From: Saccoglossus kowalevskii
Lineage: Eukaryota > Hemichordata > Enteropneusta > Harrimaniidae
Assembly (NCBI RefSeq): GCF_000003605.2
Contig: NW_003140811.1
Coordinates: 409,612-455,935 of the forward strand
Reading direction: 5' to 3'
Length of the DNA: 46,324 bases
Position numbers and translations under genes: made by a program
Notes under the pieces: model-generated
The model's database searches: none
Told to the model about the DNA's origin: nothing
The model's input: the letters and a program-made list of their open reading frames with translations, nothing else
Part shown: one piece after another, positions 1 through 46,324 of the stretch
Layout of the letters: the number at the start of each line of letters is the position of its first letter
Numbering within the stretch: position 1 is the stretch's first letter

Positions 1-386
1 AATGTACATTATGCCTATTAACTATTATTTTACTCATTTATTTTGTTTGTGTTTGTATACTATTTAGAGAAGCTAAATTGTTTTCGTAACTTTTAATTTC
101 ACTTTCTTGGAACATTTTCTACTGTTACTGTTGTTGTTGTCTTTGTTGTGCGAATTATGTGTTTTTCTGTACTAAATTAGAAAGGACATCGACTAACTCC
201 AGCTGATCCCACTTTGCCCAAGGCATACAAAAGAAACAATCTGGAAGACCAACTGATGTCACCGTGGAACCAACTCTGACGTACAGGAATCATTCAAGTT
301 AAAATATACAAAAGCACAATAACACTAAAATGTACAAGTGACGCCATCTTGTTATACATCACGCCCTCCCACGTTGCTAAATTTAT

Positions 387-390
<4 letters not shown>

Positions 391-455
<65 letters not shown>
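391..455. repeat. (TA)n microsatellite
   Basis: Nearly pure TA dinucleotide run of about 65 bp. The Tyr/Ile repeat ORFs across it on both strands are artefacts. Confidence 0.95.
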
Positions 456-459
<4 letters not shown>

Positions 460-654
460 AGAATATATTCCGTTGAAGACATTATCTTAAACACAATTCG
501 GTTCACCACATACATAACCCATTGCCAAACTCATTTTACACGACTTTTTATACATAATAATGGTCACTGTATTAGTTTACGCATGTTTACAATACAACTT
601 CCATGTATATAATCAATTACCTAAACAAATGCTCAGAAATTCATAAACATTGTT

Positions 655-942
655 TTAAATGTTATTGTAGTTTGGGTATACACATTTAATAAAAACATCA
701 TATTTTATATATTGTGATCCGTGCAATTCTGTTATTTTATCTTTGAACCCATCACGGTGTAGCGGGCAGAAATCTCGACACAGCGAGCGTTGTCCAGATG
801 TATCTTGGGATATCCTGACCACATTCGCAGTTGAACATACTGTGGCTGCGCTGTCTGAATTCAGTTTGTAGTGGTGCATGAAGCAGACGAGAACGCAAAT
901 CAACCAGGTGTTCACAGCTTTCAGAAACTGCAGAAGCGACAT
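655..942 (-). CDS. Candidate small secreted protein, about 95 aa
   Basis: Reading from the ATG at 942 (context aaaATGT), the frame runs 95 codons to a stop at 655. The first 30 residues are hydrophobic with a signal-peptide shape (core WLICVLVCFMHH). The rest is polar with three cysteines (VCST, then CRDFC). The first 200 nt are GC-richer than the flanks. No splice sites are needed. No family is recognised, and the last third is AT-rich and may be read-through into non-coding DNA. An in-frame ATG also exists 24 codons upstream. Confidence 0.28.
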   Translation of the reverse strand: MSLLQFLKAVNTWLICVLVCFMHHYKLNSDSAATVCSTANVVRISQDTSGQRSLCRDFCPLHRDGFKDKITELHGSQYIKYDVFIKCVYPNYNNI

Positions 943-1012
943 TTTCAACAACGTATGGTAAAGCATAAAAATAAATAAACAATATTTATCGCAGTAATTA
1001 TACCCTCGTTTC

Positions 1013-1051
1013 ATATAGTCTCAGACTAGTAATACTAGTCTGAGATATAGT
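1013..1051. mobile_element. Ultra-short palindromic insertion, family II copy, 7-bp TSD
   Basis: A 25-bp palindrome at 1020-1044 (CTCAGACTAGTA ... TACTAGTCTGAG) is flanked exactly by ATATAGT at 1013-1019 and 1045-1051. It shares its end sequence with the copy at 5080. Confidence 0.85.
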
Positions 1052-2892
1052 TCAGTAATATCTTTTAGTAAGTACAGTCTCTAATATATGCTGGACATTT
1101 ACATAAACGCGCTTTTACAGTACCTTTAACAACACTCCATCTGCTGTACACAGGTTCCTCGGGTTACCAGAGTTACGAAAATTGTGTATCCCGAGAGGCT
1201 CCATGAAGAACAAGAAAACACGCATCCTGATACGTGATGAGTGATCACAGACCATCTTATCTAAGATAGACTAGGGTAATGTTGTCATATCACAGGAACA
1301 CTTTCAAAATTAATACACCAGCCAAGTGATTGACAATGCGAGTATCCAATTATGCGATGATAGCGTCACAGCTGGTGATTTTCTACAGTAGTAGACGAGC
1401 CATGGCGTTATTGGGCACAATTCCTCGCTGCTGGTCCGAAAGTTCCAGTGATGTTGTTGAGAAGGAAGAGTTATTTTAAGCAAAATACGGCGGTGACAAT
1501 TAGAATTATTTGTGGGAACTGATTATGGAATGCTCCGCTATAAAAGACGAACTACTATGTATTTTTATTATCAATATTTTAATAATATGTCTCAATACCA
1601 CTCCATGTCGACACCCTTGACTTTCTATGTAGAATTGCTCACACAAAACCTGTTGTCACCTCCCCTCATTTCATCCGTCCCCGCCACCCTTAAACAAACT
1701 TACTACCCCGTGTTCATAAGTTGAATTGAACCCGAGTAATAAACACAGTGGCTCCTGGTTGATATTCAAAGGTCTGGTAATAATTTTGACCACATTAGTA
1801 GCCCAAATTACTAAACTGTGTCAAGCATGCATTATTGTTTGACACGGTTTAAGGTTAGATACTTTACAGTTGTTCGTTTAATGAAATAAAAAAACACTAA
1901 TACACATGCGCAGTGACTGTACGTACTAAAACAATAAGCGCACATGCGTAGTAGATGTTTCGTCGAACGAATACGTAATTACCTGCTTTAGAAATAACGT
2001 ACTTTGTTCAGAATAATGTGGTCATCAACCTGTAGTATCAAACAACACAAGCAACAGTTAACAATACTAGCAGGGGTGGTTGCAGGTTGTTCAGTTTGGC
2101 GGGGCATCTTTACAATGTGTTCATTATCGCATTGCAACGTGGTGTATATGTACAGTATATCGGTAACAACGGTAACCACTATATGTGTTAAACATTACAT
2201 GTCCTCAATCATAACAATCAGAAATCAAAGCGGCGGAACGAAATTTTGCCTGAGGGCGAGATCTGAAATCTAGACTCTCTGAAACGCTATTTTCTACATT
2301 TTGAGGGGCAAATTTTGCTGACACAAAGGGTTTCAGCTTGATTTGAGGGGCGACACATTCTTTTACGGCGGCGAGTGCCCCCCCCCCGGTGCCACCGCCA
2401 CACAAGTTCAGAACATGCATGCCGCAACCAAAGAAATGTACATAGGTATGGAGATTCGTCCCTATATGCGTGGACCTTGACACACACCCACCAATTATAA
2501 TTTAGGGGCGCTCAAAAACACATTCAACACAACAACCGTTACCTTGTAGTCTAACCATATAATATAGTCATATAATATCATTATATGATATTTCAACTAC
2601 AAAGGAGGAGTACATTCGATGTCAAGGTAAAAAAAAATAGCGATGCGGCTCCCATAGCGATTCGTTAATAAATTAACTTGAATATCGAAGTATTAAAAGT
2701 GGAAAATTAGATGACCGGGTAAACACATTAAAATATCACGTGACATATGCGGGATAGTCATTTGTGGATGGCCAGAATCTCGATAGAGAACGTACTAAAC
2801 GAAGTGATTTATGGGTTGAACTTGTCAAATCCATTTCTAGCGCGACATAGTCAGAGGTTCTGCCCCAGTGTGGTAATTCGCCTCCAATCTAC
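1052..2892. other. Non-coding stretch, no gene seen
   Basis: Only short frames without splice support. A 25-codon ORF in good start context (1402) lacks a donor. Near 2275-2405 there is GC-richer sequence with a C run that may be a decayed DNA transposon end. No confident feature. Confidence 0.5.
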
Positions 2893-2932
2893 ATCTGACC
2901 AAAGACAATAGAAAAAGTGTCTTTGATCTGAC
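2893..2932. mobile_element. Ultra-short palindromic insertion, 7-bp TSD
   Basis: A 26-bp hairpin at 2900-2925 (CAAAGACA, 10-nt loop, TGTCTTTG) sits between two copies of ATCTGAC (2893-2899, 2926-2932). The end sequence differs from the other families. Confidence 0.8.
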
Positions 2933-4077
2933 CAATGGCACATGCAAAACGCATTCTGAGGGTGAACATCTAAACATAACTTGTGTTACAACCAGCTCTC
3001 AAGTAAGGCGCGCTCGCGGGGACGCGCTCTAATTCGTTGGAATTCCCGTCAGTAAAGAGAACTGTCGGAACGCAATTTACAATAGATTTGGTGCAAGACA
3101 TAAATGTTACAGTCATTGTCTTTGAAAAAAATAAATAAATGGCGTTAGATATCATGAATAATATCGTGAATATGTTTCATTATATTTTGCAATGTTTCAT
3201 AGAAAACTTGTGATTCATTTGGAATTTGATGTGTAGCAGTGATTGAACACTCTGGGCCGAGTTTTCAAATATGACAGGAGTCTACACAAATATTACTGAA
3301 TCTGATCACAAGACATTTTCACATTATCATGTCTTGCGTTTTATATTTAGGACTTAAAGTCAGCGTAGTACTACGTCTACATCACGTGCGTACTTTCCCC
3401 ACAATTTGCGGCTTTGTTCTTGGTATTTTGCTACCTTTTAAATAGGGACGATTGTTCAAACGAAACTACCCTTGAACTCAATGAGTTTGAAGTATGTCCG
3501 ATCTATTATAAAGTGAATAGAAAGCTAAAATTAGAAATTACATAATTTGCTTATGTTTTTTTTTTTTATAATTTAAACTGTTATCATCTAGAGGGAGGTA
3601 CATCAGAACTCAGACTAATACAAGTCAGAACAACACGCGAGTCGAACGCAGCAAACCTCAGACTAGTGTTACTTACTACTACTTACAAACCGACAAGCAT
3701 CATTAAACATATCATTCTTTTCATTTTGGTTGTTTTGTTGACGAAAATGGTTACAACTTAGTTAAAGTTTATTGAAATCTGAAAAAAATACCAATTGATA
3801 GTTCGAGAAAATCATGTATCCATCATATCTTGAATTTGAACAAACTCGTTGAAACGGTATCTAAGAAATGGTAAGAAGTCAGTCAAAAACAAAACCAGTC
3901 GACACATGTCCGAGAAATGATGCCGGACAGACGCATGAACGGACGAAACTAACACTTTAGTGGCGTAAAATAATGTCTCATGTGTTTAATGAATATATCA
4001 TGTTCCCCGGCAGTTTGACAAGGACAAAGTCCGGGAGGGGGCATGTAGTTTCGCCTTCGTCAGTCCGTCCGGGGTGA
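2933..4077. other. Non-coding stretch, no gene seen
   Basis: AT-rich, with short frames only. At 3603-3631 TCAGAAC is repeated directly on either side of TCAGACTAATACAAG, which resembles a decayed family II palindromic insertion, but the hairpin is poor. Confidence 0.4.
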
Positions 4078-4620
4078 TTTCTCGGAGAAGCTGGACCGAT
4101 TTTTTTGAAACTTTGTACAACGACATAGTGGTCAACCATACATGTGGACGTCAATTTATTTTCCGATTCGATCAAATATGGCTGACTGGCGGCCATTTTA
4201 ATGCCAAAAGTCAGTCAAATTCGGTCCTTGTGTATGTCCATCGTCATTTCTCGGAGATGGCTTGACCGATTTTGTTGAGACTTGTTACAAACACATTGTT
4301 TTACTTTTTTTGAAATGATCAAATATGGCCGACTGACAGCCATTTTGATTGTTAATCATGGCTTTTGTCTGTCCATTGATTTTCTCAGAGGTGCCTTGAC
4401 TGATTTCAATGACACTGGGTACAACGACACAGTGAGGAGGTATACATATTCACATGGATTTATTTCCTGTTTTGATCAAACATGGCTGCCTGGCGGCCAT
4501 TTTGAATGTCAAAATCCTGTAAAATCCATTTTTTTGGGTGTGTCCATCATTTCTCGTAGATGCTTGGACCGATTTTGCTGAGACTTGGTACAAATACAGG
4601 GTGACCACTAATACAGATGC
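4078..4620. repeat. Tandem repeat array, about four units of 130-170 bp
   Basis: Units open with ttctcggaga-ggcttgaccgattttgttgagac-like sequence at about 4077, 4246, 4378 and 4549. Most contain an imperfect palindrome around atggctgactggcggccatt. The palindrome motif recurs in the repeat at 13349-14394. Confidence 0.75.
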
Positions 4621-5072
4621 ACATTGATTTTTTGTCAAAGAATCAATTAATGAGCTCATTTGCGTATTTTATTATTAATTTGAGTTCTTGTTAATATCTT
4701 GTGAACTAATAGTCCAAATCAGACCGAACTTGGTAGAGACTTGATTTGTCAATACATGTATAATATATATGATATGCAATATTGAGTTTCAATTTACTTA
4801 AGGATGCTGTACACCTTTTTTTGCTTTGAAACCCCAAATTCTACTTTTTTGTATTTTTCAATGCTGGACTACAAGGAGCAAACACTCAGTAGGAAAAAAA
4901 GTGAATTGAATGTTTTTATAGGGTGTAAAAATCAATTTTTGTTAATTAAAAACAAAAGCACATGTCATTGTTTTGAAAGCTATGTTTTAATCAATCAGCC
5001 AAAGACATAATAGACAGATAATTTGCATAATAGTCACCACCCATAGCAAATATAAACAGTCTCTTGCATTCA

Positions 5073-5130
5073 GCACAAGCTCAGACTAGTAATACGAGTA
5101 CATTTTTGTATTAGTAGTCCGAGGTACAAG
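5073..5130. mobile_element. Ultra-short palindromic insertion, family II copy, near-perfect 7-bp TSD
   Basis: A 44-bp imperfect palindrome at 5080-5123 (CTCAGACTAGTAATAC, loop, GTATTAGTAGTCCGAG) is flanked by GCACAAG and GTACAAG (6 of 7 identical). Confidence 0.75.
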
Positions 5131-5654
5131 TTACACGCACTCCATTTACGATCGTCCATCATTTGCATATTTAATGAATTTTGAATTTTTCTTAATATCT
5201 AATAGTCCAAATCAGACCGAACTTGGTAGAGACTTGATTCGTCAATATAATATATATAATATGCAATATTGAGTTTCAATTTACTTAACGAGATCATTTG
5301 CATATTTAAGGAATTTTGAATTGTTCTTAATATCTTGTAAACTAAATGTCCAAATGAGACCAAACTTGGTAAAGACTTACTTGATCTGTGAATATAAGAT
5401 GTGTGCTATGCAATATTGACTTTCAACTTAATTAATGAGCTAATTTGAATATTTAATTAATTTTTAATTTTTGTTAATATCTTGTGAATTGATAGTTTAA
5501 ATAAGATCAAACTTGTTATAGGCTTACTTTATCTGTCAATATAAGATATGTGCTATGCAATATTGAGTTTCAACTAAATTAATGGGCTCATTTGCATATT
5601 TAATTATTTTTGTTAATATCTTGTTAATTAGTATTCCAAATAAGACTGTACTAG

Positions 5655-5696
5655 GTATAGACATGGATGTACTTCTTAGTACATCCATGGTATAGA
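5655..5696. mobile_element. Ultra-short palindromic insertion, family I copy, 7-bp TSD
   Basis: A 28-bp palindrome at 5662-5689 (CATGGATGTACT, TCTT, AGTACATCCATG) lies between GTATAGA at 5655-5661 and 5690-5696. It interrupts a tandem-repeat unit whose sister copies read ggtagagactt without a break, so the pre-insertion state is visible in the window. Confidence 0.9.
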
Positions 5697-6094
5697 CTTA
5701 CTTGATATGTCGATATAGGTAAGGTTGATATATGTTGATTTTTAACTTAATCTTCCTACCCGATTTTATACATATACATTCAATTTAATTCATAGCCAAC
5801 TATCTAACAACTATCACATCTGATAAGTGGGGGCTGTGTCATCTTAAGATGACTTGTATATTGATTAAGTATTATTATGTTAGCCAATAGTTGTACGCAT
5901 TTTAACACGTTTCACTAGTGTATTCACCTCACTTCAACATTTACCCATATGGCTAAGAAACACACTTTCAGACATTACAAACCATTTTAATGAGTATTAC
6001 GTCATTGGTCATTTTGATAGCTAACATTTCAGCCAATCACTGCCATGTTGTAGGATGCAAATTAAAAACAACAGCTTAAATGTACGTTTTCTTA

Positions 6095-6121
6095 ATCAAA
6101 CCACAGGGACTGTGATCAAAC
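6095..6121. mobile_element. Ultra-short palindromic insertion, family III copy (13 bp), 7-bp TSD
   Basis: CACAGGGACTGTG at 6102-6114 is flanked exactly by ATCAAAC at 6095-6101 and 6115-6121. It equals the copy at 6395 less 7 internal bases. Confidence 0.8.
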
Positions 6122-6387
6122 AGATGCTGTTTTTCCCAATCAGACTTAACTGATAACCAGAGTTGTTCATCGGATAAATAAACATTGACAAAGCAAATAA
6201 ATCAATGCATGTACAGAGATGTTATATAATGCCTGCTGCCCCATGTGTGTTGTATGTAATCCTCTCTCAGCCAAGTCAATTTTGAGTACACAGTGGCAGT
6301 CAAGGTTGCTATGCAGACACCCTTAGCACCGGCTAACGAAGTGTTCATGAACGCTTAGCCGTGGCTAAACGCCCAAAACGTCATTGT

Positions 6388-6421
6388 ATTCAATCACAGT
6401 ATGGAGGGACTGTGATTCAAT
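6388..6421. mobile_element. Ultra-short palindromic insertion, family III copy (20 bp), 7-bp TSD
   Basis: CACAGTATGGAGGGACTGTG at 6395-6414 is flanked exactly by ATTCAAT at 6388-6394 and 6415-6421. Confidence 0.82.
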
Positions 6422-7392
6422 GCTCATTTGGAAGGTTTACTATTAAATTCATAACTATTCATTTCGGAATGCCATTGCCATCAACGCGAGGACATCTAGA
6501 GATATTGTTCTCGAGAAAGAATGTCGACCTATGATAAGAATCTGTGCTGCTTCCCGTCATTCTTCAGTCTACACTTTCTGGGTTTGCTTTGGTATTTTTC
6601 TGTAACCGTAGAACTAACATGTACACCGTTCTAGTTACTCGTACTGTACTGAGTAATCATAGTTAAAATGACTGAAGATTTGTGTATATTCTTAACAAGT
6701 TTGGGCGTTACTTCAGTTATACCGTGCTAACCACTATTTCCTACCGTACATGCGTGAACGCATTTAGTTCTATCCATGGAGGTAAAAGACTTTTACTTGC
6801 ATGTTCTATCCGATATGCAAACATACAATATTAGCTTAAATTTTAGCCCGTAATTCGTGTAGCGTGAACACTACTATAAACGAGGTTTCTTTGATCATGG
6901 AGGTAAAATGTGTTGATCTATAGAATTAGATTTTATTAGACGACTAGTAGCTTCGCGGTAAGTGGCTTTCTCGTTAAGTGGGTTTCGTTATGGGTGGGTC
7001 TTGCGGGGAACAGGGCTTTGTCGAGGTAACTGGTCCTGTCATCGATGTTGAGAATTAAAGTTTTATGTTTCTTTAACAACTTGCGCTATTCTGGGAACAC
7101 CATCCTTAGAAGCTATTATTTTGCCTTTATGGTTTGTCAGTGTTATTTACGAAAATATTTGTTTATAATTTTATAAATTGGCTTGGCAATTCCAACCCCA
7201 ATTAGTTATAATGTGTACAAGTTTTAATAACAAAAATGAAATATTAATTATTTCATTATTTAACCTGCACAAAATTAATCAATATTTTTCCTTGCTAGAA
7301 TGATGTGTAACTTCATATGGGAATCCTGATAAAGTTCACAGCTGGCGATTTAGCAATACCCGTATCAGGGATTGTCAACTTCTTGTGATTTT
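6422..7392. other. Intergenic stretch, nothing recognised
   Basis: No frame above chance and no clear repeat. A weak hairpin (about 7324-7376, TCCTGATA / TATCAGGGA) has no flanking duplication. Confidence 0.5.
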
Positions 7393-7606
7393 GATTACAT
7401 AACGTTTTTAGGTTCATGTGCTGCATATTACAGAGCAAGTACCTAAGCGGCCGTTCCTGGGTAAACAATTAAGCCAAGGCAAGGCAATTCTCCGTTTTTA
7501 CGCAATCTGGGAAGTTCGAATTACTAAATGAAGTACAGGACGACGAAGCTGAACTATCCAAGAACCAACACATACCAAAAATCAAAATCTCAAAAGTGAA
7601 TATTTG
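7393..7606. repeat. Dispersed duplicate segment, copy 1
   Basis: Clearly similar to 9294-9520, with an internal length difference. After an acceptor-like tttttag at 7411, an open frame starts GTTCATGTGCTG (VHVLHITEQVPKRPF) and runs 39 codons to 7531. The sister copy stops after 19 codons, so coding is unproven. Confidence 0.6.
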
Positions 7607-8028
7607 GCAGGTAGGTCGTACCGTCACTGATTGGAAAAAAATCCTGGCCCACCACTGCCATTGCAATAGCCAAAAACTGATTTTTGAATACTTTCGCTCC
7701 AAATTTATTACCTCCTACCAGTTTTGTAATAGCAGTGTTCAAATGATCATGCTTTTTATTTTATCTATTTTGCGCACTGGTCAGATATCACTGGCGCCGA
7801 CATTGTTACACTGTATCAACGTAATCCTAATGAAACTTTGAATGAACTGTAAATGCTGCCTTCGTTCTAGAAAATACTATCGCAAAACGGTTGGAAATAT
7901 AAATGTAACAGCAGAATACGTCCTAGTAATAAACTAAGTGACTAAAGACTGAATGTTTTTTGCGAACATCGTATACGGGACCCATTTAGTTATAAACTTA
8001 CGCTATTGATTAACGGTCATGTTCTACC
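7607..8028. other. Non-coding stretch before the 63-aa ORF
   Basis: No recognised feature. It would contain the promoter of the candidate ORF at 8029 if that gene is real. Confidence 0.4.
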
Positions 8029-8220
8029 ATGGAAACAGCCAAAAACACTTACTTGTCAGTGTCTGACTGTTATATACAGCCCAGAACACGCCAGAATAGT
8101 AAAAAAAGTCAGGAAATGTCAGTTGCCCGTGCCTTGAGAGCCGTTGAACCAAAACAACCTGTTACCCTTCGCCGCCCACAGCATCCATATGATTTTATAT
8201 TGCATAGAAAAGAACACTAA
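8029..8220 (+). CDS. Candidate small single-exon protein, 63 aa
   Basis: The ORF begins with an ATG in a strong context (accATGG) and has an in-frame TAA seven codons upstream, so this ATG would be the true start if the ORF is translated. Codon use is more even than in the surrounding AT-rich DNA. The product is basic and polar, with RTRQNSKKSQ and RALRAVEPKQPVTLRRPQHP, and has no signal peptide or membrane span. AATAAA lies at 8496, about 275 nt downstream. I do not recognise a family. It could be a short basic gene product, a terminal exon, or chance. Confidence 0.35.
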   Translation: METAKNTYLSVSDCYIQPRTRQNSKKSQEMSVARALRAVEPKQPVTLRRPQHPYDFILHRKEH

Positions 8221-8742
8221 ATGCAGCTATCCCGGTCAGCAATCGAATGATCAATCTTCATGATTTATGCAACTGGTATTTCCATCTATCTGAACTTTAA
8301 AATTGTCAAGTTCGGAATGTGTTTTTACGTACAGTGACGCGAACATTCAACAACGTGTTATATGTGATTTGAACTTATTATATTTTATTTACTTTTCAAA
8401 ATTCTTACTAACTTGTTATATTTTATTTTATTTATCTGTATTGATTAATATTCCTATTGCTATATACTGAAAGAAATGTATATTTCTAAAGATGCAATAA
8501 ACAATTACATTTGTATTATTATATTATTCGACAACGTGTTGAACAAGAAGTACATCTTGGGCTAGTGGCATTGCAAAATTTTAGAGAGTACAGGAAATGT
8601 TTCAGTAAGGAATTGTTATGCATATGAAAATCCTTTATTGGAACAGAACATGTTATACTAGTATATTCCCCCAAAACAACGTTGCTATGTTTCTAGGCGT
8701 ACAACGAATTCGAAACAAAAGAAATTGTCCGATCCAAACGAC

Positions 8743-8903
8743 CTGTGGCGGATCCAGCAAAATGTATTGGGGGGGGGGGGAGTCCAAGCTTCGCTTAAGA
8801 TATACGGAGGGAGCGTAAATCGCAGCTATGCGTAATCCAGATGATATGAATCGTCATGCGTTGGGGGGGGGCATGGCCCCACTGCCCCCCGGGTCCGCCA
8901 CTG
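8743..8903. mobile_element. Short DNA transposon (MITE) with G-run termini
   Basis: Ends ctgtggcggatcca... and ...gggtccgccactg are inverted repeats. Runs of 13-14 G and 9 G sit inside. Ends of this type (CAGTGGCGGA) are typical of hAT-like MITEs. No clear target duplication is seen. Confidence 0.6.
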
Positions 8904-9293
8904 CTGCGTCCTTGAGAATCTAGTCTTATCGCCTTTGCCTTTCGAGCGAAAAAAGGTTGAGGCCAAAAACAGGATAGGTTATTTACCAAATCCAAAATTT
9001 AGCGTGAATGCCTGCTACCTCAATTAGATTAAGTAATTGAAGGTAAAAACCGTGTATGCTATGAGTAGGACATCGACAGCCACGTTATTGAAGACAAATG
9101 AACACGCCAGGCAAAAAAGACTGTTTCGAGTCGTGGGTACATTGGAGGCACATACCATTTTGACTCTTGAGGGGAATGGAAACCAGTTGATTTGAGGGTG
9201 TCACAATAAGCGAGGTAGTAAATCGTTTTTATGCTACGACAAAATGCAAACCTTGAACATACTTTTTGGACTTTAGTACAACGTAATTTTTGT
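8904..9293. other. Intergenic stretch, nothing recognised
   Basis: Short frames only; no repeat structure seen. Confidence 0.4.
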
Positions 9294-9520
9294 TTGATTA
9301 CCTAACGTTTTTAGGTCCATGTGCTGCAATTTACAGAGCACATACCTAAGCGGCCGTCCCTCAGCAAATACTGAAGCAAAGGCATTTTCGATGCGGAAAT
9401 CGCGAAACTCGCCCTTTTTACGCAAACTGGGAAGTTCGAATTACTAAACGTACAGGACGACGAAGATGAAATATCCAAGAATCAACACATACCAAAAATT
9501 ATATCTCAAAAGTGAATATT
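9294..9520. repeat. Dispersed duplicate segment, copy 2
   Basis: Same segment as 7393-7606 with scattered substitutions and about 10 extra bases. The acceptor-like tttttag and the start of the frame (VHVLQFTEHIPKRPSLSKY then stop) are kept. Confidence 0.6.
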
Positions 9521-9786
9521 CGTGGTGTATTTTAAGTCTAACCGGACCATACATGCTAATGTGCTAGTACTCTAATTATCCAAACATATTTTAGTATTAG
9601 GTAGTAATAATTATCCGATAATGATTTAAATGACATTGTCGCGCCTTTCATGGAATTAGGTATATCACCACTAAGTGTGTACGATGTTGAATGCTGTTAT
9701 ACTTCCTGTAATTTAGTTCTAGGGTGACTGTATTGTCTATTTCGCATCGTCTAAAAATAAATGGTTAATCTGTATCCTTTTGGTTA
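9521..9786. other. Intergenic stretch, nothing recognised
   Basis: AT-rich. It holds a direct repeat of taattatcc around 9568-9615 without a convincing palindrome. Confidence 0.4.
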
Positions 9787-9830
9787 CTTCATGCATGGAT
9801 GTACTAAGATTAGTACATCCATGCTTCATG
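9787..9830. mobile_element. Ultra-short palindromic insertion, family I copy, 7-bp TSD
   Basis: A 30-bp palindrome at 9794-9823 (CATGGATGTACTAA, GA, TTAGTACATCCATG) is flanked exactly by CTTCATG on both sides. Confidence 0.9.
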
Positions 9831-10199
9831 CGTGAGGGACTGAATGACGGTAATAGACGATCTCACAAATCAGTGTTGACATCAAGATATGAATACTGAA
9901 TGGTGTGTTTGGAATGAACAACGTGGAGAAGTATAACGAGTAGTTTGATGGAATTTTCCAACAGTCATAAGCAGCTCTCACCTCTATCTGAAATGGAGTC
10001 ATATGCAAATGTGACATTTAATCACACAACCATCAGATGTTAAGCCAAATCACAAACCGATCGATGAGCTCTATTTATACCGGTGTCCGCCAAACTCGGC
10101 CCAATAAGGACTCGGCCGATGTTAGACTCGGTCGGTTTATGTGGGTGTTAATGGTCTGAGAGTGTTGTGGTAAAAAATAAAATACTGAATGTGTTGTTG

Positions 10200-10231
10200 A
10201 TTTCAGAATGGAGCTAGCTCCATGATTTCAG
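10200..10231. mobile_element. Ultra-short palindromic insertion, 18 bp, 7-bp TSD
   Basis: AATGGAGCTAGCTCCATG at 10207-10224, a 16-bp perfect palindrome plus one base at each end, lies between ATTTCAG copies at 10200-10206 and 10225-10231. If the first base was once C, its ends match family I (CATGG...CCATG). Confidence 0.8.
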
Positions 10232-11313
10232 TGACGCATCAGTGCTGTGTCATATCACAGTAAAAAAATAAAATACACGGCGATCAGCATTATTGCAATG
10301 TCTGTGTTTCCATGTAATGTCAGTGTCTTTTTGTAAACTTGCTCACTGAAATCGACAGCAGTCAAGAAAATTATTGAAATCGACAACATGTCAGGTAAAC
10401 AGTAGCGTTGTTGGGCGTGTTGTGTGGCATATATTTTTTTGCAAACTTGTCAAGTGTTACTGACCACTTCACACTTCGGCGATTACGATTACAAGCCGAA
10501 TTACAATGTAGCCCGCTGCCGACATCGACTGTATTCCTATTATACCTACCGTTGCCGAATGCCACTCTATATTCATTGTTATCACCGAACCACCGGAGAC
10601 ACCACATAATATAACACTGTTGGCACCACTATAGCACCAGCTGCAGCCTTCATAGTCTTCTAAAGACAGGTAAGAATATATTCGTTCTTGTCGAAAATAA
10701 TGTCACACTGGCATTACTGCACTTCGCTAAAAGTATTGAAACTCGCATTATGTACCATCATGGATGTACTAAGAAGTTAGTAAGTTAGTAAGTCAGTTAG
10801 TTAGTTAGTAAGTCTTAGTACATCCATGGTACCATACAGTCCTCGACCCCAGTTAACTCGGCCCCCATATAAGTGTAGGTATTGTCCATATGTCGGTGAA
10901 CATTGTAAAATAGGTAGATTTCGCTCGCTTTAGTGTACGTAAGTTAGTGAAATCAACAATTAGCCATTATGGCATTAACCATAGCGCACACGATGATATC
11001 TTAAGTAGGTGAAATCGACAACGCAGTGTGTCACCGACACTGCCAATACCAATATGGGGGTCGAGTTGACTTGGGGTCGCCCTCCGTGACATTCCCGATA
11101 TATCTGCTGCAGTATCTATTGACGCATAACCTCATTGTTGTTCCGAGCCCTGGCGTGATCGCCGACCCAAATAATACTTTTCTCTTCTATATTATCAACA
11201 CTATGTTATTACACATTCTGTATAAATACTATATCGTCGACTAGTAAAATTCTGTTTTATCACAGGTATATTAACTAATTCTCTATCAGTGAGCTGTACA
11301 ATTAGAAATCGAA
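10232..11313. other. 5' region of the FOXRED2-like gene
   Basis: Contains four copies of a gaaatcgacaac-like 12-mer (about 10349, 10376, 11010, and a shortened form at 11306) and one palindromic insertion (10752-10835). At 10388-10394 an ATGTCAG followed by a GTAAAC donor has the same phase as exon 1 of the downstream gene. No other gene seen. Confidence 0.4.
10752..10835. mobile_element. Palindromic insertion, family I copy with 38-bp loop, 7-bp TSD
   Basis: A 70-bp element at 10759-10828 has perfect 16-bp ends (CATGGATGTACTAAGA / TCTTAGTACATCCATG) around a loop made of ttag/taag tetranucleotide repeats. GTACCAT flanks it exactly on both sides. Confidence 0.92.
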
Positions 11314-14300
11314 ATGGACAAGACAGGTAATTTGCTTTCCAATTCAGTGTGTCACGCTATATTGTCATGGTAGAACATTGATACTGCAGTTGTTCGTGCA
11401 AAATATGTCCGATGTATCCCTTTACTACCGGCCCTATCGTCCGAATCCGGTTTGGCGAACTGGATTTAAACTTAGTGGTGAGGGTTGGCCTATTCACGGA
11501 GTTCCACACCCAATTAATCAACATATTGTCTTTAAATTTGCCTGGCGGAGATTTATTTATAATGTCAGTAAACATTAGTGTCATGCATAACCAATGATTT
11601 AAATTACATGCATCGTATTGACATTCTTACTTACTAGACTACGAATACCTTGTCATTGGCGGCGGACCAGCTGGTCTCCAAATGGCGTACTTCTTGGAAA
11701 AGGCAAATAAAGACTACATCGTATTGGAGAGAGATGGTGGAGTAGGCTCTTTTTTTGTAAGATATCCACGCCATCGAAAGTTAATATCTATCAACAAAAA
11801 GTTCAACTATTTCCCTGAGAAAGAATACAATCTTAGGCACGATTGGAACTCGCTGCTTAGTGATGAAGAAGATTTGCTGTTCACGAATTATACAAGCGAG
11901 TTATTTCCTAATGCAGATTTGCTCGTGAAGTGAGTTAACATTTGTTTTATGAAATGTATGCAGTAATAGAATGATGCATGTATACATGTAAGACATGCAG
12001 GCGAGGATTTCAATGTATTGTGACGTTTTGAGAGCGATTTTTCTTCAAGCTAGTACACTTCGTAATCAACTTGGTGACGCACTTGATTTCTCCGCTGCTG
12101 CCAAGCTCCGGACCAAGCATAGTCACTTCAAATCAGACATGATTTCTGTATGTGTATGTGTACAAATGGGAAGGTAATTTTATTAACATTCGAACATTTT
12201 TGGTAATGGTGGAAAATATATTTTATATATTTGCTATTTACTTCTGGTAGATATCTTGTCAATTCATACAAGAACGAAAATCATGACCGAGGTGTTAAAT
12301 TTTGAATGGTTCACTATTCCTAGTCACCATTGAAACAAACACTGAAATTGTTATTTTATTTCACACCTTAGATACATGAGAGACTATGCAAAGAAATTCA
12401 ATCTCAATATTCGTCTAAATACCACAGTAACAAACATCCATCGGGATCCAATACTAAAAGGCAAATATCGATCTCTCTACACAATTACGGAACAGAATGG
12501 AATGAAATATACATGTAAAGTACTACTTATGGCAACTGGTGCTGCCATGCCAGACAAACCAAAGATTGAAGGTGCTGAACTATGCGACACTTATCAAAAA
12601 CACAGTCTTGACAAGAAATTATACGAAAATAAGAAGGTGTTAATTCTTGGTGGAGGGAACAGTGCTTTTGAGGTAAGTGTACTACTAGTATGCAACAATT
12701 TCTTTTAATTACTGGCACTATTTAAAAAGTCAAAATTTGGTATCCTCACCTGATAAGATACAACAGTAGAAGTGCTGCAAGCTTAGCAAATTGTTTTCAA
12801 CTCATTGCATTTTCTTGTTAGGTTGCAGACCATATTTCCGACAGTGCTGCACTTATTCACATGTGTACTCGAACACCGGTGATATTTTCATGGGATAGTC
12901 ATTTTGTTGGTGACCTCCGAGCAGTAAACAACAACATCCTAGACATGTACCATTTAAAATCATTACACGCACTTCGTCAATGTGACACAAAACAGTTTGT
13001 AAAAGAAGAAGATGGTAGATTCACTCAGACATTTGAAATGGAGCTTCCCCATTGGAATCCACCTGGCACAGCCACTTTCACCAGCAAAGGTTATGACAGT
13101 GTAATTCTAGCAACTGGGTGGAAGTTTATAAATATTGACATGTTTGATGAAAGTTGTAAACCAGGTAGGAAAATAGCTTTCATGCAAATTGACGGAAGAG
13201 AATTGTCTATCCTTATAATGCACTCACATTTCTTCATGTGACATAGCTGTTGCAACTGTCCACATAATCAAAATGAGGTGCTTGCTGATTGAATAGAGTT
13301 GAACTATCTTGTTAATTATAACTAATGATTAATAATTTAATAATTTTTAGTCCCCGTCTGGACGCAGTCCGAAAACAGGGACTTATGGATTGACCTCTGT
13401 GCATCCGTAACTATATCTTAGACATGCCTGGACCATTTACATTCAAACTTCACACATACATCATACATAATATTATACATATGCACATCAATTTGATTCA
13501 TGTTGTGATTCAAAATGGCTAAATAGCGGCCATGTTTGTGCTAACAAATCATCAAATATCAAGCATTTCTGGCATTTCTTAATGGATTTTGTTCAAACTT
13601 ACATACATTAGACATTATGGGTTTCTGATGCACGTCATTTTATTTTTCAGATCGAATTTAAAATGGCCGACTGGTGGCCATTTTGTTTTAATGAATGCAG
13701 TTCTAGTGCCATATCTCTGCCATTTTGACTGATTATGTTCAAATTGTATATACAGGGGTTTCACAAATGCATTTATTAGCAGGCCATCATCCTGTAACAG
13801 CAGGCCAAAAAAATAAATAAAAAGGCTCTGGTCAGTGCGAAGCACTGCAGCGAGACCAGTGTAGCCGATCGGGAGCAGAGAGTAGACAGCCAATTTGGGC
13901 TTGTAGCAGGCCATATGGCTGACGGCCTGCCCTTAATGAAACCCCTGATATACTCATTATACATCATGACATAGATATACAGATATATTGGTTTGACTAT
14001 CTGATTCAAAATAGCTAAATGGCGGCCATTTTTGTGCTGAAAAAATCATCAAAAATCAATTGTTTGTGGCATTTATGGGTTGATTTTGTTAAAACTTCAC
14101 GTCACTTTATTTTTCAGATTAGATTCAAAATAGCTGACTGGCGGCCATTTTGTTTTAATGAATGGGCTTCCAGAGCCATATCTCTGACATGCTTTGACTG
14201 ATTATGTTCAAATTTTATATATTCATTATACAGTATGTTATAGATGTATTCAAAATGGCTGATTTTGTTTTAATTAATGCTGTTCTAGAGCGATATCTCT

Positions 14301-17300
14301 CAATATGGACAAGTTCTCATTTGACGATCAGATACAAGATGTCGATCATTATAAACAAAACTATATATCTTAAATTCAATAACTAACGGGGACTGTGCCA
14401 TACATGGCTTGTTTTATTAACACTTACACATTCCCTGGAATGATTGGCAATGGTTACAAATGTTTTAGAAAGAATAAAAGGTTGAAAAAAAACTAAGCTA
14501 GTACCGGTACATTACAAAAAAAAATAATAATATTAAGACTAAATTATTATTATACTATAAAACTAGCAGCCTGTCGGCTGAGATAGCTCCGCTGTTATTA
14601 ATGCACATTTCAATTAAAGAACTGAAGATATCATCAGAAAATGAACAATATGTATAGTATTAAAGCAATCAGACTTGCTGTTTTCAAAAAAAATTTTAAT
14701 ATATAACTTTTTATCAAAAATATTCATTAAAATTATTGAAGAACAAAATCATCACGAAATGAACAAATCTGAGAGAGGTAGACCTGTAGTACCTATGTAG
14801 TATACATGATATCAAAACAATTAGACTTGCAGTTTTTAACAAGAAGTCGAAAATATCACTTTTTACAAAAAATGACAAAAATATTCATGAAAATTAGTGA
14901 ATTAAAGATATCATCACAAAATGAAAAAATCTGAGAGAGGTCCACATTCACAGCTATACAGTTTGTGGTTTTTAAGAAGAAGTCGAAATTGTTAAGTTGA
15001 CGACAGTGGCGCCAGCGACGACGGACAATCAGTAATACTATAAGCTCCGCTCGACTTCATCGACAGCAGAGCTATAGATAGAAAACAAAATGCAAAACTT
15101 AACTGTGAAAGAAAATTGTCACTGGGGTTGCCGTCTTATTTCAAAACACTTCTTTAGGTATCTTGCTACAGGAAGTGTTAGACCACTGTTGTTTAGCACG
15201 GCCATGAATTTTGTTGTTGGTGATAAATTTGATGATGTCACAATACCATTTCTGGATTGGCCAATTTGAATTCAAACAGCCATTTGGATTTATAAAAATG
15301 TGTATTTATAAAATGTTCATAACAACCATAGCTTTGTTTTTCACTGCACCATACATAGATAAAGAACAATAAATTGGTTCTTGAAGTAAATTCATTCAAG
15401 AATTATCAAGTATTTTTTTTATGTATGATTATTTATGTTTACAAACATGGCTGACAAAAAATAAATGTCTTGATGAATAAATTTGTTTTAACTAATAGAT
15501 AAACAATACATTTTTACTTGTTTAACAGAAACGCACACTGATGGCAAGTTCATAGTATTGGATGAACACTGGGAGACAACTGTACCAGATATGTTTTTTA
15601 TTGGTACTGCCATGCAGTCCCGGGATCACAAAGCAGCTTCTGGTTTTATTCATGGCTTCAGATACAATATCCGAACATTGTTTCACATGATGGACATGCG
15701 CTATGATGGAGGAGACCTAGCTAAAAAGATATTCCCATCAATTGATGCAACAGAGTTAGCAAATTTTATGACACGCAAGTACATTATTTAATATATATAA
15801 CACTAACTGTAAAATACCGGTACATCTAAATAACTCGCCTATATTATCTAGGGAAGAGGGTACTTCATGCAAAATGTAATATTTTCCAGTGATGCCAAAT
15901 ATAATATATACACATACACACTTTTAATAACGATCAATGTTGAAATTGTAAACTTTTTCAATGTTCGTATTCCCCATGTATAAAATATAAAAGTAAAGTT
16001 TATTTTATCTATAGATCATGTAAGTATTTCATCAGCTCTCTATCAGCTTGGACAAGGATTTCTTTGTGATGTCCTAGTGCTGAAACCAGAAGAAGCTGCC
16101 AAAAGTGGTAGGTACTTATTTATTTGTTTTTGATACTCTGCAAACATGTATAGGTAAATAGTCAAAATGATTACAGATAGTGTACTGTGAAATACTTTAT
16201 TTTAGCTGGAATTAATTTATGATGAAAAGACATTTTGGCTGTCTTGTATAAAATTTATTTTACTGATTTTCAGTTGAATGTAAAATCCAGGAAAAAATGT
16301 ATTTTCTCTGGATTTTATTTTCACTGATTCATTCCTAACAGAAAAATAAATTCCAAGATGGTTTTATTTTCAGATTGCAGTGAACAAATGGCAGGTGTGG
16401 CAGAGTATTATTATGAACTTCCCCAAGCATGGGTGTTGAAGAATGATTACTTCATGAACCAAGCACACATGATTATTATTACAATTGAAGACAGTCACCA
16501 CATGTGAGTATATATTTCTCAGTGAAATTTATTCTTTTTCAAGTAAAATAATAAACATTTTTACTGAGAATTTATATTTGGGGAAGTCAACTTTGAAAAC
16601 CTGTTTTATTCTTTATATTTTGCATTTACCCATCATGAATTAGTAAAAAAATTACTGACAAACAATAATTAATTCATCAATTGTTTTCAGAGAAAACAAG
16701 TATTACTGTAAAATACTGAAGGAATGATTCAGTGAAAATAAAATCCCGCGAATATACATTTTTTCCTATATTTTACATTCAACTAGTCAAACATCAGTGA
16801 AAATAAATTCCATACAAAACACCCAAAAAGTCCTTTCAGCGAAAATTAAATCCAGCTAATATAAAGTATCTTACAGTACCTAATTTGCATAAATTAGCCA
16901 ATTTTATTTGCTCCACATATATCTTTAGTACCGTACCTCATCAGATCAACATCAGATATAAGCAGAAGTGTGCAAAACAAGTCCCCTCTGTTCTTGTACT
17001 ATAATATATGACAAATGAAATGCCTGCATTTATATGCCTCTTTTTGATCTTTTTGGACTGCCAGACAATTTAACATGAGTCTCTAATGTCAATGTTGACA
17101 AAATGTAAAACATGTATCACAATTTCAAATTATAGTGCATTGTAATATAGTTATGTCATATTGTTCTTTATGACTAGTGGAGTTATTTTTTTCTGTCATA
17201 ACAATACCACAATACACTATGGTTTGGAATTGTGATATGGTCCATGACTGCCAGTTGGTTGAATGTTGGATCGTAGTGTGACATACGTTTCAACCTAATT

Positions 17301-18796
17301 GGAGAGCTTGAATTTGAGATATAAGCCAAAATGTGTGAATAAGAACAAAAACACAATAGCAACCAGGCAACTGTGACATAATCAACTTTCACTGATGTGC
17401 TAGTACACAATTGTCTGTGAACCAAGTTTGGACATATCGGTAACTGGACATTGTGAATTTGAGATATAAACAGAATTGTGCAAGAAACAAATTGCTGATT
17501 TTTGTCAAACAAAATGGCTAATGGTGAGCAATATTGCTCAAAAAATAAACTTGCATCTTCATGCATATACTGCCTCTGTACCAAATCTGAATAAACTTAG
17601 TAATTGTATTCTGAAGTTATAAGGAAAAATGAACAAAAATAAGTATTTTTGATGAACAAATGAACACCTGTCCACCAATTTCGAAATAAATAATGTGCCT
17701 TAATATTCTAATTTAGACTATTTTGGAGTCAAACATGGCTGCCAGTTCGCCATTTGAGTTGAATTAGCAGCACAATTTTGAAAATCTGGGGCATATGTAT
17801 ACCGTAATGTATCAAGCCTGTACCAAGTTTTGGAAAAATCAGTCCATGAATAATGCAATGTAACCCAGTCCAGTCTGGAGCTAAAAAGATGTCATACAAA
17901 AATAGCTGCCAGTTAGCCAAATCTTGGATGTGTTAAACAATACACTGCCTCTTTGCCAAGTTTGTAAATTGTATTATCAAGTCATAAGCAAAAGTGACCA
18001 AAAATAAGTATACCATAATCAAGTATCAACTATGTACAAATAAGTCTGTGAACCTCTGAGAAATGCAACAAACAAATAAATAGACAAACAGACATGTACC
18101 CATTTATTGCATAATAATGGTGTATTTTTAGTGTACTGTTGGAAAATAACTTTATTTTATAAATCTCTCCTAGGTTCCCTTCAACAAGTGCAACGGAATT
18201 CTTCAAGCCTGGTGATATGAACCCCCGTGACTGTAAGTGTACAGCTTTCCCACAAGGTGTGTTCTATTCCTACAGATGTGGCAAATTGGAAGAAGTAGTG
18301 CATATTGGTGGGTCCTTGGTTGTCAGAGCTGATAAGAAAATATTTGTTGGCGATACAAACCCAGACAGGTTTACCAACAAGCTAAAAAATCTGTTTAATA
18401 GACAGGTATGTATATGGATACACATTTTCACTTTGAACCACAACATTGTAGTACTTTTAATGTATGATTAAAGTGCTACAGTCATCACACTACATCATGT
18501 TCAATGTGGGTATATAATACATATGACAAATGTGGTGATTTATAATAGTGAAATTATTGAAGTCACTGTACTTTTTGAAAATGTATATATAAACCTGCAT
18601 GTATGTACCTTACCAAATATTATTCTGTACATAGATTGGAATTGGATCTGGAGACCACTATGAAAGGCTCTTCCCACCGGAGGAATGGGAGAAAGTCTAC
18701 AGACCATGGACAGAAGAGGAAGTTGAGATGAGAAAGATGAAAGAGATAGCAATGAAATCAAGAAAATTTGAGTGCAAATTGGGAATTCTTGACTGA
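11314..18796 (+). CDS. FOXRED2: FOXRED2-like FAD-dependent oxidoreductase, nine exons, complete
   Basis: Exons: 11314-11326, 11638-11929, 12372-12672, 12822-13164, 15529-15778, 16025-16107, 16374-16503, 18174-18405, 18635-18796 (TGA). All junctions are GT..AG, phases agree, and the total is 1806 nt (601 aa). Two Rossmann motifs are visible: IGGGPAG (about residues 11-17, FAD) and LILGGGNSAFE (about 192-202, second dinucleotide fold), plus MATG and LATGW motifs. RYPRHRKLISINK, RHDWNSLLS, HFVGDLRAVNN and SGFIHGFRY match the vertebrate FOXRED2 family, known as an ER-lumen flavoprotein that assists ER-associated degradation. The start ATG (11314, G at -3 and +4) lies in a 13-nt coding exon and gives MDKTDYEYLVIGGG. 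No signal peptide precedes the FAD fold, and the protein ends in KLGILD without a KDEL-like signal, so the ER location known for vertebrates is not supported here. The exon 6 acceptor (16023-16024) is weak and was chosen because it keeps frame and aligns with the family. AATAAA follows at 18804. Confidence 0.92.
13349..14394. mobile_element. Repeat element in FOXRED2-like intron 4 with short inverted ends and internal repeats
   Basis: Ends AGTCCCCGT (13349-13357) and ACGGGGACT (14386-14394) are 9-bp inverted repeats. Inside, alternating units contain aaaatggctaaatggcggcc and aaatggccgactggtggcca-like palindromes at about 13508, 13657, 14002, 14123 and 14248. There is no coding capacity. A smaller MITE is nested at 13753. 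Confidence 0.6.
13753..13947. mobile_element. 195-bp MITE nested in a larger repeat
   Basis: Terminal inverted repeats CAGGGGTTTCA / TGAAACCCCTG, flanked by ATATA on both sides (13748-13752, 13948-13952). The TSD length is ambiguous because the site is TA-rich. The inside carries repeated gcaggcca motifs. Confidence 0.75.
14564..15074. mobile_element. TAGCTCCGCTGT inverted-repeat element, copy 1 (reverse orientation)
   Basis: Begins with a short hairpin (gcagcctgtcggctg), then TAGCTCCGCTGT (14584-14595), and ends ACAGCAGAGCTA (15063-15074). The interior has repeated tcatcacaaaatgaa and gaagtcgaaa segments and a gcgacgacggac block. It is the reverse complement of the elements at 41057 and 42983. 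It lies in FOXRED2-like intron 4. Confidence 0.7.
16183..16373. mobile_element. TA-flanked MITE (TACTGTAAAATAC family), copy ending at the exon 7 acceptor
   Basis: Starts TACTGTGAAATACTTTATTTT and contains ggattttattttcactgatt and aaataaattcca. Its right end (ttttattttcag) is the polypyrimidine tract and AG of FOXRED2-like exon 7, which starts at 16374. Confidence 0.7.
16704..16878. mobile_element. TA-flanked MITE (TACTGTAAAATAC family) in intron 7
   Basis: TACTGTAAAATACT at the left, AGTATCTTACAGTA at the right, with the family's internal cagtgaaaataaa and ttcagcgaaaatt segments. Confidence 0.75.
16900..18115. repeat. Degenerate repeat region in FOXRED2-like intron 7
   Basis: Loose repetition of motifs such as accaagtttgg, gagatataa and aaatggctgccag over about 1.2 kb. 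A 133-codon minus-strand frame here (17183-17584) looks like chance. Confidence 0.45.
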
Positions 18797-18803
18797 ATCT
18801 CAC

Positions 18804-18809
18804 AATAAA
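18804..18809 (+). terminator. Polyadenylation signal of the FOXRED2-like gene
   Basis: AATAAA lies 8 nt after the TGA stop, with a second overlapping AATAAA 7 bases later, in an AT-rich 3' end. Confidence 0.6.
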
Positions 18810-20062
18810 TAATAAATGGCAATTAACATTTATTTAAAATCTAAAACAGAACAGAATACAATGTCAGATCAATATATTAAATGAAATTTTTGTTAGTAAA
18901 TGAACATTTCTCACACCAGAAGTTAACAAAGCTAGAAAATTGATGCAGTTAATACTTTTTTTTTTCAATTTTTACTTCTATTATTTGTCTAACAAAATTA
19001 TTTAAAAAAAACAAACATTATTATTGAAACATACTTTTTCTTTCTTGTAGATTATGAATATGAAAGCTTTGTTATAAATATGATCAACTTTTGGGTAAAA
19101 GGTGTCATTCTTGTGACAGTAAACTTCCTACACCTTCCTCCTTAAGACACAGCACAACTTACATACCTCACTGACAAATTGAGAAGCATTCAAGAATTAT
19201 CAAATGTATAGTAATGTATCTATAAAAACTGTATCTGATGTTTCCCACCCTGAAGGTGCCATAGTCAGGATATCTACCTACAGAGCATAAATGTCAGTTT
19301 TGATATTGTTTAATCTCTCTTTGACGTATCTTTAACCCTTGAATGATCGTTAAAGATTGTCAAAAAATGAACTACATCTCAGATCATAATTATAGGGGAT
19401 CATTGACAACTTGCACAAAAGTCAAGTCATGGATTACACATATGCTAATCAGCGACCTTCTGACCAATGACAGTAAGGTCTTCCGATGAATCTAAGTCAT
19501 TTTTACACAAGGCCAGGCCCCTAAAAATAATGTATTAAATATTTTGGGAGATATCAAGTTGGTTTGCTCAAAACTGAAACTGCAAGACACTGAGAGACAC
19601 AGAGATATTGTGCAATGCTATGTTGGAAAAATATACATCAAAGGTGTGAAACATTCTAAACTTTTGTGGAATTTTTCATAATAAATTTTTCCTGGTTCTC
19701 AGAGATGCAAACTTCAACATCATTCTAATTTGTTACAACAATCATTGAGGGAAATATTGCTTTATCTAAAGTGAAAAAAAAATGTGTATACAATAAAATC
19801 TTAATAACCTTTGAATAATTTACCTAAACTTTCTATTGCGTTGACCTACTTTAACTGATCTCCTTAAGCAAGAAATATTGTTGATTGTGTGATTCACAGT
19901 ATATTGATATTCAGGGAGTTTTCTTCTTGCTTCACAACTTCTAGAACATTTCTTCACGAAGTAAGGATAAACAAAAAAAGAGATGAGTTTTCAACATCAT
20001 TAAGAAGAATAACTGTAACTGTGGTCAGTTATATATGATATTCAGTAAAATTTAGTACTTAC
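18810..20062. other. Interval between convergent genes
   Basis: It separates the 3' ends of the FOXRED2-like and IHO1-like genes. A possible last IHO1-like exon could begin at 19951 (minus), with 43 open codons to a TAA, but its acceptor is poor. A 45-nt hairpin lies at 19320-19364. Otherwise nothing is recognised. Confidence 0.4.
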
Positions 20063-23000
20063 ATCTTCTAGTTGTTGATCTTGTATCATATTTTGCTTGG
20101 GACTAATCCAGAAATCATCTTCTGTGGATGATTCCCTCTCCTCTGTGTTTCTGGAAACTAATATACCATAAAATACTTTATTTTAGCTGGAATTAATTCA
20201 CTGACTTGTGACAAGTTGAATGTAAATTATAGAAAAAAGTATATTTGCTAGATTTTATTTTCACTGACTCATTCCTTTAGCAAAAATAAATTCCAAGCAA
20301 TAATAAATCATACAGTAAACAAACAATTGATAAATGAATTAAATTATTGATAAATTAATAAAATATGTGCATGTTTAAATATGTGCATGTTCAACTACTG
20401 TAAAACAACATTTCATAAAATGCAATGCAAGAATTAAGTGAATATTAATTTCTTTTAAATTAGCTACATCTTGATTAGCAAGATTACAGATTACATAAAA
20501 GAACATGCTAGCTATAAAGACGTGTTTTACAGTATCTTGTTCAAAACAAACAAAAGATTTATTGAATTATTAAAGGAACACTTCACTAAGAAAAATGAAT
20601 ACCTGGAGAACACGGCATCAGCAAAGAAAATAAATTTTCCTGTGAACTCTCTTCTGAATCTGAATAATAGTTTGCTGTTGATAAAATGTTACTGGTTTGC
20701 TTGTTTTCTGCAAAAATTATAAAATTTATACTTCAGTCAGTGTTTGGTTAATAAAGGTATTACAGGGTGTGTTCCTGTTAACCTTTTCACCACCAGTTCC
20801 TTCTTTCCATCACAAATCCACAGAATAGTCCGGTTTATAGTCTACACTATCCTTCCGAAGATTGGGACAAAAATAAACAAATAAACTAAAATCATGTCAG
20901 TGGCTCCAAAATTAGAATTCATTTCCAGAAATACTGAAGAATATAAAAAAAAAAGTGCTGAAAAATTTAGACAAGAAAGTCTGGTGGTGAAAAGGTTAAG
21001 GCATAGCGCCCTCTGTGCCAGACAATGGAAAATGTGAACTTACCTTGAATAAGTTTATGTTCAGCAGGTGTGCTCTTTGCAGAAAAGTTATGTTGGTCTC
21101 TTCTCACTTGTTTGAATAGGAGATGCGAAATACTATCAGACTTGTTTGAGTTATTGACATTTAATCTTAATACAGTTGGTGTCATTTTTTGTTGTTTTGC
21201 TTGTCTAGTGATAAGTTCTATTTCCTCATTTTCGGAATCATCCTCGGTCATCTGCATTCTCTGGTCAAAATTGCTGCTTCTTCTGTATTTCTTAATAGGT
21301 GGTTTCACTTCACTCTTTCTTTGTTGTACAATATCTACAAGAGAAGTGTTTCTTTTTAGTGGCTTCCTACTAGCAGCAATGTTCATTGTTTTATCTACTG
21401 TTGTACTATAGTCGTCTTCTTGATATGAATAAACATCTAGGTGTGGCTGTAGCAAAACCCCTCGTTTTCCACTATTCTGTCTGCTCCTACTGGCAACAGT
21501 AGGGAGTACTGTATGGTCTTTAACTCTCTGTTTTGAGCTGATTCGTTTTGATCTTCTAATTTGTTCACTAGTCTCGTTTCTTCTTTTCTGGAACTTTTTT
21601 TGTTTTCTACCACTTGTAGGATTTGTTCCAACTTGATGTTCAAGCTGATCAACTATATAATCAGGAACATCATCAATAACTTCTTCAGTTTTGTCAAAAG
21701 AAGGCTGCTTGACTTGTGGCATAACAGTTGCAATTGGTGACTGCTTATCTTTGGCTTTACCTGCTTGATACCATCTATTGTTTTCGCTATGAGGGGATAT
21801 GACATGCAGAGGATGAACCATACTTTTGTTCATTTGAGGTACTTGTTGACATTCATTTTCCATGAATTGCTCCCCATTGCCATGTTGTTGAGGATTTAGT
21901 GTTTTACTTGGTATGGTTTTCAAATAAGCTTGATTTTGTTCAATGTTAGTTGTATTTCTAGAGTGATTAAATGGGACCTGATGGATGTTGGACGTAGTCT
22001 GATATGCAGAAATATACTTAATGGGTTGTACTGTTTGTACGTCTTGGTGTTGTACATTGTTCAAATACTTGGGTGGTTCATCACGTTGCCATCCTTCATA
22101 AGACTGGTGCATACCATTGCAGCATGGTACACTTGTCTCCATGGCAACAGAAACAGGTATATTACATTTCGTGTTTCTAACACTTTGATTGCAAGCATTG
22201 TTTTCAGCAGCACTCTTCTCATTATATGCCAAAGTGACAGATTTCTCTTGTTGTAATATTTCTAGATGTTCTCGATTAAGCTTTTGTTGTTCATTATAGG
22301 CATCTTTGAGCTTTTGAATGACGTCTTCATGCTGTTGTTTTTGACACTCATCTAATTGAGAATGAAGCAAGTCTATTTTGGCATCTTTCTAAACAGAGAA
22401 TAAAAATGAACATTTCAGAATATATTGATTTTAGGAAAGATTTTTACAATATCATGCATGCAGACTTGCATAGGAGAACTGCATGAACACAATAAACTAT
22501 TTTCAATATTAACACCCCTCCCCCAATGTTATGGTGATTATGCGTATCAGTAAATTCATAGCGCATCAGCCATTTTTTTCCATTTTAATTCAATAAAAGT
22601 ATGCCCTCTATGGTAAAAATTGCAGCTGTGTCTCGGAAGGTAGTACTGTAAACCAGTTTATTTTGTTGAAGCAAAATTTTCGCAAGTCAGTGAAAATCAT
22701 GAACTCTTGTAGCAGTGACAATTTGTTCTGGAGTTTTAGCAACTTTAAAATAATTTTGTATTTACAAATACATAAAATCACAAAAATTAAGCAGCTTGCA
22801 GTAAATATTTTTCATATGTCACAGTTCTGTCAAATTTATTGGAGGTTACAGTTGCCATCATTGGTATTTAGTCCCACATTCAAAAAAAGCATGAGTGAAT
22901 GGAAATGGAAAGTATGGAAAAATAAACATGCATTAGTAAATTGACAGAGAAATTATAAAACATGCAAATACATATATAATATACAACTGTGTGTTTTATG

Positions 23001-26000
23001 CAACTGTTGAATGGGCATATAATAAACAAATAGTTACAAAAGTGAAGGTCAATATTCAGTTTCAATGATCAGTAGAGGAAATTGTTGGCCAAGGTCAAAA
23101 GTTCCTCTGAGGGTCATTGAAACTGAATATTAATTGATACTGGGGTAACTATGCATTTTATTATAATTGGAGTCTGTCGACATAATTGTTTGTAAGCAAC
23201 TACGCATGTGCAAAAATGATATCACTGGGTTTTCATTACTCAATAATTTTACTGGCCACCACATGATCTGACCAAACAGTCAAGTGTGATGATTTTGCAC
23301 ATGAGGTATAATAATATGAGGTTATTATGAGGATACCTAAAAGTATGCACGAAGACAATACAGCTGGAGTATCGACCGATGCACAGCGGAGGTCAATATC
23401 GCAAAATTACGGCACGCTGTAACGTATGGCGTTATGGTGACAGATGTATAATAATATTATTTCTTGCATGAAATTTCATTCAGATACTAAAACTTACAGC
23501 AGCAATAATATTTTCCATTTGTTGTATTTTCTGTTTCTCTTCATCTCTTGCATTGAGTGCTTCCAGTAGTGTCTTATAATGCATAAATAAGTCTTCATTC
23601 ACTATGAAGAAAAAAAGGAGACCATCCAGCAATTATTGTGAGAACATAATAAACCAATTAAGCTATCAATCTATGATTTGATGATGCTAAAAACATGCAT
23701 TTTCGAAAACAGATAAATTAATCAATTTTCTAATACTTTTGCTAAGAAATCAATAAATTATAAAGTCACAATTAGCATATTGCAAAAATTGATTTTTTAA
23801 GTCCTATTTTTAAATCCTATTTACCGGTATGGGAATTTTTAGCAACCAAAAATCAAATCAGACGTATTGTGCTATTTATTGACTAAATTATTGTCTTGAC
23901 TACAGTAAATCTAGACATGCATTGCTGTTGAATTCTTCTGTGATTGCCTACTAAATGTACTGTAAATGTCAAATTTGATTGGATGCAGTTGTAACTTAAA
24001 TTCAAAGGGAAGAGACCTATTAATGGCTATGCAGAAAACAACTCAAGTCTGGTACGTATCCCCAACTATCCTAATGAAAAATGCTTCACATTGAATACTA
24101 ATTTTGTACTATATAGTTCACTTTAGATTGGAATTGCTCTGTGGTGTTCTTGTACTGGCAAGAAACTCTTGAATAAAATGGTTGTATGATGTGTATTATG
24201 AAATTTTAGTGGTACACAAACCTCCCAATTACCACAAGATTGTAATAACACACAAAATTACTCTGCCATTGTGTACTGATAGCTACACACTGAAATTGTT
24301 ACAGAATTGCAAACATACTAGATTGATTAACAATATCTACAATAATTTTGGTCATTCATACCTTTGCTGATTAACTTGGCAAACCGTTCAGTTCCATTGG
24401 TCATTCCATTGTCAACAGTCTCCTTTATTGTCTCTGTAGCTGACTTCACTTCCTCAACACATGTTTTAACTCCAGCAAATATTCTATTTATCAAGTCTCT
24501 ACAGTAATAATATTTAATTTTCAAATTAGAAGACAGCGCCCTCTAGAGACTTAACTAAAAAGAGAGTGGCATAAAGCATCCTAACTAAAACTACTTTTGT
24601 ATATTGTATGAAAAGGATAAAATACATTAATGGCTTTTTGATTTGTTATTATTATAGCGACAATGATTTGACAGTCGAATTTGTAGATACATGTACTTAC
24701 CTTTCATCTCTCTCCTTTGCTTTTTGTTTATTAACTTCTAATTGATCTACATAGTTTACATTCACATTATTTGTTCTTGTGGTTTTGGTTTTAGGATTAT
24801 CCTTTGAGAATAATGGCGGCATTGACATATACTTGAGATGATATTTGGATGTGTCACTGTTGGACTGTATAAAAATATAGTAAATCAATGAACAACATTG
24901 AAAAAAATTGGAGGCAAAATTATCTACAAAATCAGCACCAATCACCACAGTAGAATAAACATAGTAATTTTATTGCTAACAGAAAGTCCACTGGCAATCC
25001 AGAGACTTACAACAGATATAACACATAATTGTATGAATGACTGAGTTTGCATCAATAGAAATTTGGCCATATATGAAATTTCCAAAAAGTCTTTGAGTGG
25101 CTGAATATTAAATTGTAACAAAAAATCACACTTTCGTTGTTTTTTACTATGTTTGCACTTCAGAATCGCTATGTTTCAATTACTATCACAGAATAATGAT
25201 TCAGATATTACTCCGGCAATTGTATTATATGTATAATGCTAGTATGTTCTCTGCTGCTAAAAAGATAATTTCTTACCTGCTGCTGGGATAGTCTCTGAGA
25301 AAACAATTCAGATGAGCTAGTCTGAGAATTTTCATACTGTGAATTCATCTGTTGGGAATTATTTTGACTGTATGCTTGAGTTGACAATAAAGCAGAATCT
25401 TCCCAGTCATTTGCAAAACGAGTATTTCTCAGGTATTCTCTGAAAGTAAAGTATTAGGTTTAGCTATTAAAGATTTTTAGTTTACCAACTGTATTTTCTG
25501 GCTTCTGCAAAGATATTGTAAAAACAAAAACTGCAAAATTACTCTATAAAACAAGTCCCCATCAATGATGCACTAGTAGTTGTATTTTGTTGCATTTGAT
25601 TAGAATAAACAACAGGAAGAAGGAATAATATCAAGAAAAGTTCATTGCGACAAAAACAATTGGTATGCACATAAAATCATTTTGAACAATTAGATGATTT
25701 TCAATGCAAGATCTTTTAGTGCGTGAACGACACAAATCAAATGTCTGCCCCAAGTATCAACTGATTTTATTTTGAATTTGAATATCTTATTTCATAATAT
25801 CAGGAAGAATGTTGGCTGTTTGCTAACAATTAATTTCTGATCCATGTATATTGCAAATACTGTAACTTTTGCATTTTCTACTAGGCACATACTAGTTCAT
25901 ACGTCAAATGCAAACAAAATATATCTGATAATACAGTTTTATACTCTGCAATTGGTATGACCACAGGGATGTGGTATTAAGTATAGCATTTGTTTGTCTC

Positions 26001-26624
26001 AAGATTTGTGTCTGTGACCCCAATAGTTTTTCGCAAGTGAACTTGTGTAGCAATAAAAACTTTCATAAAATTGCCACCGTTAACAAAATTGTCAACCTCT
26101 ACAAATTAGTGACATAGCCCAACAAATGCTTCGTTCACCCTAAACAAAAACAGAACAAAAAATACATTCTCACCCTGGATTTGTCGTATACAAGTCTCTT
26201 GTGCTAACCTGATTCAGCAACATTGTTACTCTCACCTCTACAAAATGATAGCTGTACTTGAGAAAATTGAATGAATCTGAAACCAAAGTCACGAGAGTTA
26301 GAAACTGAAAACCATGTTACTTGCAACCAAACGACAACAAAATGAAATGTCGTCATGCTTCATTATTTAATTTAAAAATAATGATTATAACACAAAAATA
26401 TTGATTACAAAAGTTCCCCTTTTAGTGTCAAACACAGTTAATTTAAAAATATAAAACGGCTCCGAATGTTATGTTTTACAAAAATTTTAGCATCTTGCAA
26501 GTTGCAGACGACAGCCTGAGTGGGCATGATTTCGGTTAGTTTTTATGAACCGAACTCGACATTCAGATTCGAGACCAAAATTGTGAACGTCTTACCTATT
26601 CACTGCAAGTAAATTTGTACACAT
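20063..26624 (-). CDS. IHO1: IHO1/CCDC36-like meiotic coiled-coil protein (Mer2 family), 3' end unresolved
   Basis: Coding exons on the minus strand, 5' to 3': 26624-26596, 25439-25277, 24864-24701, 24498-24362, 23601-23498, 22388-21044, 20653-20603, 20157-20063. All splice sites are GT/AG with matching phases, giving 696 codons. The small 51-nt exon at 20653-20603 and the first exon (MCTNLLAVN) are inferred from frame and splice sites. Visible: a Ser/Gln-rich N-terminus (about 20-64); a KYHLKYMSMPPLF segment followed by VDQLEVNKQKAKERD; a predicted coiled coil (about 90-240); then a long polar region with basic patches such as RKQKKFQKRR and RRSKRISSK. The KY..P.LF block followed by LE..K..AK and a coiled coil resembles vertebrate IHO1, which works with MEI4 and REC114 on meiotic chromosome axes to promote SPO11 breaks. 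That assignment is inference from remembered family sequence. The last exon ends at a strong GTAAGT donor. Reading through gives a stop six codons later; a further exon near 19951 is possible but unsupported. Confidence 0.62.
20164..20317. mobile_element. TA-flanked MITE (TACTGTAAAATAC family) abutting the IHO1-like exon 8 acceptor
   Basis: Contains aaaatactttattttagctg, then tttattttcactgactcatt, then aaataaattccaagc, and ends TACAGTA. On the minus strand the exon 8 acceptor AG (20159-20158) lies 4 nt beyond its end. Confidence 0.7.
20782..20995. mobile_element. piggyBac-like MITE flanked by TTAA, copy 1
   Basis: Inverted ends CCTTTTCACCACCAG and CTGGTGGTGAAAAGG, with TTAA at 20778-20781 and 20996-20999. 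TTAA duplication is the mark of piggyBac-type insertion. It lies in an intron of the IHO1-like gene. Confidence 0.82.
23051..23131. ncRNA. 81-nt hairpin, miRNA-precursor-like
   Basis: The 5' arm AATATTCAGTTTCAATGA pairs perfectly with TCATTGAAACTGAATATT at 23114-23131. A second 7-bp stem, AGAGGAA/TTCCTCT, continues past a small internal loop, with a 21-nt terminal loop. About 27 of 30 arm positions pair, counting G-U. It lies in an intron of the IHO1-like gene. It could equally be a foldback repeat; no flanking duplication is seen. Confidence 0.45.
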
Positions 26625-27032
26625 TCGTACAAACCTCAGTTACGTTATCCAGTCGGATTTTCTGGTTGCTTTACCAAATGCATGTTTAGAACTGTAAACT
26701 TTGAAAACGTAAACTTCTGAGTTCATGACCCTCTTTATTGAGCATGCGCAAATAAAATTAACATAAAATTTAAATAAATTATTTCGAACGAGGCACGCCC
26801 CATTTCCGAATGACTGACGGTTGAAGGGGTCATTCGCGTTGTTTTATTGGCTAGCCACACAAAAGGGCTAATAGTATTCTGTTTTCTGGTTACGGCGTTG
26901 TGTTTATTTCCGCAATCTGATTACCATGCCCGTTGGAAACCACTAAAGCTTCAGTCAAGGTGATCGAGAAGGGAGCAGCTGCAAAAAAGAAAGAGATATT
27001 ACCTGCCTTCCACATCAGAGTACCGGGCAACG
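26625..27032. promoter_or_regulatory. Head-to-head (bidirectional) promoter region between IHO1-like and TEX36-like genes
   Basis: About 408 bp separate the two divergent start codons. The interval holds a GCATGCGCA core resembling an NRF1 half site at 26743-26751 and an inverted CCAAT box (ATTGG) at 26846-26850. It is GC-richer than the flanks near 26800-26930. Shared promoter function is inference; no transcription start can be read from sequence. Confidence 0.45.
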
Positions 27033-30000
27033 ATGGCTGCGAGCACGCAAGGAAGCTGGGTAAGCTGACAAATAATTGGATTTCGATCCAGTCGAAGAGA
27101 TTGTTCTGTCACAGTAATGTCAATACACAAAATGTCGACCCGACGTGCTGAACAAGTTCTTATGTTGTTTTTCACAGTATCCATCTGGCTTCCATGGCCA
27201 CTTTCGGAGCAAGATGCGAAATGACTTCGTTAACGAGTATCGAATGCAGGCCAAACCGTCACCGCCAATGAAGTTTTCGAGGCGCCTTTCGGTAAGTTTC
27301 CATTATTCGGCACCACGCTCTTGCAAGTTGCGATCGATCGCCTCGACCCGTGCCATACCTTTCATATACGAGAAAACCAAAGTTAAATGTTTCGGTTCAG
27401 TTGCCATATGATTGGTCAATGGAATGCTGTATAAGTTTTGACAACAACATGGCGTGACGATTGTTGTTACGTTGCCGGGAGATTCAGGGCCATGCTTATA
27501 AAAAAAATATATGAAAAACAACGTTGTCGGTGCATGGGATGTACAATAAAAGAGACTGGTCAGAGCAACCTTAGTACGAATAAAAAATTTACGTTTGACC
27601 CCGATACTTTAAATTCACTCACAACAAGAGTGCGGCATAAGATAGTTTGAGAAGAGAGAAATAATTCGTATGCGTGGGTATATATTTATAACTTACCGGT
27701 ATTATATATTGTAACTTTTATAATAACACATTGTTAAATTGTTTATTCACGACATAATAATTTTATTATTTTTGATCCTTCTATCAACACATCATATCAT
27801 TTTGGGGTGACCAGTAGCATTAATAATACATTCACAGTGATACCATACCATTACCGTAACAGCAGGTAACACAACTACGTAGTAGTCAGATTTCTCCAGA
27901 CATTGTTGACTGTTAAGTGAACCCTAATAACATCTACCTATTTTCTTATCTTCTACCAAAGATATGAGTCTATTCTGTTAATTCCCCAGTCTTTAATCGT
28001 TGTTCAGATTTCTCTATTTATAAATGATAGTTTATCACTAAAGTTGTGTTTTCATGAACTCGGATTCTGGATTGCTATGTCAATGTGGCTCCATTGTGCT
28101 TTTTAGAATTATTTTGGCATGTGCAGCAACCAAAATATATTATAAAAGGGAAAAATATTCAACATATTTATCAGTGATAACAGCTATTACTTATTTTCAG
28201 TGTTAATGACCAATATAAATCACATGTAAAAGTGTTTTGACTAAAATGATCAATGAATTAATTATCTGAACTTTTTGAAAAGATCTACCGACATATTTCT
28301 ATATTACTGACCAGATTGGTACATGACATGTAAATCTGTGTATTACTAAAAGTGCTGTGGTTATCAATATTCGTCATAACCATGTGACATAACATAACAT
28401 GTATGAAATACACAGTTAGCTTACAGATAAATTCACACTGCACGACAACTGTGACACTTTGATTGTTTCACCTTTTGGAAGAGCTTGGGGATATATATAT
28501 ATATATATATATACAATTGCTTAAATACGCAGGAATTCTGTCGTATAGATAGTGGAATCAATATCAACCAGGTGGCGGTTGCATAGGTCCCGTACTTACA
28601 GAAGAAGACTCTCAAAGTGCTCAGACATTCTGAAGTGTAGTCAACAGGTGGCCATAAGTGTTAGAGATGAATTCATAAATTGAATTTATAATATTTAAAA
28701 AAAAAAATGTATATTCAACATAACTCTGTGTACTCTTATCTAGAAAATGTATGTAAAAGCCACCCACTAAAAAAAAAAAATGTATTTCTGGTTACAAGTT
28801 TCTAGAATATATAACATGATACTCATTATGGCAACTAGAAACAAATTTTTCGTTTTGCAATTTATGTTGAAAAATTCTGGATAAGATACTGAAAGTAAAA
28901 AGTAAGGCTGAAATATCATATTATTTAAATCTGTATAACTAACTCATTTTTGTTTTTGTTTTGATTTCCAACAGGAGAGACCAACTACTCATAACTTCTC
29001 GAAGCACGACAATCGGTTTTCATTTCTGAACACAGTAACTTCATTCCAAGATGTAAGTAGTAAAACTCATTCATATCTAAATGTTACTAACACTTTGTTT
29101 TTATCCAGCATGTGAGATTTACCAAGAATATAATGGATTCAAATAAATAGCAACTTTTCCATCGTTTGTTAATATTTTGCAAGTGAAAAATTTATATGAC
29201 TTATTTCGAATGAATTGAATTTTCCATAAATGATTAAATTGACCATTAATAATTATAATGGAAAAAATGGGTGAAGTAAACAAAGTGTGTAGGCTGACAA
29301 TAGTACATTATCATGTGTCACTGAATTCACAAATGATGATTTCAATTAGTATTTGACGACTAATAATTCAGTTAGACTCAACTCCATCTAAGCTCTGGGT
29401 TCAGTAAAATGCCTTTCAAATCTTGCCTATAATTATTGGTATGCAAGGCCTTAATCCTAATTCTATTCTGGCAAGTAGTGTCTGAATGGCCATTAAGGCT
29501 TCTCATTACAGTTTCACAAAAGTCTCTGGGTTTATTTATTTTTATGTTTTGCGAATAGATTACTTATTAGGCCAGACTTTTATTATCCCTTGTTTCGCGA
29601 ACCCGCCGAATGAACAGAAGCCGAAAATGAAATAAAAATATAATTTTATTTCAGCGTAATTTCTCCCGCCCGCCGACTTGTAAGCGCAAAAAAATGCTAA
29701 AAAAATATTATTTTTATCTTCATTTTTTTTTACCGCCCGCCGCATAACAAATCCAAGTTGCATTTTCGTGGCAGTATCATGATCAAAGTACCAAAGTCTC
29801 ACGCAGATGAGAAACAAGGTTATACATGGAATAAAATTTTATTTCATTTCTTCTCTCCGATCAATGATTTCACTTACAATTCTTTGAGAATCACACAAAT
29901 CTAATGCAAAAAAAGAATTAATTTTATTTTTTTTCCGCCCTCCTCAAAAAAGTTGCCTTATAAAAACTCGCGAAACAAGGAATAAAAAGGTCTGGCCTTA

Positions 30001-33000
30001 CTATACAAAGTCATACATGGGAAAAAAAATGTGATAATGTGATATTACTGAATATAGATTACTGAGTTAATACATGGGATTCTATGGGGGAAATGTAAAA
30101 CATCATTACATCATGAGGTTTATCTTTGCAGTTTTTTAAACCTTCAGGTAATGAAGCAATGTCTAAAACTACATTAAAAAAAAAATTAAAAATGGGGGGT
30201 TTTGGACCTATTATAAAAGATACAACAGTTTTAGTAATTTGTCCTATACTTACACATGGGGGATAGAACGTGTTCTCGCTTTAAAACTCTTGTATTGTCC
30301 ACTTCAAACCCTCTATGTCCAGGAAACAGGTTTGAGCAACCTTTAATAATACATCTAACTAATTTGCATACAATTAACATACACATATGTTTGATTTACT
30401 TTATATCCTTTATAATAGGTTAGTCAAAATTTTCTTGTTACCTTTCACACACACACACAAAGATTACGCATAATTTTTTTCCATATTTAAAAAAAAATTA
30501 TAGACAATGATCAATAAAACAATGATCCAACATTAATAAAAGAAATAATTGAAAAATACATAAATTGTGCAAATTTTGGTGAAAGAAAAATATGGGGTTT
30601 TGAACTAGAAATGAAGTAGAATGAAAATGTAGAAGCTGTCAGTATAGTTACAAGTTGAGGTTCTGGATTGAATCACCTGTCAAATTCACAGGGAACACAG
30701 AGTTGACAGTCTGCATGCAAGCATCAATCAAACGCACATAGAGTGTAGGCTTGACAGTCTGCATGCAAAGCAAAGCCAAAATCCAACTTGTAAGTTAAGA
30801 TACGCCCAAATTGTACTGTAGAGTTTACATCACCCATCAAACACACAGAGAACACAGCTGTTGTTGCTATGCTCATATTAAAACAATAAATCATTATAAA
30901 CATCACATTCATTAAGAGCATCAATGTTACTTAGTAGCATTGGAATTTTAGAATCGTTTGAAATATTAAGAGTACACTACCGATGATACACTATACTGAT
31001 TTGGAACTATTGATCAGTTCCAATGGTTGGGACATTGTCAGTCATTCAATAGAGTTGTTACAAGGACAGGTCTTCAGGGGACATAAGTAATTAAAATAAG
31101 TGCACAGCAAACTTAAATGTCTAAATGTTTTATCATTTATCGGATAGTTGTATACAGGTTATTGCAATTTGTTAGAACCTGGATATGCACACACTAATGT
31201 TAACCGTTTCACCACCAGTTCCCTCATTTCATCACAAATTCACAAAATAGTCCTGTTTATAGTCTGACCTTTCCTACAGAAGATTGGGACAAAAATGGCC
31301 CAATTTTTTGAGTAAAATCTGAAAATTTACTCAAATTTTGTCTGTTGGCCTCCAAATATAGGGTTAATTTCCAGGAATGTTGAAGAATATAAGAAAAAAG
31401 TACAGACAAATTTTGGCGAGAAATTTTGGTGGTGAAAAGGTTAGCAATTAATGTTCGTGGCATTTGAAGATTTTATCATTCTCTCCCTCTAATTGAAAAT
31501 ACAGGACAGTAATGTGTGAAATGAACGATTACCGGACATTTTAATGCAGAGTAACTTAAATGGCGTTTGAAATTTGCCGGACCTTCTGTCACCTGCCTAG
31601 GTTTTGTATTGTCACAGGGTCTTAGTATCCCTATGCCTATCATTTTGTATATAACGGGGACTATTTCTTCAACAGTGACCCAAATTAGTTCAGATTATAA
31701 CTTGATTATTTTTTTTTTTGTCAGTTGACAATGATTTTTTTCAAATTTGAAAAATATATTTGTCTTCGAATGCATACATTACATTTAAAATCACACCCTT
31801 TTTAAGTCTCCCTGGTAACGTTTTGATACTACCTAACAGCTGATCAGCGTATTCTATTTTATTCTTATATTATATAGACCCTGAGTCCTCACTTGTCAAG
31901 TAAACTAGACTTCCTAACAATAGTCGGACTACAAGACACACCCATCCCCATTGTTGTCGCAGGCTCTTAAATGCACGTGCCCATATCAGACTTTTATTCT
32001 ATTGTAAATATAGGAAGACTTAGCAATCGTGGCAGCCTTGTGTTTGATGGAATCCGTTCCTTTTAATGGGATGACTGAATGTGTCATTGTTAGGCATTTT
32101 TTTTGTATATTATGCCTTAGCTTTAAGAAGTTGAGTCCTGACTGTATTAAATTATACTAAGTCTTTTCTGTGTAAGCCTGTTACGGATAGAGGTTGACCG
32201 CAATGCAGGGAAGATTAATATATATTTGTGGGTCTTGTCAGGTTTGACTTAGGGTTAGCTCTAGTGGTAAACTAAAATTGTACACTAAATAACAATACCT
32301 TATTGTTGTTTCTTATTCCAGTTCAATTAAGAGACAGGCAGCTTGGATACAAGTTACCTATACGTTACAACTTTTCAAAAACACTTAATAATTTTTCATT
32401 TTATTTTAAACTGGCATATACTAGTAGTAGACACACAGAGCATTTATTTAACATATGTTGTATGCGTCGCATGGGACTCACATTGAACATAGCATAGTGC
32501 AATGATTATGTCGCCCTTAAATTTAATTTAAATCAAAATCAACGAGTGTTGTTTAAATTTATTGATCTTGACAGTGCTACTGTTAACAAATGTACTTGAG
32601 TTTGTTTGTTTTTTAAGTCAGTAAAATTGAGTGTCAGTGACTCTCTGAAATTTTGTCTTTACTGATAACCATAAAAACCCAAATCACAAAATAAATTTGT
32701 AGAAGTAAAAATTAAACAGTATATAATGGTTATTGTAATTCAAACTCATCTTGTATAGCATGGAATATTAATGTTATTTAAAGGGCGGCAGTCGTCGTGC
32801 CGCATCATGTTCGATATGGGACTCCTAGCGACGTATACAACGTGTGTAAAATACATTGTTTATTTACATGAAATTCGAACACGCGCTGCGCGACGACCAA
32901 CGTGCTTTAAATGATTGCTTTCGTGTCAAGAATAACGGATTCAGTTTATATTTGAGTTTATTATAAAATTTATTACTATTTATTTATTATAGGGGAGACT

Positions 33001-36000
33001 CGAAAATTAATAGATTTATTTTGAGTGTGCGCATGACAAGTCTAAAAATGATCTAAAAAAATTTGCTCATAAACTCTATCAGTGTATCAAATATGCAGAT
33101 GTTATAAATCTTAGCGTGCAGTGTGATATGATCTACCTGGTAACCAGTCATTACCCCATGAATGTTTTAATTTTACTTGCAGGAGTAAATACACGCCCTG
33201 TTCAGTGATTGATTTAAGTAATGAAAAAGATTTTACTGATTCAGTGTACAATAAATGCAATTATTAAAGATTAGAAATATGGTATATATATATATATATA
33301 TGTAACCACACATATAAATTTATCTTATCCTCTATAGTCCCTATACATATTAATAATCAAAAAATAATGAATAACTTGATATTTGTTTTAATTGGTTGAT
33401 TGTACGGGAAACAATGATCACAATTTATATTGATGTAATTTTTGTTCTGTAATTTATAAACTTGAAATGAACACACCCCCACACCTTATACATACTGGGT
33501 AATTCAGTATATATGGTACCGGGTATTTAAAAATAAACAATCCTCCATAGTTACCAGTGTTGGATTTAACTGTGAATAGATTTAAAGTGGTAATGTTGTG
33601 GCAGGAACAACACAGTCTTGAATATACATTGAGTGCTTATAATAGTCTATCAACACGGGGTAAAAAACAACATCATTCATTGCCAACTGTTTTGTTTGGT
33701 TAACGCAAACAACTTTAGTTTTTAACTTAGCAGCGTACTTATTACCCTTTTCATTGTTCGGATCAAGGTAGGAGGCAATGAGGTTATTGACTTATAGATG
33801 TGATGGAAATTTAGAAATGGAAAACTTAATTAATTTTAATACTTTTACAATTCACAGTTCTAGAAAATAATCAGAAAGTACATACTATTAACTGCCTGGA
33901 AAAATACGAATACAGTGTAATTCGCTCGTGCAAAATATATCCCTTAACAGGCCTCAGTGCTTTTATGAGAGCTATTTTTCACTCTCCAACCATTTTCAAA
34001 AGGCAAGGTCTGACTATGAAGAATAATATAGAAAATGTGGCCACTCTTGTGTAAAAACAACAATTATATTGTTGGCTTTGAATTAGATTGTTGAATTCGC
34101 CATGATTTAAAACAAAATTTGTGGAGTCAGGATCCATTTTTTTTTTCACTGGAGGCTGATGTAACTGTTTTGTTCGGTCGAGCTAAATAATACAACTCAT
34201 AGCTGCCTCAGGTAACTAAGTGACGGCTTACTGAGTGTTGTTTTTGTAGGCTAATACGTCAGTAGCGTGTCTGTTTCGCATAAAAGGACCGCAGCCTGAA
34301 ACTTTATCTTTAGTGTAGCTTTTTTTCGGGGGCATTCAACGGGAGGCAAGTCAAATAAAAGTGTCTGTATGCTTTGTTTGTACTGAACAGTGTTCGCCTC
34401 ACTACATTTAAGAACCTTTCTCTGTATCCTTGTCAAAAGGTTTGGGATCACTGATTGTGAAAATCTATTATTCTCCAAGATTTTTGGTAATTAAAGATTT
34501 TTTTCATTGATAATGTGACAATTGAGTGTTGTCAGCGACAATGTGCTACATCAGTTGGAATGATCCCATACTTCTATTTTTGTTGTCTTGATGAATTTAC
34601 TTTGGCCATTATGCATGATGGTCCGACCGTGTTGCCAACAAACACATTCTGTATCCAGTCGTAGAGTCCAAATCGTTTAACCAACAGAAACCAATATAGG
34701 AAAGTAAAATAAAATACATAGAATTGTAATATGAATAATTTGTCGTTAGTTTTTCTGTAAGCGAGGATGCAATAGTGGTTACCAAGCATAGAGAATTCAT
34801 TTGAATGCCGTAGAAATTATGGACGTGACTTTTCATATTCCACAATTTTTCTCAAGGAATAATTGATTCTCATTTTACAGCCCACGCTTTAATTGCTTTA
34901 ATTGTCTAGGTTTTGAACAATCTTGATTTGAATCTTAACTGACAGTATATGCAGACTATAGCCATATATTTTGTATTGTAAACCACATTAATTTCATTTG
35001 ATTTTTACAAGTCTGAGAAGACAGAGAATTCCAGCAACTGTGTCACCAGAGTTTAATTCATACAGGTAGTCGCATTGAACGTTTGACTGCTATGAGGTTC
35101 TTTAAACATGGACTAGGTCACGATGAGTTTAATCTCTGCAAATGATATCAAATCAGGAAAGGTTTAACAGTAATTTATATTCATACTTTTGGGCCACACT
35201 AAGGAGTTTCCATTCATGTACTCATTGTAACTATGTTACCATGGCAACTGCAATATATATTTGAAAAAAAATAGTGATCAAACATTACATCCTTAATAAT
35301 AAAATTGTGTAACATTTTTGAGATAAAAAAACAGAAATATATACAAAAGATTGTTCGAAATCCTACCCATTCTTTCCATAAAAGCAAACGATTTTTTGCA
35401 CTCTTAAATGCAATGTTTTAAGTTGATTTAAAGCTGACAGCTTTAACGATTAAATCAAATTTAATTACAATACATAATGCTACATGTCTCACTTCAGTTG
35501 TATTTGCATTCATTTATAGTGTCTGTGTTTAGCCCCCCCCCCCAATTGCATAGTTGCCATGGCAACATAATGATGATAAAAGAATAGTTGTAATAATAGT
35601 TAAAATTATAAAATAGATCATACATTTACTATCTGCTAGATCAACAAGTAAAATGGGTTTACATGCATGTTGACATTTTATAAACAAATCTTTCTCATAA
35701 ATTTGAAGGTTTATTTCTCCTGCTGTGATGCTTCCACTTCAGAGCTGATAAAGTGTGTGAAATGCGGAGCAACTGTTTCCATGACAATGATAAACACTAT
35801 GGTAATCAGACATGTTGCTGTGTGCAATAATTATTTGAGTTTATATTGCCATTGTAGTTTTTTAAATTTAAATTCTCGTTATAATTGACATTATTTGTTG
35901 CTAAATTTTCTAAATTGCTTGTCATTTTGTTAATAGTACATTCAGAGGTCACCACTAAAGTAAACCATTATTTATTTTGATCATTACAATTTTTATTTAC

Positions 36001-39000
36001 AACAATTTACTTGCTTTAAAATGGTGTTATCTTTTTATTTATGTACATCATGTAATTTTATTAATTTGCATTTGATATATATATATATATATTGAAATGA
36101 ATATTTAAAATTAAATGAAAGAAAAATGTTTATATACAAGTGGAAAACGAGAGCAAGAGATAACATGATACAAACTAATAAACATTATTGGACTGCGATA
36201 ACTAATTGCACTGTTCATTTATTTATTTTCATTTTCCAATACTGTAGAATAATATATTTTCGCTTGGAATTTATTTTCGCTATTTTCACTGAAGGGATGA
36301 TTCCGTGAAAATAAAATCCAGCGAATATACTTTGTTTTCTATATTTCACATTACACTCATCAAAAATCAGTGAAAAATAAATTCCATACAAAACGCCCAA
36401 GAAGCCTTTTCAGCGAAAAAATTAATTCCAGCGAAAAGAAAGTATTCCACAGTAATATATATTTATTTTATTACAGTATTGTAGGCTTTTGGCCTTATAT
36501 TCAACAAAAAGTCCATAAAATCAAAGGAATGATCATGCCATCTTAATCAACATTGGAAATAATATTGTCTCTTAATTTGAAACATTAGAGTATATACTTT
36601 GATAAAGACTGAAGCACAATTGGGTTATGAGAATTTAAAAGTGAAATAAATTTAATTTTTGATGGGTATTTGTAATAGTAAGGGGGAAGAAATTTTTCTC
36701 TCAAAAGTTTGTAAAAGGGACATTCGCAACAAAAATGAAAATTTATTTTTATATTTTGTTTTCACTTTCTGTAAAGTACATAAAGTGCAGATTCTTCTTT
36801 CTCTGGGAATATTTACCGCCCTACCACTCTTGATGTGAAATCTGTGACAAGAAACACGAAATCTGCATACGGAACTCCTGAGAAAATTGTTATTGATAGA
36901 GAACAGATATTTCTTTAAAACCCGATAATTTTTATAGAGACTATAGGTGTCAAGCATGGAAAAGGATTGCAAACTGATTGACCATTGTTGTGCAGCAATA
37001 TCAGACGATCTTTGTTTAAAGGTGGACACAAACATATTTACATTGCCGACCCCTTGTATATCCCAAGTTATACCGAGACCAAAACTAAACAGCAATTCTA
37101 TTAGGTTATATGCCCAGCATGTATAACCTCTTTCATTTATTTCAAATTGGTAATTATAACAACATTTAATATCTTGTCACAATCCTGGATGTTTAACCAA
37201 TATTTAACAATACAAGACATTCTAAAGGTTTTCAGCAGCAGTTCAAGTGCCTTTAGTATATACTTGCTAAAAGAGGTATGGACTTTTTCAATATTTTCTC
37301 CAGCATGGAATCCCCAATTTCACACTCGTAATTCAATATTGGTAGATTTTGACGTCACGAAAATAAAAATGTTGAAAAATGTTCAAATTTCCATGTTTTA
37401 TAATCGCAGACAGTCATACTTTTAAGTGTTAGGTATTCTGAATATGTTAGTAAGGAAATAGTCAATATAAAAAAAATTGTCTGCACAGGAAATCAATACA
37501 GTATAATATATTGAATGTATTCAGATTTGACTGGATATTACTGTTACGTACACTGTACAATGTATGGTGGTGATCTTATAGTGTTCTCACTGAACAAAAT
37601 AAGCCGTCACAACGCCTTTTATTTGAGAACGTTGTTAAAAATGTTTTTTGAATCAAGTTAGAAAACAGAAAGCAATATTAGAATATTGCTGTGATTTATA
37701 AAATCTGTTTGTTTTCTCTAAGCTTTGTTTAAATCACCATACTCATCACAACGTGTTGTGTTCGATATTGGTTGCATATGTGTACAATGCTTGCTTTCCA
37801 ACATGTGCTTTGTGATGACTTAAATGTGTAAAAGACAATGACAGATTGAACTACCTTAGTCAAAATTTAACATAAAAATAAAAAATATATATATACCGGT
37901 ATATATATATATATATATATATATGTACATATATATATATTAACAATATTGGTGGGATATATTCTGCCATATATAATATACCGGTAGTTTTTTACAGAAA
38001 AGTTTAAAAGAAATCTAACATGTATATGTGTAGAACCACTAATTATAATGTAATTATAGACTTTTATAGTAGTAAAATCATTTGCATATTTCCATTGAGA
38101 ATTGGAATAAACGTACAAGAATTCATAATGTCAGCTAAATTACAAAACAGTAAATGTACGTTCTGTGAATCTAATTGTGATTAAACACAATTTTAATATT
38201 GAATGAATTTGGTCATTTCTGAATTAACCTACCAAAATATAACAACAAATACTTTCAATCGGGAAGTTTCAGTTTAAAGCAGGCTCTTTCAGTTTTCTGT
38301 CTGCTAGGAGTGAATCAAGTTGGTCCATTATAGTGTGATGTCACTTCCTGGATACAATGCCTCTAATGGCAGACAGAGAGTGAATCAAATTGGCCTAATA
38401 GCATGTGATGTCACTTCCTGTATACAGTGCCTGATAAATGTCAGATAAAACATTGAATGTCAAACCACTGCTAAAGTCTAAAGAATGCTTTGGTAAAAGC
38501 CAAACTCAATTTCTGCTGATTTTCCAGTGATTTTAATGCACATTAGTATGACTTTAAACTAAGTTCCTAATTAGGCCAGATAAAGTGAACTCTACTTGTT
38601 ATCTGATTAGTGAAATACATTTATTCATTTTATAGCCAATCTGTATAACAAAAGTCTAGAAATGTCAACATCACTTTGATTCAAATTAATCCACTTGTGA
38701 TTTTCACAAGGAGAATGGTGGTTTTGAGTATTCAATCTTAGCAACCCAAAACTGCACATTAACACAGCACATGCCCTCTTTTTTCCTAAAAATATTTAAA
38801 AAAAAGTTTTTGCTAGGGAAATTGAAACCTTTTTCTGATTGAAACAAGTTTTCTGATTGTAAACAGTATTACGTACATATTCTCAAAATACTGGAGCCCA
38901 CACTTCTATGGTTGTATATAATAACTTTTTTATAATAATAATTTTTTATAAACTTTCTCAAAGTAGGTTTCTATTTTATTTTCACAACTGGAATAATTTG

Positions 39001-42000
39001 TTAATGTTTTCATTTAAGGAATAAATCAAATAAAAAAACAACACATCAACGTCTTTGATTTATATACATTACACATCTAACGTGTAAATATTCATTATAG
39101 ATATATTGAGCATTCGTAATATTATTTTTATACCATGTCTCAATATTTTAAAAGTTTGTCATTTTATGAAAACTATTGTTAAACAAATAATTTGAAATGT
39201 TAAAAAATAAAATTGTCGGTCATCGTAAGGTGACGTCGCTTCATCTCACGTTGCTGGTCGACTTTTCAGAAAACCTTGTTGAGTTTCCATAGCATCATGA
39301 AGGAGATCATAAACAATGCCTATTGTCTCTATTGTGTTTTCAAGTTGAATGTTCATCGCCATTGTAATTACACTGTTGTTATTTGCAGCACAACACTTTT
39401 ACTTTTCCTCTTACTGGACAAAAAAACATTTGCCACTCCGAAATGCAATACTTATATTTTTTATAGAAATTCACGTCCTATTTATTATTCATGTATTGTT
39501 CGTAAATAATTGGAAGACTACCCTAGATAAAATGTGCAACTATATATAGTTCAAGCAGACATGTTTCAAGATTTTGGTTGATTTTTTTTTAAGACCAGAC
39601 TTTTTTTATTCCTTGTTTCTTGAGTTTTTATATGGCAATTTATTTGAGGAGGACGGGAAAAAAAAAAATTAATTCTTTTTTTCCCATTAGATTTAAGTGA
39701 GATCATTGATCAAAGAGAAGAAATGAAATAAAATTTTATTCCATGTATCACCTTGTTTCTGATCTGCGCGAGACTTCGGTAATTTGATCATGATACTTCC
39801 ACAAAAAAAGGATCTTGGTTTTGTTATGCGGCGGGCTGAAACAAAATGAAAATAAAAATAATTTTTTTTAGCAATTTTTTGCACTTAAAAGTCGACAGGT
39901 GCGAGAAATTACGCTGAAATAATATTTTATTTTTATTTCATTTTCGGCTCCTGTTCATTTGGCGGGTTTGCGAAACAAGGGATAATAAAAGTCTAGCCAA
40001 AATATGAATAAGTGAATCTAAAAAATCGACACAAAGCTAACTTTATATTTCTTTAATAAACCAAGCTTATATTTTTGAGAAAAATAAATAAATAAACAAA
40101 CAATTCTAATTAAATGGATTACAACAATTATAGAATTATATTTTTTTTCCAGCAATAATGCTTGCACAAATCATTTTTCACTTTTATTTATTTATCAAGT
40201 AATGCAATAACACAAGAATGTTATTCAGTGTACTAAGAGATAAAAACAGGGTCGATATTAAGTATATATCGATTCACTACTAATCTCCAATATCTGCAGA
40301 TTACCAGGGATTATTTTTTATAGCTGCTTTTATTCAACTCCTAAATCGATTTTAACTTTAGATACATCATGCGTTGCCATTGTTGTAATAAATTGCTTTA
40401 TGTTAAAATATGTACTATTACCATTGATTCCCCACTTTTCTTTTTATTGAAATAAAAAAAACATTGCATGTTTTCCAAAGAATCAGCAAATTAGCTTTAA
40501 CCCAGCAATTTTTTTTCATTTTAATGCTTTAATGCTTAGAAACCTGTCCTCAATGATGCCTAGATTAAAATAATTTGGTTTCTGGTCATTGCACAGCGCA
40601 CATCTGTTAAATAAAAATTTGAGAATTTAAAGGAAAAAAAAATTCAGTTTCATGGAAAATCCAAATGACAGAATAATTTTAAAATTAGAATAAAAATATA
40701 AGACATTTAAAATAATTAAATGCATCTATTTTGGGAAAGTTTTTAATTAATTAATTTTAATTAATTTTTATTCTATTTATTTTTTTGTGTGTGTACATTG
40801 TCACTCCCAACTTTAGAGCATACATTATACATGTATTGTGAATATTGTAAACATTCTCTTTACAGAATTCTTAGTTATCGCAGTAATGAACATATTGACG
40901 TTTAAGGAATGAATGAAATTATTGTTCTAATACCACATACCCTGTTGTTGCAAGTGTTTTTCTTCATAATGTTTCCATTCATATCCCATTGTGCTGCATG
41001 TTTTACAATAGAAGTTTGCATTTTATATACCGGTATAAACATTTATTGAGTATTTACCTCTGCTATTGATTTTGTCGAGCAGAGCTTATCAGATGAGTGA
41101 TTGTCCCGTCATTGTCTGTGTCAACTTTTTACTTTTTCGACTTCTTTTTGAAAACTACGAATCTGATTTCTTTGATACTTGGTGTGTATGTACCTTGTGT
41201 AGATCTCACTTAGATTTGTTCAATTTATGATTATATCTTGAATTCTCTAATTTTGGTGAGTATTTCTGTCATTTATGGTAAAAAATGGTATTTTCAACTT
41301 CTAGTTGAAAACCACAAGAGAGATTACTTTGATATTATACCTTAGGTACCTCTGTCAGATTTGTTCATTTTGTGATGATATGCTCAATTCATTAATTTTG
41401 ATGAATATTTTTGTCATTTTGGTAAACAGTGACATTTTTGACTTCTTGTTAAAAACTGCAAATTTATGGTTTTGATATTATACATATAGGTACCTTATGT
41501 GAAACAATCTCAGATTTGTTCATTTTGTGAGTGATAATATTTTCAATTCTGTAATTGAAATGTGCATTGCTAACAGCAGAGCTATTTCAACCGACAGGCT
41601 GCTTGTTTATATAACTAATGAAATAATTTGTGATAAATTATTTCTCTTGTATATTCTCAGGGATTGGGAAAGAAAAAATTAGAAGTTAAGCAAAAAGGTG
41701 CCTATCAACCAGATTTCATCGCCTGGGTACCCCATGCCAAGGATATTAAGAGCGCTGGTCCATCAGTATCCTCGTACAGGAATGACTACAAGACGGGGGC
41801 GACATCGCGAAGTGTTCCACAGATTTTAATAAACTCAGTCAGGAGGCCTAATACAGCTATGCCTATTGATCCGAAACCGCCCATTGATGAGAGGCCGTTG
41901 ACCACGTATCGCTTTGTACATAGACATTTACAGCCTAACCCTCGAGTAAACACGAATATGAACACTGGAGATGTGGAGGACCGACCAGTACCATTTGTGA

Positions 42001-42503
42001 AGACGCATCAGTATATTAACACAGCAATTCCTTCAGTGTACGACAGAAAAACATCACTCACTAATCTCCGGCGAAGTCGAGCGGCGTCAGCTCCTCTGAT
42101 GAGGGAAAGCGTTGCAATGTGTCTGCAATGGTATGTTCCAAAATCAGAGATAGTAACTCCGCTATCATTGGTTGGGAATGAAAACCGAGCAGCAGTCGGC
42201 CCCCTAAAAGAACTTTCACAAGTACAACCGAAAAGAGTTCTTGCAAGCACAAATGAAAGCTTTCAATCCCCTCCCATCTTGATGCAGACAGCGCCCCCAG
42301 CGCTTCAACAACAAGACACGCCAGCAGAAATGGTTCCATCACCACCAACAGTCAGCATGCCAGTCAGCATGCCCGCACCACTACCTCCTCCAGTTGTATG
42401 CACAGAACCTAGTTTTGCGCGTACGACGCCTGCAGCGCCAACTGCCCCACCTGTAGCAGAACCCGCACCACAAAACACAGCTAATTACTGTGAGGGAGAA
42501 TAG
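27033..42503 (+). CDS. TEX36: TEX36-like protein, four exons, with extended proline-rich tail
   Basis: Exons: 27033-27059, 27178-27291, 28975-29052, 41661-42503 (TAG), all phase 0, 353 aa. The start ATG has A at -3 and G at +4. Exon 3 plus the start of exon 4 reads FSKHDNRFSF (about residues 55-64), then GLGKKK (74-79), then F-x2-W. The same order (FS.HDNR.SF, GLG.KK, F..W) occurs in vertebrate TEX36, and GSWYPSGF near the N-terminus parallels its GRWFPHIG. TEX36 is a small testis-expressed protein of poorly known function. Exon 4 continues for about 260 residues beyond that core. It holds an SYRNDYK motif and several proline-linked segments, and it ends in a low-complexity Pro/Ala/Val-rich tail (about 275-353), so this protein is clearly longer than the vertebrate one (about 190 aa). 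Intron 3 is 12.6 kb and full of repeats. A possible AATAAA is at 42879. There is no signal peptide or membrane segment. Confidence 0.78.
27292..28974. other. TEX36-like intron 2
   Basis: AT-rich intron with a short (AT)n run at 28491-28514; no other gene recognised. Confidence 0.5.
29570..29997. mobile_element. 428-bp MITE, TTA target duplication, copy 1
   Basis: Inverted ends GGCCAGACTTTTATTATCCC and ggaataaaaaggtctggcc, with TTA on each side (29567-29569, 29998-30000). This 3-bp duplication is compatible with PIF/Harbinger-type insertion. No coding capacity. Confidence 0.8.
30001..31203. other. TEX36-like intron 3, segment without genes
   Basis: Contains a short (CA)n run near 30450 and a local duplication of gacagtctgcatgcaa (30697 and 30750). 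Nothing else recognised. Confidence 0.45.
31204..31440. mobile_element. piggyBac-like MITE, copy 2
   Basis: Same family and orientation as 20782-20995: starts CCGTTTCACCACCAG after TTAA and ends TTGGTGGTGAAAAGG before TTAG (one base changed). It lies in TEX36-like intron 3. Confidence 0.8.
31445..35234. other. TEX36-like intron 3, mostly featureless
   Basis: AT-rich. At about 32778-32915 GC-richer sequence is bounded by ATTTAAAG and CTTTAAAT with internal gtcgtcg/cgacgac inverted repeats, possibly a 140-bp MITE. A short (AT)n run lies at 33281-33301. Confidence 0.4.
35235..35248. promoter_or_regulatory. Palindromic RFX-type X-box
   Basis: GTTACCATGGCAAC fits the symmetric RFX consensus (GTTRCCATGGYAAC) at every position. 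It lies inside TEX36-like intron 3. RFX factors are known to drive cilium and flagellum genes; function here is inference. Confidence 0.5.
35553..35566. promoter_or_regulatory. Second palindromic RFX-type X-box
   Basis: GTTGCCATGGCAAC is a perfect 14-bp palindrome matching the RFX consensus, 318 bp from the first. A C run (35533-35543) lies just upstream. Confidence 0.5.
36240..36454. mobile_element. TA-flanked MITE (TACTGTAAAATAC family), best-preserved copy
   Basis: 215 bp with about 40-bp inverted ends: TACTGTAGAATAATATATTT at the left and aaagaaagtattccacagta at the right, with ttcgct and agcgaa at the inner ends. TA ends suggest Tc1/mariner-type insertion. It lies in TEX36-like intron 3. 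Confidence 0.8.
36652..37095 (-). pseudogene. Non-LTR retrotransposon fragment (C-terminal, downstream of reverse transcriptase)
   Basis: A 147-codon frame that resembles the tail of LINE-type ORF2 proteins of marine invertebrates. It has QGVGNVNMFVSTFKQR, a tryptophan-containing linker (QQWSISL), CRFRVSCHRFHIKSGR, then NIPRERRICTLC with C-x2-C. After the cysteine pair the frame becomes lysine-rich and the expected histidine and further cysteine are lost. No polymerase motifs are present upstream, so this is a truncated, dead copy. The identification is from pattern memory. Confidence 0.6.
37096..39592. other. TEX36-like intron 3, repeat-poor segment
   Basis: Holds TA-rich simple repeats (37884-37940) and a two-unit tandem duplication of about 71 bp (38308-38450) sharing gagtgaatcaa and gtgatgtcacttcctg. 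A 92-codon AT-rich frame at 37147-37425 looks like chance. Confidence 0.45.
39593..39998. mobile_element. 406-bp MITE, copy 2, inverted relative to copy 1
   Basis: Starts gaccagactttttttattcc and ends ggataataaaagtctagcc. The internal order (gaggacggg, then gcggcgggct, then ggcgggtttgcg) is the reverse complement of 29570-29997. Confidence 0.8.
41057..41604. mobile_element. TAGCTCCGCTGT inverted-repeat element, copy 2
   Basis: Starts ctctgctattgattttgtcg, carries diverged internal repeats of the family, and ends ACAGCAGAGCTA followed by a caaccgacaggctg hairpin. It ends 56 bp before TEX36-like exon 4. Confidence 0.7.
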
Positions 42504-42878
42504 ATGGCTATTATTAGACTCTTCTGGTTTCTTCATTTATGATTCTCTGTCCTAAATGTACAATACCCTTTATCAAACAATGAAACAAATTATTTTATTG
42601 CAGTCTAATTAGACAATTAATATTAGTCTTTTTAATTTCCATCTCAATTTTGGATCATGATTTATCTTTGATTACACCCCCCCTTTAAGAATTGTGATTT
42701 TTGTTTGCTTTATTTTAAATTGAGAATATAAATTACAGAAAAGAAACTGATGCATGAAGTCTTTCCTTTAAATATACAGCTATTCCATTGCAAATGCACA
42801 TTCATAATCACTAGGGCTATTGTCATTGGTTAATATACATCATGTGATATAACTACTGATTTGCATATGTCTTTGAAA

Positions 42879-42884
42879 AATAAA
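42879..42884 (+). terminator. Possible polyadenylation signal of the TEX36-like gene
   Basis: AATAAA about 375 nt after the TAG stop, followed by GT-rich sequence (gatgtggatgtttatt). It is the first clear candidate downstream of the CDS. Confidence 0.4.
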
Positions 42885-42982
42885 AGATGTGGATGTTTAT
42901 TCCTATTTAGTACTATATTCTGATTGTAAATATTTCTGTTTTGCTTTTTCAAGAGAGAAAAAAAAAATGTAAGAATACGTTT

Positions 42983-43885
42983 TAGCTCCGCTGTCGACTT
43001 TGTCGAGCGGAGCTTATCATATGAGTGATTGTCCGTCGTCGTCGTCCGGCGTCCGTCGTCCGTGTCAATGTTTTACTTTTTCGACTTCTTCTTGAAACCT
43101 ACAAGCCTGAATGCCTTGATACTTGTTGTATATGTACCTTGGGTAGACCTCTCTCTGATTTGTTCATTTCATGATCATATCTTCAATTCTCTAATGTTGG
43201 TGAATATTTTTGTTAAAAAGTGATATTTTCGACTTCTTGTTAAAAACCGCAAGTCCAATTGCTTTGATATTACATATATAGGTACTACATGTGGATCTCT
43301 CTCAGATTTGTTCATTTTGTAATGATATCTTCAATTCTCTAATTTTGGTGAATATTTTTGTCATTTTTGGTAAAAAGTGATATTTTCGACTTCTTGTTAA
43401 AAACCGCAAGTCCAATTGCTTTGATATTACATATATAGGTACTACATGTGGACCTCTCTCAGATTTGTTCATTTTGTAATGATATCTTCAATTCTCTAAT
43501 TTTGGTGAATATTTTTGTCATTTTTGGTAAAAAGTGATATTTCCAACTTCTTGTTAAAAACCGCAAGTCCAATTGCTTTGATATTATATATATAGGTACT
43601 ACATGTGGACCTCTCTCAGATTTGTTCATTTTGTAATGATATCTTTAATTCTCTAATTTTGGTGAATATTTTTGTCATTTTTGGTAAAAAGTGATATTTT
43701 CTTCTTGTTAAAAACCACAATCATTTATGGTGAAAAATGATATTTTTGAATTCTTGTTGAAAACAGCAAGTCCCATTGCATTGATACAGTACTATGCATA
43801 TTGTTCATTTTCTAATGATATCTTCTCTTCTTTAATTGAAATGTGCATTGCTAACAGCGGAGCTATCTCAGCCGAGAGGCTGCTT
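42983..43885. mobile_element. TAGCTCCGCTGT inverted-repeat element, copy 3, with 157-bp tandem units
   Basis: Perfect 12-bp ends TAGCTCCGCTGT (42983-42994) and ACAGCGGAGCTA (43854-43865), each next to a hairpin. The interior repeats a 157-bp unit (gatattttcgacttcttgtt...) starting at 43222, 43379, 43536 and 43693, nearly identical between units. Near 43029 lies a gtcgtcgtccggcgtccgtc block. No coding capacity. Confidence 0.82.
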
Positions 43886-45069
43886 GTTTTTTATTTTTTT
43901 ATTAACTGCACTGTATTTTCTGTTGTCATTTATTGTACTCGTGAATTCCTGTGTTTCTTTTTGTGTGCAATGAATGAATGTAGTCCGTCCACATATTTGC
44001 ATTATGCAAGATATTTGTATATATTACAACTTTCTAAAATGAATTCTAAAAATAAAATGCATTATTATTAGAGCTATGCTCTAAATAGTCACTTATAAGT
44101 GAAAATATTTAGTCTCCGTTTTATCGCCTGCTTCGTAGCATATTTATATTTATATATAGGCATTTTGCGAATCAACGACTAACACTCAATTAATGTAAGT
44201 AAATTGATAAGTTGACATACAGTTTCGGATTTTTTAAATAATTGGAAGAAATACAAAAGTATTTATCACTGTATAAACATTGAGTGCTGTATATGCTGTA
44301 ATTGCTTTGTTGTGTCGTCTTGTACACTTGGAAATGTTTTAGTTTTGTCACGAGCTATAAAGGTCGATGTTTGTCTTACAACATTTCTCACAAATTCAAT
44401 TGAGCTGTTGATCATATTTTCATTGTTGTTGGTTCAATGTTTCAAAATACAAGAAACAGAACTACCATGAAAAATGGAATCGAGGCATTATATACAAATC
44501 GGAATCTGATACGACAAAAAAAAAATCTATCAATAAATAAGCTGAATTCTGATTGGTCTTACCGTGTCAGGGATGGGTAGCCAATCAGGCAAAATTTTGT
44601 AAATAATTTGTATTGACTAAACTGGTATTTTTACATTGGTTTCTATGGTGCGATTATTGTCTCAAAATTTTGCTTGGAATTATGGGATGAAAAAGACATT
44701 GATATGGATTCTACTATTGCGAAAGTATTTCAAAAAAATTATGTATAATTTAATGAGTTTCCAGGGTGATAATAGTTTTCCATTATTTACAATGGGAAAC
44801 TATTTCCCATAAAACATTGCATACGTGTGTAGTAAAATGCTGAGTAATGCATAATTTGACTTCACCTTGAACTGCTTTAAATCTTAGCAATAATTTATAA
44901 AAGTTCACCTTGTAATGCTACACAGTTTAATTCCAATCATTTTACTAAAGAGTACCTCACAAAATGTGCTGATGCCAAACATACAACCGAGGTCAGAAAA
45001 GCATGTGCATTGTCTATGCTGTGATTATTGTGGCTTATGTCATGGGACAGTGGCGAAGTCTGTATCAGA
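43886..45069. other. Intergenic stretch, no gene seen
   Basis: AT-rich. A hairpin pair around 44771-44821 (atagttttccatt / aatgggaaactatttccca) has no flanking duplication. Confidence 0.4.
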
Positions 45070-45248
45070 TACTGTCAAATAATTTAATTTAGCCGGAATT
45101 AATATTTTCGCTAAAAAGATGATTTGGAGATTTTTAACGAGTTGATTTTAAAATACAGGATGAAAGGTATTTTATTCTCACTGAATCGGCCCTTCAGTGA
45201 GAATAACGAAAAAATAAACTGCAAGTGAAAATAAAGTATTTTACAGTA
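45070..45248. mobile_element. TA-flanked MITE (TACTGTAAAATAC family), intergenic copy
   Basis: Starts tactgtcaaataatttaatt and ends aaataaagtattttacagta. It lies upstream of the gene at the right edge. Confidence 0.75.
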
Positions 45249-45899
45249 CATACTACAAAGACTATGCTATTACACAAGCAAACAGAATACTAGTCACAGC
45301 ACTTGAACATCACACGTGGTAACACCCAACGACATACAAGGAACATTCACTCAATTCTGTTCCCAGTTGTACATTGATTCATCCATCCATGCTGATTCCA
45401 TCCAGTAATTTGTAATATATAACAATGAATGAATATTATTAAAATCAAATTTAGAAAGATATTGTAAAATATTGCAACCTAACATAGAAGACTTAATTTA
45501 TTAGTTAATGACAATCATTTCAGAATTGTATTTTACTTTGTGTAGATGCTTGCATGCAAGTTCATTTCATTGCCATGTAGAAAGTAAATCAGGGTAATAT
45601 TTGCCTTAAGTGAATTGAAATGAATAAACAATGAGTATTTGTAAGATAAATATATATTTGCCTTTTTATTAGTATATTAAGTTGTTCTTAAAATGTTACT
45701 TATGTAATATATTATGTCAATTAAACAAACGTGCATATATTGTTCGCTAATTAACTGTGATTGAGGATAAACTACTGCCCTCAAGACAATAACTGGGTAA
45801 TGAGAAGCAAAACACTAGACTCTGAAATCAGTATTTAACTTTCTCTTTTAACAGTTTCATCAATGATCATATGTGTATATGTTGACCAATCAAATCAAC

Positions 45900-46132
45900 T
45901 GAAATTTCAAAAGGTTGGATTATGGTATGTCAATTCCAACATAATTTACATCTCCCGCGCGACAAACTTTGACAATCTATAATTCCACTTGGTGGCGCTG
46001 TTCGGAAATCTTCCATTCTGTTAATTAGAGACGGGTTATGCGCACGCCACTTTGGGTCGTATCTGTGAGCTCTCAAATAGGACCTCACGAATACGACCTA
46101 CTTTACATATTACCCATATTGCATTATACAAC
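45900..46132 (+). promoter_or_regulatory. Promoter-like region of the gene starting at 46133
   Basis: Locally GC-richer (cccgcgcgac, ggtggcgctgttcgg, atgcgcacgcc) in an otherwise AT-rich stretch, just upstream of the first ATG. No TATA box placed. Confidence 0.35.
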
Positions 46133-46324
46133 ATGGCCGACAGGTTAGTTGTGCTTGTTATTTTCTTCCCGTTACATACACGATGTGTTGTTTACTAGTA
46201 ATCGCACGTTTTCCTAAACAGTATGTGAACCTTTGTCGCGTCGTCAGACAGAAATTCACTTTTTAACACATGAATTTTGCGTTTTTTTTCAATTTAGCCG
46301 AGTCGATTTATCACGGTGGAGCAA
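46133..46324 (+). CDS. First two exons of an unidentified gene, cut by the window end
   Basis: ATG at 46133 (context caacATGG) opens an 11-nt coding exon ending at 46143 before a GTTAGT donor. The next exon starts at 46298 after a T-rich tract and AG, and the phases agree. The joined frame reads MADSRVDLSRWS and runs off the end. The upstream 150 bp is locally GC-richer than its surroundings, as expected of a promoter. The protein is too short to identify. Confidence 0.5.

Follow-up and report, generated by a model that had tools for sequence, protein, structure and literature searches.

The short palindromes in the Saccoglossus kowalevskii window (the whole 46,324-nucleotide stretch that was analyzed) are very probably the repaired donor sites of departed P-superfamily cut-and-paste transposons, which belonged to several families and made a 7-bp duplication. 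As the duplications show, an element inserted and duplicated 7 bp of its target. Later, the transposase would have cut one strand at the border of the element and the other about 17 to 19 nt inside it. With such a staggered cut, each broken chromosome end would retain at most about 18 nt of the inverted repeat as a tail. The junctions suggest that these tails were then shortened and rejoined through microhomology or by polymerase-theta-like end joining, sometimes with the addition of templated-looking filler. The expected product is the duplication, part of one end, filler in some cases, an inverted part of the other end, and the duplication again. As excision scars, the palindromes would thus record both the position of the transposase cut and the mode of break repair.

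The first-pass annotation had described nine palindromes, and all of them matched that description when they and their flanks were re-read. Eight are flanked by a perfect 7-bp repeat, and the ninth (5080-5123) by a 6/7 match. The latter lies inside a larger repeat that is also present at another locus (L054), where the paralogous copy carries GTACAAG exactly at both flanks. An empty-site paralogue was found for a residue nested in L054. In eight of the nine palindromes the first base is C and the last is G; the exception, 10207-10224, has A at its first base, where C is found elsewhere in its family. A tenth site, absent from the annotation, was found in a scan of the window (Table 1). The palindromic form holds insofar as two transposon ends lie back to back, but most of the palindromes are imperfect, with arms of unequal length. 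All ten sites do lie before 10.9 kb, but the end sequences of the nine annotated ones recur genome-wide and are not specific to this region.

Table 1. Probable excision scars in the window, with their flanking duplications and families (F1 to F5)
Positions	Family	Left flank	Residue (positions)	Right flank	Source
1013..1051	F2	ATATAGT	CTCAGACTAGTAATACTAGTCTGAG (1020-1044)	ATATAGT	sequence read
2893..2932	F4	ATCTGAC	26 bp, CAAAGACAATAGAAAAAG + TGTCTTTG (2900-2925)	ATCTGAC	read, window scan
5073..5130	F2, with filler	GCACAAG	(5080-5123)	GTACAAG	read
5655..5696	F1	GTATAGA	28 bp (5662-5689)	GTATAGA	read
6095..6121	F3	ATCAAAC	CACAGGGACTGTG (6102-6114)	ATCAAAC	read, window scan
6388..6421	F3	ATTCAAT	CACAGTATGGAGGGACTGTG (6395-6414)	ATTCAAT	read, window scan
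6768..6810		TTCTATC	CATGGAGGTAAAAGACTTTTACTTGCATG (6775-6803)	TTCTATC	window scan
9787..9830	F1	CTTCATG	30 bp (9794-9823)	CTTCATG	read
10200..10231	F5	ATTTCAG	AATGGAGCTAGCTCCATG (10207-10224)	ATTTCAG	read
10752..10835	F1, with long filler	GTACCAT	70 bp (10759-10828)	GTACCAT	read

The arms and joins differ from site to site. The F2 site at 1020-1044 has arms of 16 and 12 nt with a 3-nt overlap. The F1 sites have arms of 17 (right) and 12 nt with a 1-nt overlap (5662-5689), 16 and 14 nt without overlap (9794-9823), and 17 and 16 nt separated by a 37-bp filler (10759-10828). Within the 70 bp of this last site, arms included, TTAGT occurs six times. A sequence search with positions 10700-10900 returned eight matches, of which five were to the filler region; the other three were the window itself, its inverted self-match, and a match to the right flank. 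Four copies in the window of the repeat that hosts the 5662 site lack the scar and represent empty-site paralogues.

The window scan required C...G borders and arms no shorter than 4 bp, for element lengths from 9 to 49. It gave seven matches at a duplication length of 7, four at 5, two at 6, and none at 8 or 9. Six of the nine earlier palindromes were recovered, the seventh match being 6775-6803; the sites at 10759, 10207, and 5080 were missed because of excessive length, the A start, and the inexact flank, respectively. When at least 6 bp per arm and maximal duplications were required, three matches were obtained at 7 bp, whereas 20 Markov shuffles averaged 0.05. At other lengths there were two at 6 and one each at 8 to 12, and these fell in an AT repeat (6, 8, 10, and 12), at 23051-23131 (6), at 37891-37986 (11), and at the 5662 site itself (9).

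For 48 F1 and F2 sites from the window and from elsewhere in the genome, the borders were fixed by the arms alone. A 7-bp flanking duplication was present at 42 of them (37 exact, 5 with one mismatch), and each other length from 4 to 12 fitted at most one site. The 7-mers therefore behave as target-site duplications, as had been proposed. The annotation had named a lack of excess of 7-bp flanks over 6 or 8 bp as a refutation; in the samples examined (these sites, the window scan, and the generic scan below) the outcome was the opposite. As a point against the excision reading, the duplication was missing, by the criteria used, at 10/28 F1 half-site loci and 4/23 F2 residues. The target duplications show an RTTNAAY trend. 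A generic scan was run on 67 nonduplicate sequences (244,493 bases) with four shuffles; this sample is not a random portion of the genome because it is centered on F1 and F2 sites. Outside these two families, seven matches were found at length 7 (1.25 expected), 11 at length 6 (3.5 expected), of which 5 were nested in F1 or F2 scars, and 51 and 11 at lengths 4 and 5 (41 and 8 expected). One match was found at 8 and two at 9, both of the latter being F1/F2 scars.

In the 244-kb sample, short palindromes flanked by repeats of 4 to 6 bp were common, as they would be if the sites were chance palindromes next to random short repeats. This explanation has a negligible probability, since length 7 stands out among the duplication lengths and particular words are repeated tens to hundreds of times. 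The end sequences of the palindromes were found throughout the 572-Mb genome, with 0 or 1 match for reversed-pattern controls except in F4 (11). The pattern search located 230 two-armed F2 sites, 602 + 603 matches to the F3 pattern (control, 0 + 1), 180 CAAAGACA palindromes for F4 (control, 11), and 121 CATGGAGCT palindromes for F5 (control, 0). A 15-mer from the longer arm of the 6395-6414 scar occurred 12 times. By pattern count, the five families together comprise about 1,500 two-armed sites. The F2 scars (230) outnumber the countable intact F2 ends (62), and of 440 exact F2 16-mers, 49 run on into the intact end with at most three mismatches. F1 is known almost from its scars alone; two F1 loci (L031 and L034) have a common longer interior, which counts against the excision reading.

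An intact F2 element of 1,125 bp was found at one locus (L067), with 32-bp inverted repeats and the 7-bp duplication ATCACAG on both sides; it is the only intact element read with both flanks. Among the 50 listed of the 230 F2 sites, the arms reached a maximum of 18 nt: 18 of the 100 arms were of this length and none was longer. A hard inner cutoff could be assessed in F2 alone because only this family has a known intact end, the F3 and F4 references being just 17 and 19 nt long. F1 arms end at 17 to 18 nt, relative to a poorly known intact end. At each site the outer parts of two transposon ends, unequal in length, meet at a variable join that shows microhomology or filler. At filler-free joins, microhomology was seen in 28/34 cases for F1 (random expectation, 0.34) and 15/24 for F2 (0.41). 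Nearly one-armed residues were also found between exact duplications: two (L036 and L032) retain 15 to 17 nt of one end and 1 to 2 nt of the other, and L019 is another. As expected of excision footprints, there is thus a residue between target duplications, made of both outer ends with an inner cutoff (F2) and variable end-joining junctions.

The annotation had treated the palindromes as an inserted class, produced either by extreme internal deletion or as a hairpin product. In favor of ultrashort MITEs or hairpin products that are themselves mobile and inserted by a transposase with a 7-bp duplication, some identical palindromes recur: among the 50 sites listed per family, CATGGATGTACATCCATG accounts for 8 in F1 and the CTCAGACTAGTAATACTAGTCTGAG junction for 6 in F2. 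However, the recurrent forms are joined by microhomology, with overlaps of 4 and 3 nt, and some recurrences ride in larger repeats, as do three F1 copies about 8 kb apart on one contig (C84). Most junctions differ, the two arms of a site are of unequal length, F2 arms extend no further than 18 of the 32 nt, and residues with hardly more than one arm should not be mobile units. We therefore regard mobile palindromes as very unlikely. As candidates for inserted MITEs, the sites showed neither end-to-end shared sequence nor complete inverted repeats; the 50 sites listed for each family had 34 distinct junctions in F2 and 23 in F1.

Internal-deletion derivatives are known for P elements, and abortive gap repair inside resident elements, with no excision, would also yield variable junctions. 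However, deletion endpoints would then be expected anywhere, including past nt 18, where none of the 100 listed F2 arms ended, and the one-armed residues have lost one end almost to the border. An origin by gap repair is thus slightly less probable still than one by mobile palindromes.

For the donors, the best lead remains the P superfamily, which the annotation had suggested; 7-bp duplications occur in Galileo (PMC4168063), and Drosophila P junctions share the anatomy seen here (PMC2895639). Inverted repeats close to the 31 bp of P, with a 7-bp duplication, were seen in F2 only (32 bp), in the single element L067. Genome searches for a transposase gene bearing F1 to F5 ends gave none. The L067 element has no stop-to-stop frame longer than 92 aa, and when the F2 element served as a DNA query (40 of 98 candidates scored), full-length copies were about 1.1 kb and none was multi-kb. 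The genome contains 13 matches to PF21787 (TNP-like_RNaseH_N), which we take to be a marker of P-type transposases, and none was on the contigs with the 68 listed F1 half-sites or the 62 intact F2 ends.

That no transposase is linked to F1 to F5, and that the duplication (7) and arm length (18) are each one off Drosophila P, would fit excision footprints left by a different superfamily that makes 7-bp duplications and cuts with a long inner stagger. We consider this improbable, although less so than the other alternatives. Against it, the literature presents a long stagger as an unusual trait of P, the inverted repeat is 31 bp in P (32 bp in F2), and Galileo, of the P superfamily, also makes 7-bp duplications (PMC4168063).

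The closest parallel to the P-type scars proposed here is Drosophila P. Its excision involves a 17-nt inner cut and end joining of the tails, with 8-bp duplications outside (PMC2895639, PMC7776569), whereas here the duplication is 7 bp and the arms reach 18 nt (F2). P{wa} repair junctions likewise consist of the duplication, up to 17 nt per inverted end, microhomology or a templated insertion, and the duplication; they are variable, and some deletions there extend beyond the duplication (PMC2895639). Galileo has a palindromic target preference, GTANTAC, compared with the RTTNAAY trend here, and its inverted repeats are long; the text examined reports no footprints (PMC4168063). The P-MITEs of Anopheles gambiae resemble the 1.1-kb F2 elements in being nonautonomous and having P-type ends, but they have 8-bp duplications and are resident elements rather than scars; the word "footprint" does not occur in that text (PMC1562414). 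According to a preprint, zebrafish THAP9/Pdre2 represents a P-type transposase in a noninsect animal, and its excision causes donor-site deletions; unlike F2, Pdre2 has 13-bp inverted repeats and 8-bp duplications (PMC10983969).

P-element footprints were already known from Drosophila, where they were made in crosses, whereas the present scars are natural and belong to several families. A literature search with the two end sequences returned no paper, and no genome-wide set of P-type scars was found in titles and abstract openings, which is weak evidence as the search covered few subscription papers. We think it reasonably likely that these sites constitute a large natural archive of P-type scars (about 1,500 sites), from which the cut position (17 to 19 nt, depending on the family) and the spectrum of germline repair could be read without biochemistry. 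Excision scars may pass for tiny MITEs, and caution is warranted. Natural scars would be frequent enough for one assembly to show the transposase cut site, the duplication length, and the germline end-joining routes, and such an analysis can bring to light transposon families that are now largely gone.

The first-pass annotation had reported nine short palindromes in the window (1020-1044, 2900-2925, 5080-5123, 5662-5689, 6102-6114, 6395-6414, 9794-9823, 10207-10224, and 10759-10828), eight between exact 7-bp direct repeats and one with a 6-of-7 match, and all nine were confirmed together with their duplications. A scan of the whole window that required C...G borders, arms no shorter than 4 bp, and an element length of 9-49 yielded seven matches at a duplication length of 7, four at 5, two at 6, and none at 8 or 9. 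All ten residues, including one that had been overlooked (F8 in the table), lie before position 10.9 kb, within the window's first quarter. They represent at least six families and form a dense cluster, with none at 10900-46324. The cluster may reflect a hot spot for insertion or, alternatively, selection that removes insertions from genes. Within the 37-bp filler between the arms at 10759-10828, the arm motif TTAGT is repeated. Two F2-like starts in direct orientation, 48 bp apart and without a clear duplication (3609-3617 and 3657-3667), are perhaps decayed scars.

The end sequences of the residues proved to be words repeated across the genome (572 Mb in 4,830 contigs), each search being controlled with the same pattern read backwards. 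Half-sites are matches to a single end sequence, and two-armed sites hold two outer ends joined in inverted orientation.

Families of end sequences, with their sites and the basis of each assignment
Family	End sequence or pattern	Sites (reversed-pattern control)	Basis or remarks
F1	CATGGATGTACTAAG	68 half-sites (0); 76 two-armed sites (1)	Genome pattern search
F2	CTCAGACTAGTAATAC	440 half-sites (0); 230 two-armed sites (0)	Genome pattern search
F3	CACAGT(0-30)GAGGGACTGTG	602 plus-strand and 603 minus-strand matches (0 and 1)	Pattern count without flank checks
F4	CAAAGACA	180 two-armed sites (11)	Pattern count without flank checks
F5	CATGGAGCT	121 two-armed sites (0)	Pattern count without flank checks
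F6	CATAGACC	Loci L014, L054	7-bp duplication; end seen once or twice
F7	CACCGTCCC	Locus L055	7-bp duplication; end seen once or twice
F8	CATGGAGGTAAAAG / CATGCAAGTAAAAG	Window 6768-6810 (element 6775-6803)	Window scan; tenth residue, same type; TTCTATC on both sides

Because symmetric sites score on both strands, the F3 matches correspond to roughly 880 sites (the 100 listed matches were 73 sites). Summed over F1-F5, the pattern counts give about 1,500 two-armed sites, those for F3-F5 without flank checks; one-armed scars escape these counts, since the patterns require two arms. Some sites were copied along with larger repeats, and therefore not every site is a separate event. Identical palindromes occur in regular series on two contigs of the assembly, at C84:872, 8688, and 16598 (F1) and at C471:57073, 57241, and 57451 (F2), and these are scars moved along with larger tandem repeats. 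On contig C67 (33451-33520), an F4 and an F5 palindrome lie exactly 7 bp apart, as if one had inserted beside the other and the target were shared.

The duplication was examined at 48 F1 and F2 sites from the fetched loci and the window, where both outer arms were recognizable and the borders were fixed by the arms alone. A 7-bp duplication was exact at 37 sites and present with at most one mismatch at 42, while lengths of 4 and 5 occurred at one site each and lengths of 6 and 8-12 at none. The 11 nonexact sites comprised five with one mismatch (L033, L057, L060, L069, and L073), two inner anchors whose outer borders carry exact duplications (L011 and L077), and four where no 7-bp duplication was found (L026, L041, L043, and L080). 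The 30 F2 half-site loci represented 25 sites, two with intact ends (L064 and L067) and 23 residues, of which 19 had a duplication (17 exact) and L041, L042, L043, and L065 had none by our criteria. For F1, 30 half-site loci represented 28 sites; 18 had a duplication (17 exact), and by the same criteria 10 had none (L009, L013, L016, L017, L020, L025, L026, L027, L028, and L031), although by eye 6 of 7 positions match beside the one-armed residues at L020 and L028. A palindromic RTTNAAY trend was observed in a set of 45 exact duplications chosen for a length of 7 (G/A at position 1 in 37, T at position 2 in 37, A at position 6 in 37, and C/T at position 7 in 34).

Some F2 ends occur as pairs about 1.1 kb apart. 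The element at L067 measures 1125 bp, is flanked by ATCACAG on both sides, and has 32 bp identical at both ends, followed by differing sequence. This 32-bp end had 62 genome matches at up to three mismatches, and by our count 49 of them keep the 16-mer exact; thus, for about 391 of the 440 exact F2 16-mers, no intact end follows. In a whole-element search, 40 of 98 candidates were scored, and there may be up to about 100 resident F2 copies. The F1 loci L031 (1501-1612) and L034 (1501-1614) carry the same interior, about 80 bp long and oppositely oriented, which may represent a resident F1 MITE; at L031, the outermost nucleotides of one end are missing.

Among 50 listed sites of the 230 two-armed F2 sites, arms spanned 9 (the search minimum) to 18, with 18 arms of length 16, 11 of 17, 18 of 18, and none longer; the intact repeat reaches 32. 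F1 arms, also from 50 listed sites, end at 17 (nine arms) and 18 (four arms). For F3, 71 of the 73 listed sites were at most 36 bp (47 permitted), and all 50 listed F4 sites were at most 39 (46 permitted), but these show a length limit and not a cut position because the references were just 17 and 19 nt long. Nearly one-armed residues lay between exact duplications at L036 (17+1), L032 (15+2), and L019 (17+3, with filler). Microhomology was present at 28 of 34 filler-free F1 joins and 15 of 24 F2 joins (expected fractions under uniform random joins, 0.34 and 0.41), counts that still include repeated copies of one event.

The 5662 site lies inside a repeat with four other copies in the window, which lack the residue and carry a single, inexact version of the duplicated 7-mer. 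The repeat around 5080 (5073-5130) has a paralogous copy in L054. There, at about 1474-1500 of the plus strand, a 27-bp residue, CATAGACCTT...AAGGTCTATG, is bounded on each side by GTAATAC and lies within the F2 residue of that copy, one scar nested in another.

P transposase cuts one strand at the element end and the other 17 nt into the 31-bp inverted repeat (PMC7776569). In Drosophila, a donor site after repair retains the 8-bp duplication on both sides of at most 17 nt from each end, together with microhomologies or templated insertions (PMC2895639, Tables 1-3). The residues here have the same anatomy, with a duplication of 7 rather than 8 and up to 18 nt rather than 17. Galileo, of the P superfamily, is described with 7-bp duplications of consensus GTANTAC (PMC4168063). 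The genome contains 13 P-type transposase (PF21787) matches. We conclude that the residues are most likely P-type excision footprints; we infer both the transposase type and the repair enzyme at these residues. Scars of this kind are already known, and, as far as a limited literature search shows, a natural multi-family archive of them, readable in one assembly, has no earlier description.
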